DNA of 64,000 nucleotides from Phycisphaerae bacterium (GTDB lineage Bacteria > Planctomycetota > Phycisphaerae > UBA1845): NCBI GenBank assembly GCA_024102815.1, contig JAGFJJ010000048.1:186001-250000 (forward strand). The letters are read 5' to 3'. The notes beneath the pieces are model-generated. The model saw only the letters and a program-made list of their open reading frames with translations, was not told the DNA's origin and made no database searches. Position 1 is the stretch's first letter; each line of letters begins with the position of its first letter. Of this stretch, positions 1 through 64,000 are shown one piece after another. The position numbers and the translations under genes were made by a program.

Positions 1-1
1 G

Positions 2-424
2 ACGTCGGACCTGGCCGGAGCCCCCCATCTTGACGAGGACTGGTTGACCCTGAGCACCATCCACTCGGCCAAGGGTTGCGAGTGGAGCGCCGTATACGTT
101 CTCCATGTTGCGGATGGGATGATTCCCTCAGACATGGCCCTGCGAGACGAGGAAGGGGTTGAGGAGGAGCGCCGCCTGTTGTACGTGGCCATGACCCGGG
201 CCAAGGATCACCTTTACCTATATTTCCCATTTCGCTACTACCACCAACGATTCGGGCTGTCCGACGGGCACGGGTACGCGCAGTTGTCGCGATACCTGGC
301 GGACATTCCGCGTGACCGGCTGGAAGTTCGTTCGGCGGGTGCTGCAGCCTTCCCGGATGCGCGGCCGGGAGGCGCATCCGACATTCGCGCGCAGCTCGGT
401 CGGCTCTGGCAAGGCCCCGAATGA
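2..424 (+). CDS. UvrD/Rep-family superfamily I helicase, C-terminal fragment (5' truncated by window edge)
   Basis: This is the last 140 codons of a reading frame that is already open at base 2; the start lies outside the window. It carries the C-terminal helicase motifs of UvrD/Rep/PcrA enzymes. Motif V reads LSTIHSAKGCEW, where most family members have a hydrophobic residue in place of C. Motif VI reads EEERRLLYVAMTRAK, with the arginine that contacts ATP. Enzymes of this family are ATP-driven 3'-5' DNA helicases in repair and replication restart. The tail after motif VI is about 70 residues and shows no Tudor-like domain that I can recognise. The family is clear, but which member it is cannot be told from the fragment. 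The next gene starts about 250 bases downstream, so it is probably transcribed separately. Confidence 0.9.
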   Translation, partial: TSDLAGAPHLDEDWLTLSTIHSAKGCEWSAVYVLHVADGMIPSDMALRDEEGVEEERRLLYVAMTRAKDHLYLYFPFRYYHQRFGLSDGHGYAQLSRYLADIPRDRLEVRSAGAAAFPDARPGGASDIRAQLGRLWQGPE

Positions 425-670
425 GCGCATAATCCTGTCGAAGGGGGACTTGCGCCGTTTTCATTCCCAGCTCCGGGAATACAATCGGGACTTGCGGAAG
501 TTTGTTCTCTTGGGGGGAACTGGGGCGGCATCCGGCTTCGCATGCGGGAGTCGGAGGGCTTCGGTCTATCGGCGGGTTTGGCAGACCCGAACCTGCCGCG
601 GGGTCAATCTTGTTGCAATCCACCGTGCGCATGGCGGGCACGCGCCGCTTGCCCGCCGAGGAATCGATCC

Positions 671-3600
671 ATGGATACCACGATGTCTACCGGGAACGGC
701 AAGCGGGCAGGCGAGGGTTTGCCACCGTTGATGATTCTGCTTCTGGCCGTCGCGCCGGCGGCGGCACAGCAATCTGCGCGGGAGAACGTCGCGATTCTCG
801 GTGCGCGTGCGACGGGCGAGGCCACGTTCGTCGTGGCGCGGGATGGGGGGACGATTCCGATGCCGCCGCTGGCGGGCGGCGCCGATCGGCCGATGGAGTT
901 TCTTCGCGCGTACGGGGTGTTATTCGGCGTTGACGATCCCGCCCAGGAGCTCGTGCTCGACGCACAGCGGACGGGTGCCGACGCACTCGGCCAGGTGCAT
1001 ACGACTTACCGCCAGGTTCATCGCGGCATTCCCGTGTTCACCGGGATGTTGAAGGTCCACGAGAACGCCGCCGGCGGCATCATCGCCGCCAACGGGGACT
1101 TCTATCCGATTCCAAACAAGCTGCGGACAGATCCGTCCGTCACGGCCGACCTGGCCGCGGCGCTGGCCAAGGCCGATGTCTCCGACGACGTTCCCGGTGC
1201 GGTGACGGCGGTCGAGTCGTCCGAGTTGGTGATCGTCGATCCCGGGTGGTATGGGGACAAGCCCCGGGGTGCGCGGCTTGCATGGTATCTGGTGCTTGAG
1301 GATCTACCGGCCGGTGTTCGCGATTCGTTCCTGATCGACGCGCACAGCGGCGAGGTGCTCGATCGCTGGTCGCTTCTGGAGAGCGCGCGGCTTCGACTGA
1401 CGTACAACGGCAAGCAGCGGGTCGCCCTTCCCGGTGAACTGGTGCGGCTGGAAACACAGGGGCCGGTGGATCTGCCGGCAATTCAGGAGTCGCTGGAGCG
1501 GGACATCAACCGGGCCCATGATTATGCCGCGGATGTGTACGGATTCTTCTACCGCGGCTTCGGGTATGACAGCATCGACGGGCTGGGACTGCCCATCGTG
1601 CAGACGGTCAACACGGCGGCACTGGCCTGTCCGAACGCCGCGTGGTTGGGCGAGCAGGCGGTGTACTGCCTGGGCATGGCGTCGGACGATGTGGTTGCGC
1701 ATGAACTGATGCACGGCATCACGCAATTCACGGCCGCGCTGGTGTATCAGAACCAGCCCGGACAACTCAACGAGTCCTTTTCGGACATCTTCGGCGAGTT
1801 GATCGATCTGTATAACGGTGATGCGGCGTTCAAGAATACCGTGTCCGGCACGCCCTGGCCGAAGGACGCGGGCTACGCGGACAACGACGTGGACGAGCCG
1901 AATCTGGCTCGTGCGGACGTGTGCGTGAACAATCCGGTGTCGCAGGGGGTTCGCTGGCTGATGGGCGAGGATACCGGTTTCCTGGGGAATAATGCGATCC
2001 GTGACATGTGGCATCCGCCGTGCTTCGGTGATCCCGACCGGGCCAACAGCCCGCTCCAGACCTGCGGCGGAATAGGCGGTGCCGACAACGGCGGCGTGCA
2101 CACCGGCAGCGGCATCCCCAACCACGCCTTTGCCATCATGGTCGATGGCAAATCCTTCAACGGGTACAACATCGGCTCCATGGGGCCGATCAAGGCCGGG
2201 GCCGTCTGGTTTCGGGCTCTGACCACCTACCTTACGCCGGGTTCGGATTTCGAGGACACCTACAACGGGCTCGTGCAATCGGCCACGGATCTGATCGGCA
2301 CGTTTCCGAATGACCCCCGGACCGGCCTGCCGTCCAGTTCCATGTTCTCCGAGGTGGATGCGGGGCGAGTCAACGGCGCGCTTCTGGCGGTGGAAATGAA
2401 TACCGAGGGAAGCTGTGGGGCGACCCAGCCGCTCCTGGATCCCGCGCCCCCGGTACTGTGTCCGAGCAAGGCGATCATCTTCCGTGACACCTTCGACGAC
2501 GGGGTCATGGACTGGGGCACGTACAACACCGAACCGCCAACACCCTACGACTGGGTGGTTCGCGACGATCTACCCATCGGCCGGGAGGGATATGCGCTGT
2601 ATATCGCCGACCCCAATCTGGGCAATTGCGTGGACGTCGACGAGAGCGCCCGGCATGAGTTGTGGAGTCCGCCCATTACGCTTCCGGCGACGGGAATGGT
2701 GAATCCGGGCGTGGTCTTTACGCACTTCGTGGCCACGGAACCGGGCTACGACGGCGGCACCATCCGCTTGCGCGTCAACGGCGGCGACTTTCTTCTGATC
2801 CCGCCGGAGAAGCTCAGCTACAACACGTACAACGCCGACTTGATCGCACAGGCGGCCGGGAACACGAACCCACTCGCCGGTCTTCCCGCCTTTACGGGCG
2901 CGGGAACCGCGTGGGCCCAGACGGTCATCGACCTGACCGGGCTGGTCAGCGACGGGGATACCATTCGTTTGCGGTTCGATTTCGGTAAAGACGGGTGCAC
3001 CGGGGTTGATGGGTGGTACATCGACGACTTTGAAGTCTTCCATTGTGGGGGTTGCAGCACATCCGCCGCGTGCAATGACGCCGATCCTTGCGCCGTCGAC
3101 TACTGCATGGCCGACGCGTTGTGCCAATCGGCCGCGCTGCCCATTTGCAACGCGGAGCTGCTGACCGATCCGTTCAGCGGGTCGATCGACGCGCGGCAGC
3201 CGTACGACAAGACGTCGCCCGGAGCCGTTCAGACGTGGGCAGATCTCGACCTCTATCTGCTCGAAGGCGACGAGTTTCCCGCGGACATGGCCTCGATCAG
3301 CGAGATCGGGGGCGACGGGGTGCCGCCGACGGTGACCGGCGCGGCGCGGGTCGACGCCACGCGGATTCGATTTTCGCTTTCGGAGCCGATCGAGCCGGGC
3401 ACCTGGGTCGATGTATCGTTGAACGGGGTGGCGGCACATGCCTGTTTCGCGTCGCTGCCGGGCGACGTCAACGGCTCGAGAACGGCGAACGCATTCGACT
3501 TGATCGCCCTTTTGGATCAGATCAACGGTGTTGCCGAGGCGCTGCCCGATTTTGCCACGGACCTGAATCGCTCGGCGCTGACGGACGCCAATGATGTCAT

Positions 3601-3682
3601 CACCCTGATTGAATTGCTGAGCGGCGACGGATTCGAGTCGTGGCAGGGACGGGCCATTCCACCTTCGCCTTGCGGACCGTGA
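671..3682 (+). CDS. Exported M4 (thermolysin-family) metallopeptidase with dockerin-like C-terminus
   Basis: A 1003-residue secreted zinc endopeptidase. The ATG at 671 is chosen because GAGG lies 9 bases upstream and a hydrophobic signal segment ending AAAQQ follows; the frame is open further upstream without such support. Residues about 30-220 look like the FTP/PepSY propeptide of thermolysin precursors. The catalytic HELMH is at residues 344-348, followed by NESFSDIFGE (third zinc ligand region) and DNGGVHTGSGIPNHA, which holds the transition-state histidine. After the peptidase comes a region starting FRDTFDDG that resembles immune-inhibitor-A/MAM-type beta-sandwich domains. A cysteine-rich linker follows, and the end is a dockerin-like pair of repeats (PGDVNGSRTANAFDLIALL and a second copy with TDANDVITLIELL). 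The family's core is about 550 residues, so roughly half of this protein is accessory. It probably acts outside the cytoplasm in nutrient proteolysis. Confidence 0.93.
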   Translation: MDTTMSTGNGKRAGEGLPPLMILLLAVAPAAAQQSARENVAILGARATGEATFVVARDGGTIPMPPLAGGADRPMEFLRAYGVLFGVDDPAQELVLDAQRTGADALGQVHTTYRQVHRGIPVFTGMLKVHENAAGGIIAANGDFYPIPNKLRTDPSVTADLAAALAKADVSDDVPGAVTAVESSELVIVDPGWYGDKPRGARLAWYLVLEDLPAGVRDSFLIDAHSGEVLDRWSLLESARLRLTYNGKQRVALPGELVRLETQGPVDLPAIQESLERDINRAHDYAADVYGFFYRGFGYDSIDGLGLPIVQTVNTAALACPNAAWLGEQAVYCLGMASDDVVAHELMHGITQFTAALVYQNQPGQLNESFSDIFGELIDLYNGDAAFKNTVSGTPWPKDAGYADNDVDEPNLARADVCVNNPVSQGVRWLMGEDTGFLGNNAIRDMWHPPCFGDPDRANSPLQTCGGIGGADNGGVHTGSGIPNHAFAIMVDGKSFNGYNIGSMGPIKAGAVWFRALTTYLTPGSDFEDTYNGLVQSATDLIGTFPNDPRTGLPSSSMFSEVDAGRVNGALLAVEMNTEGSCGATQPLLDPAPPVLCPSKAIIFRDTFDDGVMDWGTYNTEPPTPYDWVVRDDLPIGREGYALYIADPNLGNCVDVDESARHELWSPPITLPATGMVNPGVVFTHFVATEPGYDGGTIRLRVNGGDFLLIPPEKLSYNTYNADLIAQAAGNTNPLAGLPAFTGAGTAWAQTVIDLTGLVSDGDTIRLRFDFGKDGCTGVDGWYIDDFEVFHCGGCSTSAACNDADPCAVDYCMADALCQSAALPICNAELLTDPFSGSIDARQPYDKTSPGAVQTWADLDLYLLEGDEFPADMASISEIGGDGVPPTVTGAARVDATRIRFSLSEPIEPGTWVDVSLNGVAAHACFASLPGDVNGSRTANAFDLIALLDQINGVAEALPDFATDLNRSALTDANDVITLIELLSGDGFESWQGRAIPPSPCGP

Positions 3683-3892
3683 TCCGAGCTGGGGGTGTCA
3701 CCGATATGGCACAGGCGGCGGGCCGGCGCGCCCTTGCGCCAACTGCCGCCCGTACGATACCTTGGGCTGCCATACGCACCGTAACCTGGTTGCCTGAATT
3801 GTCAGGGCGTGACGCGCTTCCACGGGACCCACGGTGTTTTCGGACCATGTCGTGCGGTTGACATCGTCGGCGTGAAACGGCAGAGTGTCGGC

Positions 3893-4459
3893 ATGTCCCC
3901 GCGTCGTCCCAAGCCGACCGATGCTGCCCTGGCTCAAGAACTGGAGACCATGCTCGAGCCGAAGTTTCCCGGCATCGAGGTGGCGGTCGGCAAGAATCCC
4001 CGCTGGAATCGAACATCGGTTACGTTCACCTGGGCGGGCTTTTCGGGCTTGCTGCCCGAAGAGCGGTTTCATCGCCTGATGACGGTTGTTCCGGAGGAGT
4101 TTCGCGAACAGCGCATGGAAGGCTTTGTCTGGCTCGAACTGGCCCCCGGGGAGACGGTCGAGGCATTTCTGAAGCTGCCGCGGAGCGAGGACATCGTTGC
4201 GCGGGAGGCGACCACTTACGCGGAGTTGGTGAAGACCGGGTTCTTTGATGCGCTGAGCAAGGCGCTGGGGCCTGCGCCGCAGGTGCAGTGCCGTGGCGTA
4301 TTCGATCATGTGGGCCGCATCCTCGGCGACCGCGGCTGCGCGGCGCATGTCGTGCAAGAGGCCAAGCTCGTTTTCATTCATCACGGAGCGTTCTGCGACT
4401 GCCAGGCGCTGCTCACGGCCCGAAAATCCCTCGATGACGCTCACCACGGGGCTGCCTGA
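3893..4459 (+). CDS. Unknown protein, 188 residues
   Basis: I do not recognise this protein. The ATG at 3893 (MSPRRPKPTD) is preferred over an earlier in-frame start at 3809 because the upstream 28 residues look non-coding, though no strong ribosome binding site precedes either. The N-terminal 100 residues contain a compact alpha/beta-looking stretch (FPGIEVAVGKNPRW, then VTFTWAGFSGLLPEERFHRL, then FVWLELAPGETVEAFLKL). The EERFHRL pattern loosely recalls BolA-type folds, but I cannot support that assignment. The C-terminal 70 residues are less conserved-looking and contain CRGVFDHVGRIL and CDCQAL. No signal peptide or membrane segment is visible. It stands between the exported peptidase and the HemN-like operon with gaps on both sides, so its neighbours say little. 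Confidence 0.6.
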   Translation: MSPRRPKPTDAALAQELETMLEPKFPGIEVAVGKNPRWNRTSVTFTWAGFSGLLPEERFHRLMTVVPEEFREQRMEGFVWLELAPGETVEAFLKLPRSEDIVAREATTYAELVKTGFFDALSKALGPAPQVQCRGVFDHVGRILGDRGCAAHVVQEAKLVFIHHGAFCDCQALLTARKSLDDAHHGAA

Positions 4460-4611
4460 GCATCTATCCCCGGCCTCGATCGTGCGGCGTTACACGCTTG
4501 TTGCATTCCGGCCGGCACAAGTAATTACATTGGGCGAATCGGAGCGCTTTCCTCTATACTCGCCCTGCGGGCCGGGCTGATCCCTTCATTGCTTTCCGGG
4601 AGTTCTCCGCG

Positions 4612-5919
4612 GTGGAACTCGACGTCAACGATCGAACCGAGGTCGGCAGTTACTTCGTGGCCAACTACCCGCCTTTCTCGGCGTGGTCCGCGGAGCATGT
4701 TCCGGCCGTTCAGGAGGTCCTGGGGCGACCGGCGGAGCAGGTTCCCCTGGGGCTTTACCTGCATATTCCGTTCTGCCGAAAGCGTTGCAAATTCTGCTAT
4801 TTCCGCGTGTACACGGACAAGAATTCGGACGACATCGAGACCTACCTGCAGGCGCTGTCGCAGGAGGTGGCGCTGTATGCCGACCAGCCGGCGCTGGCCG
4901 GTCGGACGTTCGAGTTCGTCTATTTCGGCGGAGGAACACCATCGTATTTGAGCATCCAGCAGCTTGAACGGCTGGTGGAGCGCATTGGCGCGCACTGGTC
5001 GTGGGATCGGGCGCGGGAGGTCACCTTCGAGTGCGAGCCGGGGACGCTGAAGGAAGGCAAGGTGGAAACGATCCGGTCCATCGGCGTCACGCGTCTGAGC
5101 CTGGGCGTCGAGCACTTCGATGACGAGGTGTTGGCGCTCAACGGGCGGGCGCACAAGTCGCCGGAGATCCGGCGGTGCTGGGAGTGGATCAAACGCGCGG
5201 AGTTCGACCAGGTGAACGTCGACCTGATCGCGGGCATGGTGGGCGACACCCAGGAGAAGTGGGATCGAACCGTGGAGGAGACCCTCCGGCTCGATCCGGA
5301 CAGCGTGACGATCTATCAGATGGAACTGCCCTTCAATACCGTGTTTGCTCGCGAAGCGGATGACACGAGCGCGGCACCATCCGTGGCGGACTGGTCCACC
5401 AAGCGGCGCTGGGTCAGCGAGGCCTTCAACCGGTTTGAATCGGCGGGCTACGTCGTCTCGAGCGGGTATACGCTGGTCAAGCCGTCATCGAGCGGCCGGT
5501 TCGTCTACCGCGACGCCAACTGGCATGGCGCGGACATGATCGGCATGGGCGTGGCGAGCTTCTCGCACCTTCAGGGCGTGCACTATCAGAATCACGATCG
5601 CTGGGAGGACTACGTGGAGGCGCTTCAGCAAGGCCGGCTTCCCCTCTCGCGCGCCCTGCCCGTCACGGAACACCAGCGTCTGATCCGAGAGATGATCCTG
5701 CAACTCAAGCTCGGCCGGATCGACGCGGCGTATTTCCAGCGGAAGTTCGGCGCAAACATTCTGGACACCTTCGGCGAAGCGTTTTCGTCGCTGAGAGACG
5801 AGGGTCTGGCTGACGTTGATGACGGAACGATCACCCTGAGTCGCAAGGGGCTGCTGCGGGTCGACGGGCTGCTTCCCCGGTTCTACGAGCCTGCGTTTCG
5901 AAACGTGCGGTACACCTGA
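4612..5919 (+). CDS. HemN/HemW-like radical SAM protein
   Basis: A 435-residue radical S-adenosylmethionine enzyme. It starts at GTG 4612, with GGGAG about 9 bases upstream. The 4Fe-4S/SAM motif is C55-xxx-C59-xx-C62 within HIPFCRKRCKFCYF, the form typical of the coproporphyrinogen III oxidase superfamily. It is followed by YFGGGTPSYLS and by FECEPGTLKEGKV, both HemN-superfamily signatures. The length fits HemW/HemN-like proteins. The gene overlaps the next start (TGATG at 5917-5921), so it heads a cluster with chorismate-lyase and flavin-halogenase-like genes rather than haem genes. That context suggests a role like the class C radical SAM methyltransferases or cyclopropanases, which share this fold, more than haem synthesis. 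The exact reaction cannot be read from the sequence. Confidence 0.85.
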   Translation: MELDVNDRTEVGSYFVANYPPFSAWSAEHVPAVQEVLGRPAEQVPLGLYLHIPFCRKRCKFCYFRVYTDKNSDDIETYLQALSQEVALYADQPALAGRTFEFVYFGGGTPSYLSIQQLERLVERIGAHWSWDRAREVTFECEPGTLKEGKVETIRSIGVTRLSLGVEHFDDEVLALNGRAHKSPEIRRCWEWIKRAEFDQVNVDLIAGMVGDTQEKWDRTVEETLRLDPDSVTIYQMELPFNTVFAREADDTSAAPSVADWSTKRRWVSEAFNRFESAGYVVSSGYTLVKPSSSGRFVYRDANWHGADMIGMGVASFSHLQGVHYQNHDRWEDYVEALQQGRLPLSRALPVTEHQRLIREMILQLKLGRIDAAYFQRKFGANILDTFGEAFSSLRDEGLADVDDGTITLSRKGLLRVDGLLPRFYEPAFRNVRYT

Positions 5920-6494
5920 TGGCAGCGCTTCCCCGACTGGAGTCGTGCTCATCGGCCACGGCGGCGCTTGCGGCGCTGGGCGAGGGGATGATCGACATCG
6001 AGAAGGCGGTGACGCACTGCACGGCGCTCGACGCGGCGGAGGTCCCCGAACCGTTCCGTACGCTGCTGGTCCACGAGGAGCACATGACGGCCGTGCTCCA
6101 GCAGCATTGCGGTCAACGAGTGACGCTGCGAATACTGCGGCAAACGGGGGAGGACGAGGAATACCGTCGCGAAATCCTGTTGATTCTTCCCGACGGGCGG
6201 ACAGCGGTCGAATACGGGCTGGTTCGGATGGACCTGCGGGTGTTTGATCCACGGGCGCGAGAGGAAGTGCTTTCGGGGCGGACGCCGTTGGGGGACATCC
6301 TCATCATGCACGACGTGCTGCGGAAGGTCGTGCCGCAGTGGTACCTGCGGTTCAGCGGTGAAGCGCCGCTGTTGCGTTACTTCGGGCCGCCGCGGCCGGC
6401 GGAGGCCTACGGAAGAATCGGTACGATCTACGTCGAGCAGCAGCCGGCGATCGAGCTTCTCGAAATCGTCAGCGGAAAGGGTAGATTGGCGTAA
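5919..6494 (+). CDS. Chorismate lyase-like protein (DUF98/Rv2949c family)
   Basis: A 191-residue protein resembling the DUF98 family, which includes mycobacterial chorismate pyruvate-lyase Rv2949c. That enzyme converts chorismate to 4-hydroxybenzoate and pyruvate. Supporting features are FRTLLVHEEHMTAVLQ near residue 45, REILLILPDGRTAVEYGLVR around 85-105, and the RTPLGDIL motif near 130, which corresponds to the lyase active-site region. The length is normal for the family. The start overlaps the stop of the radical SAM gene by one base (TGATG), so the two are probably translationally coupled. The flavin oxidoreductase begins 64 bases later. If the assignment is right, this gene supplies the aromatic substrate of the cluster. 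The family call rests on motif memory and no search was run, so the lyase activity is a prediction. Confidence 0.72.
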   Translation: MAALPRLESCSSATAALAALGEGMIDIEKAVTHCTALDAAEVPEPFRTLLVHEEHMTAVLQQHCGQRVTLRILRQTGEDEEYRREILLILPDGRTAVEYGLVRMDLRVFDPRAREEVLSGRTPLGDILIMHDVLRKVVPQWYLRFSGEAPLLRYFGPPRPAEAYGRIGTIYVEQQPAIELLEIVSGKGRLA

Positions 6495-6558
6495 CCCCCC
6501 GGGTCGATCGGTTTCGCCCGGCGGTATATGGTCGAAGTGCCAGATATCTGACACAAAA

Positions 6559-7821
6559 ATGAAAGCCGAGCGGAAGTACGACAGCATCGTGATTGGAGGC
6601 GGTCCTGCGGGATCCACGGCGGGGGCGGTTCTGGCCCAGCATGGGCGGAAGGTGCTCATTCTGGAAAAGTCGCGATTCCCACGACACCACATCGGCGAAT
6701 CGCTGATGCCCCAGACCTTCTGGACGTTCCAGCGCATCGGCATGCTGGACAAGCTGCGGGCTTCGGATTTCCCTCGCAAAGAGAGCGTGCAGTTCGTTTC
6801 CGAGTCGGGCAAGGACTCGCAACCATTCTATTTCACGGATCGCGATCCCAGCGAATGGTCGACCACGTGGCAGGTGCCGCGGGACCGATTCGATCGCATG
6901 ATGCTGGACAATGCCCGTGAACTGGGCGCCGACGTGCTGGAGAACGCCCGGGCCAAGCGCGTGCTCTTCGAGGGCTCGCGTGCCGTGGGCGTGGATGTGG
7001 TTCACAACGGGGAGACGCTGAATCTTGCCGCGGAAGCGGTCATCGATGCTTCGGGGCAGAACTCTGTGCTTTCGCGGCAGTTGGGTTTGCGCTACGGCGA
7101 TCCACACTTGCGAAACGCGGCCATCTACGCTTATTACCGGGGCGCCCGGCGGGACGAGGGCCGGAACGCCGGAGCGACGATCATTCTGAACACGGCCCAG
7201 CGAAACGGCTGGTTCTGGTTCATCCCCCTGCCGGAAGACGTTGCGAGCATCGGCGTAGTTGCGCCGCCCTCGCATTTGTGCACGGCTCGAGGCGATGATC
7301 CCCTGGCTACATTGGAGGAGGAAATCGCCGGCTGCCCCGGGATGGCCCGCCGGCTGGAGGGGGCGGAGCGAATCAGCGGGGCTTACGTGACCAGCGATTT
7401 TTCGTACCGCTCGCGGCGCCTGGCCGGTGACGGCTGGGTGCTGGTGGGTGATGCCTTCGGGTTCCTGGACCCGATCTATTCGTCGGGTGTGATGCTGGCG
7501 CTGAAGAGCGGGGAGTGGGCGGCCGACGCCGTCCACGAGGGATTGCGGGAAGGCGATATCTCCGGCGAGCGACTGGGCGCTTTTGCGCCCCAGTTCCTTC
7601 ACGGCATGCAGATGATCCGCCTGCTGGTTCATGCTTTTTACAACAAGGGGTTCAGCTTCGCATCGTTTACGCGAGAGCATCCGCAGTTGCACGACCACAT
7701 CGTGCGCATCCTCATTGGCGACGTATTCAACCAGGAGGTCGGGGAGGTCTTCGACGCCATGAGAGGATGGATGGAATTCCCCGAGGCCATTCAACTGGAC
7801 AGCGGAGTAACCGCGGTATGA
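6559..7821 (+). CDS. Flavin-dependent halogenase-like FAD oxidoreductase
   Basis: A 420-residue flavoprotein of the p-hydroxybenzoate hydroxylase fold. The ATG at 6559 is chosen because the dinucleotide-binding motif IVIGGGPAGSTAG follows at once; the open frame runs further upstream into the previous gene. HHIGESLMP is the FAD-contact segment. GWFWFIPL matches the WxWxIP marker of flavin halogenases and related reductases, and GDAFGFLDPIYSSGVMLALKSG is the second FAD/substrate motif, often seen in phenolic-substrate halogenases and geranylgeranyl-reductase-like proteins. Whether it halogenates, hydroxylates or reduces cannot be decided from sequence. Its place just after a predicted chorismate lyase suggests a phenolic substrate. 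The stop overlaps the next ATG (ATGA at 7818-7821). Confidence 0.82.
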   Translation: MKAERKYDSIVIGGGPAGSTAGAVLAQHGRKVLILEKSRFPRHHIGESLMPQTFWTFQRIGMLDKLRASDFPRKESVQFVSESGKDSQPFYFTDRDPSEWSTTWQVPRDRFDRMMLDNARELGADVLENARAKRVLFEGSRAVGVDVVHNGETLNLAAEAVIDASGQNSVLSRQLGLRYGDPHLRNAAIYAYYRGARRDEGRNAGATIILNTAQRNGWFWFIPLPEDVASIGVVAPPSHLCTARGDDPLATLEEEIAGCPGMARRLEGAERISGAYVTSDFSYRSRRLAGDGWVLVGDAFGFLDPIYSSGVMLALKSGEWAADAVHEGLREGDISGERLGAFAPQFLHGMQMIRLLVHAFYNKGFSFASFTREHPQLHDHIVRILIGDVFNQEVGEVFDAMRGWMEFPEAIQLDSGVTAV

Positions 7822-8060
7822 AGAACTTCGTGTATGCCCTGGTCATTCTGCTGATCGTGCTGCATCAGGACTTCTGGTTCTGGGACGATTCGGAGACGCT
7901 GGTGCTGGGGTTCATTCCCATCGGGCTGGCCTACCACATGGGGATATCCATCGCGGCGGCCTGCACCTGGGCCCTGGCCAACCACTTCTGCTGGCCGAAG
8001 GACGTTGACGAAATCGAGTCCCTTCCCAAGGCGCAGGCGCGCGGTCAGGAGGGGCACTGA
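7818..8060 (+). CDS. DUF3311-like small membrane protein
   Basis: An 80-residue protein with two hydrophobic segments (residues about 4-16 with LVILLIVL, then LGFIPIGLAYHMGISIAAACTWAL). The order and the aromatic residues around HQDFWFWDD agree with DUF3311 proteins. These are habitually encoded directly before sodium:solute symporters and are thought to be an accessory subunit. That arrangement holds here: the gene overlaps both neighbours, ATGA with the flavin enzyme and TGATG with the symporter. Translational coupling to the transporter is therefore likely. The hydrophilic C-terminal tail is short and charged. Its biochemical role is unknown. Confidence 0.75.
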   Translation: MKNFVYALVILLIVLHQDFWFWDDSETLVLGFIPIGLAYHMGISIAAACTWALANHFCWPKDVDEIESLPKAQARGQEGH

Positions 8061-9733
8061 TGTTGCAGGTCGGGATCATCTGCGGCTACCTGGCGCTGCT
8101 GCTGCTCCTGGGTGTGGCGAGCAGCCGGTTCTTTCGCGGCACGGCCAGCGACTACTTCCTGGCTTCGCGGGGCATCGGGTCATTTCTGCTGCTCATGTCG
8201 CTATTCGGTACGACCATGACGGCGTTCGCGATGGTCGGATCGACGGGCGAGTCCTTCAAGGCGGGGATCGGCGTTTACGGGCTGATGGCGTCGTGGTCGG
8301 GGATCATCCACGCAGCGGTTTTCTTCCTGATCGGCATCAAGCTCTGGTCCTTCGGCAAGCGGCATGGCTACGTAACGCAGATTCAGTTCTTCCGCGATCG
8401 GTTTGAGTCGGACAAGCTGGGACTGATCCTGTTTCCGGTGCTCGTGGGGCTGGTCATCCCCTACCTGCTCATCGGCATCATGGGGGCGGGTGCAACGATC
8501 GAGAAGGTCACCGAGGGCGCGTTTCCGAGTGTGTTCCCGGCGTATTTCACCGGCCGGACCGTCGTTGCGGCGGGAGCGGTCCCCTACTGGCTGGGGTCAC
8601 TGGCGATATGCCTCGTCGTTTTGTTTTACGTTTTCCTGGGCGGCGTGCGCGGCACGGCCTGGGCAAACGCCTTTCAGACGCTCGTATTCCTGTTCATCGG
8701 GTGCTTCACTTTTGTGCTCATTGCGGACAAGTTCGGCGGTGTGCGTAACGCCACGGCCATGGTCCAGGAGCATAACCCGCATTACCTTCGTCGCACGGTC
8801 GACGCAGATGATCCGCTGACTCGCTACCAGGGCGATCTCAAGGTGCACGGTCAGCGCCTGGCCAAGTGGGAGGCCGCGCCGCCCGAGGAGCGCGGACCGA
8901 AACCGGCGGAGGTGGAGCGTCCCCACGGATTCACGCAGCTCCACTTCCTTACGTATTTCTTTATCCCGCTGAGTGTGGGGATGTTCCCGCATCTGTTTCA
9001 ACACTGGCTTACGGCGCGGTCGGCGCGGTCGTTTCGATTGAGCGTCGTCGCCCATCCGCTGTTGATTCTGCTGGTATGGGCGCCTTGTGTGATGATCGGC
9101 GTGTGGGCGACGTCGGCGATGATCGACGGCAAGCCCGTGATCCCGTACGGATTCACCAATCCCAATGCCGTGCTGGGCAAACTGGTGGCCGAGCTCACCA
9201 CGCCGGTGCTGGGCGGATTTCTCACGGCGGGCATTCTCGCGGCGATCATGTCCTCGCTCGATTCGCAATTTCTGTGCATCGGGAGCATTTTCACGAACGA
9301 CATCGTCGCCCACTACATCAAGCATGACCGGATCGGCGACCGCCAACGGGTCTTTCTCGGCCGGTTGTTCGTCATCCTGATCGTGGCGGCGACGTACGCG
9401 TTGGCGCAATTCCGCCCCGGCGGGGTGTTCACGCTGGGCGTGTGGTGTTTCAGCGGATTCGCCAGTCTGTTTCCCCTGGTCTTTGCGGCGGTCTATTGGC
9501 GGCGTGTGACCAAGGCGGGGGCGTACGCGTGCGTACTGACGGCGGCGGCCACGTGGATCTGGCTCTTCGCCGAGTCGGGATTCGCCGGTGATGACAACTA
9601 TTTGTTCCTGGGCATGATGCCGGCGGCGACGATGGTGGCCGCCTCAACGCTCGCATTGGTGGTTGTGTCTCTGTTGACCCGCCCGCCGTCGGCGGCGACG
9701 ATCGAGAAGTTCTTCGGGACGGTGCGGGCATAG
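8060..9733 (+). CDS. Sodium:solute symporter (SSS family)
   Basis: A 557-residue polytopic membrane protein with about 12-13 hydrophobic helices. It begins with a helix after LQVGIICGYLALLLLLGVASSRFF and carries the family's N-terminal signature around DYFLASRGIGSFLLLMSLFGTTMTAF. LGGVRGTAWANAFQT matches the TM5-6 region, and GILAAIMSSLDSQFLCIGSIFTNDIV is the classic SSS signature in the second half, containing the sodium-site serines. A hydrophilic loop of roughly 70 residues (about 240-300) separates the two halves. The substrate cannot be told from sequence; related proteins carry organic acids, sugars or amino acids. It is the distal partner of the DUF3311 protein and probably moves the product or precursor of the cluster across the inner membrane. 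Confidence 0.9.
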   Translation: MLQVGIICGYLALLLLLGVASSRFFRGTASDYFLASRGIGSFLLLMSLFGTTMTAFAMVGSTGESFKAGIGVYGLMASWSGIIHAAVFFLIGIKLWSFGKRHGYVTQIQFFRDRFESDKLGLILFPVLVGLVIPYLLIGIMGAGATIEKVTEGAFPSVFPAYFTGRTVVAAGAVPYWLGSLAICLVVLFYVFLGGVRGTAWANAFQTLVFLFIGCFTFVLIADKFGGVRNATAMVQEHNPHYLRRTVDADDPLTRYQGDLKVHGQRLAKWEAAPPEERGPKPAEVERPHGFTQLHFLTYFFIPLSVGMFPHLFQHWLTARSARSFRLSVVAHPLLILLVWAPCVMIGVWATSAMIDGKPVIPYGFTNPNAVLGKLVAELTTPVLGGFLTAGILAAIMSSLDSQFLCIGSIFTNDIVAHYIKHDRIGDRQRVFLGRLFVILIVAATYALAQFRPGGVFTLGVWCFSGFASLFPLVFAAVYWRRVTKAGAYACVLTAAATWIWLFAESGFAGDDNYLFLGMMPAATMVAASTLALVVVSLLTRPPSAATIEKFFGTVRA

Positions 9734-9769
9734 AACGCGATTGGGGGTGCAGGGTCCGGTACGCGGATC

Positions 9770-10264
9770 ATGCCTCCGGTTCTGAATGCGAACATGGCTG
9801 ACGCGTATCTCTATCATCGTGCCGTGCAGTTCTCCGACACCGACATGGCCGGCGTGCTTCACTTCTCCAACTACTACCGCTACATGGAGGAGGCCGAGCA
9901 CGCCTTCTGGAGGTCGCTCGGTGAGAGCGTCGTGGTGAAGAACGGCGACCACGCCGTGAGCTGGCCGCGGGTCGCCACGGGCTGCGAATACTTCGCCCCG
10001 GCCCGTTTCGAAGACGTGCTCGATTTGGCCCTGACCGTTTCGCACGTGGGCAACCGCTCAGTGAGCTACGAGATCGAGTTCCGCCGCGGCGGCGAGAGGA
10101 TTGCCATCGGTCGGACCACGGCGGTGTGCTGCACGATGTCTGGCGGCAATTTCGGCCCGACGGAGATCCCGCCGAGCCTGCGCGAGAAACTCGTCAGCGC
10201 GGCCGGCGTCCCCGAAGACTCCCCGCCGCCAGCCACCGAGTCATTGACCGGCCCATCCCAATAA
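9770..10264 (+). CDS. YbgC/4HBT-type acyl-CoA thioesterase
   Basis: A 164-residue hotdog-fold thioesterase of the 4-hydroxybenzoyl-CoA thioesterase superfamily. The active-site segment FSDTDMAGVLHFSNYYRYMEEAEH matches the YbgC pattern, with the catalytic aspartate in TDMAG. A second in-frame ATG (9794, MADAYLYHRA) is an equally plausible start. The last 35 residues are a proline/serine-rich tail not needed for the fold. Family members hydrolyse aromatic or short-chain acyl-CoA thioesters. Being 37 bases behind the symporter in a cluster with a predicted 4-hydroxybenzoate source, it may act on an aryl-CoA or aryl-carrier thioester, but YbgC proteins have broad specificities. Confidence 0.85.
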   Translation: MPPVLNANMADAYLYHRAVQFSDTDMAGVLHFSNYYRYMEEAEHAFWRSLGESVVVKNGDHAVSWPRVATGCEYFAPARFEDVLDLALTVSHVGNRSVSYEIEFRRGGERIAIGRTTAVCCTMSGGNFGPTEIPPSLREKLVSAAGVPEDSPPPATESLTGPSQ

Positions 10265-10308
10265 AATCGGGAGGGGCTTTTCCCAAGCCGGCAAAGGTAA
10301 CCCTAGGG

Positions 10309-10785
10309 ATGGAAACGATGAAAACAGCTCCGGTCTTGTGGCCTTATTTTGTACTGTTGACCGTGCTCTGCTGGGGCGCCTATGTGCCCACGCTGCACCA
10401 TGGGCAAATGGCCCTGGGGAAGAACAGCGCACTCCGCGCGTTTCTTTTCGTGGGGCTGGCCTATTTCGTGGTTTCGGTGGCGGTGCTGCTCTACGTACGA
10501 TTCACCAATGCCGAGCCGTGGTCGTTTAATGCGGCCGGTGGAATGATGGCCACGATCGCGGGCATATTGGGGGCGATCGGCGCCCTGGGCATCGTATTCG
10601 CGCTGAAGGCCCAGGGGAAACCCATCTATGTCGCCCCGCTGGTTTTTGCCGGCGCGCCCATCGTCAATACGTTCGTGGCGATGATCTGGAGCCGGCCGGC
10701 CAAGGCACCGAGCATCTACTTCTACCTCGGCATTCTCCTGGCCGGCGTGGGTGCAGCCCTGGTGCTTCGATTCAAACCAACGTAA
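10309..10785 (+). CDS. EamA-like small membrane protein (half-transporter)
   Basis: A 158-residue membrane protein with about five hydrophobic helices. It opens PYFVLLTVLCWGAYVPTLHHG, which resembles the first helix of EamA/DMT-family transporters, and ends YLGILLAGVGAALVLRF, the typical last helix of one EamA repeat. It is about half the size of a full ten-helix member, so it may dimerise. The start is uncertain: ATG 10309 (METMK) or ATG 10318, and the latter has AGGG 9 bases upstream. The frame is open upstream to 10126, but that part is a shadow of the thioesterase gene. It follows the thioesterase with a 44-base gap and could be the last gene of the same transcript. Confidence 0.7.
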   Translation: METMKTAPVLWPYFVLLTVLCWGAYVPTLHHGQMALGKNSALRAFLFVGLAYFVVSVAVLLYVRFTNAEPWSFNAAGGMMATIAGILGAIGALGIVFALKAQGKPIYVAPLVFAGAPIVNTFVAMIWSRPAKAPSIYFYLGILLAGVGAALVLRFKPT

Positions 10786-10899
10786 TGGACCATGTCTCAG
10801 CGAATACCGCATCAGATCAGGTGTGAGGGCGAAACAGGCGCGCACCGGTTTCGCGGTTCGCGTGTCCGCGGCCGCTCGGATTGGCGGGTGGTTCGCGCC

Positions 10900-12132
10900 A
10901 TGCGGACGCCGGCGTGGAGCGAACTACTCAAGAGCAGTGGCGCACCAAGCTCTCGGACAAGTGTCTTCTGTGCCTCTTCTGTTGCCTGCTGCCTTTTGTC
11001 TGTTGCCTTCTTGTTGGTGACGCGGACCCCTTCCGTGCGGGCTGCCGCACCGCCCGACGCCTGGCCCATGTTCCGCGGTGATTCTGCCCTGAGTGGTATT
11101 GCGGAGTCCTCTCTGCCCGAAAATCCGAAGGTGCTCTGGCGTTTTGAGGCGGGCGATGCCATCACCTCCACGGCCGCCATCGCCGACGGCATGGTGTACG
11201 TCGGCAGCGACGACGAGCACCTCTACGCGCTCGATCTTGCCACCGGCGCGCTTCGCTGGAAGTTCAAGGCGGAGGGATTCGTCCGGTCGTCGCCGACGGT
11301 CACCGGCGATTTCGTCATCTTCGGCGACGACCACGGCGTCGTCCGCGCCCTGGACCGGCGAACAGGCGCGCTTCGCTGGGCGTTCTCCACCGATGGCGAG
11401 GTCATCTCCTCGGCCAATGTCATCGGAGACCGGATCATCGTCGGATCGTACGACAGTTTCGTGTATGCACTTCGGCGAGATTCCGGCGAACTGCTCTGGA
11501 AGACGGAAACGGAAGGCCGGGTCCACGCCACGCCGGCGATCAGCGATCGATACGCCGAGAGTGCTTTCGTCATCGTCTCGGGCTGCGACGAGTTCCTTCA
11601 CGTGCTCGACGCGGGCGACGGGCGGTCGGCGCAGAAAGTGGCGATGGGTTCCGTGGCCGGGGCGTCGCCCGTCATCGCGGGTGAGCGAACGTACATCGGC
11701 ACCTATGGCAACACCGTGCGCGGGCTGAATTGGAGGGCCGGGGAAACGCTCTGGACCTTCACCGACCCCGACCGGGAATTCCCTTATATGTCCTCGGCGG
11801 TCGTGTACGAAGGGCTGGTCATACTCGGCGGGCGGGACAAGCGTGTCCGCGCCCTGGACGCCGACACGGGCAAGTCCGTTTGGGAATTCGCCACGAAGGG
11901 TCGAGTAGACGGATCGCCGGTGATCGTTGGCAAGCGGATTTTTGTCGGCTCGCAGGACGGTGTTCTCTACGCGCTCGACGCGAAATCGGGAAAGGAGCTC
12001 TGGCGATTCGAGGCGGGCGGACCCATCTCCGCCTCGCCGGCGGTTGCAGCGGGGCGACTGGTCATTGGCACGGAAGACGGCCTGCTCTACTGCTTCGGCG
12101 AAAAGCACGATGAATCGGCGGGCCCGCGTTAG
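10900..12132 (+). CDS. Exported PQQ-repeat beta-propeller protein
   Basis: A 410-residue protein made of seven or eight repeats of the PQQ/quinoprotein type, each with the pattern V-Y-V-G-S-x-D-x-x-x-Y-A-L-D-x-x-x-G-x-x-x-W-x-F. Examples are LYALDLATGALRWKF, VRALDRRTGALRWAF, VRALDADTGKSVWEF and LYALDAKSGKELWRF. ATG 10900 (MRTPAW) is preferred because residues about 20-50 form a signal-like hydrophobic segment (SVACCLLSVAFLLV) ending near AAAPPD. It resembles BamB-like and free-standing planctomycete propellers with a PMFRGDSALSG opening. No catalytic PQQ-dehydrogenase residues are apparent, so it is probably a structural or binding propeller in the periplasm. It converges with the next gene on the minus strand. 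Confidence 0.88.
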   Translation: MRTPAWSELLKSSGAPSSRTSVFCASSVACCLLSVAFLLVTRTPSVRAAAPPDAWPMFRGDSALSGIAESSLPENPKVLWRFEAGDAITSTAAIADGMVYVGSDDEHLYALDLATGALRWKFKAEGFVRSSPTVTGDFVIFGDDHGVVRALDRRTGALRWAFSTDGEVISSANVIGDRIIVGSYDSFVYALRRDSGELLWKTETEGRVHATPAISDRYAESAFVIVSGCDEFLHVLDAGDGRSAQKVAMGSVAGASPVIAGERTYIGTYGNTVRGLNWRAGETLWTFTDPDREFPYMSSAVVYEGLVILGGRDKRVRALDADTGKSVWEFATKGRVDGSPVIVGKRIFVGSQDGVLYALDAKSGKELWRFEAGGPISASPAVAAGRLVIGTEDGLLYCFGEKHDESAGPR

Positions 12133-12179
12133 ACTTCAAACCTCGGGAATTCAGGTTCGGCATGCCGATGGGCTCTCGC

Positions 12180-13337
12180 TCAACCTAAACCGCCATCGAG
12201 TCGATCAATGGAAAACAGGCCCGGCGGGATGAGTTCGCTTCCGCCATTGATGGCCAGGTCAGCGAGGATTGTTCCTATCACGGGGGCAAACTTGAATCCG
12301 TGCCCACTGAACCCCGCTCCGATCACGACTTCCGGCAGCCCGGGCAATCGATCCAGAATAAAGTGCTCATCCGGCGTCATCGTGTACATGCAGACGGAGT
12401 GTCGCTGCACGTCGTTGCCAAGCCCGCGCATGTGCCGCGAGAGAAAGGAACGGATCGGCGTCACATCTCCGTCATTCAGGCGGCGATCCAAATCTTCGGG
12501 TGCGGTGACGTTCGATCCGCCGGTGTGAATACCTACCTTTGCGGATTGTCCGTCGAGTGAGGGAAAGCCGTAATAGAATTCGCCGGCAAGATCGTAGGCG
12601 AAAACGGGTCCGCCACGATCAAGGTGCAAGCTCTCCGGCACGGGCGAGACCCAGAGCATGACCTTTCGCCGAACGACCAGCGGCAGGTTCAAAGCGCGCA
12701 ACAGCGATACCGACCAAGGCCCGCCGCAAATCACGAGCCGAGCGGCACGGTAGACATCTCGGTCGGTACGAACGACGACGCTGTTGGCTCCGGCCGCGCC
12801 CTTTTCCGGCGACCAGTCCTGCACGATCTCAGGCGCGCGAATCTGTGCCCCCGACGACACCGCCTGTTCCGCGAGGGCTTGTACGCACGCCTCTGCGAAG
12901 AGCACGCCGGCATCCGGCTCATGGAGCACTTCGAGACGGTCTTCGACGTGAAAACACGGCCAGCGGTGTTCAAGGCCGGTGGGCGTAAGCGTCTCCAGTC
13001 GCAAGGCGTGCTCCTCGGATGCGCGGCGAATGCCCGAAAGAACCGGTCCCGGCGGCTCGCCTATCAGGACCAGTCCGCAGCGTTTCAGCAGGGGCACGCG
13101 GGCCTCGCGTTCGATTCCCTCCCACCGCACAAATGCGCGTTGGGCCAGAGGGACATAGGCCGGGTGCTCGAAGTAGGCCGTGCGGATCAGCCTCTGCTCG
13201 CCGTGCGAGCTGCCCCGATCGTGGGCGATTCCGTGACGGTCGATGCCAAGTGCGCGCAAGCCCCGCGCGGAAAGCTCGCGCAGCGTGGCCGCGCCCATTA
13301 CACCCAATCCCAGGACGATGGCGTCGAACTGTTCCAC
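12180..13337 (-). CDS. Sarcosine oxidase/N-methyltryptophan oxidase-type FAD enzyme
   Basis: A 385-residue flavoprotein close in length and motifs to monomeric sarcosine oxidase (about 390). FDAIVLGLGVMGAATLREL is the N-terminal nucleotide-binding motif. RLIRTAYFEHPAYVPLAQRA is the typical active-site region. SVCMYTMTPDEHFILDRLP contains the cysteine at the position of the covalent flavin attachment in MSOX, and VIGAGFSGHGFKFAPVIG is the C-terminal FAD motif. These enzymes oxidise N-methyl amino acids, giving formaldehyde and hydrogen peroxide. GTG 13337 is preferred as start because it gives the usual short leader before the motif; an earlier GTG is at 13358. Neither has a clear ribosome binding site. 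It is divergent from the FkbH-like gene with about 125 bases between. The natural substrate is unknown. Confidence 0.87.
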   Translation of the reverse strand: MEQFDAIVLGLGVMGAATLRELSARGLRALGIDRHGIAHDRGSSHGEQRLIRTAYFEHPAYVPLAQRAFVRWEGIEREARVPLLKRCGLVLIGEPPGPVLSGIRRASEEHALRLETLTPTGLEHRWPCFHVEDRLEVLHEPDAGVLFAEACVQALAEQAVSSGAQIRAPEIVQDWSPEKGAAGANSVVVRTDRDVYRAARLVICGGPWSVSLLRALNLPLVVRRKVMLWVSPVPESLHLDRGGPVFAYDLAGEFYYGFPSLDGQSAKVGIHTGGSNVTAPEDLDRRLNDGDVTPIRSFLSRHMRGLGNDVQRHSVCMYTMTPDEHFILDRLPGLPEVVIGAGFSGHGFKFAPVIGTILADLAINGGSELIPPGLFSIDRLDGGLG

Positions 13338-13461
13338 GCGGACGAGTCTAACGAGCACATTGGGGAATGGGAAAGCTCTTATCCGAACGCTTCCCAGCGC
13401 TTCCGAGTGCCCCTCGGGCGGTCAACTTGAACGATTCCCTGGTGCGTCCGATGATGAACGT

Positions 13462-15315
13462 ATGGAGCGCCTCAAAAAACTCATCTCCGCGGGAGATGCC
13501 GCCTCGGCATGGTCTCGCGTCCGCGCCTTGGCCCAGACCTGCGCGGACTACACGGCGCTTCTGTCCCTCGCTCGCCAGGCCGATCGCCTCGAGAAGGAAG
13601 CCGGGCCGCCCAAGGGGCTCACCCCGGTCCGACTGGCGCTTCTCAGCGGTGCGACCATCGACTTGCTGGCCAAGCCGCTTAGGCTGGCTTTGCTGGCCCG
13701 GGGCATCGCCGCCGAGATTCACGTCGGCGGTTACGGCCAGTTCGTTCAGGAGATGATCGATCCGGCGTCGCCCGTCACCGCGTTCGGGCCGCGCATCGCG
13801 GTTGTGGTGAACACGCCCTACAACCTGCCCGCCTGGCCGGAGATCGGGACAGGCCAGGCGGACGCCGTTGAGCTCGCCGAGCAGGCCGTGGACTACCTGC
13901 TCAAGCCCTGTGCCGCGCTGCACGACCGCACCGGGTGCGACATCGTGCTGAACAATCTTCACCCGCCGCCCGCGCGTCCCGCCGGGAACCTGGGCGCCAA
14001 GCTCCCCGGTGACGCCGCCAACTTCGTCCGCCGTGTCAACGTCGCACTTGGCGATTGCGCCCCAAGTTACGTCCACATTCACGACGTCGCGGCGCTGGTC
14101 GAGCGCGTCGGCATGCGATCATTCTTTGACGCACGCTACTGGTATCACGCCAAACACCCGGTGTCATTTGCGTCTCTGCCGGACTACGTTCGTGGCATCG
14201 CGGGCATCGTTGCGGCCGCGCTGGGCAAGTCGTACAAGCTTGTCGCTCTCGATCTCGACAACACCTTGTGGGGCGGCATCCTGGGCGATGATGGCTTGGA
14301 GGGGATCGAAATCGGCGAGGGGACTCCGGCGGGAGAGGCGTTCAAGGCGTTTCAGATGTATCTGAAGGCGCTGCGCGATCGGGGGATCGTCCTGGCCGTG
14401 TGCAGCAAGAATGACGAGTCGATCGCCCGCAGAGCTTTCACCGATCATCCCGAGACGATCCTCAAGCTTGACGATTTCGTGGCGTTCAAGGCGAACTGGC
14501 AGCCGAAATCGGACAACCTTCGTGCCATTGCCGAGGAGCTCTCCTTGGGACTCGATTCGTTTGTCTTTGTGGACGACAACCCTGCGGAGCGCGAGCAGGT
14601 TCGGCAGATCCTGCCGCAGGTGGCGATTCCCGAGGTGGGGGACGATCCGGCGGAATATCCGGCCATGCTTGACGCCGGGCACTATTTCGAAGCGGTGGCG
14701 CTCACGGCCGAGGACCGCGAAAGGACGCAGACGTACCGCCGGCGTCGGGCCGCCGGCGAGGCGCTCGCCGCCGCCACCGATCTCACGGCGTACCTGAAGT
14801 CGCTGGACATGTGGGCGATCGTCCGCCCCTTTGACGAGGCCTCCCTGGAGCGCATCACCCAACTGACCAACAAGACAAATCAATTCAACGTGACGACGCG
14901 TCGGGTGACGCCGGCGCAGATGGAGGCGCTGGCGGACGATCCTCAGGCGGTCACGCGTTACGTTCGCCTGCGGGACTGTTTCGGTGACCACGGGCTGATT
15001 TGCGTTTTTTCAGCGACCGTTGACGGGGAAGTCATGACGGTACAGGACTGGCTGATGAGCTGTCGTGTGCTTAAACGCGGAGTTGAGTTTCTGTTATTCA
15101 ACGACATCCTGGAAGAAGCGCGTCGCCGGGGCGTGCGTGTGATCGCGGGCGTTTACCGCCCGACGGAAAGGAACGCCCTTGTAAAAGACCTGTATCGCGA
15201 TCTGGGCTTCTCGCCCGATGGGGAGGCCGTGGACGGCGGTTCACTCTGGCGGTTGGAGGTTTCCCAAGCGAAGCCGCTGGAGCACTTCATCGAAACGGAA
15301 ACACCGGCTTCGTAA
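13462..15315 (+). CDS. FkbH-like HAD-IIIC domain protein
   Basis: A 617-residue protein with the FkbH layout. There is an N-terminal SGNH-like region (LLSGATIDLLAKPLRLAL and onward), then a HAD-superfamily IIIC domain with LDLDNTLWGGILGDDG. The nucleophile motif D264-L-D266-N-T268 sits here, with VCSKNDES and VFVDDNPAEREQV as the other HAD motifs. The end is a GNAT-like domain with MSCRVLKRGVEFLLFNDI. FkbH proteins load a glyceryl unit from 1,3-bisphosphoglycerate onto an acyl carrier protein in polyketide pathways; others act in surface polysaccharide synthesis. ATG 13462 (MERLKKLISAGDA) is chosen over the long upstream extension, which is antisense to the neighbouring gene. No carrier protein or polyketide synthase is nearby, so its partner is probably encoded elsewhere. 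Confidence 0.88.
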   Translation: MERLKKLISAGDAASAWSRVRALAQTCADYTALLSLARQADRLEKEAGPPKGLTPVRLALLSGATIDLLAKPLRLALLARGIAAEIHVGGYGQFVQEMIDPASPVTAFGPRIAVVVNTPYNLPAWPEIGTGQADAVELAEQAVDYLLKPCAALHDRTGCDIVLNNLHPPPARPAGNLGAKLPGDAANFVRRVNVALGDCAPSYVHIHDVAALVERVGMRSFFDARYWYHAKHPVSFASLPDYVRGIAGIVAAALGKSYKLVALDLDNTLWGGILGDDGLEGIEIGEGTPAGEAFKAFQMYLKALRDRGIVLAVCSKNDESIARRAFTDHPETILKLDDFVAFKANWQPKSDNLRAIAEELSLGLDSFVFVDDNPAEREQVRQILPQVAIPEVGDDPAEYPAMLDAGHYFEAVALTAEDRERTQTYRRRRAAGEALAAATDLTAYLKSLDMWAIVRPFDEASLERITQLTNKTNQFNVTTRRVTPAQMEALADDPQAVTRYVRLRDCFGDHGLICVFSATVDGEVMTVQDWLMSCRVLKRGVEFLLFNDILEEARRRGVRVIAGVYRPTERNALVKDLYRDLGFSPDGEAVDGGSLWRLEVSQAKPLEHFIETETPAS

Positions 15316-15369
15316 CAGGAGAGTCGCTCCCCCTGCGACGATTTCGCACGCACCGGGCGCCGGGCCGAC

Positions 15370-15399
15370 TTGTGGCCGGGCCGAATCGGGCAGTATACT
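15370..15399 (+). promoter_or_regulatory. Candidate promoter for the 41-residue small ORF
   Basis: TATACT at 15394-15399 with TTGTGG at 15370-15375, spacer 18. The -10 box is close to consensus and the -35 is weak. It lies about 80 bases before the small ORF's ATG, giving a leader of about 70 nt. Identical TATACT boxes occur before the HemN-like gene (4555-4560) and cysE (26174-26179). Confidence 0.45.
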
Positions 15400-15477
15400 T
15401 TCTCGAAATTCACCCCCGGCCGTGGCGCGCGGCCCGTGATGCGGAACGATCTCTCTCGAAGTCAAAGGGGAAATGTG

Positions 15478-15603
15478 ATGCTCGACATCGGTGGATTCCT
15501 GACCTCGACGGACTTTCTGACGCAAATCGCGTCAATCATCGCGACGGTTCTGACCACGCTGCTTTCCAGCCTGTTTTCATCTTTCCTGGCGGCGCCGGTC
15601 TAG
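15478..15603 (+). CDS. Hydrophobic 41-residue small protein
   Basis: A short ORF encoding 41 residues, nearly all hydrophobic or small polar. It starts MLDIGGFLTSTDFLTQIAS and is followed by a single helix rich in I, L, T and S ending FLAAPV. The ATG at 15478 is preceded by AAGGGG with a 7-base spacer, a strong ribosome binding site for this genome, and a TATACT promoter lies upstream. There is no charge after residue 12, so it would be a single-pass membrane or amphipathic peptide. I do not recognise the family. It could be a toxin-like peptide or a small regulator of a membrane protein; a chance ORF is less likely given the two expression signals. It stands alone between the FkbH-like gene and the pterin dehydratase. 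Confidence 0.55.
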   Translation: MLDIGGFLTSTDFLTQIASIIATVLTTLLSSLFSSFLAAPV

Positions 15604-15729
15604 GCTGGTCAATCACTGCCCGGATTCCTACGCTCCCCCGAGGCCCGCATTGGGCAGGCCGCTCGGTCGAAGGCGTCCCTTCGCGCCGGGCGATCACCAA
15701 ATGGCACGGCTGAAAGGAGGAGTCTTTCG

Positions 15730-16026
15730 ATGCCTGGCGACCCCAAGCTGACTGAGCAGGAAATACGGGACATCCTTGGCAAACTGCCCGGCTGGGATGT
15801 CAAGGGCGGCAAGCTGCACCGCGAGTTCAAGTTCGCCGATTTTGTCGAGGCCTTTGGGTTCATGTCCCGGGCCGCCCTGGTGGCCGAGTCCATGAACCAC
15901 CACCCGGAGTGGAGTAACGTCTACAATCGTGTTCAGGTAGACTTGACGACCCACGACGCAGGAGGCATCACCTCCAAGGATACCCAGCTTGCCGTCAAGA
16001 TGAATGCGCTTGCCAGTGCGTCCTGA
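15730..16026 (+). CDS. 4a-hydroxytetrahydrobiopterin dehydratase (pterin carbinolamine dehydratase)
   Basis: A 98-residue protein with the full pterin-4a-carbinolamine dehydratase signature [27 protein letters not shown], in which the paired histidines and the later histidine and aspartate are the active-site residues. The normal family length is about 95-110. A ribosome binding site AAAGGAGG lies 15713-15720, ahead of ATG 15730. The enzyme dehydrates the 4a-hydroxy-pterin made by aromatic amino acid hydroxylases. In bacteria without those it may serve molybdopterin or act as a salvage enzyme. No phenylalanine hydroxylase is in the window. It lies ahead of thrS with a 334-base gap, so the two are probably transcribed separately. 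Confidence 0.93.
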
Positions 16027-16128
16027 GGCCCACCCATCGTGCCGAAAAGCGGGGGCTTGCTTGTTTCCGGCCCCACGGCGGTGGGCTTGGAATTACGTCG
16101 AGTTAACGCCGTGGTGTGGCTAATCAGC

Positions 16129-16156
16129 TTGACCGAACTCGCCGATGTGCTATATT
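16129..16156 (+). promoter_or_regulatory. thrS promoter
   Basis: TTGACC at 16129-16134 and TATATT at 16151-16156 with a 16-base spacer, a good sigma-70-type pair. Transcription from it would start near 16163 and give a leader of about 200 nt before thrS. Confidence 0.65.
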
Positions 16157-16162
16157 GAAGTT

Positions 16163-16360
16163 TGGATGGATTGTCGCCCATCCTCCGTGTCGGAGGATCA
16201 TGGGTCTTTTCGCAGGAAGAGCGGGTCGAGGCTCGATGACGACGGAATCGTGTTAACCGAGGACCTGGTGACAAACCGGGGCTTGTCGGGCATGGTTCGT
16301 CGTCGGGCGTCGTCTCGCTCTTTGCATTTCCGGACTCGGGGGACGTAGCATCGCGTCGAT
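16163..16360 (+). promoter_or_regulatory. thrS leader region with stem-loop
   Basis: The predicted 200-nt leader holds no ORF I would call. It contains a stem-loop at about 16180-16209. The inner stem is ATCCTCC/GGAGGAT around a GTGTC loop, and CCCAT/ATGGG extends the stem, followed by TCTTTTC. No T-box specifier or AGGGTGGNACCGCG motif is seen, so this is not a T-box. Leader-mediated control of thrS is known in other bacteria (operator mimicry in E. coli); here it is only a possibility. Confidence 0.35.
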
Positions 16361-18547
16361 ATGGGGAGACGGTTTCTGAAGGTCACGCTTCCTGACGGTA
16401 CTGTGCTTGAGGTTGCCGACGGCGCATCCACGGCCGACATCGCCGCTTCGATCAGTCCGGGATTGGCCCGGCGTGCCGTCGCCGGGCGCGTTACGGTCAA
16501 CGGACATTCCGAAACGCTCGATCTCAACCGCTCGTTGCCGAACGAGTGCGCATTAACCGTTCTCACGGCCTCGGATGACGATCCCCAGAGCTTGTTCGTG
16601 CTCCGGCACAGCGCCGCGCACGTTATGGCCGAGGCGATCTGCAAGCTCTTTCCGGAGACCCGTCTCGTCTACGGGCCCCCGCTCGAGGACGGCTTCTACT
16701 ACGACATCGATCTGCCGCACTCCATCACTCCCGATGATTTTCCTCGAATCGAGGAGGAGATGGCCCGCATCGTCAAGGAGGACCGCCCCTTCTGCCGCTA
16801 CGACATGCCGCGTGGGGAGGCGATGTCCAAACTCAAGGACGAGCACAATCGTTACAAGGTGGACAACGCCGAGCGGGCCGAGGGGGATTCGCTCAGTTTC
16901 TACGTAACCGGTCGGGAACCCGGGCGGGATTTCGAAGATCTCTGTCGCGGCCCGCATATTCCGTCGACCGGCGCCATCAAGGCTTTCAAGGTTCGCCAGG
17001 TCAGCCGGTCGTTTTACCGTGGCGACGTCAACGACCAGCCTCTTCAGCGTGTTTACGGCACAGCATTTTTCAAGAAATCCTCGCTCGACGATTACCTGAA
17101 GCAGCTCGAGGAGGCGCGGCGCCGCGACCACCGGGTGATCGGCAAGCAGCTCGACCTGTTCCACCAGAACGAGATGGTGGGCAGCGGGCTGGTGCTGTGG
17201 ATGCCCAAGGGCACGATCATCCGCAACGAGCTCCAGTCGTACCTGACGGCCGAGATGCTCAAGCTCGGTTACGAGCTCGTCGTTTCGCCGCACATCGGCC
17301 AGCTCGCCATGTATCGCACGAGCGGGCACTACCCGTATTACGAAGACGCCCAGTATCCGGCGATGTTCGAGAGCGATCGCGGCAAGGCCATGCAGGCAAC
17401 GCTGCAGCTCGCCCAGCGGGTCAAGGAGATGACCGGCGAAGCGCGGGAGCACGGCGTCGCGGGTGTTCGGGCGATGCTCGAGGGCGTGTTCTCCGCCTTT
17501 GGAGCCGTCGAAGGTGTGCAGCCCGGCGACGAACTGGAAAAGGTCATTCCAGCGCTCTATGAGGCGCTGCGCAGTGAAATGGGCTACCTGCTCAAGCCCA
17601 TGAACTGCCCGCACCACATCCAGTTGTATGCCGCTCGCCCGCGCAGCTATCGCGACCTGCCGGTTCGCTTCGCCGAATACGGCACCGTCTACCGTTACGA
17701 GCAGAGCGGCGAGATCAGCGGGCTGACGCGCGTGCGCGGCTTTACGCAGGACGATGCGCACTTATTCTGCACGGCCGAGCAGTTGCACAACGAGTTGCTG
17801 ACAACCGTCAAGCTTACCCGCGGCGTGTTCGAAATCCTGGGCATGCAGGACTACCGTGTGCGCGTGGGCTTGCGCGATCCGGCCAGCGACAAGTACATCG
17901 GTTCGCCGGAGAACTGGGCCAAGGCGGAGCAGGCCATCCGCGCGGCCGTGCGCGAAAGCGGCATCGAATTCAGCGAAGAGGAAGGCGAGGCGGCGTTCTA
18001 CGGCCCGAAGATCGACTTCATCGTCAAGGACTGCATCGGGCGGAACTGGCAGCTCGGCACGGTCCAGGCGGACTACAACCTGCCCGGGCGTTTCGAACTC
18101 TCGTACATCGGTCCGGATAACTCTCCGCATCGCCCGATCATGGTCCACCGGGCACCGTTCGGCAGTATGGAACGATTCGTGGGCATCCTGATCGAGCACT
18201 TCGCAGGCGCGTTCCCGCTGTGGCTGTCGCCGGTGCAGGTGGCCGTGGCATCGGTCAGCGAGAAGAGCGAGGCGTATGCCCGGAAGGTTTTCGAGGTTGT
18301 CGAAGGCTCGGGACTTCGGGCCGTGCTCGATGTATCCAGCGAGAAGATCGGCCCCAAGAAGCACCGGTTGCGGTCGGAAAAAATCAATTACCTGCTGGTG
18401 GTTGGAGAGAAGGAGTCCGAGACCGGCGAGGTCAACGTCAATGACCGCGACGGGCGATCGCTGGGTAACATGGCGTTGGACGCATTCCTCCGCGCCGCCC
18501 GGGCGGAGGTGGACAGCAAAGGGCGGGAGACGTTGTCGCAATCTTGA
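16361..18547 (+). CDS. thrS: Threonyl-tRNA synthetase with insertion in the catalytic domain
   Basis: A 728-residue class II synthetase that charges tRNA-Thr. The order is a TGS domain (residues 5-70, VTLPDGTVLEVADG), an editing domain with the HSAAHVMAEAI and CRGPHIPSTG zinc-site motifs, the class II core, and an anticodon-binding domain near 635-728. MNCPHH (the family more often has MNCPGH) carries the active-site zinc cysteine, and RYEQSGEISGLTRVRGFTQDDAH is motif 2. E. coli ThrRS has 642 residues. The excess here is mainly an insertion of about 60-65 residues at roughly 337-406, between the motif ending MFES and the MNCPHH segment; it is rich in charged and Ala residues. It overlaps no other gene and is followed by infC after about 90 bases. 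Confidence 0.97.
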   Translation: MGRRFLKVTLPDGTVLEVADGASTADIAASISPGLARRAVAGRVTVNGHSETLDLNRSLPNECALTVLTASDDDPQSLFVLRHSAAHVMAEAICKLFPETRLVYGPPLEDGFYYDIDLPHSITPDDFPRIEEEMARIVKEDRPFCRYDMPRGEAMSKLKDEHNRYKVDNAERAEGDSLSFYVTGREPGRDFEDLCRGPHIPSTGAIKAFKVRQVSRSFYRGDVNDQPLQRVYGTAFFKKSSLDDYLKQLEEARRRDHRVIGKQLDLFHQNEMVGSGLVLWMPKGTIIRNELQSYLTAEMLKLGYELVVSPHIGQLAMYRTSGHYPYYEDAQYPAMFESDRGKAMQATLQLAQRVKEMTGEAREHGVAGVRAMLEGVFSAFGAVEGVQPGDELEKVIPALYEALRSEMGYLLKPMNCPHHIQLYAARPRSYRDLPVRFAEYGTVYRYEQSGEISGLTRVRGFTQDDAHLFCTAEQLHNELLTTVKLTRGVFEILGMQDYRVRVGLRDPASDKYIGSPENWAKAEQAIRAAVRESGIEFSEEEGEAAFYGPKIDFIVKDCIGRNWQLGTVQADYNLPGRFELSYIGPDNSPHRPIMVHRAPFGSMERFVGILIEHFAGAFPLWLSPVQVAVASVSEKSEAYARKVFEVVEGSGLRAVLDVSSEKIGPKKHRLRSEKINYLLVVGEKESETGEVNVNDRDGRSLGNMALDAFLRAARAEVDSKGRETLSQS

Positions 18548-18624
18548 GGGAACTCGGGGCGACGCCCAGACCGGCGGCGGTCGCGGTGAAATCGAGTGCA
18601 AGTCGCCCCTTTCGGTTTTAGTAG

Positions 18625-18639
18625 AAGGAATCAGTCATC
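18625..18639 (+). promoter_or_regulatory. infC ribosome binding site and ATC start
   Basis: AAGGA at 18625-18629 is followed by 7 bases and ATC at 18637-18639. The in-frame stop TAG at 18622-18624 rules out a further upstream start. GTC at 18634 is the only other near candidate and is too close to the purine run. Confidence 0.75.
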
Positions 18640-19332
18640 GCAAAGGCACTTCGGCTTAATGATCGGATTCGCATCTCCCCGGTCCGGGTGATCGACCAGC
18701 ATCAGAACCAGCTCGGGGTTATTCCCGTCGACCAAGCGTTGTCGCTTGCCCGCGAGGCGGGTTTGGACCTTGTGGAGGTCTCTCCCACGGAAAACCCGCC
18801 CGTTTGCCGCATCATGGATTACGGCAAGCATCAATACGAAAAAAAGAAGCGGGCCAAGATGGCAGCGGCCGCTCACCAGGTCGAGCTGAAGGAGATTCGC
18901 CTCCGACCCAAGACCGACCCGCACGATCGCCAGATCAAGATGCGCAACGCCCAGAAGTTTCTCGAGGAAGGCAACAAGGTTCAGTTCACCATGCTCTTCC
19001 GCGGACGTGAGCGCTTCAACAAGGAGTTCGCGGCCGGCATCTTCAACGAGATCATTCAGGAGATGGGCGAGTCGGTGAAGATCGAGCGGCCGCCGCTGTT
19101 CGAGGGGCGGCGAATGGTCATGATCGTCGCGCCGGCCAAGACGGGATCGAAACCCAAGCCCTCTTCAGGGCAGGCCGGGGGGAATACGAAGGCGGCGCCC
19201 AAGAAGCCCGCTCCGACGAAGCAGGATGCGCCGGAACAGAATGCCCAAAAGGTCGAGAGCGCTGCGTCCCCACAGTCCCCCGGCGAGGCGGAAGCCGAAC
19301 GTGCAGGGCAATCGTCGGGCACGCAAGGATGA
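18637..19332 (+). CDS. infC: Translation initiation factor IF-3 (non-canonical start codon)
   Basis: Initiation factor 3, which binds the 30S subunit and checks the initiator codon. The conserved N-terminus IAKALRLNDRIRISPVRVID is encoded from 18637, but no ATG, GTG or TTG lies in frame between the stop at 18622 and GTG 18688. Starting at 18688 would delete the first 17 conserved residues. ATC at 18637 has AAGGA at 18625-18629, spacer 7, and is the best start; this matches the rare AUU/AUC/AUA starts known for infC. The IF3 N domain covers about residues 1-75, and the linker and C domain follow to about 165. A 65-residue tail rich in P, A, K, S and E follows (231 residues total, against 180 in E. 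coli). The usual rpmI and rplT genes do not follow; the next gene is convergent. Confidence 0.93.
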   Translation: MAKALRLNDRIRISPVRVIDQHQNQLGVIPVDQALSLAREAGLDLVEVSPTENPPVCRIMDYGKHQYEKKKRAKMAAAAHQVELKEIRLRPKTDPHDRQIKMRNAQKFLEEGNKVQFTMLFRGRERFNKEFAAGIFNEIIQEMGESVKIERPPLFEGRRMVMIVAPAKTGSKPKPSSGQAGGNTKAAPKKPAPTKQDAPEQNAQKVESAASPQSPGEAEAERAGQSSGTQG

Positions 19333-19399
19333 CCGCTGCTCATCGGCTGCCGAGACCGGAGAGGATGGGGGCGACGTCGCGGCGAAACGAGGTCGCGCT

Positions 19400-20584
19400 C
19401 TACCCCAGCGCTCGGGTGACCGACCAGTAGAGTCCCACCGCCGCGATCATCAGGGAGCTGGGAATGATCACGACCCGGCGGTAGTACTTCCAATCTCGAA
19501 GCCACCCCACGGCCACCAGCGCTGCCAACACGACGGCGATCTGCCCCAGTTCGACTCCCACGTTGAATGAAATCAGCGCCGTGAGGAACTCGCCCCGCGG
19601 CAGGCCAAGTTCCCTGAGAACGCCGGCAAAGCCCAACCCATGCAACAAGCCGAACATGAACACGACCGCTGGACGCCAGGGCTTCAATTTCGTGGTCAGC
19701 ACGTTCTCGATCGCCACATAAGCGATCGACATGGCGATCATCGTCTCGACTAGTCGCGACGGAAGCGAGAGCATTCCGTATGTGGACAAGGCCAGCGTCA
19801 CGGAATGGGCCACGGTGAACGCCGTAATCTGCCAGAACAACGGCCGGAGCTTCGCGCTGAGCAGGAACAGTCCCAGCACGAACAGAATGTGGTCCAGGCC
19901 CTTGGGCAGAATGTGCTCGAAGCCCAGGACGACGTACTGTCCCAGGACATCGAGTCGCGTGGGCGGGGCCGCGCCGACGCCGAGGGCGTAGGGCGGGCTT
20001 TCCTCACCCGGCGCGAGGATCATCTTGGTTGCCGAAGTCGCTGGCTGATCGAAGATGGTCAGATGCACGGCGCTGAGCGCTCGCGACGCGAAGAAGGTGA
20101 ATGTCCTGGCATTCGGCGGGATGCGGCCCGTAAAGCGAACCGTGGTTCCCAATACTGTGGGCTCCTCGCCCGGCGGGCGCTCGGCCGCGCTCATCTCCGG
20201 GAAGTCGACACTCGCGTCGGCTATCTCGTCGTCAAACCGGACACGAACGCGGCGCTCGATCGTTCGGCGGGCCCGCTCGACACTTCGCATGAATTCGTCG
20301 ACGGGCATCGAGCGCAGCTCCTCGGCCAGTTCCTCGGAGGGCAGTGCCGAAGACACGCCCAAAGCCAGGGCATCGACATCGATGCGCATGTCCACCTGGA
20401 AGGTGCCGTCCGATTTCAGGATTGCGATGGTGTCGGTGATGGTGAATGGGTGCGCGAGGGCCGACGTCGCGAAGTTGCCCAGCGTGAGGCAGGCGACGCA
20501 TGCCAGGGCGGGCACGCTGGTTCGTGGCGGGGCCTGTTTGACAATGCTCGCCTTCAGATTCAAAAGGAAGTTCCTTGGGTACAT
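19400..20584 (-). CDS. HupE/UreJ-family membrane protein with extracytoplasmic N-terminal domain
   Basis: A 394-residue protein. A signal segment (ALACVACLTLGNFATSALAHPF) leads a domain of about 150 residues, predicted outside the membrane. Six or so helices follow, with GFEHILPKGLDHILFVLGLFLL, FTVAHSVTLALSTYG, FGLLHGLGFAGVLREL and SFNVGVELGQIAVVL. These histidine and acidic residues in helices are the hallmark of the HupE/UreJ family, linked to nickel or cobalt handling. The long form here matches HupE_UreJ_2 proteins, whose metal is not established. ATG 20584 is used; a TTG at about 20563 has AAGGA just upstream and would give a tidier signal peptide. It is divergent from tpx and convergent with infC. 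No urease or hydrogenase gene is near. Confidence 0.82.
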   Translation of the reverse strand: MYPRNFLLNLKASIVKQAPPRTSVPALACVACLTLGNFATSALAHPFTITDTIAILKSDGTFQVDMRIDVDALALGVSSALPSEELAEELRSMPVDEFMRSVERARRTIERRVRVRFDDEIADASVDFPEMSAAERPPGEEPTVLGTTVRFTGRIPPNARTFTFFASRALSAVHLTIFDQPATSATKMILAPGEESPPYALGVGAAPPTRLDVLGQYVVLGFEHILPKGLDHILFVLGLFLLSAKLRPLFWQITAFTVAHSVTLALSTYGMLSLPSRLVETMIAMSIAYVAIENVLTTKLKPWRPAVVFMFGLLHGLGFAGVLRELGLPRGEFLTALISFNVGVELGQIAVVLAALVAVGWLRDWKYYRRVVIIPSSLMIAAVGLYWSVTRALG

Positions 20585-20649
20585 CAAATCGGGCGAAATC
20601 GGCCCAGTTTATCATGTTGCAGCTTCGTCATTCGATGGTCTGAAGCGGT

Positions 20650-20678
20650 TTGACGCTCTTTGGCGCGCCGCCTACAGT
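20650..20678 (+). promoter_or_regulatory. tpx promoter
   Basis: TTGACG at 20650-20655 and TACAGT at 20673-20678 with a 17-base spacer. Transcription would start near 20685, about 88 bases before the tpx ATG. No OxyR-like palindrome is obvious. Confidence 0.55.
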
Positions 20679-20772
20679 ACCCTCATTCATGATGGTTGTA
20701 GATGGCTGACAGGAATAGACATCGCCCGGAAACGAGCGCGAGCTCGCCGGTCGAAAACAGGGAGAGCACACC

Positions 20773-21288
20773 ATGAGCCGCACCGTTACCCTCAAGGGCA
20801 ATCCGCTGAATCTCGAAGGCCCGCAGCTGAAGGCCGGCGACAAGGCCCCGGATGCCACGCTCAAGAAAAGCCTGGTCGACAAGGTCAAGGTCTCGGAGAC
20901 CCAGGGTAAGACGCGTATTTTCAGCGTCGTGCCTTCGCTGGACACGCCGGTCTGCGCCACGCAGACCAAGCGATTCAACGAGGAAGCGGCCAAGATGAGC
21001 AATATCGCCTTCTACACCATCAGTTGCGATCTGCCCACCGCCCAGGCCCGGTTCTGCGGGGCCGAGGGCATTGACCGTGAGAAGCTGCACGTGCTCAGCG
21101 ACCACCAGGACACGAGCTTCGGCAAGGCCTACGGCACGCTGGTTCCCGACCTGCGAGTGAATTGCCGGGCGGCGTTTGTGGTGGATGCCGGGGGCACGAT
21201 CCGCTACGCGGAATACGTACCGGAAATCGCCGAGCAGCCCAACTATGACGCGATTCTCAAGGCGGCCCGCGAAGCGGCCGAGGCGTAA
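20773..21288 (+). CDS. tpx: Thiol peroxidase, atypical 2-Cys peroxiredoxin
   Basis: A 171-residue peroxiredoxin of the Tpx type. The peroxidatic cysteine is C61 in PSLDTPVCATQT and the resolving cysteine is C95 in ARFCGAEG, the same numbering as E. coli Tpx. Both are present, so the enzyme should reduce alkyl and hydrogen peroxides at the expense of thioredoxin in the cytoplasm or periplasm. The TxxC active-site context and the start MSRTVTLKGNPL with its threonine-lysine strand fit the family. A third cysteine at position 85 is not part of the usual pair. GGGAGAGC lies about 11 bases before the ATG, and a promoter is upstream. It is a stand-alone gene. Confidence 0.96.
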   Translation: MSRTVTLKGNPLNLEGPQLKAGDKAPDATLKKSLVDKVKVSETQGKTRIFSVVPSLDTPVCATQTKRFNEEAAKMSNIAFYTISCDLPTAQARFCGAEGIDREKLHVLSDHQDTSFGKAYGTLVPDLRVNCRAAFVVDAGGTIRYAEYVPEIAEQPNYDAILKAAREAAEA

Positions 21289-21467
21289 TCGACTCACGGC
21301 GAGTGATGCGGGCGGTTCGGTGCCGGCCCCATGAGCCGGACCGGCGGGCACGCCCGACAATATGGACTTCGCGAAACTCCTTTCTCGTTGCCGGCGCAAG
21401 ACATTCCGGCGCTGCTGCAGCGCAGGATCTGTCTGGCCTTGCCGCGCGCCGGGTACGATTGGGAATC

Positions 21468-22721
21468 ATGGACCAGTTGTACATGAGCCTGGCGGTCGCG
21501 GCGGCGGCGGCGCTGGTGCTGGCGTTGTCGGCCGGCGTGCTGAAGCGCTCCGCGTGGCTCCCGTCGGCCCCACTGGCGGCGACGGCTCTCGGCATTCTGG
21601 TCGGACCGGCCATGCTCGGACTGGTGCGGCCGGACGCCTGGGGTGTGCCGCACCATATCCTGCTCGAAATCGCCCGCATGTCTGTGGCCACGGCGGTGAT
21701 GTCGATTGCGCTTCGCGTGCCGTGGACGTTCTGGAAAGAACACGCGGGGGCCATGGCGCTGGCCCTGAGCCTGGGAATGTTGCTCATGTGGCTGGCGACG
21801 GCCGCGCTGTGTTGGCTGCTCCTCCCGCTGGGCTTTGCCAGTGCCCTGCTTCTGGGGGCGGTCCTTACTCCAACCGATCCGGTGATCTCCGGTGCCATCA
21901 CGACCGGCCAACTGGCCAAGACGATGACGCCGGAGCACGTTCGTTACGGTCTGGCGGCCGAGTCCGGCGCGAATGACGGCGCCGCGTACGCGTTTGTCAC
22001 GCTGCCGCTCCTGGCGCTGTTGGCGCCCGGTGCGCCGGCATGGGACCGATACCTGACGGAGGGGTTACTGCGCGGAATCGTGGCGGCGTGCGTGGCTGGA
22101 GCGGCCGTGGGCGCGGCTGTGGCCGGACTCCAGCGGCTTGCCGTCAAAGGCCGATGGCCAAGCGATGCGAGCGCAACGGTGATCTCTCCGGCGTTGGCGC
22201 TGTTGACGCTTGGCGTGCTGAAGCTGCTCGGCAGTGACGGCATCCTTGGCGTATTTGTCGCCGGCGTCGCGTTCAATGCGATCACGGCTGGGGGCTCGGA
22301 TCCGGAACGCAAGCAGGAGCAGGCACAGGAGCGCGTGCAGGAGATTCTCGATCTCATGTTGAGCTGGCCGGCGTTTCTGCTCTTCGGCGCCATGCTCCCG
22401 TGGCACGCATGGCGGGCGCACGGTTGGATGCTGCTTCTGGCTTCGGTGTCCGTGCTGTTGCTGCGCCGCCCGCCGTGGTTCTATTTCCTTTCGCGGTCGC
22501 TGACGGAGGACCGGCCGAGCAGGCTGTTCCTGGCCTGGTTCGGGCCGATCGGCATGGCGGCGATCTTCTACGCGGCACATGCGTACACCGCGGGGCACCG
22601 AGAAATCTGGATTTTCGGCAGCTTTCTCATCCTTGCGTCGGTGGTGGTGCACGGAATCACGGCAACGGCGGGGACAAAATGGTACGGGCGGCGTATCGGC
22701 CGGATGGCGCCGGCGACGTAG
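21468..22721 (+). CDS. Na+/H+ antiporter-like protein (CPA1 family)
   Basis: A 417-residue protein with about 12 membrane helices. ATG 21468 (MDQLYMSLAVAAAAAL) opens directly with the first helix; the frame is open upstream to 21303 but that part has no helix and overlaps no sensible signal. LLGAVLTPTDPVISGAITTG contains the TDP motif of CPA1 exchangers, and GLAAESGANDGAAYAFVTLP holds the ND pair that forms the ion-binding site. These residues argue for electroneutral exchange of sodium or potassium for protons. The C-terminal cytoplasmic domain seen in larger members is missing. Likely role: pH and sodium homeostasis. It stands between tpx and the convergent phosphatase gene. Confidence 0.87.
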   Translation: MDQLYMSLAVAAAAALVLALSAGVLKRSAWLPSAPLAATALGILVGPAMLGLVRPDAWGVPHHILLEIARMSVATAVMSIALRVPWTFWKEHAGAMALALSLGMLLMWLATAALCWLLLPLGFASALLLGAVLTPTDPVISGAITTGQLAKTMTPEHVRYGLAAESGANDGAAYAFVTLPLLALLAPGAPAWDRYLTEGLLRGIVAACVAGAAVGAAVAGLQRLAVKGRWPSDASATVISPALALLTLGVLKLLGSDGILGVFVAGVAFNAITAGGSDPERKQEQAQERVQEILDLMLSWPAFLLFGAMLPWHAWRAHGWMLLLASVSVLLLRRPPWFYFLSRSLTEDRPSRLFLAWFGPIGMAAIFYAAHAYTAGHREIWIFGSFLILASVVVHGITATAGTKWYGRRIGRMAPAT

Positions 22722-22732
22722 CACCTTCATGC

Positions 22733-24346
22733 CTACCCCAACCTCGCCGCCAGGAGCGTCAGGTCATCGCTCTGCGCGGCCGCGCCGACGAAATGGCTCA
22801 CCTCTTTGCGAACGTGCTTGATCAGCGCCTGCGGTGGTAGCTGGGTCCGTTCCTGCACTGCGCGAACCAGAGACGCGTGGCCGAACATGTTCTCCTCGGT
22901 GTCCCTCGCTTCCACCACGCCGTCGGTATAGGCCAGAAGTGACACGGGGCCGTCACCAAGGGGGATATCGTAAGCTGGATAGGTTTCCGCTTCCATGATT
23001 CCCAGCGGATAGCCGGTTTCCATTTCCTGCTCTTCGATTTCCTTTGCTTCAGGGCGGATGATCATTGGCGGAAAGTGCCCGGCCGAGGCGCAACGCATGG
23101 TGCGGCGCTGGGGGTCGAGCAGCATCAGCAGGCAGGTGATAAACCGGCTGCGGTCGGTGTTGCGATGCAGAAAGCGGTTCCAGCGGGCCAGCAATTCGGC
23201 GGGATCGTCGGACTCGCGGATGGTCACACGGACGGCCGCCTGAAGGCTGGCCATGAGCATCGCCGCGGCAACGCCCTCGCCGGTGACATCGGCCACCAGG
23301 CACCACACGCGTCCGTCGGGTGTTTCGATTACGTCGTAGTAATCGCCGCTGACCAGTTGCCCGGGCTCGTTGAGCGCCGCGACGCGCAGTCCGTCGTGGT
23401 CGGGCAGATCGGTGGGCAGGAGCCCGTTCTGTATTTTGCGGGCCAGTTCCAGATCTCGGGAAAGGCGTTCGAGCCGCTTCTGCTCGTCGGCCAGGCGGGA
23501 ATTGATCAGCCCGATGCTCACCTGCCGGGCGATGCCGGCGAGGAAGTCGATATCCTCCTGCGCGTAGCCCATCGCCGACTGGATGCGGTCGCCGTAGATC
23601 ACGCCAAGGGTCATGTCGTCGTGGATCAGCGGCACGCACATGGCCGAGCGAATGCCCTGCTGGATCATGCTTACTGTCGGGTCGAGGGCCGCCGCGTCTT
23701 CCGGCGTGAAGATCGCCCGTTCGCCGTTCTCGAGCGCCCGCCGCAGGAGTGTCCGGCTGATGGTGAGTTCGCCGCCGCTGTTACGCAGGTTCCGCACGAC
23801 GGGCCAATCGAGCAGTCGCCCGCTTGGCCTGCGGACGCCGATCGCCCCGCGTTCGAAATGCAGCATTTCGAAGCAGATATCCATGGCATTGTTGAGCAGC
23901 GGCGTCAACCCCTGAAGAGTCGTCAGACGCTCGCTCAGCTCGTAAATCATCTTGAGGCGCTGCTGGGACAGATGCAGGTCGCGATCGCGGGTGGCGTAGC
24001 GCGTGGCCGGGGTAACCGTCTCGTCGTCGGAGATGATCACACCGGTCGTGGATTCCTTTGGACCGTCCCGGAAGGTTATCGCCGTGGAGCCGATCAGCAC
24101 GCGATCGCCGTCACGGAGGGGCTGGCCGGTGCAGGGCGCGTCATTGACCAGGGTGCCGTTCTTGCTGCCCATATCCTCGACGATGTACCCGATGGGGCCC
24201 AGCGAAATCCGGGCGTGTTGTCGCGAGGCGCTGAGGTCGTCGATGGGAATGTCACAGCGAGCGTCCCGCCCGATGACCTGCGGCAACGGTCCGCAGGTCA
24301 CGCGACGGGTTCGCCCGTCCGCCAATGTGATCAGCAATTCCGCCAT
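22733..24346 (-). CDS. FHA-GAF-SpoIIE (PP2C-type) phosphatase, copy A
   Basis: A 537-residue signalling protein with three domains. FHA: residues about 5-90 (VIGRDARCDIPIDDLSASRQHARI, DMGSKNGTLVND), which binds phosphothreonine. GAF-like: about 145-300. SpoIIE/PP2C: about 310-537, with VADVTGEGVAAAMLMASLQAA, ASAGHFPPMII, YTDGVVEAR and SDDLTLLAARL; these carry the metal-binding aspartates and are intact, so it should be an active serine/threonine phosphatase. ATG 24346 (MAELLITLADGR) starts right at the FHA domain; an earlier in-frame start exists. Such proteins oppose FHA-reading kinases or control sigma factor switches. It is convergent with the antiporter. A second protein of exactly the same architecture and length is encoded at 33591-35204. 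Confidence 0.92.
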   Translation of the reverse strand: MAELLITLADGRTRRVTCGPLPQVIGRDARCDIPIDDLSASRQHARISLGPIGYIVEDMGSKNGTLVNDAPCTGQPLRDGDRVLIGSTAITFRDGPKESTTGVIISDDETVTPATRYATRDRDLHLSQQRLKMIYELSERLTTLQGLTPLLNNAMDICFEMLHFERGAIGVRRPSGRLLDWPVVRNLRNSGGELTISRTLLRRALENGERAIFTPEDAAALDPTVSMIQQGIRSAMCVPLIHDDMTLGVIYGDRIQSAMGYAQEDIDFLAGIARQVSIGLINSRLADEQKRLERLSRDLELARKIQNGLLPTDLPDHDGLRVAALNEPGQLVSGDYYDVIETPDGRVWCLVADVTGEGVAAAMLMASLQAAVRVTIRESDDPAELLARWNRFLHRNTDRSRFITCLLMLLDPQRRTMRCASAGHFPPMIIRPEAKEIEEQEMETGYPLGIMEAETYPAYDIPLGDGPVSLLAYTDGVVEARDTEENMFGHASLVRAVQERTQLPPQALIKHVRKEVSHFVGAAAQSDDLTLLAARLG

Positions 24347-24476
24347 AGGGATCGTACCCCGCTCCATGGACGCGTGGTGGAGCCGGGGCATTTTACCGCA
24401 GGTTCCGCGAAATGCGTAGGCGGCTTGAGGCGGGCTTCTGGTCCGAATGACCTCCTTCGCCTAGCATAGTTTGCTT

Positions 24477-26108
24477 ATGCCCATCGTGGTTCGCAACGTC
24501 CTTCTGGGGTTGAACGAGTCGGAGGAGGCTCTTCCGGGACTCGCCGCCCGGCGGCTGCACATCCCCGAGTCGGCCGTCCGCTATTGGTCCATCGTCCGGC
24601 GAGCGATCGACGCGCGGAAGAAGGACGTGCGCTTTTCTTACCAACTGGAGATCGCCCTTGAAGGCGGCCGTAAGTCGGAGCTGGCGTGCCTGAAGCGCAT
24701 GCGCCCGGCCGAGGCGGCGTGGATCAAACCCGAACCGGAAGAGCCGCTGGTCATGGGGAAGGGGCCGTCGGCGAACAGGCCGGTGATTGTTGGGTTCGGC
24801 CCCGGTGGGATGTTCGCCGCACTGCGACTGGCGGAGCTGGGTTACCGCCCGCTGGTGCTGGAACGTGGGCGAGAGGTGCGCCGCCGGCATCGCGACATCA
24901 TGCAGCGCTATTACCGCGAGCGCGACTTCGACCCCGAGTCGAACCTGCTCTTTGGTGAGGGCGGCGCCGGAACCTACAGCGACGGCAAGCTCTACACGCG
25001 CTTGAACGACCCGCTCTGCCGCAGCGTGCTGGAGACGCTGTACCTTCACGGCGCCGACCCCGACATTCTCGTCGACACGCGACCGCATCTGGGGAGTGAC
25101 AGGCTCCCGACACTGTGCACGCGAATCCGCGAGCGCATCGAGTCTCTGGGGGGGGAAATCCGCTTCGGGTCGCGCCTCGACGACATCCGCATCGAGGACG
25201 GCCGGCTGATCGCCGTTCACGTTTCTTCGGATGACAGTGCTCGTGCAGCCGAATGGATGGATGTCGGTCCGGTACTGCTGAGCATCGGCCACTCCGCACG
25301 AGACACGATTCGCATGCTTTCCGGCCGGGGCGTGCGGGTGGAATCCAAACCGTTCCAGATGGGCGTGCGTGTGGAACATCCCCAGGAAATGGTGGACCGC
25401 TGGCAGTACGGTGCGGCCGCCGGTCATGTCCGACTCGGCGCAGCGGAGTATCACGTTGTCGCCCGCGGCGCCGCCCGCGACTACGGAGACATGTTCAGCT
25501 TCTGCATGTGTCCCGGCGGCGTGATTCTGCCCACGAACGAGTCGGCCGGGCTGATTGTCACCAATGGTGCCAGCCGTTCGCATCGCTCCGGGCGATTCGC
25601 CAACAGCGGGCTGGTTTTCACGATGAATCCCGCGGTGGCGGGGATGTCGGCGCTGGATGCCGTTGCCTTCCAGGAGCGCTGGGAACGGCTTGCCTTCGAG
25701 ACAACCGGCCGAACCTATTGCGTTCCAGCGCAACGTGCGGCGGATTTCCTGGAGGGGCGGATCTCGGACGGCATGCTGGAGACATCGTTTCCGCTCGGCG
25801 GACAATGGACCGACATTCGCGCCGTGGTCCCCAAAGAAGTCAGCGCGGCTCTGGAGCGCGCCCTGCCCACGCTCGAGGCGAAGTTTCCGGGGTTCGCCGG
25901 TGCCGATGCCCTCGTCACCGCTCCGGAAACACGCGCCAGTGCTCCGGTTCGCCTCGTGCGGGATGCTGAAACGCGCCAGGCCGAGGGCGTCCAGGGGCTC
26001 TATCCCGTCGGGGAAGGTGCCGGCTACGCCGGCGGCATCCTCAGCGCGGCGGTGGACGGCATCAAATCCGCTCACGCCATCGTCCGGACGTACGCGCCGC
26101 ATCGCTGA
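24477..26108 (+). CDS. COG2509-type FAD-dependent dehydrogenase
   Basis: A 543-residue flavoprotein. The N-terminal 95 residues (VVRNVLLGLNESEEALPGLAARRL) form the small domain typical of this family. VIVGFGPGGMFAALRLAELG then follows as the FAD-binding motif, and PESNLLFGEGGAGTYSDGKLYTR is the diagnostic COG2509 segment. EGAGYAGGILSAAVDGIKSA is the C-terminal FAD motif. The true substrate of the family is not established. ATG 24477 is used; a TTG two codons earlier is also open. The preceding base sequence has CCTCC (24450-24454) and no clear purine-rich site, so the start is not firmly fixed. Neighbours are unrelated, so this looks like a housekeeping flavoenzyme. Confidence 0.87.
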   Translation: MPIVVRNVLLGLNESEEALPGLAARRLHIPESAVRYWSIVRRAIDARKKDVRFSYQLEIALEGGRKSELACLKRMRPAEAAWIKPEPEEPLVMGKGPSANRPVIVGFGPGGMFAALRLAELGYRPLVLERGREVRRRHRDIMQRYYRERDFDPESNLLFGEGGAGTYSDGKLYTRLNDPLCRSVLETLYLHGADPDILVDTRPHLGSDRLPTLCTRIRERIESLGGEIRFGSRLDDIRIEDGRLIAVHVSSDDSARAAEWMDVGPVLLSIGHSARDTIRMLSGRGVRVESKPFQMGVRVEHPQEMVDRWQYGAAAGHVRLGAAEYHVVARGAARDYGDMFSFCMCPGGVILPTNESAGLIVTNGASRSHRSGRFANSGLVFTMNPAVAGMSALDAVAFQERWERLAFETTGRTYCVPAQRAADFLEGRISDGMLETSFPLGGQWTDIRAVVPKEVSAALERALPTLEAKFPGFAGADALVTAPETRASAPVRLVRDAETRQAEGVQGLYPVGEGAGYAGGILSAAVDGIKSAHAIVRTYAPHR

Positions 26109-26282
26109 TTTTCGGACCGACACCACCGTGGCGGACAATCCAAACCCGCTCGAATTCTCCTGCCTCTTTGGGATATACTCCCCTGTTTCCGTGGCCGGTT
26201 TTGATGGCGGCGAGTAGGGGCTGGTTTTTCGGGAGTCGCGTCCGAATCGACGGGCGCCGCCCGGGACGAGAGGATCGCGCTG

Positions 26283-27281
26283 ATGCCTGAAGACTTCATC
26301 ATGGGACCCAAGCTCGGCGATCTCGTCGAGCGAATCGTGAGCAGCTACCGGGCGGACGCCCGCACGCAGCACATCGACCGTATTTACCTGCCTTCCCGCG
26401 CCGACATTGTTCGCCTGACCAACGAGCTTCTCGAGCTGCTCTACCCGGGCTTCCTCGGGCGGCAGCACCTTACGCAGTACAATGTCGCTTTCCACGTGGG
26501 TGACCTGCTGCCGCGCATCGCGGAGAAGCTGTTCCGCCAGATCTATCTCTGCCTGTGTTACATGGAAGAGGCGGCGACCTCGGGGAAGAACCCGGCCGGC
26601 GACTGCGAAAACCGGGCCCGCCGATATACCGTGGATTTACTCGAGGACATCCCTGCGATTCGCGAGATGCTGGCCGGCGACGTGCAGGCTTCGTATGACG
26701 GCGACCCGGCGGCGCTGAATCTCGATGAAGTCATGCTCGCCTATCCCGGTCTGCTGGCCATCAGCGTTCACCGTCTGGCCCACCGGCTTTATTCGCTCGA
26801 TGTGCCGCTCATGCCGCGCATCATGTCCGAATGGGCTCACGCCCAGACGGGCATTGATATACACCCCGGCGCACGCATCGGGCAAAGCTTCTTCATCGAT
26901 CACGGTACGGGCGTGGTTATCGGCGAGACGACGGACATCGGCGACAACGTTAAGGTCTACCAGGGCGTGACGCTCGGTGCCCTCTCGTTCCCCAAGGATG
27001 AACGGGGGCGCGTGATTCGCGGGGCCAAGCGGCACCCCACGGTGAAGGACAACGTCACCCTCTACGCCAATGCCATTGTCCTCGGAGGCGAAACCGTTAT
27101 CGGCGAGAACTCCGTCATCGGCGGTTCCGTGTTCGTCACGTCCAGCGTTCCGCCCAACAGCGTGGTCACGTTCAAGCCGCCGGAGCTGAAGGTCAAGCAA
27201 CGCGGTGCGGACACGGACAAGAAACCCGCGCCTCCGCCGGAGCAAGAGGCCCAGCAATACATGCCGGACTACATGATCTGA
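26283..27281 (+). CDS. cysE: Serine O-acetyltransferase (CysE/EpsC type)
   Basis: A 332-residue left-handed beta-helix acetyltransferase that makes O-acetylserine, the carbon skeleton of cysteine. It is of the longer EpsC-like form with an N-terminal helical domain (residues 1-165). The hexapeptide region runs about 195-300: EWAHAQTGIDIHPGARIGQSFFIDHGTGVVIGETTDIGDNVKVYQGVTLG, in which the catalytic histidine-aspartate pair and the DHGTGVVIGET motif are clear. The last 35 residues are a lysine/proline-rich tail ending YMPDYMI, unusual for the family, which often ends in a C-terminal isoleucine that binds CysK; here the last residue is indeed isoleucine. A TATACT box at 26174-26179 may be the promoter. 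It converges with the VWA gene, leaving only three bases between stops. Confidence 0.92.
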   Translation: MPEDFIMGPKLGDLVERIVSSYRADARTQHIDRIYLPSRADIVRLTNELLELLYPGFLGRQHLTQYNVAFHVGDLLPRIAEKLFRQIYLCLCYMEEAATSGKNPAGDCENRARRYTVDLLEDIPAIREMLAGDVQASYDGDPAALNLDEVMLAYPGLLAISVHRLAHRLYSLDVPLMPRIMSEWAHAQTGIDIHPGARIGQSFFIDHGTGVVIGETTDIGDNVKVYQGVTLGALSFPKDERGRVIRGAKRHPTVKDNVTLYANAIVLGGETVIGENSVIGGSVFVTSSVPPNSVVTFKPPELKVKQRGADTDKKPAPPPEQEAQQYMPDYMI

Positions 27282-27284
27282 GGT

Positions 27285-29465
27285 TTAGCGGCGTCGTTGC
27301 AGCGCGTCCGCTTTGCGAACCAAGTCCACGAACTCGGCCCGGTAGCCGTCGGGGTCATACCCCATGGCGGTGCCGGCCAGCTCGGCGACAAAGGGGAAGT
27401 CGATCAGATCGGCGTACTGCGAGTGACGCAGCAACATGCCGAAAGACGCCACGGCCGCGGCGAACACGAAGTCATCCGAGGCGTCATCCAGCGTCAAGCC
27501 CGTGTCATACGCAGGGAATTCGATCAGCCTGCTGATGTCGCCATCCGGATCCTTGTAGCGCAGCCGGACGGTCATGGCCGCGCCGTTCATTGTGGCCGCG
27601 AAATTCGGCTCGAACGTTTCTTCTCCGACGGATTCAGTGAGCGGCGATGCCGGGATCAACTCGTAGAGCGCCGTGACCGTATGTCCGGCGCCAATCTCGC
27701 CGGCGTCCTTGGTATCGTCGTCGAAATCCTCGGTCTGGAGCATGCGGTTCTCGTAGCCCACGAGCCGGTAGCCGACGACCTCATCCGGATTAAATTCCAC
27801 CTGGATTTTGACGTCCTTGGCGATGGTCACCAGCGTTCCGCCCATCTGATCGACGAGCACCTTGCGCGCTTCGTCAAGCGAATCGATGTAGGCGTAGTTG
27901 CCGTTGCCCTTGTCGGCCAGCATCTCCAGCATGCCATCCTTGAGGTTACCCATGCCCAGGCCGAGCACCGTCAGAAACACGCCGTCGCGGGCGCGATCGG
28001 TGATGAGCGCTTCCAGTTCCGCCCGATTGGTGACGCCCACGTTGAAGTCGCCGTCGGTGGCCAGGATCACGCGGTTGGCGCCGCCTTCGATGTAGTTGTT
28101 CAGGGCCGTGTCGTAGGCCAGTTCGATGCCCTCGCCGGCGTTGGTCGATCCGCCCGCCCGGAGCCCGTCCAGTGCCGCCCGGATGGCACCCTGCTGATAG
28201 CCGGGGGTCGAAGGCAACACCAATCCGGATGAACCGGCGTAGACCACGATGGCCACGCGGTCGTCGTCGTACAGCTCCTCGACCATCATCTTCATGCCCT
28301 CGATGAGGAGCGGCAGCTTGTTGGCGGGCTGCATGGAGCCGGAGACATCGATGAGAAACACGACGTTCGCGGACGGCCGCGTGTCCTCGGGGAACACCTT
28401 TCCCTTGAGCCCGATGCGGGCCAGGCGGTGCTCGGCGTTCCAGGGGCACTCCGCGAACTCGACGTTCACGGAGAACGGCTCGTCGCCCGTGGGCGGCGGG
28501 TAGTCGTAGTGGAAGTAGTTGATCAGCTCCTCGATGCGCACAGCCGGCGTGGGCGGCAACATGCCCTTTGTCAGAAACCGCCGCACGTTGGCATAGGAGG
28601 CCGTGTCCACGTCGATGGAGAACGTGGAGACCGGCTGCTGGTCCAGGGTGAGGAAGGGGTTTTCGGGCAAGGACTGGTAATCCTCGCCGCTTGCGCGTTC
28701 AATCTCCAGCCAGGGACTCTCGCCTGACAGAATGATCGAGCGATTATCCAGCGGGACCGTCGTCGATTTCTTGTCGGAAGATGGAGTATGGTAGCCGTAG
28801 GATATGTTGTCGTAGGTCTCGAAGTGGAGGCTCGCCGCCACCGCCCTCGTGCTCGTCAGAGCCTCGTTCCTTGGCGCGGCGGTAGTCCCCGGCGGGTCAC
28901 CTCCAACCACACCGGCGCCAACAAGCGACTCTGACTCGTTTCCGGGATTGACCTCTGCGTGTACCGACGATCCCCCAATTCCGGCATACGGTGTCAGATT
29001 CCTCTTGCGAATTCGCTGAACCGGCGCCGTAACTTCCGACTGTAAGCGCATGTCCTGCTGGCTCAATCTCGCAGCGGCCAACTTCTTGGCCTTTTCCGAG
29101 CTCTCTCTTGCCCTGCCCAGGCGCGGCAGCATCATATAACCAACGAACGCGGCCAGGAGAATCGATGCCGCCAAGGCCGACGGGATCATCACGCGATATA
29201 GCCGTCGCGGACGTGCCGCGCGATGTCCCAAGTCCCGCGCCTCTGAAGCCGCGGCAATCTCCTCCCGCTGAGAGGGCGCGAGGGCCACCTGTCCTTCTTC
29301 CGCCAGGGCACGCTCCAACACGTCGGCCGTGCGACGCAGGTCGTCCACCAACGCCCGCGCTGCCGGGTCGCTTTCCAGCAGGCACTCGAACGCCTCGCGC
29401 TCCGCGCCGTCGAGTTCGCCCAGGGCGTAGGCTGTCAAACGAGGGTCGTTCGGATCAATGGTCAT
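27285..29465 (-). CDS. VWA (YfbK-like) protein with anti-sigma-like N-terminal domain
   Basis: A 726-residue membrane protein. Residues 1-80 (ending near RAL of YALGELDGAEREAFECLLE) resemble the N-terminal region of anti-sigma/zinc-finger-type regulators. A single helix follows (IPSALAASILLAAFVGYMML, about 90-112), placing the rest outside the cytoplasm. The YfbK-type vWF N-terminal domain has SIDVDTASYANVRRFL, and the VWA domain around residue 370 has the MIDAS start FLIDVSGSM, followed by GGSTNAGEGI and ATDGDFNVG, all intact. The C-terminal domain is of the YfbK type. ATG 29465 is chosen because MTIDPNDPRLTAYALGELDG is the conserved opening; the frame upstream overlaps the sigma factor gene. 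It directly follows the ECF sigma factor gene, so the protein probably controls it. Metal-binding HxxxCxxC is not seen. Confidence 0.88.
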   Translation of the reverse strand: MTIDPNDPRLTAYALGELDGAEREAFECLLESDPAARALVDDLRRTADVLERALAEEGQVALAPSQREEIAAASEARDLGHRAARPRRLYRVMIPSALAASILLAAFVGYMMLPRLGRARESSEKAKKLAAARLSQQDMRLQSEVTAPVQRIRKRNLTPYAGIGGSSVHAEVNPGNESESLVGAGVVGGDPPGTTAAPRNEALTSTRAVAASLHFETYDNISYGYHTPSSDKKSTTVPLDNRSIILSGESPWLEIERASGEDYQSLPENPFLTLDQQPVSTFSIDVDTASYANVRRFLTKGMLPPTPAVRIEELINYFHYDYPPPTGDEPFSVNVEFAECPWNAEHRLARIGLKGKVFPEDTRPSANVVFLIDVSGSMQPANKLPLLIEGMKMMVEELYDDDRVAIVVYAGSSGLVLPSTPGYQQGAIRAALDGLRAGGSTNAGEGIELAYDTALNNYIEGGANRVILATDGDFNVGVTNRAELEALITDRARDGVFLTVLGLGMGNLKDGMLEMLADKGNGNYAYIDSLDEARKVLVDQMGGTLVTIAKDVKIQVEFNPDEVVGYRLVGYENRMLQTEDFDDDTKDAGEIGAGHTVTALYELIPASPLTESVGEETFEPNFAATMNGAAMTVRLRYKDPDGDISRLIEFPAYDTGLTLDDASDDFVFAAAVASFGMLLRHSQYADLIDFPFVAELAGTAMGYDPDGYRAEFVDLVRKADALQRRR

Positions 29466-29479
29466 GGCTGTCACCTCGC

Positions 29480-30004
29480 TCAATCTTCGTTGTTCATGCG
29501 CTTGCGCAGCGTGGTCATGGCGGCGTGCAGGAGGAAGCCGACGTTGCCTGCGGAGAGTCCGGTCACCTGAGCGATCTCCCGGTAGCGCAGCCCCGCCTGG
29601 AAGCGGAGGATTACGACCTCCTGCTGGTTTGCGGGAAGTTCGTTCACCATCGCGCCGACGCGGTCGCACGCCTCGCCGTGCAGGGCGGCCTCGATGGGCG
29701 TTGCCGGTGCGGCCGCGGGTGCCAGGCTTTTCGATTCCACCAGGGTCTTCATGCGACGATCCTTGCGTTGGACATCCAGGGCGCGGCTGCGGCAGACGGC
29801 AAAGAGCCACGGCGCCAGGCGACCATCCAGACGGGCGTGGTCCTCCCGGCAGAGCCGCAGGAAGGTCTCCTGCACGGCGTCACGGGCCGCGTCGAGATCG
29901 CCGGTCAGGCGGAAGGCATAGCGGACCAGCGCGGATTCGTGCCGTTCCAGTGCGGCCTGCACCCACGCGGCTTGTCGCGGCTTTTCGGACTGGGTCATCG
30001 CCAC
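29480..30004 (-). CDS. ECF-type RNA polymerase sigma factor
   Basis: A 174-residue sigma-70 family protein. Region 2 (residues about 25-90) has LVRYAFRLTGDLDAARDAVQETFLRL and WLFAVCRSRALDVQRK. Region 4 (about 110-170) has VNELPANQQEVVILRFQAGLRYREIAQVTGLSAGNVGFLLHAAMTTLRK, a clear helix-turn-helix. The gene lies immediately upstream of the VWA/anti-sigma-like gene with a 14-base gap, a usual sigma/anti-sigma arrangement. The protein lacks region 3, as ECF factors do. Starts at 30004 (MAMTQSE) or 29998 are both possible. No consensus ECF promoter was identified ahead of it, so autoregulation is only a guess. Confidence 0.93.
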   Translation of the reverse strand: MAMTQSEKPRQAAWVQAALERHESALVRYAFRLTGDLDAARDAVQETFLRLCREDHARLDGRLAPWLFAVCRSRALDVQRKDRRMKTLVESKSLAPAAAPATPIEAALHGEACDRVGAMVNELPANQQEVVILRFQAGLRYREIAQVTGLSAGNVGFLLHAAMTTLRKRMNNED

Positions 30005-30172
30005 CCCCGCCGTGCCATCTCTATTTCAGATAACGAACGAGATGCGCTGTTATTAGAATTTAACCCGAAACGCTCGAGGCGGCGGCACTGCGTCGCCCGC
30101 AAGATATGACGCGACTATGCCCCGCAAGTTCCCGTGAACCATGGCAGCGCGGTCCCAGCGGTCTTTCGGCGC

Positions 30173-30200
30173 AAAAAAAAGGGGCCGGAATTCCGGCCCC
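30173..30200 (-). terminator. Intrinsic terminator of the PEP-CTERM gene
   Basis: A perfect 20-bp palindrome (GGGGCCGGAA and its complement, 30181-30200) is followed on the minus strand by eight U residues (A run 30173-30180). It lies 27 bases beyond the stop of the minus-strand gene at 30227. The structure is strong and one-directional. Confidence 0.9.
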
Positions 30201-30226
30201 GAAGGGTGCGAGAAGTTTGACGTGGG

Positions 30227-30982
30227 TCAGGCGCCCCTGGTGACGCCATATCGCCGAAGGAATACCAGCCCGGGCAACCCCGCCAGGACCAGCCACGCGG
30301 CACCGGGAAGCGGGATGGTCGTCACCGCCAAGTCGGAGCCGCCGCCCGTGGGGCCGGTACTCTGGAAGCGAACGCCGAAATTGAATGCCCCGGCCGTTCC
30401 GCCCGTGGAAAGCTCGTTCCAGAACGCGGACTCGAACTGGGCATTGCTGAGGTTGTCCAGACCCGTGCCCACAATGTCAAAGGTGTAGGTTTCCGAAGCT
30501 CCCTCGACGATCTGGATGCCGCTGCCTGTTCCATCGGTGATGAATGCGGGAACCGAGTTGGCGTTCATCACGCCGAAATCGAAGAAGCCGGCTGCGTTCG
30601 GGGTCTTGATGTTGCCGGGATCGTAGCGCACCCACCAACCGCTCGGGTTGGGCGACGTCAGCGCCGTGGCCTGCTGTGGTCCCGCGTCGTCGACGTCACC
30701 GCCAATACTGGTAAACGCGACGCCCGCGATGGTGGGAACGTTAAAGCCCCACGCCGTGATTACCCCCCCGAAAGACGTGGAGGTCGTGTTTGTGACTTGC
30801 ACGATGATCTTGGCAGCCGTGTCGCTCAGTGATTGGTAAGTGAAGGAGATGTCCGCCGTCACCTGACTGCTGACCAGCCCCCCAACGGTCTGATTCAGCA
30901 CGGCCTTCGCCGGTGACGCAAAACCAATGACCGCCCCCGTCAAGGCTGCCGCAATAGCAACCTTCTTTCCCCCCGAGAACAT
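30227..30982 (-). CDS. Exported protein with PEP-CTERM-like sorting signal
   Basis: A 251-residue secreted protein. ATG 30982 (MFSGGKKVAIAAALTGAVIG) is preferred over an earlier open start: it has AGAGGT about 8 bases upstream and gives an ordinary signal peptide ending PAKA. The middle part is a beta-rich region rich in T, S, G and N with no motif I recognise. The C-terminus IPLPGAAWLVLAGLPGLVFLRR matches the PEP-CTERM/VPLPA type: a PxP-like motif, a hydrophobic helix and a basic tail. Such tails are processed by exosortase and route proteins to the cell surface or matrix. No exosortase is in the window. A promoter and terminator flank the gene, so it is a single-gene unit. The protein's function is unknown. 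Confidence 0.83.
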   Translation of the reverse strand: MFSGGKKVAIAAALTGAVIGFASPAKAVLNQTVGGLVSSQVTADISFTYQSLSDTAAKIIVQVTNTTSTSFGGVITAWGFNVPTIAGVAFTSIGGDVDDAGPQQATALTSPNPSGWWVRYDPGNIKTPNAAGFFDFGVMNANSVPAFITDGTGSGIQIVEGASETYTFDIVGTGLDNLSNAQFESAFWNELSTGGTAGAFNFGVRFQSTGPTGGGSDLAVTTIPLPGAAWLVLAGLPGLVFLRRYGVTRGA

Positions 30983-31104
30983 GTTGATACCTCTTTCCGC
31001 CCGTAGATCTTCGGGCAACCCGTCCCGCTTTCTCTGGTTGGTCAACACCAGATTTGCATATACGAGACAAACCCCAGTCACATTCCGGACCCCTCAGCAC
31101 AATG

Positions 31105-31134
31105 ATGGTAGTCGGGATTCAGCGATACTGTCAA
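31105..31134 (-). promoter_or_regulatory. Promoter of the PEP-CTERM gene
   Basis: On the minus strand TTGACA (31129-31134) and TACCAT (31105-31110) with an 18-base spacer. Transcription would begin near 31098, about 115 bases before the ATG at 30982. It is also well placed between this gene and the upstream SRAP gene. Confidence 0.5.
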
Positions 31135-31212
31135 GCAGTTTTGCGTTCGCCCCACTATGCTGGGACGAATTGGTTTCTCACTTTGCTATTATCGGGAGTG
31201 TTCGAAAGCGAG

Positions 31213-31884
31213 TCATTCTGTCGGCTCGATGCAGTCCGGCGCATCGTAGGTCGGCTTGTTCACCTTTTTGCTGATGGGGTAGGCCTGCATCTCTTTGGCC
31301 GGGAATGGCAAGAGAAGTTGATTGAGCGCGGGGGCGTTTTGGCAATTGGGATCAAGCCAGGTGTCGTAGCTCGACGCCGGGAGAATGACCGGCATGCGGT
31401 CGTGGATGGGTTCCATGAGCTCGTTGGGGTTGGTGGTGATGATCGTACAGGAGTCGACGGCCGATCCGTCGCCACCCTCCCAGTGTTCCCAGAGACCCGC
31501 GAATGCGAAGGGGCGATGATCGCGCAGGTGAATGTAGAAGGGCTGCTTCTGTCGGGAGCCGGGGACTTTCTGCCACTCGTAGAAGCCATCGGCCAGAACC
31601 AGGCAGCGGCGTTTCTTGAAAGCGGCGCGGAACGACGGTTTGCTCGCCACGCCATCCGCGCGGGCGTTGATCATGCGGTTTCCGATGGCGGGGTCGTCGG
31701 CCCAGAAGGGGATGAGGCCCCAGTGCAGCAGATCGCACCGCCGTGCGCCTGCCTCCGCGCGGACGGCGGCAACGGCTTGCGTCGGCGCGATGTTGTAGCG
31801 GGGCGAAAGCGGCGGCGTCTCCGCGAGTTCAAAGACCTCCGCCAGGACATCGGCCGGCGTCGTGAGAGTAAATCGTCCGCACAT
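31213..31884 (-). CDS. SRAP-family peptidase (YedK/HMCES-like)
   Basis: A 223-residue protein with the SOS-response-associated peptidase fold. It starts MCGRFTL, so that after removal of methionine the catalytic cysteine is the N-terminal residue, as in YedK and HMCES. Other conserved elements are PRYNIAPTQ, WGLIPFWADDPAIGNRMINARAD, CLVLADGFYEWQK (active-site glutamate) and IHDRMPVIL (active-site histidine). The family forms a protein-DNA crosslink at abasic sites in single-stranded DNA and so protects them. The length is normal. It begins on the same strand as the PilB-like ATPase gene, 7 bases after its stop, and may be carried on the same transcript. Confidence 0.95.
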   Translation of the reverse strand: MCGRFTLTTPADVLAEVFELAETPPLSPRYNIAPTQAVAAVRAEAGARRCDLLHWGLIPFWADDPAIGNRMINARADGVASKPSFRAAFKKRRCLVLADGFYEWQKVPGSRQKQPFYIHLRDHRPFAFAGLWEHWEGGDGSAVDSCTIITTNPNELMEPIHDRMPVILPASSYDTWLDPNCQNAPALNQLLLPFPAKEMQAYPISKKVNKPTYDAPDCIEPTE

Positions 31885-31891
31885 CGTAATC

Positions 31892-33583
31892 TCACGCCCC
31901 GGCGCCGATGCCTTCCATGCGCGTGACGCGCAGGGCTTCCTCCAAGGTGGTCAGGCCGTCGCGTACCTTGGCGATGGCGTCATCGCGGAGCGTGATCGCC
32001 CCGTGCTCGACGGCGTAGCTCTCCAATTCCTCCGTCGTAGCCTTGCGCATGACCAGGTTCGACAGGCCGGAGTCGAACGAGACGAATTCGAAAACTCCCA
32101 CGCGTCCGAAGTACCCGGAGCGCAGGCATCGCGAGCACCCCGCGCCGCGGAAGATCTCCACGCCGGTGCGCTCCGCGGGGATGCCCATGATGCGCCGTTC
32201 GGTGTCGTTCGGCTCGTAGGGCTTGCGGCAGTTGGGACAGATCTTGCGGACCAGGCGTTGGGCCATCACGCCGATGATGGCACTGGCCACGAGGTAGGGC
32301 TCGCAGCCCATGTCCAGCAGTCGCGTCACGGCGCCGACGGCGGAGTTCGTGTGCAAGGTGGCGAAGACGAGGTGGCCGGTCAGCGAAGCCTCAAGGGCCA
32401 GGTGGGCCGTCTCCTCGTCACGAATCTCGCCGACCATGATGACGTCGGGATCGTGCCGCAAGATGCTCCGCAGCGCCGAAGCGAAGGACACGCCGAACTG
32501 CCGGTCCACGGGCACCTGGTTCACGCCGGCAATCTGGTACTCGACGGGATCCTCCACGGTCACGATGTGCTTGTCGATGGTGTTGATACACTGGAGTGCC
32601 GCGTAGAGCGTCGTGGTCTTGCCGCTTCCCGTTGGACCGGTAAGCAGAATGATGCCGTAGGGGCGATGGATGAGGCGCTCGAACGCCTGCCGAATCTCCA
32701 GGCCCATTCCCAGCGATTCCATCGTGATCTGCGACTTGTCTTGCGTAAGCAAACGAAGCGTTACGCACTCTCCGCGCGCGCCGGGAATGACGGCGACGCG
32801 AACGTCGATTTCCTGATCGAAGCTGCGATGACTGAACCGGCCGTCCTGCGGTTTGCGCCGCTCGGTGATATCGAGCGTCGCCAGCACCTTGATGCGAGAA
32901 ACCAGCGGCGCGGCCGCGTCCAGCGGAAACGCGCGCACTTCCATGAGCCGTCCGTCGATGCGCAGACGGACGCGAAGGCGATCCTCTTCCGGCTCGATGT
33001 GAATATCACTCGCGCGGCGATCCACGGCTTCATCGATGATGCTGTCGAACTGCTCGAGCATGTTCAGGCCCGTGGCCGTCGAAGGAGCCACGGCCTGGGA
33101 AATGGGCGTCATCGACTGGACCCTGGCCCCCTGCGATCGCGCCTGCCCGTAGACATGCTCGATCTGCTCGCGAATCTGGTAGCGCGGACTGACCACGAGC
33201 TGCACCGGGCGCTCGAACCGGGAGGTGACCGCCGCGCGAACCGTCGGATCAACGGGGTCGGCCACTGCGGCGATGAGCTGTCCGCCAACCTCACCGAAAA
33301 TCAGGCAGTCCTTTCGCCGGGCGATGTTCTCGGGAAGGGTGAGCACCCACGCCCGGGTGGGCGTCCGACGGGTAAGGTCGAGAAACCGATATCCCGTCAG
33401 GTCCGCGTACATCTGTGCCAGATCGGCGTCGCTGATCAAATCGCGGGCCAGGATTGTCTCGGCAAGCGGCAGCCCAGCGATCTCCGACTCCCGCAGCAGC
33501 GTCGTGAGAGATACAAACGTCAGCGTGCCTTCGTTCAGAAGGCGCTTGACGACGAGCGGTTCGGCAAGTTCGGCGGCGAGCAT
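31892..33583 (-). CDS. PilB/GspE-type secretion ATPase
   Basis: A 563-residue hexameric ATPase of type II secretion/type IV pilus systems. ATG 33583 (MLAAELAEPLVVKRLL) is chosen: it lies just behind the upstream stop, and the longer open frame overlaps the phosphatase gene. Residues 1-150 form the N-terminal MshEN-like domain. The ATPase core has the Walker A GPTGSGKTTTLY near residue 315, the Asp box (TVEDPVEYQ), Walker B DPDVIMVGEIRDEETA and the His box (GHLVFATLHTNSA). A zinc site is formed by CPNCRKPY and CSRCLRSGY. No other pilus or secretion gene is adjacent, but a FHA-GAF-SpoIIE protein precedes it by 7 bases, suggesting phospho-signalling control of assembly. Confidence 0.94.
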   Translation of the reverse strand: MLAAELAEPLVVKRLLNEGTLTFVSLTTLLRESEIAGLPLAETILARDLISDADLAQMYADLTGYRFLDLTRRTPTRAWVLTLPENIARRKDCLIFGEVGGQLIAAVADPVDPTVRAAVTSRFERPVQLVVSPRYQIREQIEHVYGQARSQGARVQSMTPISQAVAPSTATGLNMLEQFDSIIDEAVDRRASDIHIEPEEDRLRVRLRIDGRLMEVRAFPLDAAAPLVSRIKVLATLDITERRKPQDGRFSHRSFDQEIDVRVAVIPGARGECVTLRLLTQDKSQITMESLGMGLEIRQAFERLIHRPYGIILLTGPTGSGKTTTLYAALQCINTIDKHIVTVEDPVEYQIAGVNQVPVDRQFGVSFASALRSILRHDPDVIMVGEIRDEETAHLALEASLTGHLVFATLHTNSAVGAVTRLLDMGCEPYLVASAIIGVMAQRLVRKICPNCRKPYEPNDTERRIMGIPAERTGVEIFRGAGCSRCLRSGYFGRVGVFEFVSFDSGLSNLVMRKATTEELESYAVEHGAITLRDDAIAKVRDGLTTLEEALRVTRMEGIGAGA

Positions 33584-33590
33584 GACCGGC

Positions 33591-35204
33591 TTACCCCCTG
33601 CCCAGCACGACAAAGAGGGCGTCATCATCGCCCTGGCCGCCCGCCATGTGCGCGGACCAGAGGCGTTCGAGCGCGGCCGAAGTGTCCACCACGGAGTTGA
33701 AGGCGTTACGGTCGAGCAGGGCTTCATGCAGGCGTGATTCGCCCAGCGGCTCGCCGCCCACGCTGGAGGCCTCGATCAATCCATCGGTGTGGCAGACGAC
33801 ACGGAATGCTTCAGGAAGGTCCACGCGGGTCGGCTCGAAGACGTATTCCGGATCGACGCCCAGAATGAGGGAAGGCTCATCAAGCGTAATCAGACGTCCC
33901 GGCGCGACCATGAGCAGGGGGGCCATTCCTCCGGCATTGATGTAGATCAGCTTGCCGGCGGAGATGTCCGCGGCGATGAACGTGCAGGGAACGATCTGGC
34001 GGGCGGGTGCGGCGGCGATGCTGCGGTTCAGCTCATTGAACATTGCCGCAGGATCGAAATAGGCGTCTTCCGCCACGGACAAGGCCGTGCGAAGCGCTGC
34101 GATCATCGACGCCGCCTGCATGAGTCCGTGCATGCCGTGCCCCCCGGCGTCGACGACAAGCACACAGCAGTGTTGCTCGTCAAGGTGGACAACTTCCACG
34201 AGATCGCCACAGCGGGCCCTTCCCGGAAAGCGACGCGTGGCGACTTCAAACGACTCACTCGACGATACCGGCGGCGACAACGACCCCTGTATGCGGCGGA
34301 TCACTCCCATCCACGAGGCCCCTTCCCGCACGGCGGTTCGCGTCAGCTTGCGTGCCGTCTCGCCGATCATCATGCCGAGGTGCGCCCCGGCCGCCATCGC
34401 ATAGGGCAACGCCGTCGCTGGGAAGGGCTTCTTCGACTGCGGACGATCCGCGTAGATAACGCCAATGACCTCCCCCCGGTGCAGGAGGGGAGCCGTCACC
34501 GCCGTTGCCGCGAAGCCGAGCTTGGGATTGATCTGCGACGCCGTCTGCGGGTAGCGCCCAGCCACCGACTGCAAGAGCGGTGCGAACACGAACCACTGGC
34601 TGACCGGCGTCAACGAGCCGCCGGACGGGCGCTTCAGTGCGCGATGGGCCAGCGGGAGAAGTTCCGTCTTGGCGTCCCCTCGAAGGGCGATAAAGCCGCG
34701 CTCGGCCTGGAGATCGAGCAGGACCTGCCCGATCGACCCTTGGGCGATGTCTTCCGCCCGGGAGGAGAGCGGCAGATCGGCCCCCAGCAGGGCAAGCTGG
34801 GACACCTGCGCCAGTGTGAGCGAAACCGGCGCCTTGCTGCGCAACCACTCGCAGTTGGGCGGTTCGGTCTTGTCGGGCGTGAGGCACTCCGGATCGAAGC
34901 GCTCCTCGGTGCCGGTTTCGTCGAGGTACTCGACGATCCGGTCTCCGACACGAATGACATCTCCGGGAGAGAGAAGCGTTTCGGCGATGAGCTCGCCGTT
35001 GACGTAAGTCTTGTTACGGCTGCCGAGATCGCGAATGCGGAAGCGGCCGTCCCGATCGATTTCGATGGCCACGTGCTCGCGGGAGATCATGTCGTCGTCG
35101 AAGATGATCTGGCTGCCCGCGGCGCGGCCGATGACGAAACGCTCGCTGTCGAGCGTGCGCACCTGCAATTGGCCCCCGTCATCCACAAAACGAAGCGTTG
35201 GCAT
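33591..35204 (-). CDS. FHA-GAF-SpoIIE (PP2C-type) phosphatase, copy B
   Basis: A 537-residue protein with the same order as copy A. FHA: residues about 1-90 (FVIGRAAGSQIIFDDDMISREHVAI, DLGSRNKTYVNGELI). GAF-like: about 140-290, including a linker with AERGFIALRGD. SpoIIE/PP2C: about 310-537, with LVVDAGGHGMHGLMQAASMIAA, INAGGMAPLLM and CHTDGLIEASS, and ending QGDDDALFVVLGRG. The metal-binding aspartates are kept. The stop and the next start leave only 7 bases, so it is very likely co-translated with the PilB-like ATPase. The sequences of copies A and B differ throughout, so they are diverged paralogues rather than a recent duplication. Likely function: dephosphorylation of a partner kept near the pilus or secretion motor. 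Confidence 0.9.
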   Translation of the reverse strand: MPTLRFVDDGGQLQVRTLDSERFVIGRAAGSQIIFDDDMISREHVAIEIDRDGRFRIRDLGSRNKTYVNGELIAETLLSPGDVIRVGDRIVEYLDETGTEERFDPECLTPDKTEPPNCEWLRSKAPVSLTLAQVSQLALLGADLPLSSRAEDIAQGSIGQVLLDLQAERGFIALRGDAKTELLPLAHRALKRPSGGSLTPVSQWFVFAPLLQSVAGRYPQTASQINPKLGFAATAVTAPLLHRGEVIGVIYADRPQSKKPFPATALPYAMAAGAHLGMMIGETARKLTRTAVREGASWMGVIRRIQGSLSPPVSSSESFEVATRRFPGRARCGDLVEVVHLDEQHCCVLVVDAGGHGMHGLMQAASMIAALRTALSVAEDAYFDPAAMFNELNRSIAAAPARQIVPCTFIAADISAGKLIYINAGGMAPLLMVAPGRLITLDEPSLILGVDPEYVFEPTRVDLPEAFRVVCHTDGLIEASSVGGEPLGESRLHEALLDRNAFNSVVDTSAALERLWSAHMAGGQGDDDALFVVLGRG

Positions 35205-35251
35205 GGCTGCAGCTTATCGCCTCCCCTGTCCGCGGCTCAAGCGGTGGAGCA

Positions 35252-36955
35252 TCAAAGCCCCAGTACGTCGACACCCTGCTCGAATACGATGTCCACGGGA
35301 ATGCCTGCGGCGTTGACCCGGTCGAGATCATCCTGGAGCACATCGGGCATGTTCCCGGCAACTTCCATCCACTTCTTGGCGCCCTCGTAGTCCCCGTCGC
35401 CCTGCATTCGCAGGATCTTGGCGGCGAGCGATTCCATGGCACTGCGCATGCGCTCCTGGTCCACCCGGTAGCGACCCGTCTGCTCATCGCGCGAAAACGC
35501 TCCGCGCTCGGCGAAGTAGTTGAAGCGAACCATGTTGGCCCGGCCGTGGGCGCTGGCCGCACCGAACCGCACGGAGCGGAAGATTCCCGCCATGAAGGTC
35601 ACGTAATGGTCCATCAGATTCGAATTCGGCAGTTCGCCCTGCTCATGGAGCCGGGTGATCATGTGCAAGCCCAGGATGTCCGCCTTGCCCTCCTCCAGGG
35701 CTGACTGCTGATCTTTGAGTGCCTCGCGCACCGTGCCCTTGCCGTTGATCGTGTTCTTGATCCCCAGTCCGTGAGCCACCTCGTGAAACATCGTGTCCTC
35801 GAAGAAGGCATCGAATGTGATGTGCTTCCGCTGGTCCTCGGCAATGAGCAGGTCAGCAATGGGGACCAGAATCTTGTCGAACTTGGCCCGCATGGCGTTC
35901 TTCAGTTGCAGGCGGCGCGTGCCCTTGCGAAGCTGCACCTCCTCGTCGTTGGGCAGGTTGATGGCGATGGTCTTGGCCCCGGCGTTGCAATCGCCGGCGT
36001 AGTAGACCACGTCATAGGCGTTGAGGTCGGAGTCTGTTCCAGGCGACTCCTGCTTGTACTTGTCCTCGACGGGCAGAGATCGCTGCAAGTCCGGGAGCAT
36101 GGCCGCGTAACGCGCCAGCCGCTTGCTCCACTCCTTGTCCTTGATGAGCACGTATGATTCGTAGGACGCCTTGTATCCGAACATCCCATCTTCGTAGGTC
36201 TCGATCGGGCCGATGACGATGTCCAGCGTATTATCCTTCATGTCCAGCCAGGCGAAATCCGACGCCCGATAGTCGTCGGTCAGCAGGGCGTCGGCTCGAA
36301 GAAGCAGGTACTGCCGGAAGCCTTCGTCCTCGGCGATCGCGGCTGCCTGGCTCAATTTGTGGCCCGCGGCGAGAGCGTAGAGCATGAACTGCCGGAAGTA
36401 GGGCACGGCCTCCAGTTGCCCCATCTGATCACGGCGGATGATGGTGTAGGGGCTTCGAAAGGACTCTGCCGCCGCCGGGTCAAGCTGGGCGAGGTGTTGC
36501 TCGAATTCCTCTTTGGACATGTCCGCCGGATAGAAATTCGCCCCCAACGGCTTCGGCCCGACACCGGGAACGAACGGCTGGTTGTCGTTCAGCCGGTCCC
36601 ACGGACCGTAGTTGATTTCGGCGAAGCGCCGCAACGCGGGATTATCCAGCGACGACAGCAGTGCCGTCCTGTCTCCGTATGCCTGCCACCAGAACCCCTC
36701 ATCCATCTGCCGGGCGGCATCGATGAGCAGCGGGAGCATTCGTCTCTGGTTATCGCTGAGTCCGCTCAGGTCGGCCGTGAGGCGCACCGTCGCGTATTTG
36801 TCCACCAGCGCCGAAGCGTCATCCGTCTTCGCCGATCGGTCCTTGCCGCTCATAGAGACCCCACTTTGTCGTTGCCCGCAGCCGGAAGTCAGAATGATCC
36901 CAACCAAAGCCACCACCCAAGAACAAATCTGTTTACGCCCGCTGAACAAAGCCAC
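35252..36955 (-). CDS. Lipoprotein metallopeptidase, M49-like
   Basis: A 567-residue protein starting with a signal peptide and lipobox (GIILTSGC), so it should be a membrane-anchored lipoprotein. The metal site is FHEVAHGLG followed by EEGKADILGL. This resembles the M49 (dipeptidyl peptidase III) architecture, whose members have HELLGH and an EECRAD motif. Here the first motif is a plain HEXXH. The N-terminal part has the NYGPWDRLNDNQPFV segment seen in bacterial M49-like peptidases, with the region GVGPKPLGANFYPADMSKEEFE. The neighbours are a membrane protein of unknown function and the phosphatase/ATPase pair, with gaps of about 30-50 bases. I am confident about a zinc peptidase and less about the precise family. 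Confidence 0.82.
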   Translation of the reverse strand: MALFSGRKQICSWVVALVGIILTSGCGQRQSGVSMSGKDRSAKTDDASALVDKYATVRLTADLSGLSDNQRRMLPLLIDAARQMDEGFWWQAYGDRTALLSSLDNPALRRFAEINYGPWDRLNDNQPFVPGVGPKPLGANFYPADMSKEEFEQHLAQLDPAAAESFRSPYTIIRRDQMGQLEAVPYFRQFMLYALAAGHKLSQAAAIAEDEGFRQYLLLRADALLTDDYRASDFAWLDMKDNTLDIVIGPIETYEDGMFGYKASYESYVLIKDKEWSKRLARYAAMLPDLQRSLPVEDKYKQESPGTDSDLNAYDVVYYAGDCNAGAKTIAINLPNDEEVQLRKGTRRLQLKNAMRAKFDKILVPIADLLIAEDQRKHITFDAFFEDTMFHEVAHGLGIKNTINGKGTVREALKDQQSALEEGKADILGLHMITRLHEQGELPNSNLMDHYVTFMAGIFRSVRFGAASAHGRANMVRFNYFAERGAFSRDEQTGRYRVDQERMRSAMESLAAKILRMQGDGDYEGAKKWMEVAGNMPDVLQDDLDRVNAAGIPVDIVFEQGVDVLGL

Positions 36956-36985
36956 GATCTTTCTCCCTGAACCGATGACCCGCTT

Positions 36986-38161
36986 CTATTTGCCCGCCCC
37001 CACCAAGAACGGGAGCACGATGGAAACGGCGATCAGCACGATAATGATCCACTCCAACACTTCCATGCGCCGCGTGCTCTGCTGGTCGGAGATCTTCTGG
37101 TAAATGCTCTCCAGCGTGTTGAGCTTGCGCATGATGCTGCCGTCCCAGTCGTCAATGTGCAACCGCCCGACCGCCAGACGGTAGACCCGGGCCAGATACT
37201 GGTCTCCCAGCAGCTTGAGGGCATTGTTCACGCCCTCGAAGAGCAGGGCGCTGTCGAGCTGAAGCTCGGCCACGCGACGCTGATCGGCCGCGCGCGTCAC
37301 CATGGGACGCAGCCTTTGCCGGGTCCGGCGCAGGAAGGTTTCATAGGCTTCGTCGAGGGCGCTGTCGAGCTGTTCATCCAGGTAGCGCATTTCCAGCAGC
37401 TCGACGTTGGCGTATTCCAGGACGGCCAGCACGTCGTCCATGTCCATACCCATAAGCAGCGCCGCGTTCCAGTCGATCAGCGTGAGATCATCCTCGCCGA
37501 AGGCGATTCGGCTGCCCAGTGCGTCGTCCACCATCTGCGTGGAGAGAGCTTCCTGCTCCGCACGAAGGATGCGGGCGAGCGTTGCGGCGTGGCGTGATGC
37601 GACCGCGTCAGGTGCCTCCCGCGCCTCGAACTGCTCGATCTGGTAGACGACGTAGTCCTCGACGAATTCCGAGACCATCGGCCGCTGAACCGCCGGGGCA
37701 ATCGTTCGGAGCAGATCGTCCACGCACCGTCTGGCATGGGTAAGAAGAATCGCATTGTCGTACAGCGTGTCCGAGAGGCCGAGCAAATCGTCGAGTGGCC
37801 CAGCCAGCGGAAGACGGTACGCCGCGGAAATCGCCCCGAAATCGTAGATCACCAGGTCGACGGCCCCCTCCGTTCGCCACGGACCCAGTTCAAGCCGCTC
37901 GCTGGCGACGGTGTGCCGCAACGGCGCGGGACGGTATTCGAAGTAGCTCGGGGTCTTTCGCTTGCGGCGGACCGTGGCCCGCTGGCTGGCCTCGGCGATC
38001 AATCGCTGGGCCTCGTCCAGGCGAATCGACAGCCCCACGTCGTGAGCAAGAAGCACGTGGCACGCGCCGCGCGCGATTCGCGGGGCGCTTGACGGGCTTG
38101 ATACCGAGGGCGGGATGTTATCTCCAACCGGGTCCGCCGACATGATCGGCAGCGCCTCCAC
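36986..38161 (-). CDS. RMD1/Sif2-like (DUF155-like) membrane protein
   Basis: A 391-residue protein with a long helical middle and a C-terminal membrane helix (EWIIIVLIAVSIVLPFLVG) preceded by the segment LESIYQKISDQQSTRRMEVL. This arrangement recalls the DUF155/RMD1 family, in which a cytosolic domain is followed by a terminal TM helix. The early part contains HVLLAHDVGLSIRLDEAQRLI and LVIYDFGAISAAYRLPL, which also fit. Family members are mitochondrial or bacterial proteins of unknown biochemical role, linked in eukaryotes to mitochondrial translation. A later in-frame ATG at 38143 (MSADPVG) is an alternative start. The gap to the M49-like gene is about 30 bases on the same strand, so the two may be co-transcribed. 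The assignment is by pattern only. Confidence 0.65.
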   Translation of the reverse strand: MEALPIMSADPVGDNIPPSVSSPSSAPRIARGACHVLLAHDVGLSIRLDEAQRLIAEASQRATVRRKRKTPSYFEYRPAPLRHTVASERLELGPWRTEGAVDLVIYDFGAISAAYRLPLAGPLDDLLGLSDTLYDNAILLTHARRCVDDLLRTIAPAVQRPMVSEFVEDYVVYQIEQFEAREAPDAVASRHAATLARILRAEQEALSTQMVDDALGSRIAFGEDDLTLIDWNAALLMGMDMDDVLAVLEYANVELLEMRYLDEQLDSALDEAYETFLRRTRQRLRPMVTRAADQRRVAELQLDSALLFEGVNNALKLLGDQYLARVYRLAVGRLHIDDWDGSIMRKLNTLESIYQKISDQQSTRRMEVLEWIIIVLIAVSIVLPFLVGAGK

Positions 38162-38195
38162 TGATGCCAGCCTAATTGCGCCGGGTCTCTCCGGG

Positions 38196-39161
38196 CTACC
38201 AGTCGAGCACGTAGGCGAAAATCAAGGGCGCCACAATGGTGGCGTCCGATTCGACCACGAAGCGCGGCGTATCCGCGGCGAGCTTGCCCCATGTGATCTT
38301 TTCCGTGGGATAGGCCCCGGAATACGAGCCGTAGCTGGTCGTGCTGTCGCTGATCTGGCAGAAGTAGCCCCAGAACGGCACCTGCTCCTCCAGGTCGATG
38401 TTGACCAGGGGCACGACACAGATGGGGAAATCACCCGCGATCCCCCCGCCGATCTGGAAGAACCCGATGCTCGCCGAAGCTGAAGCTTCCTTGTACCACC
38501 GGGCGAGCTCGACCATGTAGTCCACGCCGTACTTCAGGAAACGCCCATGCGGAAGCGTGCCCTGAATCAGGTACGCCGCGAAACCGTTGCCCAGCGTCGA
38601 GTCCTCCCAACCGGGCACAAACAACGGAAGGTCGCGTTCAGCCGCCGCCACCAGCCAACTGTCCTTCGGATCAATCTGATAATGCTTCTTGTAGACGCCG
38701 TCGCGAATCGCCTGGTACATGAACTCGTGCGGGAAGGTCCGGGTTTCGCTCTTTGCGGCGGCCTGCCAGCGCTCCAGCAGTACATGCTTGATCCGCAGCA
38801 TGGCTTCCTCTTCCGGAATGCACGTGTCCGTCACCCGGGCCAGACCGCGATCGTAGAGTTCCATCTCCTGTTCCGGCGTCAGTTCGCGATAGTTCGGCAG
38901 GCGGACGTAATGATCGTGGGCCACCAGGTTGTAGAGATCTTCCTCCAGGTTGGCTCCCGTGCAGCACACGGCGTGGACCTTGTCCCGGCGGATCATTTCC
39001 GCCAGGGAAAGGCCCAGTTCGGCCGTGCTCATCGCGCCACCGAGCGTCACGAACATTTTGCCGCCGCGGGCCAGATGGTCCTTGTAGGCCTGGGCGGCGT
39101 CCTTGGTGGTGGCGGCGTTGAAATGGCGATAGTGGTGGTCGATAAACTCGCTGATCTTCAT
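38196..39161 (-). CDS. Deoxyhypusine synthase-family protein
   Basis: A 321-residue NAD-dependent enzyme of the deoxyhypusine synthase family. MFVTLGGAMSTAELGLSLAEMIR and VHAVCCTGANLEEDLYNLVAH are the nucleotide-binding segments. GFFQIGGGIAGDFPICVVPL follows, and ITWGKLAADTP holds the catalytic lysine at residue 293, which sits in the same WGK context as in the eukaryotic enzyme. The length suits bacterial homologues. Eukaryotic enzymes modify eIF5A, which bacteria lack. Characterised bacterial relatives act on free polyamines, for example as homospermidine synthases. Here the small-molecule route is the more likely reading. No other polyamine gene is seen close by; the gene stands alone with gaps to both neighbours, and the amidoligase operon begins about 160 bases away. 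Confidence 0.9.
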   Translation of the reverse strand: MKISEFIDHHYRHFNAATTKDAAQAYKDHLARGGKMFVTLGGAMSTAELGLSLAEMIRRDKVHAVCCTGANLEEDLYNLVAHDHYVRLPNYRELTPEQEMELYDRGLARVTDTCIPEEEAMLRIKHVLLERWQAAAKSETRTFPHEFMYQAIRDGVYKKHYQIDPKDSWLVAAAERDLPLFVPGWEDSTLGNGFAAYLIQGTLPHGRFLKYGVDYMVELARWYKEASASASIGFFQIGGGIAGDFPICVVPLVNIDLEEQVPFWGYFCQISDSTTSYGSYSGAYPTEKITWGKLAADTPRFVVESDATIVAPLIFAYVLDW

Positions 39162-39325
39162 ACGCTGCTCCGGTCGGATGCTTCCGGCATCGGCACCGCA
39201 GCCTCTTCATCGCGGCGCGGGGCCCAATTCCCGTGTAAACGGCCTAGCTTACCCGACACCGGCCTATCCGAAAATGCTCCCAGATCGGACGGCAAAAAAG
39301 CCCTTACAGGCGCGCAAGCTTGCGG

Positions 39326-40033
39326 CTAGGACGAAACAACATCGCACAGTGAGCCGGCAAGTAACCTGCGAAGCCATCGCCATGTCCGCGAATCGCCGAG
39401 TGGAAAACCCTGGTTTACTTCCAACTCCACGCCAACGTATCGCGGGGTGTCCAGCTCCCGTCGCAACCAGGTCGTGAACCCGTCGGCTTTTCCGAGGTAG
39501 GGGTAGTTCCTCCGGACGCGAAGGATTTCATTCCGGGCGCGGATCGAGGCGCGCCATTCGTGACAGAACCTCCGCTCGCCGAGGCGGCCGGGGTCGTACA
39601 GCAGGCCCACATCCGCTTTTCGCGCTGCACCGTCAAGCACCGGGGTAAAGGTGTGCACGGAAAGATGCAGAACATCGCCCGCTTTTCGAAGTGCGCGTCG
39701 CAATGCCGCAGCCACGGCTTTCCGGTGCGGCGCGTAATAGTGTTGCAGCACTCGGGTACGCTCGGTGTCGTCGAGCTCCCGGCTGACGATCGAAAACAGG
39801 CTTGGATGGTGCGGCGACCGGTTTAACTCGACCAGCAATCGCGATACGTGGGAGTAGAACAGCGGGCAATCAAGACGCTTGGATAGTTCTCGCGCGAGAA
39901 ACAGCGCCCCCGGGTCGTACCCACGGTGGGAATTCAGCAGCGAATCCTGCCCGGCGAACAGCGCGCGATAGCGGGCGGGTATAAAGTTTCCCCCGTGCTC
40001 GCAACTGACCACGGCCGATCTAATCCGCGACAC
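39326..40033 (-). CDS. N-formylglutamate amidohydrolase-like protein
   Basis: A 235-residue protein of the N-formylglutamate amidohydrolase family (HutG type, zinc hydrolase). It opens with VVSCEHGGNFIPARYRALF, in which SCEHGGN is the family's first motif; LNSHRGYDPGALFLA is the second. LVELNRSPHHPSLFS and HLSVHTFTPVL complete the set, so the metal-binding histidines and glutamate are present. The length is close to normal. The start lies 14 bases inside the end of the GCS2 gene (overlap 40020-40033), a sign of translational coupling. In histidine degradation this family frees glutamate from N-formylglutamate. No histidine genes are near, and the operon context instead suggests hydrolysis of an amide made by the ligases next to it. 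Confidence 0.88.
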   Translation of the reverse strand: MSRIRSAVVSCEHGGNFIPARYRALFAGQDSLLNSHRGYDPGALFLARELSKRLDCPLFYSHVSRLLVELNRSPHHPSLFSIVSRELDDTERTRVLQHYYAPHRKAVAAALRRALRKAGDVLHLSVHTFTPVLDGAARKADVGLLYDPGRLGERRFCHEWRASIRARNEILRVRRNYPYLGKADGFTTWLRRELDTPRYVGVELEVNQGFPLGDSRTWRWLRRLLAGSLCDVVSS

Positions 40034-41261
40034 GCAGCATCCGTCCCTCCGCCAGGCATTGCGAAAGGCGGCGGTACACCGACACCATAGCGTCTCGGTC
40101 TTCGCCCTCGCCCAGCAGCCTGATGATGCGGCGTGCCAGACATCCTTCCTTCATCATGACATCCAGTGCGGCCGCCTCCGCCGTATCCGCCGACCCCAGT
40201 GGAAGAACCTGATCGCGGAGATGCTCCCAGAGCATTCCCGCAGCAAGTGCCCCGCCACCGAAACCGAAGAGCGCAAGATATCCGGCGTCCTCGATCGAGG
40301 TTTCGTCCGCGTGCCGGATACAATTCAGAAGGATCGGCTGGAGTCGCTCTATGCCCCATCCCCTCTGATCGTCGTACGAACACCATCGTTCCTCGACCAG
40401 CGCCCTCAGCGTCTCCACGATAAGCCGCGTCATGGCCACGTCGGCCAGCGGGCACTCCTGCACGTCGAGGACGCGAATCTCGATCGTATTTCGATCAAAC
40501 CGAGCGATCGCGCCGCGAGCATTGGCCCACTCGAACTGCAATACGCCCTCCGGATCGAAAGGCGCCAGATCGCGGTAGATCCGCTGAAGAATCTCGCGCT
40601 CGTAATCCTCTCGTGTAAACACCGGCTCGGGAATCACGGCTCCCGAAACCGACGGAATCCGTCGGGCGTTCTGGCGATAGACCTCCAGCCGTGCATCGCG
40701 AAACGACGTCCGCGCCCCGTCCAGCATGGGCGAGCTCGCCGCCAGTGCCGGCAGAATGGGCAGCACGAGCCGGATGGCCGCGTGAAGCCGCCCGAACTCC
40801 TCATCGCCGCAGAACGGCAGATTCAAATGCGTTGATTGCAGGTTCGACCACCCGTGTCCCCGACAATCGAAGATGCGATCGAATCCCGCGTAGACCGGGC
40901 TGTATTCGTGGGGCCAGAGCCGCGTCTCGCGGAACGGATCCATCCACGGATGCGCCCCGGTGGGAAGCAGTATCGCGTCCCACTCCGCGAGCATTTCGTT
41001 GATGCGCTGAACGTCGTGCTGGAATGGACCCGCCAGCCCGTCGAGCCTCTCGGCAGGCGCTCCCGTCTTCAACTCGATTACGTGGAGTACGAGTTCGTTG
41101 GACCAGTTCAGCGGCCCGACTTCCACCTCCGACTCGAACGCACCGGCCATGGCGTGAAGCACGCGATCCGAAATCGGACACACGTCCAGCGTCCGCCGGT
41201 CGACGATCATGTACTCCAGCTCGACGCCGAAGCGCTCGAAGAGGTGCCAGGATTCACTCAT
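40020..41261 (-). CDS. GCS2-type glutamate-cysteine ligase-like amidoligase (YbdK-like)
   Basis: A 413-residue protein of the carboxylate-amine ligase family (COG2170, GCS2 fold). FGVELEYMIVD holds the metal-binding glutamates near residue 13-16. The conserved segments CRGHGWSNLQSTHLNLPF, LEVYRQNARRIPSVSGAVIPEP and TIEIRVLDVQECPLADVAMTR all fit the family, as does the length. Family members ligate an amino acid to a carboxylate with ATP and are relatives of gamma-glutamylcysteine synthetase; YbdK shows weak activity of that sort. The ATG overlaps the stop of the ATP-grasp gene (ATGA at 41258-41261), and the end overlaps the amidohydrolase. Cysteine or another amino acid may be the acceptor. 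Confidence 0.9.
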   Translation of the reverse strand: MSESWHLFERFGVELEYMIVDRRTLDVCPISDRVLHAMAGAFESEVEVGPLNWSNELVLHVIELKTGAPAERLDGLAGPFQHDVQRINEMLAEWDAILLPTGAHPWMDPFRETRLWPHEYSPVYAGFDRIFDCRGHGWSNLQSTHLNLPFCGDEEFGRLHAAIRLVLPILPALAASSPMLDGARTSFRDARLEVYRQNARRIPSVSGAVIPEPVFTREDYEREILQRIYRDLAPFDPEGVLQFEWANARGAIARFDRNTIEIRVLDVQECPLADVAMTRLIVETLRALVEERWCSYDDQRGWGIERLQPILLNCIRHADETSIEDAGYLALFGFGGGALAAGMLWEHLRDQVLPLGSADTAEAAALDVMMKEGCLARRIIRLLGEGEDRDAMVSVYRRLSQCLAEGRMLRVAD

Positions 41262-42730
41262 GTCGTTGCCTTGGCCACGCCGTTACGACGGCTTTGAATG
41301 CGCTTGAGAAAGACGCCCATGATACGATCATACAAGGTGTCACCGAGAATGCGGTCTTCGTAGCCGGCGTCCACGTTGGGGTTATCGTTGACCTCGATCA
41401 CGCAGACCTCGTCCCCAAACTGCTTGACATCGACGCCGTAAAGACCGTCCCCAATAGGCTTGGCCGCGCGGAGCGCCGTCTTGAGCACCACCTCGGGAAC
41501 CTGGTCCAGTGGGACGGCTTCCACGTCGCCGTAGCGCACACCCTGCTCGCCGGTCTCGGTGATCTGCCAGTGCCCGCCTGCCATGAAGTACTTGCACGCG
41601 AAAATCGCTTCCCGTTCCAGGATGCCGATACGCCAATCGAACGGCGTGGGCATGAACTTCTGGGCGACGATCAGGTCGGACTTTTCCAGCAGACGGTCGA
41701 CGCAGGCCTGGAGCTCGGCTTCGTCGTTCGCCTTGAAGACGCCCTGAGAGAATGAGCTGTCCGGCTGCTTGAGGATGCAGGGCAGGCCGATCTCCGCGAC
41801 GATCCGGTCCCGGTTGTCCTTGTGTACGACCAGCGTCTGCGGAATGGGCACCTTGTACCGCCGCAACATCTCTGCCAAATAGACCTTGTTCGTACAGCGA
41901 GCGATGGAGTCCGGATCGTCGATGACCACCAGACCCTCGGCCGCCGCCCGCCGGGCGAAGCGGTAGGTGTGGTGATGGACCGCAGTCGTCTCGCGAATGA
42001 ACAGGGCGTCGAACTCTGCAATGCGCCCGAAATCCTCCTGGTCGATGAGTTCCGTATCGATCCCCAGGCGCCGCGCCGCGCTGACAAACTTGCGGATCGC
42101 CCCTTTGTTTGACGGCGCCTTTTCCGCGTCCGGATCAAGCAGAATAGCCATGTCGTAGGACGCCGTGCTGCGGCGCTGACGGGGGAGGCGGTTGTTGCGG
42201 AAGAACTCCGTCGCCGATTGAATCACGAAATCGCGATGCCCCTCGGGAATGTCGTTCCCAGCAATGGGACCGATGTTCCTCAGGACCCATTCCTCCTCCA
42301 CGCGCGCAAAATCGGCTCGCAGCAGCGGCGCCTGGAAAGATCGGAAGAGGCTCTGACTCAATTCGTCGTATCGTTTGGCCAGGTTCTTGCCGAAGTAGAC
42401 CCGCAACGTGAAGAAATCCGATCGCAGTGGGCGCAGGCTTCGCTGGATCAACTCGTCGAGATCGTCCGCGACCACGCGGGCGATTGCCAGCGTCTTCATG
42501 TCCTGGATCGTGGTGATACTGGGAAGCGGCTTTTGTCCGCGAGCCATGGCCAGCAGTGAAACGTAGTAGCCCGTACTCTGGTATCGATAGGACCGGCAGA
42601 GATTGAAGACCCGCAGATTACGCTGTTCGCTGTATTGGGGGTCCGTCAAGTAGGTTCGGGCTGCCACCACGGGCACACCAGGGATGTGCAGCGACCAGTT
42701 CTTGGGCTGGTTGACGACAATCAGATTCAA
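41258..42730 (-). CDS. RimK-like ATP-grasp ligase with RLAN N-terminal domain
   Basis: A 490-residue ligase. Residues 1-150 match the RLAN (RimK-like ATP-grasp N-terminal) pattern, shown by VVAARTYLTD and NLCRSYRYQSTGYYVSLLA. The ATP-grasp domain lies at about 240-480, with RCTNKVYLAEMLRRYKVP, LKQPDSSFSQGVFK (ATP-binding glycine-rich loop), KFMPTPFDWRIGIL and IEVNDNPNVDAGYED (metal-binding E-x-N). The start is TTG at 42730 because it overlaps the upstream stop as TTGA, and the residues that follow, LNLIVVNQPKNWSL, are the conserved opening; the longer open frame upstream is a shadow of the peptidase gene. RimK-type enzymes add glutamate or similar amino acids to proteins or small molecules. 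The overlap with both neighbours argues for a single transcript. Confidence 0.9.
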   Translation of the reverse strand: MNLIVVNQPKNWSLHIPGVPVVAARTYLTDPQYSEQRNLRVFNLCRSYRYQSTGYYVSLLAMARGQKPLPSITTIQDMKTLAIARVVADDLDELIQRSLRPLRSDFFTLRVYFGKNLAKRYDELSQSLFRSFQAPLLRADFARVEEEWVLRNIGPIAGNDIPEGHRDFVIQSATEFFRNNRLPRQRRSTASYDMAILLDPDAEKAPSNKGAIRKFVSAARRLGIDTELIDQEDFGRIAEFDALFIRETTAVHHHTYRFARRAAAEGLVVIDDPDSIARCTNKVYLAEMLRRYKVPIPQTLVVHKDNRDRIVAEIGLPCILKQPDSSFSQGVFKANDEAELQACVDRLLEKSDLIVAQKFMPTPFDWRIGILEREAIFACKYFMAGGHWQITETGEQGVRYGDVEAVPLDQVPEVVLKTALRAAKPIGDGLYGVDVKQFGDEVCVIEVNDNPNVDAGYEDRILGDTLYDRIMGVFLKRIQSRRNGVAKATT

Positions 42731-43563
42731 TCGTCCGCGCTCCCCGGGGCGGGCGACACGGCGCCGCCATTGGTCCCCGCGCTCGGTCCGCGTTCCAGAA
42801 TAAGCAGGTTCGCGTCGTACGTCACAATACCCAGCAGGATCGCGCCGAGCAGGCGATCCATGCCCACCGAATAGACATGCGTCGTGGCCATGGGATTGGG
42901 ATGCATCGGATCCGCCACCATCACCTGTCGATGCTTCCGGTCGTATCCGCACAATACCACGAAATGCCCCACGGGCGCCCCGCGAATGTCATCGTCGTCG
43001 CACTTCGGGCCGAATTCCCGGATGCCCCGATACAGATACGTCGAACTCAATCCCGTGAGGATGGGTACGCCGCGTGTCAGGTACTTTCGGATCAGCGCCG
43101 CGGTCAGGTCCTCGAACAGTATCTTCCCGCCCAGCTTCAGGTACTCCAGATAGCCCCCTGTGGCGACTTGCAGGCGCTTATCCGATTTCGCCTCCGATTG
43201 GGCCTTGAGCTTCGCCGCGATGTCCGTCCCGGGCTGCGCGAACCACGTCGGATCGAACAACTGAAGGTTGTAGGTGTAGATCGATGCGGAGTACCCGCGC
43301 CGCAACGCGTGAACAGCCAGGAACACCGCCAGCGTGCCACCCTCTTCCAGCCCCGTGACTTCGGCGATGACATTCTTCAAGGGAAGCGATTCACCGAAAT
43401 AGTCGTACACGGCGTGAAGGCAAGTCGGACCGCACGTCACGTCGTCCGGCTGGGGAAGGATATCCAGCGGAAGGTGGCACGTTTCCTCTCCGTCGTTTGC
43501 ACCGCCGTTGGCCGCGGCGTCCGAATTCGACATCGCGGCGCGGACTTCATGGGACATCGTCAT
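42727..43563 (-). CDS. C39-like cysteine peptidase
   Basis: A 278-residue papain-like peptidase related to the C39 (bacteriocin-processing) family. The catalytic centre is visible: Q38 as oxyanion residue, C44 in DDVTCGPTCLHAVYDYFG, H200 in GAPVGHFVVLCGYD and D218 in VMVADPM. It lacks an ABC transporter and is not membrane-bound, so it is not a double-glycine leader exporter. The first 25 residues are low-complexity. Start ATG 43563 (MTMSHEVRAAMSNS); internal methionines at 43557 and 43533 are alternatives. The last four bases overlap the TTG of the ATP-grasp gene. It is divergent from mgtE with 164 bases between. Within the operon it may process the peptide or protein modified by the ligases. 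Confidence 0.87.
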   Translation of the reverse strand: MTMSHEVRAAMSNSDAAANGGANDGEETCHLPLDILPQPDDVTCGPTCLHAVYDYFGESLPLKNVIAEVTGLEEGGTLAVFLAVHALRRGYSASIYTYNLQLFDPTWFAQPGTDIAAKLKAQSEAKSDKRLQVATGGYLEYLKLGGKILFEDLTAALIRKYLTRGVPILTGLSSTYLYRGIREFGPKCDDDDIRGAPVGHFVVLCGYDRKHRQVMVADPMHPNPMATTHVYSVGMDRLLGAILLGIVTYDANLLILERGPSAGTNGGAVSPAPGSADD

Positions 43564-43727
43564 GCGTGGATCATCGATCGAGAAAGATCATCGCCCGACA
43601 TAGCGCCTTATCGGACAACTTACGCTATTGTATCCACGTCTGTGATGGTGCGACCAGAGCGGGGGAGCCAATCTTCGCACCCACCCGTGTTGCGTCCCAA
43701 TTCCCGAGGAAACCCCCGAGGGCCAAG

Positions 43728-45092
43728 ATGACCCTTGATGCCAAATCCGAATTGCACGAGGCCCTGGAAGAGTCCGTCCGGCAGGGCGATACGGCGCAAG
43801 TTCAGTCGCTGATCGAGTCGATGCCGCTGGGGGAGGCCGGCTACGTGCTGGACCACGTTTCCTCCGAGACCCGCCGCCGGCTGCTCGAACTCCTGCCCCC
43901 CAAGACCGGCGCCGACCTGCTTGAGCATGTTCCCGAGGCCCAGGCGGCCGACCTCCTCGCCGCCCCCGATCCCGAAGTCTGCGCGGCCATTCTCGAAAAG
44001 CTCTCCAGCAACCACCGCGCCGACCTCGTCCGCCAGTTCGACGACCGCCGCGGCGAGCAGGTTCTTGGCGCGATGAGCCCCGATACGGCCACCGAAACCC
44101 GCCTGCTCTGCGCCTATGAGCCGAACGTCGCCGGCGGCCTGATGATTCGCGAGTACCTCTCCTTTCCCGAGGGCTGGACCGTCGCCCAGGTGCTCGATGA
44201 CTTCCGCCGCAACGCCGATCGCTACCGCGATTACGACGTCCAGTACGCTTACGTCACGGACCAAGGCAGACGCCTGGTGGGCGTCCTTCGCCTGCGGGAC
44301 TTGATTCTCGCCAATCCCGGCCGGGCCGTGCGCGACGTGATGATCCGGGATCCCCTTACGATTCCCGATCGCGCCGACCTCATAGAATTGACCGATTTTT
44401 TCGATCGCCACCGATTCTTCGGCGCTCCCGTGGTCGATCCGAAGAACCGACTCGTGGGTGTCATCCGCCGTGCCGATGTGGAAGCGGCCAACGCCGCCCA
44501 CGTCGAGAGCGACTACCGCAAGGCCCAGGGTATTCTCGGCGGCGACGAACTCCGCTCCATGCCCCTGCTCTTCCGCGCCCGGCGACGGCTCGCCTGGCTG
44601 AGCATCAACATCGTGCTCAACATCTTCGCCGCCAGCATCATCGCCCTCTACCAGGAAACCCTCGCCGCGGTCATCGCCCTGGCCGTCTTCCTGCCCATCA
44701 TCTCCGACATGAGCGGGTGCTCGGGCAATCAGGCGGTCGGTGTCACCATGCGCGAACTTGCCCTCGGTGTTGTCAGGCCTACGGAATTCCTGCGCGTCCT
44801 CTTCAAGGAGATGCTCGTCGGGCTGCTCAACGGCTCGATTCTGGGACTGCTGATCGCCGCGGTGGCCTGGATCTGGAAGGGCAACCCCATGCTGGGGCTG
44901 GTGGTCGGCGCCGCCTTGGCGATTAACACCGTCGTGGCCGTCTCCATCGGAGGAACGGTGCCGCTGGTACTCAAGCGGTTCGGTCAGGACCCCGCTCTAG
45001 CCTCGGGTCCCATCCTGACCACCATCACCGACATGTGCGGCTTCTTTCTGGCCCTCTCCTTTGCCGCAGCCACTATGCCGTGGCTGGTGTGA
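43728..45092 (+). CDS. mgtE: Magnesium transporter MgtE
   Basis: A 454-residue magnesium channel of the MgtE family. ATG 43728 (MTLDAKSELHEAL) is chosen because GAGGG lies about 5-9 bases upstream and the superhelical N-domain follows; the open frame to 43497 is antisense to the peptidase gene. The N-domain spans residues about 1-125. Two CBS motifs follow at about 130-255 (VRDVMIRDPLTIPDRADLIELTDFF and FFGAPVVDPKNRLVGVIRRADV). The membrane part has five helices, including LAVFLPIISDMSGCSGNQAVGVTMR and NTVVAVSIGGTVPLVLKRFGQDPALASGPI, the signature of the pore. Residue content is typical. It closes when cytosolic magnesium is high. No magnesium riboswitch is apparent in the 164 bases upstream. 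Confidence 0.95.
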   Translation: MTLDAKSELHEALEESVRQGDTAQVQSLIESMPLGEAGYVLDHVSSETRRRLLELLPPKTGADLLEHVPEAQAADLLAAPDPEVCAAILEKLSSNHRADLVRQFDDRRGEQVLGAMSPDTATETRLLCAYEPNVAGGLMIREYLSFPEGWTVAQVLDDFRRNADRYRDYDVQYAYVTDQGRRLVGVLRLRDLILANPGRAVRDVMIRDPLTIPDRADLIELTDFFDRHRFFGAPVVDPKNRLVGVIRRADVEAANAAHVESDYRKAQGILGGDELRSMPLLFRARRRLAWLSINIVLNIFAASIIALYQETLAAVIALAVFLPIISDMSGCSGNQAVGVTMRELALGVVRPTEFLRVLFKEMLVGLLNGSILGLLIAAVAWIWKGNPMLGLVVGAALAINTVVAVSIGGTVPLVLKRFGQDPALASGPILTTITDMCGFFLALSFAAATMPWLV

Positions 45093-45251
45093 CGTGGTTA
45101 TTGAGAGAATAGAGCCCTTCTGTAGCGGCTCTTCCGAAACGCACCGAGCTCGGCGTTCAGGGGTTGGCGCGCCCTGCCCGAGGGCTAAACTCCGGATTCT
45201 CACTCGTGGAATCGTGCTTGCACACGATCTACATCGAGGGGGATCTGTGCC

Positions 45252-46490
45252 GTGTCATTGAGCGCTGACCAGTTTCGTGTCTTCGCATTGCTCACGCTTA
45301 TATCTGCGGCCGCGGTTATCTTCCCGGCATGGCGCGGGTTGCGCGCGGACGTACCCCAAAGGCATTTCGACGCGAGATGGCTATACGTGGCAGGCAAGTG
45401 TTGGTTGGCCGGGGATTCCCCGTACCAACGTGAGGTGTTCTTTGACCGATGGGAGAACCTGACCGGCACGCCGCGACGGGCCCAGTTTGCCTATCCACCG
45501 AGCACGGTCGTTATTGCCGTCCCGCTGGCCCTCTTGGATTGGTCAGTCGCCCGATTCACCCTCGACTTTGGAAACGTATTTTCCTTGTTTCTGATCCTGT
45601 TCCTGTTAAGCCGATCCGCCATCGATTGCGGCGTATCGACTCGGAGGATCGCGATCGCCTGCATCATCGCTGGGTCAACGGCCTCCAACGCCATGGTCCT
45701 GACCCTTGGCCAACTCACGCTCATCGCCGTTGGCGGATTAACGCTCGCGGATTTCTGTATCAGAAGAAATCATCACATACTTGCGGGCGTTGGCATCGCG
45801 CTCGCAGCCTTCAAACTTCACGTCACGGGAATCTGCCTGCTGTACCTTGCCGTGCGGCGCGGCTGGAAAGCCCCCGTCATCGGAGCTGGACTCGTAATCG
45901 TAGCAGCCCTCGTGGGGATCGGAGGAAACATCACGGAGTTCATGAGCCGTTACTCGTCCTGCCTCGCGGAATATCGAGTCGCTTCTGCAAATCAACCTCA
46001 AGCGCTCGTGGGCCTGCCTCGTCTATTGCAGGCCCTGGGAATTCAGAGGCCGACATTGATCGGAGCACTTCTCGGCCTATTGATGGCTTCTCTCTGTCTC
46101 TACTTGCGCCTTCGCGATCCGGTGTTCCCCGAGAGCCCAACCGCCGCAAAGGCAGGAAACACCAGGTCGTGCACGGATTCCCTCGGCCCGCCGGCCGCTA
46201 TTACCGCGGCTTTCGTGCCCCTGCATATCTATGATCTGGTCTTGCTCGTTCCCATGGTGTTTGCGACGATCTCGTCTCCACTGCGCAGATTGCTTGTATT
46301 TCTGCCGGGACTAATCTGTGTACTGCGGCCCACGAATGTAGCGCGAATCCTCACCCAAGTTCACAATATGCACCCGCAGGAAGCCGCGGGCTGGGTAGCA
46401 ACCGCAGGGAGCTTGTATCTCCTCGTCGTAGTGTTAATCAGCGCTCGCAGGGACACCGGAGCTCAAACCCCCGGAGATGCACTCTTGTAG
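45252..46490 (+). CDS. GT87-like (DUF2029) membrane glycosyltransferase
   Basis: A 412-residue polytopic membrane protein with about ten helices. The first loop has RHFDARWLYVAGKCWLAGDSPYQREVFFDRWE and AQFAYPPSTVVIAVPLAL, the GT-C fold signature of the DUF2029/GT87 family. The aspartate of RHFDARWLY is the predicted catalytic residue. FAYPP and the hydrophobic helices fit prenyl-phosphate-sugar-dependent mannosyltransferases. The donor and acceptor cannot be named. The starting sequence VPCH/MSLSADQFRV has an ATG at 45252. It follows mgtE after 159 bases and has no operon partner. The base composition and codon use are slightly less GC-rich than nearby genes, possibly a sign of different constraint or of transfer. 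Confidence 0.78.
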   Translation: MSLSADQFRVFALLTLISAAAVIFPAWRGLRADVPQRHFDARWLYVAGKCWLAGDSPYQREVFFDRWENLTGTPRRAQFAYPPSTVVIAVPLALLDWSVARFTLDFGNVFSLFLILFLLSRSAIDCGVSTRRIAIACIIAGSTASNAMVLTLGQLTLIAVGGLTLADFCIRRNHHILAGVGIALAAFKLHVTGICLLYLAVRRGWKAPVIGAGLVIVAALVGIGGNITEFMSRYSSCLAEYRVASANQPQALVGLPRLLQALGIQRPTLIGALLGLLMASLCLYLRLRDPVFPESPTAAKAGNTRSCTDSLGPPAAITAAFVPLHIYDLVLLVPMVFATISSPLRRLLVFLPGLICVLRPTNVARILTQVHNMHPQEAAGWVATAGSLYLLVVVLISARRDTGAQTPGDALL

Positions 46491-46525
46491 GATTGTCCTT
46501 AAGTCGGGAGGCTGGCGACGCTGAC

Positions 46526-46879
46526 TCAGAAATACCCGGCCTTGCAAACCGCCAGCGCAACTTCGCCGCCTTCGGAGAGCTTGAGGGCACCCCCGTAGAT
46601 CTTCGCATGTTCCCTGCCCAGCGACGCACACGCGGCCGTGATGCATCTGCGCCAGCCTTCGATGTCCCCGCGATAAGAAACTCCGTGGAATTGACGCCCG
46701 TCGGGGAGATGAATGGCCGCAGGCTCTTCGATGGCGCCTTCCGAGGTTGACGTCGCCGCGCCGTCAACGCCGCATGTAATCTCGCAGAATAACTTGTTGT
46801 AGGTCGCCCGGCCGGCGCCTTCGGTGTCCAGGTGCACACGCCCATCGAACGGGCCTGAACCGGCAAGCGTGGGCGCCAA
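46526..46879 (-). CDS. Unknown 117-residue protein downstream of yebC
   Basis: A small protein on the minus strand, 9 bases after the stop of yebC. Sequence features: GPFDGRVHLDTEGAGRATYNKLFCEITCGVD, HLPDGRQFHGVSYRGDIEGWRRCITAACASLGREHAK and GGEVALAVCKAGYF. The third-base GC bias and the order of residues look like true coding sequence, and this frame is clean while the others are not. The ribosome binding site is not clear. I do not recognise the family; four cysteines are present but not in a zinc-site pattern. It may be co-transcribed with yebC. A fully spurious ORF is possible but seems less likely. Confidence 0.55.
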   Translation of the reverse strand: MAPTLAGSGPFDGRVHLDTEGAGRATYNKLFCEITCGVDGAATSTSEGAIEEPAAIHLPDGRQFHGVSYRGDIEGWRRCITAACASLGREHAKIYGGALKLSEGGEVALAVCKAGYF

Positions 46880-46888
46880 GGCGACGCC

Positions 46889-47641
46889 CTATTCCTTTGC
46901 CAATTCCGCCACCACGTCGTCGGAAATGTCCGTGTTGGAATAGACCGCGTCCACGTCGTCGTGCTCATCCAGGGCGTCGATCAGCCGCATCACTTTGCGG
47001 GCCGAGTCCAGATCAAGCGAAATGAGGTTGTCCGCCACCTGGGACAGGTCGGCCGACTGAATCTCGATCCCCGCCGCTTCAATCGCCTCGCGCACCGCTT
47101 CGAAGTTCTCGGGGCTGGTCATCACCTCGTGAATGTCCGCCGACGAAGTGACGTCGTCGGCGCCGGCCTCCAAAGCGAGCTCCATCATCTTGTCTTCCGA
47201 CGCCTTGCTCGCCTCGACCACAATCACGCCGCGATTACGGAATTGGAACGCCACGCAGTTCGTCGAGCCCAGGTTGCCCCCGGCCCGCTCGAAGATCTTG
47301 CGGATCTCCCCCGCAGTGCGGTTGCGGTTGTCGGTCATCACCTTGCACATCACCGCCACGCCGCCGGGACCGTAACCCTCGTAGACGATCTCTTCGTACG
47401 ATTCCCCTTCAAGCTCGCCCGTGCCTTTCTTGATGGCTTTCTCGATGGTGTCCTTGGGCATGTTGGCCGCCTTGGCCTTGTCCACCGCCAGGCGCAGACG
47501 CGGATTGTCTTCGATGCTGCCCCCGCCCATCTTCGCGGCCATGGTCACGGCGCGGGCGAACTTGCTCCACGCCTTTCCCCGCTTGGCATCGAGCGCGGCC
47601 TTCTTGTGCTTGATCGTCGACCATTTTGAGTGACCGGACAC
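46889..47641 (-). CDS. YebC/PmpR-family regulator
   Basis: A 250-residue YebC/TACO1 family protein. The start is GTG 47641, giving SGHSKWSTIKHKKAALDAKRGK, the conserved opening; GGAG lies about 9 bases upstream on the coding strand, and an earlier open frame has no such fit. Family motifs GGGSIEDNPRLRLAVDKAKAANMPKDTI and EEIVYEGYGPGGVAVMCKVMTDNRNRTAGEIRKIF are complete, with the C-terminal NTDISDD also present. Family members bind DNA or the ribosome; YebC was recently linked to relief of ribosome stalling on proline stretches. The gene lies on the same strand as the nusA-infB region but is separated by the TPR gene. The family is certain; the precise role here is not. Confidence 0.93.
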   Translation of the reverse strand: MSGHSKWSTIKHKKAALDAKRGKAWSKFARAVTMAAKMGGGSIEDNPRLRLAVDKAKAANMPKDTIEKAIKKGTGELEGESYEEIVYEGYGPGGVAVMCKVMTDNRNRTAGEIRKIFERAGGNLGSTNCVAFQFRNRGVIVVEASKASEDKMMELALEAGADDVTSSADIHEVMTSPENFEAVREAIEAAGIEIQSADLSQVADNLISLDLDSARKVMRLIDALDEHDDVDAVYSNTDISDDVVAELAKE

Positions 47642-47725
47642 GTGTTCAACTCCAGGACAATGCAAGAACTGTCATACGACGGACCAACCCGTTAAACCAC
47701 GCGACATTCAAGGATGCTGCCGCCC

Positions 47726-50700
47726 TCAGGAGCCTTCCGTGCCATCCGCCTCATTCTCTTGCGGCTTGCCCAACGGGGCGACTTCCGGCGCCCCACCGCT
47801 TCGTGCCGCCTCGAGCTTCTGCGGAACCTGCTGCTTGACCCGCTTCAAGTCGGCCGAGATGAGCTCCTCTTCACCCATCTTTTCCGCCGCCGCCTGCGCC
47901 GCCGACCAATACTTGATCGCCTCCTCTTTCAGCCCCAGCCGCCAGCTCGCGTCTCCCAGGTGATCGTTCACGACCGGATCATCCTCGGTTCGCGCCTTGG
48001 CCGCCCGCTCCAGCCATTTCTTCGCATCGGCGAACGCACCTTTCTTGTACAGCAGCCACCCAAAGGTGTCGAGGTAGGCCCCCTGCCGCGGGGCACGCGA
48101 AAGGGCGAAGCGGATCATTTTCTCGGCTTCGTCCAGATGAACCCCGTGGTCAATCCAGCCGTAGGCCACGTCATTATTCAGCCCCACGTCGCCCGGGTTG
48201 ATTACCAAGGCCTGAGCCAATTGCTCCGTCGCCTGCTCATCCTCCCCCTGCATCTGGTACGACATGGCCAGTGCCCGCAGAAGCTCGAAACGCACGCCGG
48301 GGTCAGACGGCTCCTTCAGCCATTGCTCCTCGACCAGGGACTGCACGCGGCGATGCTCCCCGGCGCGGGCCAGAATGCCCGCCAGCAGAAACCGCAGCTC
48401 CGCCAGACGCTGTTGCAGCGACCGGGCCGAGACCGGATCATTGGGTTGGACCAGTCTCTCGCGGTCCGTCATGTTTGGGTCGGGCGGCTCGATCCGGCCC
48501 AGTCGCACCCGCTCCATTTGTGAAAGAACCTCATCCAAGAGCGACTCCCCCCACCGCGCCGCCTCGTCGTATCGCTTTGCCTGCTGGAGCACCCCCGCCA
48601 GGAGCCACTGAAACGCCTCGCGATACCGCGTCCGCAGGATGGTGTTTCGCACCAGTTCGGAGGCTTCGTCATATCGCTCGGCTGACGCCAGCACCAGCAC
48701 CAGCCGCTGCACCGCGTTGTCGTTTTCGGGGTCGTTCAGCAGCGGATCCATCGCCAACTGCACGGCGCGATCGTACTGCTTCGCGGAAACAAGCGCGTCC
48801 ACAAACGCATTGGTCACATCGCCGTCGAGCTTCTTGTCCGCCATGAGGGCTTCATAAATGGGAATCGCTCGTGCCGCATCGCCGCTCAACTCATACAGCC
48901 GTGCGAGGCGCCGCCGCCAGGTGCGGCCGTCGCCTTCATGGCTCCAATCTTCCATCAGGCGAGCCGCCTCGTCCGCCTTACCAGCGAATCGAAGCGTGTC
49001 CACGAGCCGAAGCCGATAGCCCTCGCGCTGTTCGACCGATAGTCCTTCGCGTTCAAGCATCGACCGGGCCAGTTCCGCGGCCTTGTCATAGTCTTGCACG
49101 ATCCAGTACAGCTCGATCAGCTCTCTCACCCACGCATCGCGGGCAGGCCGGCGCGGAAGCAGATGCGCCAGCTGCTCGATGGCCTCCTCGTATTCGAGGT
49201 TTTCCTTCAGGGATGTGACCAGCCCGAGGATCGCCGCTTCCGATTGCGGATCGGTTTCCACCGCCTTGCGATAGGCCTCGAGCCGTCGCGCGGCATCCGT
49301 CAAAGCGTTGAACGACTCCGCCATGGCCAGCCGCGTCGTTACATCCGGTGGCGCATCACCCAGCGCCTCCTGAAGCGCCTTGCGATAGCTCTCTCCGTCA
49401 AAGGTGGGATACTGGGAAAGAAAGGCCGTCGCCCGTGCCCGAATGTTCACCGACTTCGCTTGGTCCTTGAGAATCCGGAACTCCTTGACGGCTTGCTCCG
49501 TTTGGTTGTCATCAAGGTACAACAGCGCCAGGCGCTCGCGGGCACGGTCGTTTTCCGGAGAGCGCTCCAGCAGGGCGCGAAGCTCTCGCTGGGCGTTCAA
49601 AGGCCGATCGGAGTCGATGTACAGCTCCGCCAGGGCGAGCATCGCATCCGCGTTCTCGGGATCGCGTTGCAGTGCATTCCGGTAGTGCGTTTCTGCTTCG
49701 GGCGTATTTCCCAGTCGTTCCAGAATCTGGCCGATCACGAATTCCAGCCGGGGATCAGCGGCCGCGCCGTCCTCGCCTGTTCCGCCGCGAGCGACCCGCA
49801 AGGCATCGTCATAGCGAAGTGCGTCCAGGTAACGCCGGGCCAGTGCGACACGCGGCCCGATGAGTTTGGCGTCTTGCGACAGGCTCGCTTCGAAGAGCTC
49901 TGCGGCCCGCGTCTGGCGCCCCGCCGCCTCCGCCACCACGCCGCGTAGATACAGAGTCATGGGATCGGCATTCTGCGTGGCCGTGTCGCCAAGGATTATT
50001 CCGACCGCATCGGGATCCCCGGCCAAGGCCGCAATCCGCGCCTCGACGCCCGCCGCCTCTTCCGGTGCCGCGACGATCAGCTCTCCCGCCTGGGACAAGG
50101 CCTCCGCGAATCTGCGGCCCTCCAACAGGACGTCGACGAGCGCTTCCCGAACCGTGACCGCTCCGGCATCATGCTTCAACTGATCGCGAAGCAGAGACTC
50201 CGCCTCCTCGATTCGTCCTGTCTCGCGCAGCAGGCCGGCCGCGCGCAGCACGAATCCGGGATCGGCCTCGCCGCCCGCGCGAATGCGCCGGATATCCTCG
50301 ACGATCCTTTCGGGATGTCCGGTCGTCCGATGGATTTCCTCCAGCAGTTCGAGCACGCCGGGCGTCTTCGCGGGAAGATTGCGGGCGACCGCCAGCGCGG
50401 CCTCCGTTTGACCCGCTTCGAGCAGGGCGCGAGCCTGGCGCATCTGCATCTTGCCCGCGCCGCCGGGGCGCTGCTGTGCAACCTGCCCGAACAAGGCCGC
50501 CGCATCCGCAAAGCGCCCCAGCTTCTCCAGCAGTTCCGCACGCTGCAGACCGGCGGATTCACCCGCCTCGCGAAGCTGCCGGGCAAGCTGGGGCGCCCCA
50601 TTCGGCGAGGTCTTTGCTTCTTCTTCGAACGCCTCGTATTCCTCCAGCGCCGCCGTCCAATACCCTTCCGTGGCGAGCGCTTCCGCAAGCTGGTAATGGA

Positions 50701-51262
50701 GCAGCGTCCGCAGGCCCGGAAGCTCCCCGACATTGCCGCATTTGAGCGCCGTACGAAACGCCGCGATCGCTCCGGATCGATCACCGTCACGCGCCAGAAC
50801 GCGCCCGCGGACATAATGAGCGAGCGCTTCGTCCGCCCGGGCGGCAATCGCCAGCTCCGCATGCTTGCGGGCGCGCTCGATGTTGCCCGCCTCCCAGTGG
50901 AGAAGGGCCAGCGTCCTCTGGATCACCGGGTGATCCGGCTGATAGCGCAGTCCGCGCTCCAGCTCCAGCGCCGCCTCCGTGAAACGCTGTTCGGCGATGA
51001 GTTCCGTCGCCCGGTCCACACGCCGCGCCGCCCGTTCCGACAGCTCCTCGACTTCGCCATGCGCCGGCGCCGGAAGATCGGGCTCGATCTCCTTCAGGCG
51101 AAGTCGCGACCGCTCGCTTGCCGCCGAAGCTTGTCCGGCGGGTTCCGCAGCCCGGGCCGCGGCGGGAGCCTCTCGGCCGGCTGCTGCGCAACCCGAACCA
51201 GCCACCAATACCACCGCAAGCGGCGCCATCCAACGCACGGCCAGCCTTCTTTGCGTATTCAC
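47726..51262 (-). CDS. Large TPR-repeat lipoprotein
   Basis: A 1178-residue protein built almost wholly of tetratricopeptide repeats. GTG 51262 (VNTQRRLAVRWMAPLAVVLVAGSGC) is preferred as start because it gives a proper lipoprotein signal with the lipobox AGSGC; an earlier ATG at 51310 is open as well. At least 20 helical-repeat units can be picked out, for example AERGLRYQPDHPVIQRTLALLHWEAGNIERA-type units with the A-Y-x-x-A-L and P-x-x-A-x-x patterns. The last segments end with a TPR/tail rich in charged residues. Such proteins act as scaffolds for envelope complexes or outer membrane biogenesis. It lies between yebC and the HhH-GPD gene. No enzymatic domain is visible. Confidence 0.85.
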   Translation of the reverse strand: MNTQRRLAVRWMAPLAVVLVAGSGCAAAGREAPAAARAAEPAGQASAASERSRLRLKEIEPDLPAPAHGEVEELSERAARRVDRATELIAEQRFTEAALELERGLRYQPDHPVIQRTLALLHWEAGNIERARKHAELAIAARADEALAHYVRGRVLARDGDRSGAIAAFRTALKCGNVGELPGLRTLLHYQLAEALATEGYWTAALEEYEAFEEEAKTSPNGAPQLARQLREAGESAGLQRAELLEKLGRFADAAALFGQVAQQRPGGAGKMQMRQARALLEAGQTEAALAVARNLPAKTPGVLELLEEIHRTTGHPERIVEDIRRIRAGGEADPGFVLRAAGLLRETGRIEEAESLLRDQLKHDAGAVTVREALVDVLLEGRRFAEALSQAGELIVAAPEEAAGVEARIAALAGDPDAVGIILGDTATQNADPMTLYLRGVVAEAAGRQTRAAELFEASLSQDAKLIGPRVALARRYLDALRYDDALRVARGGTGEDGAAADPRLEFVIGQILERLGNTPEAETHYRNALQRDPENADAMLALAELYIDSDRPLNAQRELRALLERSPENDRARERLALLYLDDNQTEQAVKEFRILKDQAKSVNIRARATAFLSQYPTFDGESYRKALQEALGDAPPDVTTRLAMAESFNALTDAARRLEAYRKAVETDPQSEAAILGLVTSLKENLEYEEAIEQLAHLLPRRPARDAWVRELIELYWIVQDYDKAAELARSMLEREGLSVEQREGYRLRLVDTLRFAGKADEAARLMEDWSHEGDGRTWRRRLARLYELSGDAARAIPIYEALMADKKLDGDVTNAFVDALVSAKQYDRAVQLAMDPLLNDPENDNAVQRLVLVLASAERYDEASELVRNTILRTRYREAFQWLLAGVLQQAKRYDEAARWGESLLDEVLSQMERVRLGRIEPPDPNMTDRERLVQPNDPVSARSLQQRLAELRFLLAGILARAGEHRRVQSLVEEQWLKEPSDPGVRFELLRALAMSYQMQGEDEQATEQLAQALVINPGDVGLNNDVAYGWIDHGVHLDEAEKMIRFALSRAPRQGAYLDTFGWLLYKKGAFADAKKWLERAAKARTEDDPVVNDHLGDASWRLGLKEEAIKYWSAAQAAAEKMGEEELISADLKRVKQQVPQKLEAARSGGAPEVAPLGKPQENEADGTEGS

Positions 51263-51376
51263 GATTCTCTCTCGAAGTTGCCCGAAGAATTCCGGGGCGG
51301 CCGGAGACATGGATCCCCGTCCGCATCACTCACTCTTGCCCGACTTCAACGTCGTCGTACCCCGAAATGAGCTCAA

Positions 51377-52084
51377 CTATTTGCGCGCCGCCCGCGTGCG
51401 CCGAACAGCCCGCTTCTTGGTGGAACGGCCGGCGCGCTTGGATGCCTTTGTCGTCGTACGCGGCGCCTCGGACTTCTTGCGACCCGCGGCGTATTTGCGC
51501 ATCACCAGGCTGAATTCCTGCGCCTGCGCTGCCGGGATGTTCCTTTCCAGGAAAGCCTGCACTTCCGCCCGGTCCGCCGTCGGGTGGACGAGTTCCTCGC
51601 TGCGCAGCACGTCGAGAATCCCGTCGTCCACGGGAATGCCGTGTCCGCCCAGACTCCACAGCGTCACCGAGGCCGCTGCATAAGGTCCGACGCCGTCCAG
51701 GGCCTCCAGATATTGCCTGGCTTCGCGACGTCCGATCGACTTGAGTCGATCCAGCGAAACGTTGTGCTCTTTGTCGTACACCGCTTGGAGCGCCCGAACC
51801 AGCCTTTCAAAGTATGGGACTGGCGTTGCCGAACCGGACTCCCCCGCCGCCCGCAGAAGTTCCTCCACCGTCGACACGCGGACTTCGTTCCATCCCACCA
51901 GGTTGCTCGTCAGGCGCTCGACGATCGCCTCCGCGGTATCGCTTCCGTCACTCTCGCTGAGAATTGCAATCGCCAGACGCCGGAGGGGGTCATCCGGCTC
52001 GGTCGGTACATCCACTTTGTTCGAGCTCCGTACGCTCTCGAACAGCTTCTTGATGCGCTTGGCGTAGAGCGTACCCTGCTTCAT
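51377..52084 (-). CDS. HhH-GPD DNA glycosylase-like protein with basic tail
   Basis: A 235-residue protein. Residues about 35-185 match the HhH-GPD fold: LDGVGPYAAASVTLWSLGGHGIPVDDGILDVLRSEELVHP contains the helix-hairpin-helix (LDGVGPYAA) and the conserved aspartate in IPVDDGIL. The position of the catalytic lysine of endonuclease III (GVGRKTA) is occupied by tyrosine here, and no iron-sulphur cysteine cluster is present. It is therefore more like a monofunctional glycosylase or a degenerate member. The last 40 residues (KKSEAPRTTTKASKRAGRSTKKRAVRRTRAARK region) are strongly basic and of the histone-H1 type. The ATG overlaps the rbfA stop (ATGA at 52081-52084), so it is probably translated with rbfA. 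Confidence 0.78.
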   Translation of the reverse strand: MKQGTLYAKRIKKLFESVRSSNKVDVPTEPDDPLRRLAIAILSESDGSDTAEAIVERLTSNLVGWNEVRVSTVEELLRAAGESGSATPVPYFERLVRALQAVYDKEHNVSLDRLKSIGRREARQYLEALDGVGPYAAASVTLWSLGGHGIPVDDGILDVLRSEELVHPTADRAEVQAFLERNIPAAQAQEFSLVMRKYAAGRKKSEAPRTTTKASKRAGRSTKKRAVRRTRAARK

Positions 52085-52551
52085 GTCGTCCGATCCTCGT
52101 CCGTCTCGTCGTCTGCGTCCTCTCCCACTTCCGCCCCGGCTTCGTCAAATTCCGCGTCGTCGGGCTCAGCCGGATCACCCGTGGATTCCCCGGCCAGCGA
52201 CGGATTCTCCTGGCGATTCTGCTCCAGCAACGCCAGCGTCTCGCGGACTTTCTTGATGCGCTCGTCGATTTCAAAGCGCACGTCCGGTGACTGCCGGATG
52301 TTGAGCTCGCGGGCGACCAGGCGTTGAAGAAACCCCCCCGCGTGCTGGACGGCACTCAGCGTGCGGCGCTCGGCCGGTTCCCCGCCCATCACGCTCAGGA
52401 AGACCCGCGCGATGAGAAGATCGCCCGTGACTTCGACCCGCGTGACGCTGGTCATCGGCTCGATGCGCGGATCCTGAAGCTCGAAAGCGATGGCCTCGCT
52501 GACGATCTGCTGAATCCGGCTGGCGATTCTCTCACGGCGATAGGGTTTCAT
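52081..52551 (-). CDS. rbfA: Ribosome-binding factor A
   Basis: A 156-residue cold-shock-type ribosome assembly factor. The KH-like core occupies residues about 1-115: RRERIASRIQQIVSEAIAFELQDPRIEPMTSVTRVEVTGDLLIARVFLSV and the GFLQRLVARELNIRQSPDVRFEIDERI segment are typical. E. coli RbfA has 133 residues. The extra 35 residues form an acidic tail (GDPAEPDDAEFDEAGAEVG and on). It sits in its usual neighbourhood, downstream of infB and the DUF503 gene on the minus strand. The stop overlaps the start of the HhH-GPD gene. It matures 16S rRNA 5' ends and late 30S steps. Confidence 0.94.
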   Translation of the reverse strand: MKPYRRERIASRIQQIVSEAIAFELQDPRIEPMTSVTRVEVTGDLLIARVFLSVMGGEPAERRTLSAVQHAGGFLQRLVARELNIRQSPDVRFEIDERIKKVRETLALLEQNRQENPSLAGESTGDPAEPDDAEFDEAGAEVGEDADDETDEDRTT

Positions 52552-52608
52552 CGCGAATTCCGCCTGCGCCGCTCGCGGCTGTGTTGCGGCGGCAGGCTCC
52601 GTTCCCTC

Positions 52609-52890
52609 TTAAAGAACCTCACTCTCATAATCCACCAGCGTCACGCCCCGAACCCGACGCACCAGGTCCACGACCTGATCCAGTTGCGACTGCGCCGCGC
52701 GCGACTCGTTCGAGACCACCGCCACACCGAGCCGTGCCCGCTTGGGTAGATCATTGTGGCCCACCTCTGCGACGGACACATTGAACGTCTGGCGAATCCG
52801 CTCCTTGGTCCCTTTCAGTACGCGGCGCTTATCCTTTAGTGATTGAGCCTCCAGGATTGCCAGCTCAATTGTGAGCAGACCAACCCTCAT
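52609..52890 (-). CDS. DUF503 family protein (YlxP-like)
   Basis: A 93-residue member of the DUF503 family. It starts MRVGLLTIELAILEAQSLKDKRRVLKGTKERIR and continues VSVAEVGHNDLPKRARLGVAVVSN, both conserved blocks of the family. The length is normal. In many bacteria this gene lies between infB and rbfA, as here, and the product has been linked to ribosome assembly (B. subtilis YlxP). The ATG shares one base with the stop of the zinc-ribbon gene upstream (TAATG at 52888-52892 on the minus strand), so the two are probably coupled. The gap to rbfA is 57 bases. Confidence 0.92.
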   Translation of the reverse strand: MRVGLLTIELAILEAQSLKDKRRVLKGTKERIRQTFNVSVAEVGHNDLPKRARLGVAVVSNESRAAQSQLDQVVDLVRRVRGVTLVDYESEVL

Positions 52891-54050
52891 TACTTCGGTT
52901 CCGTGAGGACCGGCGACCGTAACGATCCGTCTTCCAGCCCGATCTTGAACAGACGCACCAGTCCATCCGGCCTGCGGTAGGGTATGACCCCGATCCGCTT
53001 CAGCGCCGCGACCACGAAGGGTTGATCCGCATCGGATACGCCGTAGTAGCGCAACTCTCCCTCCACCCAGTTCTCGTCAAAAGCGTAATTCGTCGCCGCG
53101 GGCAGATACCGTGAAACCAGCTCTTCGATCGCAAACCGTTCTCCGTCCGGCTGCATGAGCCGGGGTAGAAACAGCGCCCGCACGCCCGACGCGGACCGGC
53201 GGTTGCGCACCTCGATGTCGCGATACTGCCGCACGATGAAGATCTGCTCATCCGTCTCGTCGATGAATACGTCGTCGGCGTCGTCCGGCAGAAAATACTC
53301 GCGGACGGCGCGCTTGCGCTCCTCAAAGGTGGCCCGTTCGATCGACCGGCGAAACTGCTCGTACCCGCGATACCCGGAGAACTCCCGCGCATTCCATGGA
53401 AATACGACTTCGACGACGTACAGCCCGTCGCTCAACCGGATCGCGCTTTCCCCCGCGCGGAAGCGCTGCACATCATTGACCTTGTTGATGCGCCGCTCCC
53501 CTGCCGGCAAACGGTCCGCCTTCAGGCAGTAGACCATTGCGTTGCTCGGCGTGGAATCGACCAGCAGGCCCTCCAGGCGGTCGCGGGCGATCAACCCGTA
53601 TTGCACTGGCCGCTCGGGCCTGATGGGCGTCGGCCGGTCAGGACGCGGCGCAGGTGCTTCCGCCCCGCCGATCGCCGACTGTCCCGTCACCGCCCGCTGC
53701 CACCCGCCCTCGCGGAACAATGGCAGGATGAATGTCTTCCCGACCACGAACACGATGATGAAGAGCAGCGCGACATAGCAGAGCTTGAGTACGACAGTGA
53801 AGGGGTTGAACTGCCCCGGCGGACGACGCTTGCGCTTGGGAAACAGCCGCGAAGGACGCGGCGGCTTGCCCCGGGCAACGCCCTCGCCCTTCTCATCACG
53901 CTGGAGGTCGGTCAGAAGGAAGTCCAGATCCCGGGAGCGGTTGTCCGGCACCTCGGCCGCGCGTCCACAGTACGAACACCGCACGGTACCACCTGCGTCT
54001 TCGTCCTTCGCCCGTACCGTGTGCCCGCAATCCGCTTTGAACTCGATCAT
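52890..54050 (-). CDS. Zinc-ribbon membrane protein of unknown function
   Basis: A 386-residue protein. The first 30 residues hold a small zinc ribbon (CGHTVRAKDEDAGGTVRCSYCG). A basic stretch follows (PRPSRLFPKRKRRPPGQ), then one membrane helix (VVLKLCYVALLFIIVFVVGKTFILPLF). The remaining 250 residues form a soluble domain with the motif-like segments VDSTPSNAMVYCLKADRLP, YGLIARDRLEGLL and FLPDDADDVFIDE. I do not recognise the domain; by topology it would lie outside the membrane. The gene sits between infB and the DUF503 gene, overlapping the latter by one base. A gene here is unusual, since the standard order is infB, DUF503, rbfA. It may be lineage-specific. Confidence 0.72.
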   Translation of the reverse strand: MIEFKADCGHTVRAKDEDAGGTVRCSYCGRAAEVPDNRSRDLDFLLTDLQRDEKGEGVARGKPPRPSRLFPKRKRRPPGQFNPFTVVLKLCYVALLFIIVFVVGKTFILPLFREGGWQRAVTGQSAIGGAEAPAPRPDRPTPIRPERPVQYGLIARDRLEGLLVDSTPSNAMVYCLKADRLPAGERRINKVNDVQRFRAGESAIRLSDGLYVVEVVFPWNAREFSGYRGYEQFRRSIERATFEERKRAVREYFLPDDADDVFIDETDEQIFIVRQYRDIEVRNRRSASGVRALFLPRLMQPDGERFAIEELVSRYLPAATNYAFDENWVEGELRYYGVSDADQPFVVAALKRIGVIPYRRPDGLVRLFKIGLEDGSLRSPVLTEPK

Positions 54051-54084
54051 GGTCGATCCGCCGGCGCCCGACCCTTTCTGCGCC

Positions 54085-56829
54085 CTACAGCGTACGCGCG
54101 GTCTTCACGATTTCGTACGTCTCGATCACGTCGCCCACGTGAACATCGTCAAATCCGTCGATCTTGATGCCGCACTCCATGCCCGCACGCACTTCGCGAA
54201 CGTCGTCCTTGAACCGACGCAGGGACCCCATCTGCGCGCCTTCGCGCACGATCACCCCGTCGCGAATGATCTTGGCCAGGTGCCGCCGCTCGATCACCCC
54301 GTCCGTCACGAAGCAGCCCGCGACCACGCCCGTCCGCTTGCTCAACTTGAACAGGTCGCGCACCTCCGCCCGACCGCGCGATTCCACGCTCTCGTCCGGA
54401 GCCAGCAGACCTTCCAGCGCCTTCTTGATGTCGTCGTGCACATCGTAGATGACGCGGTATGAGCGCACGTCCACGCCGTGCAGCTCCGCCAGCCGCTTCG
54501 CGCCCGTCGTGGCCTCCACTCGGAACGCCACCACGATTCCACCCGTCGTCGCCGCCAGCAGCACGTCGCTGTCGTTGACGGCTCCTACGCCGACATGCTG
54601 AAAGGTCAATTTCACCTCATCGCTGGGCAGGTTCCCCAAGACCTGCTTCAGCGCCGCCAGGCTCCCGTCCACGTCCGCCTTGATGATCAAGGGCAGTTCC
54701 GGGATGTCCTCGGCGCTGCGCCGTTGCAGAAGGTCGGCCAGCGAACGCCCCTTGGACATCCCCTGGCGCGCATCGATCTGCTGACGCTGCTTGGTCTCTG
54801 TCGCCACATCCTTGGCTTGCTGAAGACTGTCGAGCTGGAACAACGCGTCCCCGGCCGAGGGTACGTCGTCCAGACCCCACACCTCTACCGGAATGGACGG
54901 ACCTGCGGCGTCGATCCGCTGGCCACGATCGTCCAGCATCGCCCGAATCTTCCCGAACGCGCCGCCGCAAACCACTACATCGCCAACGCGCAGCGTGCCC
55001 TCGGTCACGAGCACCCGGGCCACCGCGCCGACACCCAGCTTCGTTTCTGCTTCCAGCACGGTCCCCGTTGCCGGAACCGTCGGATCGCCCTTGAGATCCA
55101 GAATTCCCGTCAGCGCCCCCAGGTGCTCGACCAGTTCGGTGATGCCCTGCCCCGTCGTGGCCGACGTTTGAATCACGTCCACTTCGCCGCCCCAGTCGCC
55201 CGACGGTGTCAGCCCGTGCTCTGTGAGCTGTCCGTAAATCTTCAAGACGTTCTGTTCGCCCAGATCGATCTTGTTGAGCGCCACCACGATGGGTACTTCC
55301 GCCGCTTTGGCGTGATTGATCGCTTCAATCGTCTGTGGCATCAGCCCGTCGTCGGCCGCAACCACCAGCACGACCACGTCCGTTACCTGTGCTCCCCGGG
55401 CCCGCATTTCCGTAAAGGCCTCGTGCCCCGGTGTGTCCAGAAACGTAACCGCGATATGGCCGGCCTGGATGTGATACGCGCCAAGGTGCTGCGTAATGCC
55501 GCCGTCCTCGGACGCCACCACATGCGCCTTCCGGATCCGGTCCAGAAGGCTCGTCTTGCCGTGGTCGACGTGGCCGAGAATCGTCACCACGGGAGGACGC
55601 GGTTGGTTGTTATCGCGAGGCCGGTTGGCAAACTCCTCGCGAACGCCGTCCAGCAGCGTCTTGGCCGGCACCACCTCCAGTTCGATGCCGAAATGCAATG
55701 CCAGAAGCTGCGCGGTGTCATTGGGTAGGACCATGTTGATATTCGGCATGAGCTGGAACTCGTCCTTCATCACCCTGACAAGCTGCATGAAGCTCAGTCC
55801 CGTCGCCGAACAGAACTCCTTGAGACGGACGGGCTCGTTGACCGTCGCCCTGGTAATCGGACCGCTCGATGTCGGCTTCGACCCCCGGCCCGGCTGAGTC
55901 GTCCGACGACGGACAATGCGCCGACCGGTGGCGGTTTCCAGTCGCTCCTGACGCTCCGCCAGGTCCTGATCACGCCACTCGGCAAGCCGCTCACCGGCCT
56001 CCGCCATGCGCCCCGCCGCACGCCGCGGGTTGAGTCGCGCCCGCCTCCGCTGCGCCTTTTCGTCCTTGTTCGCCTCCCCTTCGCCAACCCGCAGCGGTGC
56101 ACGGGGGCCGGGCGCCTCCGGCTCACCCGCCGCGGGCCGCGGTCGCGGGCCGCGGCGCAGCGTCAACGCATCCCGATCGGGCGCTTCGTAGCGGACCACG
56201 CGGGGTCCCTGCAGCTTCGCGGGCGTCGGCACGTGTTGTGGGCCGGCGGGCTTAAACGGCTCGCGGGGCTTGGCCGCCTCTTCGGGCGCTTCCGTTTCAA
56301 CCGGCCCGGCCTCGGCATCCTGGGGTGCTTCCGCAGCAACCCTCGGGAACTCCGGCGCTTCCGCCGGTTCCCCCTCGACGGCAGGCTCCTCCGTCACGGC
56401 CGGTTCGGGCTCTTCAACCACCGGCGGTTCTGGGGGCGCCGGCGGCGTGGCTTCCTCCACAACTTCGCTCGCCGGCTCGGCTTCGACCGGCATTTCGGCA
56501 ACGACCGTCGCGGGTGCTTCGAATTCTCCTTCGACTTCGTCCGAAACCGCAACGGCTTCGGCAGGAGCCTCCTCCTTTTCCTTCTCTTTCGCGGCGGGCT
56601 TGCGCCTGATGCGAACCTTGTCCAGATCGACCGGCTCCGCCGTCTCCAGCGCCGCACCAGATGACTCCGTGCTGAACCACTCCATGATCGTCGCGGTCAG
56701 TCCCGCGCTCAGGGTGGACATGTGGTTCTTGACCGTGTCGATACCCTCGGCGCGGCATTTGTCGATGATGGTCTTGCTGGGAACGTTGAGTTCCTTGGCG
56801 AGAATATGAACACGCATCTTATCGGCCAA
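54085..56829 (-). CDS. infB: Translation initiation factor IF-2
   Basis: A 914-residue GTPase that places initiator tRNA on the ribosome. TTG at 56829 is the likely start: GGAG lies 7 bases upstream. ATG 56817 would begin at the conserved [11 protein letters not shown], but the GGAG is too far (19 bases) from it. An IF2-N domain covers residues 1-55. A long low-complexity region rich in E, A and P (about 70-330) follows. The GTPase has GHVDHGKT, the DTPGHEAF switch and VALNKIDLG (from about 400 on). Domains II and III, and the C-terminal binding domain to the end, follow. The protein is close to E. coli IF2 in size (890). It lies after nusA on the minus strand with 104 bases between. Confidence 0.97.
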
Positions 56830-56933
56830 TTCGAATCTCCGTGCGGCCGGCGATCCCCGTTCGACGCATCACCTTTGCGAAAACCACCGATTCCTGCTCA
56901 GACCGCCGGGTCTCATTCCCGGTGATCATCGAA

Positions 56934-58412
56934 TTACTTTTCCTTTTCCTCTCCCGCGGGCGACACTTCCGCCGTCGCTCCCTGCTCCACGGCGAGATCG
57001 CTTTCCGTATTCGTGGAAGCCACAGCCTCCGCTTCGGCCCCCTGCCGCTCTATCTCCGCGGTCGATTCTTCCGCGATGTGCCCCGGATCCAGAACAGCAT
57101 CCGGCTCCGTGGGAATCGCTCCTTCGTTCGACGCCTGCGATTCGGCGGACTCCGCCGGTGCTTCCACGGCTTGCGCGCCTTCGGCCGGCAGAGCAACGCC
57201 CGCCGCCTCCTGCGCTGCCTTTTCAGCCGCGGCCAGCTTCGCCGCCGCCTTGGCAGCCTCCGCCTCCTCCGCCAACCGCTTGGCTTCAACCGTCGCATGC
57301 GCGACAACGCGCTCGGCCAGCTCCGGCTCCATGCCCAGATCATCTACCAGGGGCTGCGCGCCAACTTCCGCCAGATCGGCCAGCGAGATAAGGCCAACCG
57401 CCAGCATTTTGTCCAGAAGCACATCCTCAAATCCCTCCAGACTCTTGAGCGCCTGCTCCATCTCGTCCAGGGACTTGTTGTGCTCAGCGGGGGTGAGGAT
57501 GTCGATATCCCAGCCGGTAAGCTGGGCTGCCAAGCGCACGTTCTGCCCACGCTTTCCAATTGCAAGCGATAGTTGATCTTCTTCGACAATCACCGCGGCC
57601 CGGCCCAGTTCAAAGCAAAGGAACACTTCCTTCACTTCCGCTGGTTTGAGCGAATTGGTAATGAGAACCTGCGACGATTCGTTCCAGCGCACGATGTCAA
57701 TCTTCTCGCCGCCGAGCTCGTCCACAATGTTCTTGATCCGGCTGCCGCGTACCCCCACGCAGGCACCTACCGCATCCACCTTCGAATCGATCGACGACAC
57801 AGCGACCTTGGTACGATAGCCTGCCTCGCGAGCGAGCGCCCTGATCTCGATGATCCGCTCTCCGACTTCCGGAACCTCCATCTCGAACAGCTTGCGGATG
57901 TAATCCGGGTGGGTCTGCGTGAGCACGATGCGGACTTGGCTCTGCTCCTCGCGGACGTTGAGCACCATGGCCCGAATGCGCTCGCCGGGATGATGCTGAT
58001 CCCCCGGAATCTGCTCGCTTCGGGGAAGAATGCCCTCCGTGCGCCCAATATTGACGATCAGCGCCCCACCTTCGTAACGGACCACGGTGCCCGTCAGAAT
58101 CTGGCCGACCTTCTGTGAAAACTCTTCGAAAATCGCCCCGCGCTCGTCCTCCCGGATTCTCTGAATCATCACCTGTTTGGCAGTCTGGGCGGCTATTCGC
58201 CCCAGGGTCTTCAGGTCGATGGCCTGTCCATCCACCGAGGCGCTGATCTGCCCGCTGCCGCGCTCGATGGTAACCGCAACGTCCTCGGCCATGGCGAAGG
58301 CCTTCCGCGCCGCGGAAGCCATGGCCGCCTCCAGGTCCGCAAACACCGCTTCCTTCTCGATGTTCTTGTCCCGGGCAATGGAGTCCACGAGTCGCAACAG
58401 GTCCGTATTCAT
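56934..58412 (-). CDS. nusA: Transcription termination/antitermination protein NusA
   Basis: A 492-residue NusA. The N-terminal RNA-polymerase domain (residues 1-125) opens MNTDLLRLVDSIARDKNIEKEAVF. S1 domain: about 130-200 (GQILTGTVVRYEGGALIVNIG). KH1/KH2: about 215-340, with VGVRGSRIKNIVDELGGEKIDIVRW and LAIGKRGQNVRLAAQLTGWDIDI. A short acidic-repeat-like segment (about 350-395) follows. The last 100 residues are a low-complexity tail of A, E and S with no counterpart in short NusA forms. It leads the operon nusA-infB. The usual first gene rimP is missing here, and a predicted RNA of about 300 nt takes its place upstream. NusA modulates pausing, termination and antitermination. Confidence 0.96.
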   Translation of the reverse strand: MNTDLLRLVDSIARDKNIEKEAVFADLEAAMASAARKAFAMAEDVAVTIERGSGQISASVDGQAIDLKTLGRIAAQTAKQVMIQRIREDERGAIFEEFSQKVGQILTGTVVRYEGGALIVNIGRTEGILPRSEQIPGDQHHPGERIRAMVLNVREEQSQVRIVLTQTHPDYIRKLFEMEVPEVGERIIEIRALAREAGYRTKVAVSSIDSKVDAVGACVGVRGSRIKNIVDELGGEKIDIVRWNESSQVLITNSLKPAEVKEVFLCFELGRAAVIVEEDQLSLAIGKRGQNVRLAAQLTGWDIDILTPAEHNKSLDEMEQALKSLEGFEDVLLDKMLAVGLISLADLAEVGAQPLVDDLGMEPELAERVVAHATVEAKRLAEEAEAAKAAAKLAAAEKAAQEAAGVALPAEGAQAVEAPAESAESQASNEGAIPTEPDAVLDPGHIAEESTAEIERQGAEAEAVASTNTESDLAVEQGATAEVSPAGEEKEK

Positions 58413-58499
58413 CGTCGTTCTCTGTTCTCCACCGGACGGCAGCGCTTCGCTCGCCGTCCCCGGCCACTTGTCAGCGACGAAATCGCCCGGTGGCGGGCG

Positions 58500-58533
58500 A
58501 AAAAAAAGCGTGGGCGCCCAAGCGGTCCCACGC
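58500..58533 (-). terminator. Intrinsic terminator ahead of nusA
   Basis: On the minus strand GCGTGGG (58527-58533) pairs with CCCACGC (58508-58514) around a 12-base loop and is followed by eight U residues (A run 58500-58507). It ends about 90 bases before the nusA ATG, so it closes the leader RNA or, if read through, acts as an attenuator. Confidence 0.8.
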
Positions 58534-58800
58534 GGAGTTCGAACGCCGATAGGTGGCGAGGCTCACGACATCGCGCAACCCCGCTTCCTTCGACCGCCGG
58601 TCGTCGCCATAGCGGCGCAAGCTGACCCTGTCCGGTCAGCTTGCACGACCGACCACTCCACGCGTTAGGGCTGAATGGCTCATCGCCATCACGTTCCCGA
58701 TCGATCCGGCCATCGATTTCACAATTCCCGTATATCGACGGAAATGCCGCCCGGACAATTGTTTAGCGCGCATTTCCATCGACACTTGGCAACGTCAATC
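58500..58800 (-). ncRNA. Candidate structured RNA/leader of nusA, about 300 nt
   Basis: The region 58413-59000 has no ORF I can support. On the minus strand a consensus promoter (58807-58834) and an intrinsic terminator (58500-58533) delimit a transcript of about 300 nt. Stems inside it: a 13-bp stem with one G-U pair between 58735-58747 and 58770-58782 (22-base loop); ATCGAT pairs at 58700-58705 and 58712-58717; a perfect 9-bp stem AAGCTGACC/GGTCAGCTT at 58619-58642 with a 6-base loop; and the terminator stem. I checked by eye for RNase P RNA, tmRNA, SRP RNA and 6S RNA signatures and for a tRNA and found none. It may be an independent RNA or a terminator-controlled leader of nusA, which often regulates itself. 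Confidence 0.55.
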
Positions 58801-58806
58801 CAGGCG

Positions 58807-58834
58807 ATTATAGGTCGCTGATTGGGCCTGTCAA
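58807..58834 (-). promoter_or_regulatory. Consensus sigma-70 promoter of the nusA leader RNA
   Basis: On the minus strand TTGACA (58829-58834) and TATAAT (58807-58812) are both exact consensus hexamers, with a 16-base spacer. Transcription would begin near 58799. This is the strongest promoter match that I see in the window. Confidence 0.8.
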
Positions 58835-59000
58835 CGCTGTAGCAGGCCCCCAGGGGAAGGGTGACGGGGGCGATTTTGCGGCGCCTATTCGTTCCGGCAC
58901 TCTGGCAGAAGACGCGAAATCCGTTTTCGCGCCGCCGGTCGCCATCGCGCCCCTCTATGATGTAACAGCCGTCCAGTTCACGCCGCCCCGGAGGCCCGAC

Positions 59001-60206
59001 GTGCCCATTCCCCGAAGGCGCTTCCTGGCTTTCGCCCTCTTATTGATCGCACTCATTTCGGCGATCGTCGCCAGCAAGCTTGCCTGGGTTTCCTGGGAGT
59101 TCCATCCCGCCCAGGGCCGGTGGGTTCAGGTCGTCGTGCGCGACGCCCGCGTCCGACTGCTCACGGTCTCGGTTCCGGTCGCGGAGAACACAAACTGGAA
59201 AGAATCCCTCGACTACCACATTCTCGGCTACCAGCGCGGGCCCGTGGCCGGTCGCTGGCGCCTGGAGTCGCGTACCTTCTCCAGCCCAGGGTTGCTTCCG
59301 GCGCACGTGCTCCTGTTCGATTTCACGCTTTACGTCGCGATCGCGGCGCTGTTCCTTCTCGGCCCGGGCGTGTGGATCGTATGGCGGAACCGCCGGCACT
59401 TCATCCCCCTGGCGCGAGAGACGATCCGCCCGTCCGACAAGGCCCGATACCGCCGGTCCTTCCGGCGATTTGCCCTTCGAGTCGTGGTCATTCTCGTTGC
59501 GACCATCGTGCTCGCGATCGGTTGGTGCTACGCAGTCCCCTGCAAAGAGTCACGCCTTGTGCCATGGACAGCGACGGGCGCGGAGGTCAGTGGCCTTGCG
59601 GGAGCGAATGAGAAGAACTTCGACTGCGTCTGGGTCGGCAACCGTTACTTGAATTGCATTGTGTCCGTCACGCCTGGTCTTCAGTTGAGCTTCGAGTCAC
59701 GTGCGACGTCTTTGGGCGGCGTATGGGGCGTGGAGAAGAAACGCGGGCTGGCGATTGCCCTGGGGTATCAGCAGATCGTTACCCCGGCCACGGTGCCTGC
59801 CGGCGGTTTGCCCGCCCCCGCCCGGCAACAAGTGAATCTCGCCGGAATCCGACTGCTGGAAATGACCCATGACCCGATGTCCGGCGACCCACTGGCGTAT
59901 TCCATGGATCCCTATTGGGCTCCAAGGGAAGTGCTGTGGCGTCAGAGATTCTCTCCGGCCGCCATCGTGCGATACCGACAGGTCTCGATTCCGGGTTCGT
60001 ACATCGCCACTCTGCTCATAATCATCCTGCTCATCATCTTCATGCGCGGCCCGCTCCGCCGCTACCGGTGCATTATCGGCAACTGCTGCCTGTATTGCGG
60101 CTATTCGTTGACCGGGCTTATCGAGCCGCGCTGCCCGGAATGTGGCGAGCGATTTCCTGGCACCGTTTCCAGCCAAGGAGCTGTTTCACCCGTAGCGATC
60201 GAATGA
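59001..60206 (+). CDS. Membrane protein with C-terminal zinc ribbon, unknown function
   Basis: A 401-residue protein. It starts at GTG 59001, with GGAGG about 8 bases upstream. It has an N-terminal helix (RRFLAFALLLIALISAIVASKLAW), an exterior segment, two helices around 105-130 and 155-175, a long exterior domain of about 150 residues and a final helix (YIATLLIIILLIIFMRG). The last 45 residues carry a zinc ribbon, CLYCGYSLTGL...CPECGERFPG. This 'CxxCGYxLxGLxxxRCPECGxxF' ending is a hallmark of many planctomycete membrane proteins of unknown role. No known enzyme motif is seen. It is divergent from the nusA leader and converges with the GT39 gene on the minus strand. Confidence 0.8.
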   Translation: MPIPRRRFLAFALLLIALISAIVASKLAWVSWEFHPAQGRWVQVVVRDARVRLLTVSVPVAENTNWKESLDYHILGYQRGPVAGRWRLESRTFSSPGLLPAHVLLFDFTLYVAIAALFLLGPGVWIVWRNRRHFIPLARETIRPSDKARYRRSFRRFALRVVVILVATIVLAIGWCYAVPCKESRLVPWTATGAEVSGLAGANEKNFDCVWVGNRYLNCIVSVTPGLQLSFESRATSLGGVWGVEKKRGLAIALGYQQIVTPATVPAGGLPAPARQQVNLAGIRLLEMTHDPMSGDPLAYSMDPYWAPREVLWRQRFSPAAIVRYRQVSIPGSYIATLLIIILLIIFMRGPLRRYRCIIGNCCLYCGYSLTGLIEPRCPECGERFPGTVSSQGAVSPVAIE

Positions 60207-60253
60207 ACGCAAGAACCGCCGTCGGAATCGAGCTTTCCGCGGCGCACAGCGGA

Positions 60254-62005
60254 TCACTTGACGACGCTCGGATCGAAATGCCGCGCCAGCTCCACGTGCC
60301 GCTCGGCCTCGTCCGCGCGACCCTTCGAAGCCAACGCCTTCGCCAGGTAGTAGTGTGCCTCGGCCACCATCCGCGCCGTCTCGGAGCTCAGCGTTGGTTT
60401 GCAGTTCAGCGCCGTACGATACTCCGCGATGGCCTCGTCGAGCTTGCCCTGACGATGCAGCACGGTTGCAAGCTGAAAATGGGCCATCAGCATCGTCGGC
60501 GCCTCGGCGATCGCACTTTGGTAGCTCTCGACCGCGCGGTCGAGATCGCCCTGCCGGGCGTAAATGCCTCCCAGCCGGACATACGAGAACGCGTCGTTGC
60601 GGAACTTCTCGCGGCCCTGCGGCCAGGTGTTGACCAGCAGTGCCGACAAGACCAGCACCATCGCACCGGCCAGCGGCAATTCCCATTTCCGCGCCTTGAG
60701 GTACCGGGCTACTTCGACCACGAAGTACGATGCCAGCAGGATCAGCGGTGGCAGCACGGGAACGCGGTACCGCGCCGTGCAGAAAAACAAGATTACGCTG
60801 ATCGAATATACAATGACGAATCCCCAGAGCGGAAACGCCGAGGATCCGCGACGCAGGCACAACACCAGACCCGCCAGCCCCAAGGGAGCAACGACCGGGA
60901 ATCCCAGCGGAAGCCAAAGCAGCACCCGCCCGAAGCGCTCCGTCCAGAAGTAGATTCCCTTGTTGTTGGAGATCTCCCACGAGGAGAAGAACAGCCGCGT
61001 CTTGAGCCACGTATGGGCAACGAAATCTCCGGGGTTAGAGAAGATCCACGACAGCGCCTCGCGAAAATAATAGCGCGAGACGTCCGACGGCCGGACTGAT
61101 TTCCCGGCCGCCTCCTCCGCCAGCGCGATGGAGGCACGGTATCCTTCCCACCAGCCGCCGGGTGTTCCTGGAACGATGGCCGTTCGCCCGTCCGAGCGCG
61201 GGTTGTTGCCGATGTAGAAGTTCACGCCGCCTTGCGAGGAAATCAGTACGAGGTCGCCGCCCACGGCGTAGTTCCGAACGGTCACCGGTGCAATCGGCAG
61301 CAGGCAGCCGGCGACAAGACACAGTGATCGGACAATGGCACTTCGCCAGTCGCTCCGATGCTGCCAGATCAACCACGTTACAATCGCAGGGACGAACAAC
61401 AGAATGTTCGGCCGAGCCAACGCGGACAACCCGACGACCGCGCCCGCCAGTGCGAACCGCCACCATCGCGGCTTCTCGCCGGCCTCCAACAGCATCCACA
61501 TCAGCAGCAGATCAAGGAATACGATCAGCAGCGGTATGAGCAACTCGCCGTCGAAGTAGATGAGTATCCAATAGCTCGCGGCGGTGAAGCCCGCGATGGC
61601 ACCGACTGTCCGGCCGAAGATTCGCCGCCCGATCAGGAATAGCAATCCGCAACTGAGCGAACCCAGCAAGGCCTGGACTACGCGCGCCGCGAACAGGTCG
61701 TGCCCGAAGAGCCAGTAGATGGTTCCAAGGAACCACGGATAAAGCGGCGCGCGAAAGTAGGGTCCCTCGATATAGGTTTGTCCCTCGGCGAAGGCCTGGG
61801 CCCATTCGTCGTGATACTGCTCGTCCATGACGGGATGGTCGAACAGCGGGCTGGCCCGCATCTGCTGGACGTAGAACAACCTCAGCCCAAGAGCGACCAG
61901 GAAGATTCCGGTCAGCAGCAGGACATCGATTCGCCGAAATGTCGCCCGCGGAGGCGCAAGAAATGCAGCGCCGCCGCCGGGCCTGGCTCGACGCGACGCA
62001 GACAT
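60254..62005 (-). CDS. GT39/PMT-like glycosyltransferase fused to TPRs
   Basis: A 583-residue protein. The N-terminal 430 residues form a GT-C membrane glycosyltransferase with about 11 helices. The first loop (FDHPVMDEQYHDEWAQAFAEG) contains acidic residues typical of the GT39/PMT catalytic site, and YFRAPLYPWFLGTIY and ALARPNILLFVPAIV match this family (ArnT/PMT-like). The C-terminal 130 residues are two to three TPR units (RAVESYQSAIAEAPTMLMAHFQLATVLHRQGKLDEAIAEYRTAL). The TPR part is likely cytoplasmic or periplasmic, depending on helix count. The family transfers sugars from polyprenyl phosphates to proteins or lipids. The gene is alone on the minus strand and is divergent from the kinase gene. 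Confidence 0.83.
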   Translation of the reverse strand: MSASRRARPGGGAAFLAPPRATFRRIDVLLLTGIFLVALGLRLFYVQQMRASPLFDHPVMDEQYHDEWAQAFAEGQTYIEGPYFRAPLYPWFLGTIYWLFGHDLFAARVVQALLGSLSCGLLFLIGRRIFGRTVGAIAGFTAASYWILIYFDGELLIPLLIVFLDLLLMWMLLEAGEKPRWWRFALAGAVVGLSALARPNILLFVPAIVTWLIWQHRSDWRSAIVRSLCLVAGCLLPIAPVTVRNYAVGGDLVLISSQGGVNFYIGNNPRSDGRTAIVPGTPGGWWEGYRASIALAEEAAGKSVRPSDVSRYYFREALSWIFSNPGDFVAHTWLKTRLFFSSWEISNNKGIYFWTERFGRVLLWLPLGFPVVAPLGLAGLVLCLRRGSSAFPLWGFVIVYSISVILFFCTARYRVPVLPPLILLASYFVVEVARYLKARKWELPLAGAMVLVLSALLVNTWPQGREKFRNDAFSYVRLGGIYARQGDLDRAVESYQSAIAEAPTMLMAHFQLATVLHRQGKLDEAIAEYRTALNCKPTLSSETARMVAEAHYYLAKALASKGRADEAERHVELARHFDPSVVK

Positions 62006-62283
62006 GTTCCGATCCGAAAGGGCCCGGCAGTCGATCGGTTCGGAGACAGGATACCATGATGAACCTCGTCGGGGGAAGTAAAATCATCGTGTATTCAACA
62101 GGATTGTCAGTGGGATTTGTAACGCCCGGTCTTTGACAGCGGCATCCGATGATCCCTCAAACCGGGCTCAGCGCATCTCCCGCGCTGCGCCGATATCGCT
62201 GACGGACCCTTGGTGCCGACATACACTTTCTCAAAGCGGCAGCACAAGACTCCGCTTTCCACGTCCCGTGCCGGAGTATCGCC

Positions 62284-64000
62284 GTGACGGCGAGTCCGAC
62301 TACCACCACGCCCTGTCCCGATCCGGACCTCATCGTCCGGCTGAGCGGGAACGATCTTGCCCCTGATCGAGCCGCGGCCGTGGAGGAGCACTTGGTCGTC
62401 TGTCGGGCTTGCATGCAGCGGCTCATCGCCGCCGGTCAGCGGCCTTCATTCCCCAAGATCGAGCCCTATCACATTGTCGCGGAACTCGGGCGCGGACGTT
62501 TCGGCGTGGTCTACAAAGCCTGGAGGCTAAATGAACGGCCGCACCTCGTCGCGCTCAAAATCCTGACGGGCGTCGGAGAAGCCGAGCAACGCCGCTTCGA
62601 ACGCGAAGCCGCCGTTCTCGCAAGGCTCGACGCCCCGGGTATCATCAAGTGCCTGGACCATGGCATGCTCGACGGGCGCCCGTACTACGTCATGGACTTC
62701 GTCGACGGCGAGCACCTGGATGAGCATCTCGTCTATCAGGCCCGAACGATCGATGAGCGCCTGGCCGTGTTCGCCCGCGTATGCCGAGTTGTCGCCGCCG
62801 CTCATGCCGCGGGTGTCGTTCACCGCGATCTCAAGCCGCGCAATATTCTGATCGATGCTGCGGGACAGGCCCACGTCCTCGATTTCGGCATCTGCGCACT
62901 CGGGCCCGCGGAATGGAGCAGTTCGCTCCGTCAGACGATCACGCAGGTGGGCGACCTGATCGGCACGCTCAAGTACATGTCGCCCGAGCAGGCCTGGGGC
63001 GGCGCCAGCGGGCCCGTCGATCACCGCAGCGACATTTGGGCCTTGGGTGTCATGCTCTACGAACTGGTCACCGACGGGCAGTACCCCTATGAACTCGGCG
63101 GGACGCCGGAGAAATCGGGCCACGAGGCGCTGCTCGAGCGCATCCGCCACGAAATGCCCCGTCGCGTCCGACTTCGACACCTTCCGCGCGGGCGCGACCT
63201 CGAGATCCTTCTGGAGCGCACCCTCGCCTGGGATCCGCGTTATCGACTTGATTCCGCACTCACCCTGGCCGAGGACATCGACCGCTACTTGCAGGGCGAG
63301 CGCATTCGCACGCGTGCGCCCTCGCCCGCTTCGCGCGTCCAGCGCCTCGCTGTGGGCGCGGCCGTTCGGGCCCGATGGGCGGTGCTCGCGGCGACCGTCA
63401 CGGTTGCGGTTGCCTTCGTATTTTTCTCCGCCCGGCTTCTGGACATCCGCTGGAAGGAACCGGCGATTGCCAATGATACGGGGGCGTCGGCCGCGGCACC
63501 CATGACCGATCCGCGCGAGCGTATCGCCCTGGTCGGCGTGTTCGACGAGAGCATACCGGCGGTACTGAGCTACGCCGAGCGGGAGCAGATTCCCGGCGTC
63601 ACGCAGGACGTGCGTACGTGGCGGGCGGTCCACGGGAAGCTGATGCAACGCCTCTCGCAAGCCCAGCCGCTCGCGCTCTTGTGGGACTACTACTTCGCCA
63701 CGCCGCGCGAGGGTGATGATGAGGTGCTCGCTGCGGGTGCCAATGCCCTGACCCGCGCCGGCGTTCCCGTAATTTTCGCCGCGGCGCAATACGACGGTGC
63801 GGGTCGACCGGTGCTGAGCCCGATCCTGCTGGCGCATCTCGAACAGCCACCCCGCAACGGGAGCATCGTCGCTCGCGACATGAAGGAGCGACAGTCTCAG
63901 TTCGTGCTGGCTTCGCGCCGCGCGGATGGAAGGGTCATCCCCCATGTCGCTCTGACCGCATACGCCGCGGTTCGCGAGCCGGCGTGTCGCCTGGAGATTG
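62284..64000 (+). CDS. Receptor-like Ser/Thr protein kinase with CHASE2-like domain (3' truncated)
   Basis: The reading frame starts at GTG 62284 (GGAG 7 bases upstream) and is open to the window end, giving 572 residues so far. Residues about 10-50 hold a zinc-finger of the anti-sigma type (HLVVCRACMQRL). The kinase domain runs about 65-330, with GRGRFGVVYKA, the VALK lysine near residue 90, HRDLKPRNIL near 180, DFG near 200 and GTLKYMSPEQ. A membrane helix follows at about 365-385 (LAATVTVAVAFVFFSA). The part after it, from about residue 410, begins RIALVGVFDESI and looks like a CHASE2 sensor, which in such planctomycete kinases faces outside the cell. The protein is probably longer than seen; the rest lies outside the window. 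Confidence 0.9.
   Translation, partial: MTASPTTTTPCPDPDLIVRLSGNDLAPDRAAAVEEHLVVCRACMQRLIAAGQRPSFPKIEPYHIVAELGRGRFGVVYKAWRLNERPHLVALKILTGVGEAEQRRFEREAAVLARLDAPGIIKCLDHGMLDGRPYYVMDFVDGEHLDEHLVYQARTIDERLAVFARVCRVVAAAHAAGVVHRDLKPRNILIDAAGQAHVLDFGICALGPAEWSSSLRQTITQVGDLIGTLKYMSPEQAWGGASGPVDHRSDIWALGVMLYELVTDGQYPYELGGTPEKSGHEALLERIRHEMPRRVRLRHLPRGRDLEILLERTLAWDPRYRLDSALTLAEDIDRYLQGERIRTRAPSPASRVQRLAVGAAVRARWAVLAATVTVAVAFVFFSARLLDIRWKEPAIANDTGASAAAPMTDPRERIALVGVFDESIPAVLSYAEREQIPGVTQDVRTWRAVHGKLMQRLSQAQPLALLWDYYFATPREGDDEVLAAGANALTRAGVPVIFAAAQYDGAGRPVLSPILLAHLEQPPRNGSIVARDMKERQSQFVLASRRADGRVIPHVALTAYAAVREPACRLEI

Follow-up and report, generated by a model that had tools for sequence, protein, structure and literature searches.

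A compact cassette of two predicted amide-bond ligases and two predicted hydrolases, conserved across phyla, with a possible role in peptide amide metabolism

The window (the whole stretch of DNA analysed, 64,000 nucleotides) carries four overlapping genes on the minus strand, here called A to D, encoding a predicted papain-like hydrolase, an ATP-grasp ligase with an RLAN domain, a GCS2-fold ligase and a predicted metal hydrolase of the FGase family (Table 1). They are an ordinary member of a widespread, already existing, uncharacterised cassette. The four genes almost certainly serve one pathway, since their order is kept across at least 13 bacterial phyla. With a probability of about 0.45, A, B and C, joined by D in the loci that have it, would encode a self-contained pathway for the synthesis, trimming and recycling of a small peptide amide of glutamate type with a gamma-glutamyl cap. 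A literature search on the gene set turned up neither a product nor a phenotype nor an assayed enzyme, and the RefSeq names in Legionella are only generic (RimK family protein, glutamate-cysteine ligase family protein, N-formylglutamate amidohydrolase).

The cassette in the window and its relatives

The four reading frames and three overlaps described in the initial annotation are the same in the sequence, and its family assignments (C39-like peptidase, RLAN-RimK ATP-grasp, GCS2 and N-formylglutamate-amidohydrolase-like proteins) are confirmed by Pfam for all four proteins. The mechanical open reading frame of B begins upstream, at GTG 42952; the TTG at 42730 is favoured by the family alignment. 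RLAN, GCS2 and FGase are each represented by one gene in the host genome, all at the cassette locus.

Table 1. Genes, domains and overlaps of the cassette (positions in the window)
Feature	Position	Strand	Description or basis
Gene A	42727-43563	(-)	278 aa, predicted stand-alone papain-like cysteine hydrolase of C39_2 type
Gene B	41258-42730	(-)	490 aa, RLAN domain and RimK-type ATP-grasp ligase, TTG start
Gene C	40020-41261	(-)	413 aa, GCS2-fold carboxylate-amine ligase
Gene D	39326-40033	(-)	235 aa, predicted metal hydrolase, FGase family (N-formylglutamate amidohydrolase-like), GTG start
RLAN domain, B residues 24-171	42218-42661	(-)	PF14401
ATP-grasp part, B residues 192-480	41291-42157	(-)	structure alignment to ArgX, LysX, RimK
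Catalytic Cys44 codon of A	43434-43432	(-)	papain-type tetrad member
A/B overlap, TTGA (stop TGA, start TTG)	42727-42730	(-)	sequence
B/C overlap, ATGA	41258-41261	(-)	sequence
C/D overlap, 14 bp	40020-40033	(-)	sequence

RLAN is found in 93 of 392 genomes of Planctomycetota, the phylum of the host. The neighbourhoods of the stronger RLAN matches gave a B-centred sample of 80 planctomycete loci with B, the window included. A is present in 62 of these loci, C in 66 and D in 45, and in nearly all cases the genes lie on a single strand in the order A-B-C-D. As an independent start, 84,980 species genomes were scanned with an alignment of C, and at least 588 stretches matched. Of the best 80 of these, which come from named genomes, 79 contain B, 75 contain A and 59 contain D, and the A-B-C-D order holds here too; several of the exceptions to the full gene set are located on short contigs. 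Median intergenic gaps in relatives are 2.5 bp for A-B, -4 bp for B-C and 1.5 bp for C-D, and B and C form a single reading frame in four loci (L074, L075, L076 and L078). Among the named loci, A, B and C occur together in at least 13 phyla. The proposal that the four genes are one unit is thus supported by order and short gaps, and the gene-order comparison suggested with it finds the homologues together in relatives, in B- and C-centred loci alike. Cross-phylum order and short gaps exclude chance clustering or an annotation artefact.

In a tree of A, B and C combined, mapping the phylum labels takes 19 changes, against a minimum of 12 and a mean of 41 after shuffling, which suggests within-phylum inheritance mixed with transfer or loss. 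Pairwise identity values are correlated among the four proteins (Mantel r 0.60-0.82, reached in 0 of 300 permutations), a correlation to which organismal ancestry contributes in part. A scan of IMG/VR for phage carriage gave no cassette. The sole candidate for plasmid carriage, Legionella adelaidensis 'plasmid 27' (L206, NZ_LR134436.1), holds B-C-D plus fur and dapF; the contig is probably chromosomal and its plasmid label wrong, and plasmid carriage was rejected.

No other neighbour recurs across phyla, which rules out a larger conserved operon; the flanks are shared only among members of one genus or family. The cassette is compact and self-contained, with three core genes, one frequent accessory and no carrier gene. 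The accessory is D. FGase is entirely absent from 8 of 14 genomes whose cassette is without D, which marks D as accessory; among the remaining six genomes, at least four have a clear D homologue relocated elsewhere. Several complete genomes also lack D, so the step assigned to it cannot be essential: D is frequent in the cassette and dispensable.

Downstream of the cassette, the gene at 38196-39161 (-) encodes a protein of deoxyhypusine-synthase fold, whose best NCBIfam match, homospermidine biosynthesis, lies under the cut-off. It was rejected as a cassette member, being present in no other B-centred locus. The gene at 36986-38161 (-) encodes a protein of 391 aa with a C-terminal hydrophobic segment and no Pfam match. 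Homologues of it are found no more than about 5 kb from the cassette at 11 further loci, most of them planctomycete. The end of the protein, LEWIIILLI, presumably recalls DUF155/RMD1 proteins. A putative lipoprotein matching peptidase family M49 (dipeptidyl-peptidase III-like) is encoded at 35252-36955 (-).

The two ligases

B matches RLAN (PF14401, 3.3e-48) and, above the cut-off, RimK (PF08443, 1.9e-7) in Pfam. Residues K282, K321, E446 and N448 are invariant in the family alignment, and N43 and G54-YYVSLLA-R64 are conserved in the RLAN part. The closest structures to the ATP-grasp part of an AF2 model are ArgX, LysX and RimK (VIA-align Z 26-28, rmsd 2.1-3.0 A). B shares with them the ATP-grasp fold and the Mg/ATP residues E446, N448 and K321, and differs in carrying the RLAN domain as an extra and in the absence of the RimK/LysX substrate loop RSN-x-x-R/H-GG. 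In an alignment to RimK of E. coli and LysX of T. thermophilus, B reads HWQI......YG.vE at the loop position, where Y381, M383 and W388 are invariant and form a signature of the B subgroup. Against the NCBIfam RimK family model TIGR00768, B scores 67.9, below the cut-off of 143.4 bits. In some planctomycetes of one family, the RLAN and ATP-grasp parts lie in two separate frames (L079, 7750-9444; L080, 4306-6205).

These relationships bear on the main rival to a metabolite pathway, the modification of a protein tail. A housekeeping protein would receive amino acids in alpha and gamma linkage from B and C, which A and D would trim, in the way that RimK and RimB act on ribosomal protein S6. RimK relatives act on proteins or protein-bound carriers, which speaks against a metabolite pathway, and a housekeeping target would leave the neighbourhood without trace. 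The structures closest to the ATP-grasp part of B were solved with such partners (RimK with RpsF, ArgX/LysX with LysW), and a cassette made up solely of two writers and two erasers would fit a writer/eraser set. There is also a precedent in P. fluorescens, where the RpsF tail added by RimK is trimmed by RimB (PMC12239564). However, the substrate loop of RimK and LysX is missing in B, and no target or carrier gene is conserved near the cassette. Protein modification is regarded as possible but doubtful.

C matches GCS2 (PF04107) at 1.7e-27, with 97 bits against a cut-off of 21, and aligns with E. coli YbdK. A GhExE motif (GVELE; G12, E14, E16), H145-x-N147 and E261-x-R263 are invariant. With the GCS2/YbdK ligases, which also include plant GCL and EgtA, C has in common GhExE, EIR-x-x-D and the ASSP...G...R region. 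Unlike YbdK-type ligases, it adjoins B in 79 of 80 sampled loci (the best 80 of at least 588 stretches). All eight matches of C to NCBIfam models of GCS2 type, GshA, EgtA and YbdK included, are far below cut-off, the best being TIGR02050 (57.5 against 176.4). Since it scores under every NCBIfam GCS2 cut-off, C represents a GCS2 subgroup of its own.

The two predicted hydrolases

A matches Peptidase_C39_2 (PF13529, 4.7e-10), and its papain-type tetrad (Q38, C44, H200, D218) is invariant in 26 homologues and again in 46 sequences. In a Foldseek search with the AF2 model (pLDDT 89), C39 peptidase domains come best, followed by the pseudomurein endoisopeptidase PeiR and the phytochelatin synthase Alr0975 (E 2e-4). 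C39 double-glycine peptidases are fused to an ABC transporter for the leader peptide, whereas A has no further domain. D matches FGase (PF05013, 3.5e-23; 83.3 against 28.9 bits) and aligns over its full length with 2odf (E 7e-40). Nearly all catalytic residues are kept, with E12, H13, H123, H127 and R138 invariant.

The phytochelatin synthase match of A and the GCS2 fold of C raise the question of a thiol pathway like that of glutathione and phytochelatin, in which C would form gamma-Glu-Cys, B would add a third residue and A would act in the manner of phytochelatin synthase. The genome of the window, with one GCS2 and no convincing GshB (sole match 25 bits, E 3e-5), is consistent with this. 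Yet ordinary C39 domains are the closest folds to A, and at least 8 of 14 cassette genomes tested, a Nitrosomonas MAG included, have strong GshB matches (E < 1e-50). Since a true GshB coexists in several cassette genomes, the cassette is not simply a glutathione substitute, and replacement of glutathione synthesis is disfavoured as a general role. Together with the position of C far under the GshA, EgtA and YbdK cut-offs, this co-occurrence makes a pure glutathione role unlikely, and the thiol pathway as a whole is considered improbable.

Absence of a conserved carrier gene

The small substrate protein that the initial annotation had proposed to look for did not emerge: around 144 cassettes, no small open reading frame is conserved beyond close relatives. 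No dedicated precursor gene was thus found in these neighbourhoods, which argues against a ribosomal precursor peptide or a LysW- or Pup-like carrier. The LysW system has a small carrier gene by its ligase, whereas no LysW-like carrier lies beside B around these cassettes. The amidoligase survey of Iyer et al. in 2009 reportedly described operons of ligases and peptidases whose product is unknown. Pup-PafA pupylation resembles the cassette in its GS-fold ligase, a fold shared with C, PafA being related to GCS2 (PMC2588565). It differs in its Pup-like small gene, of which no counterpart is conserved around the 144 cassettes. Other GS-fold ligases occur in peptidase neighbourhoods without Pup-like genes, and peptide synthesis was predicted for them (Iyer et al. 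2008, PMC2588565).

Alternative arrangements of RLAN-RimK genes

In the sampled planctomycetes, B pairs with A and C (and D), or with GNAT, or stands alone. A fusion of GNAT to the papain-like domain DUF3335 lies beside a B-type ligase in five genomes (L073, L081-L083 and L091), and a plain GNAT-like open reading frame beside an RLAN-RimK gene in L072; some other RLAN-RimK genes have no obvious partner nearby. In L068, an open reading frame that looks SET-domain-like by eye (9316-9960, +) directly follows a cassette-free RLAN-RimK gene. DUF3335 is often fused to GNAT according to a classification of papain-like peptidases (PMC10318531). The GNAT-DUF3335 layout resembles the cassette in placing a B-type ligase next to a papain-like domain; it differs in having GNAT in place of GCS2 and no adjacent FGase.

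DUF3335 is above cut-off in none of 32 cassette genomes and in 5 of 11 RLAN genomes without a local C. One weak match aside (E 3.5e-4, not convincing), the same 11 genomes gave no cassette-type GCS2, and no genome of this sample contains both the GCS2 and the GNAT-DUF3335 form. Four of the five GNAT-DUF3335 genomes belong to one family, so this exclusivity could reflect shared ancestry; it is a lead, not proof. It seems possible, and is proposed only tentatively, that the RLAN-RimK ligase and a papain-like hydrolase are the fixed core of a peptide-amide pathway with an interchangeable amine-capping enzyme, either GNAT (acetyl) or GCS2 (gamma-glutamyl, with FGase). GCS2 would then replace, with a gamma-glutamyl cap, the acetyl cap that GNAT would provide in the other layout.

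A fusion of GNAT to nitrilase is also encoded close to B, at five or six loci of planctomycetes; in L092 it sits between C and D. As an accessory by the cassette in a few planctomycetes, this fusion, with the set of two ligases and two hydrolases, favours a compatible solute or storage dipeptide like N-acetylglutaminylglutamine amide, where B and C would build a glutamyl amide osmolyte and A and D would degrade it. Neither an asparagine-synthase-like gene nor any other conserved gene accompanies the cassette, however, and such a role is hardly likely.

Proposed pathway

Peptide synthesis or trimming, or the attachment of amino acids to a protein, is a predicted function of the cassette here as in the initial annotation. 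With its pair of ligases and pair of hydrolases, and no redox enzyme, transporter or carrier, the set suggests the making and trimming of amide bonds. GCS2 enzymes couple an amine to glutamate through the gamma-carboxylate, and RimK-type ligases attach amino acids by alpha-amide linkages. Acyl groups are cleaved off or passed on by papain-type enzymes, and N-acyl-glutamate is hydrolysed by FGases. On the basis of these family reactions, a small gamma-glutamyl-capped peptide metabolite is favoured. In this pathway, C would transfer phosphate to a carboxylate, most likely that in the gamma position of glutamate, and link this group to an amine. B would use ATP to activate another carboxylate and attach an amino acid by an alpha-amide linkage. 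A would cleave or transfer one of the bonds made by C or B through a cysteine acyl-enzyme, and D may hydrolyse an N-acyl-glutamate-type bond. The steps would presumably run in this order, on an acceptor that is probably a small molecule.

At about 50% identity, the cassette has stayed whole across at least 13 phyla and must therefore be useful to its hosts. If the capping enzyme is indeed interchangeable, the GCS2 layout, with its spread of at least 13 phyla, would be the source of a metabolite family with gamma-glutamyl caps that is new to the literature.
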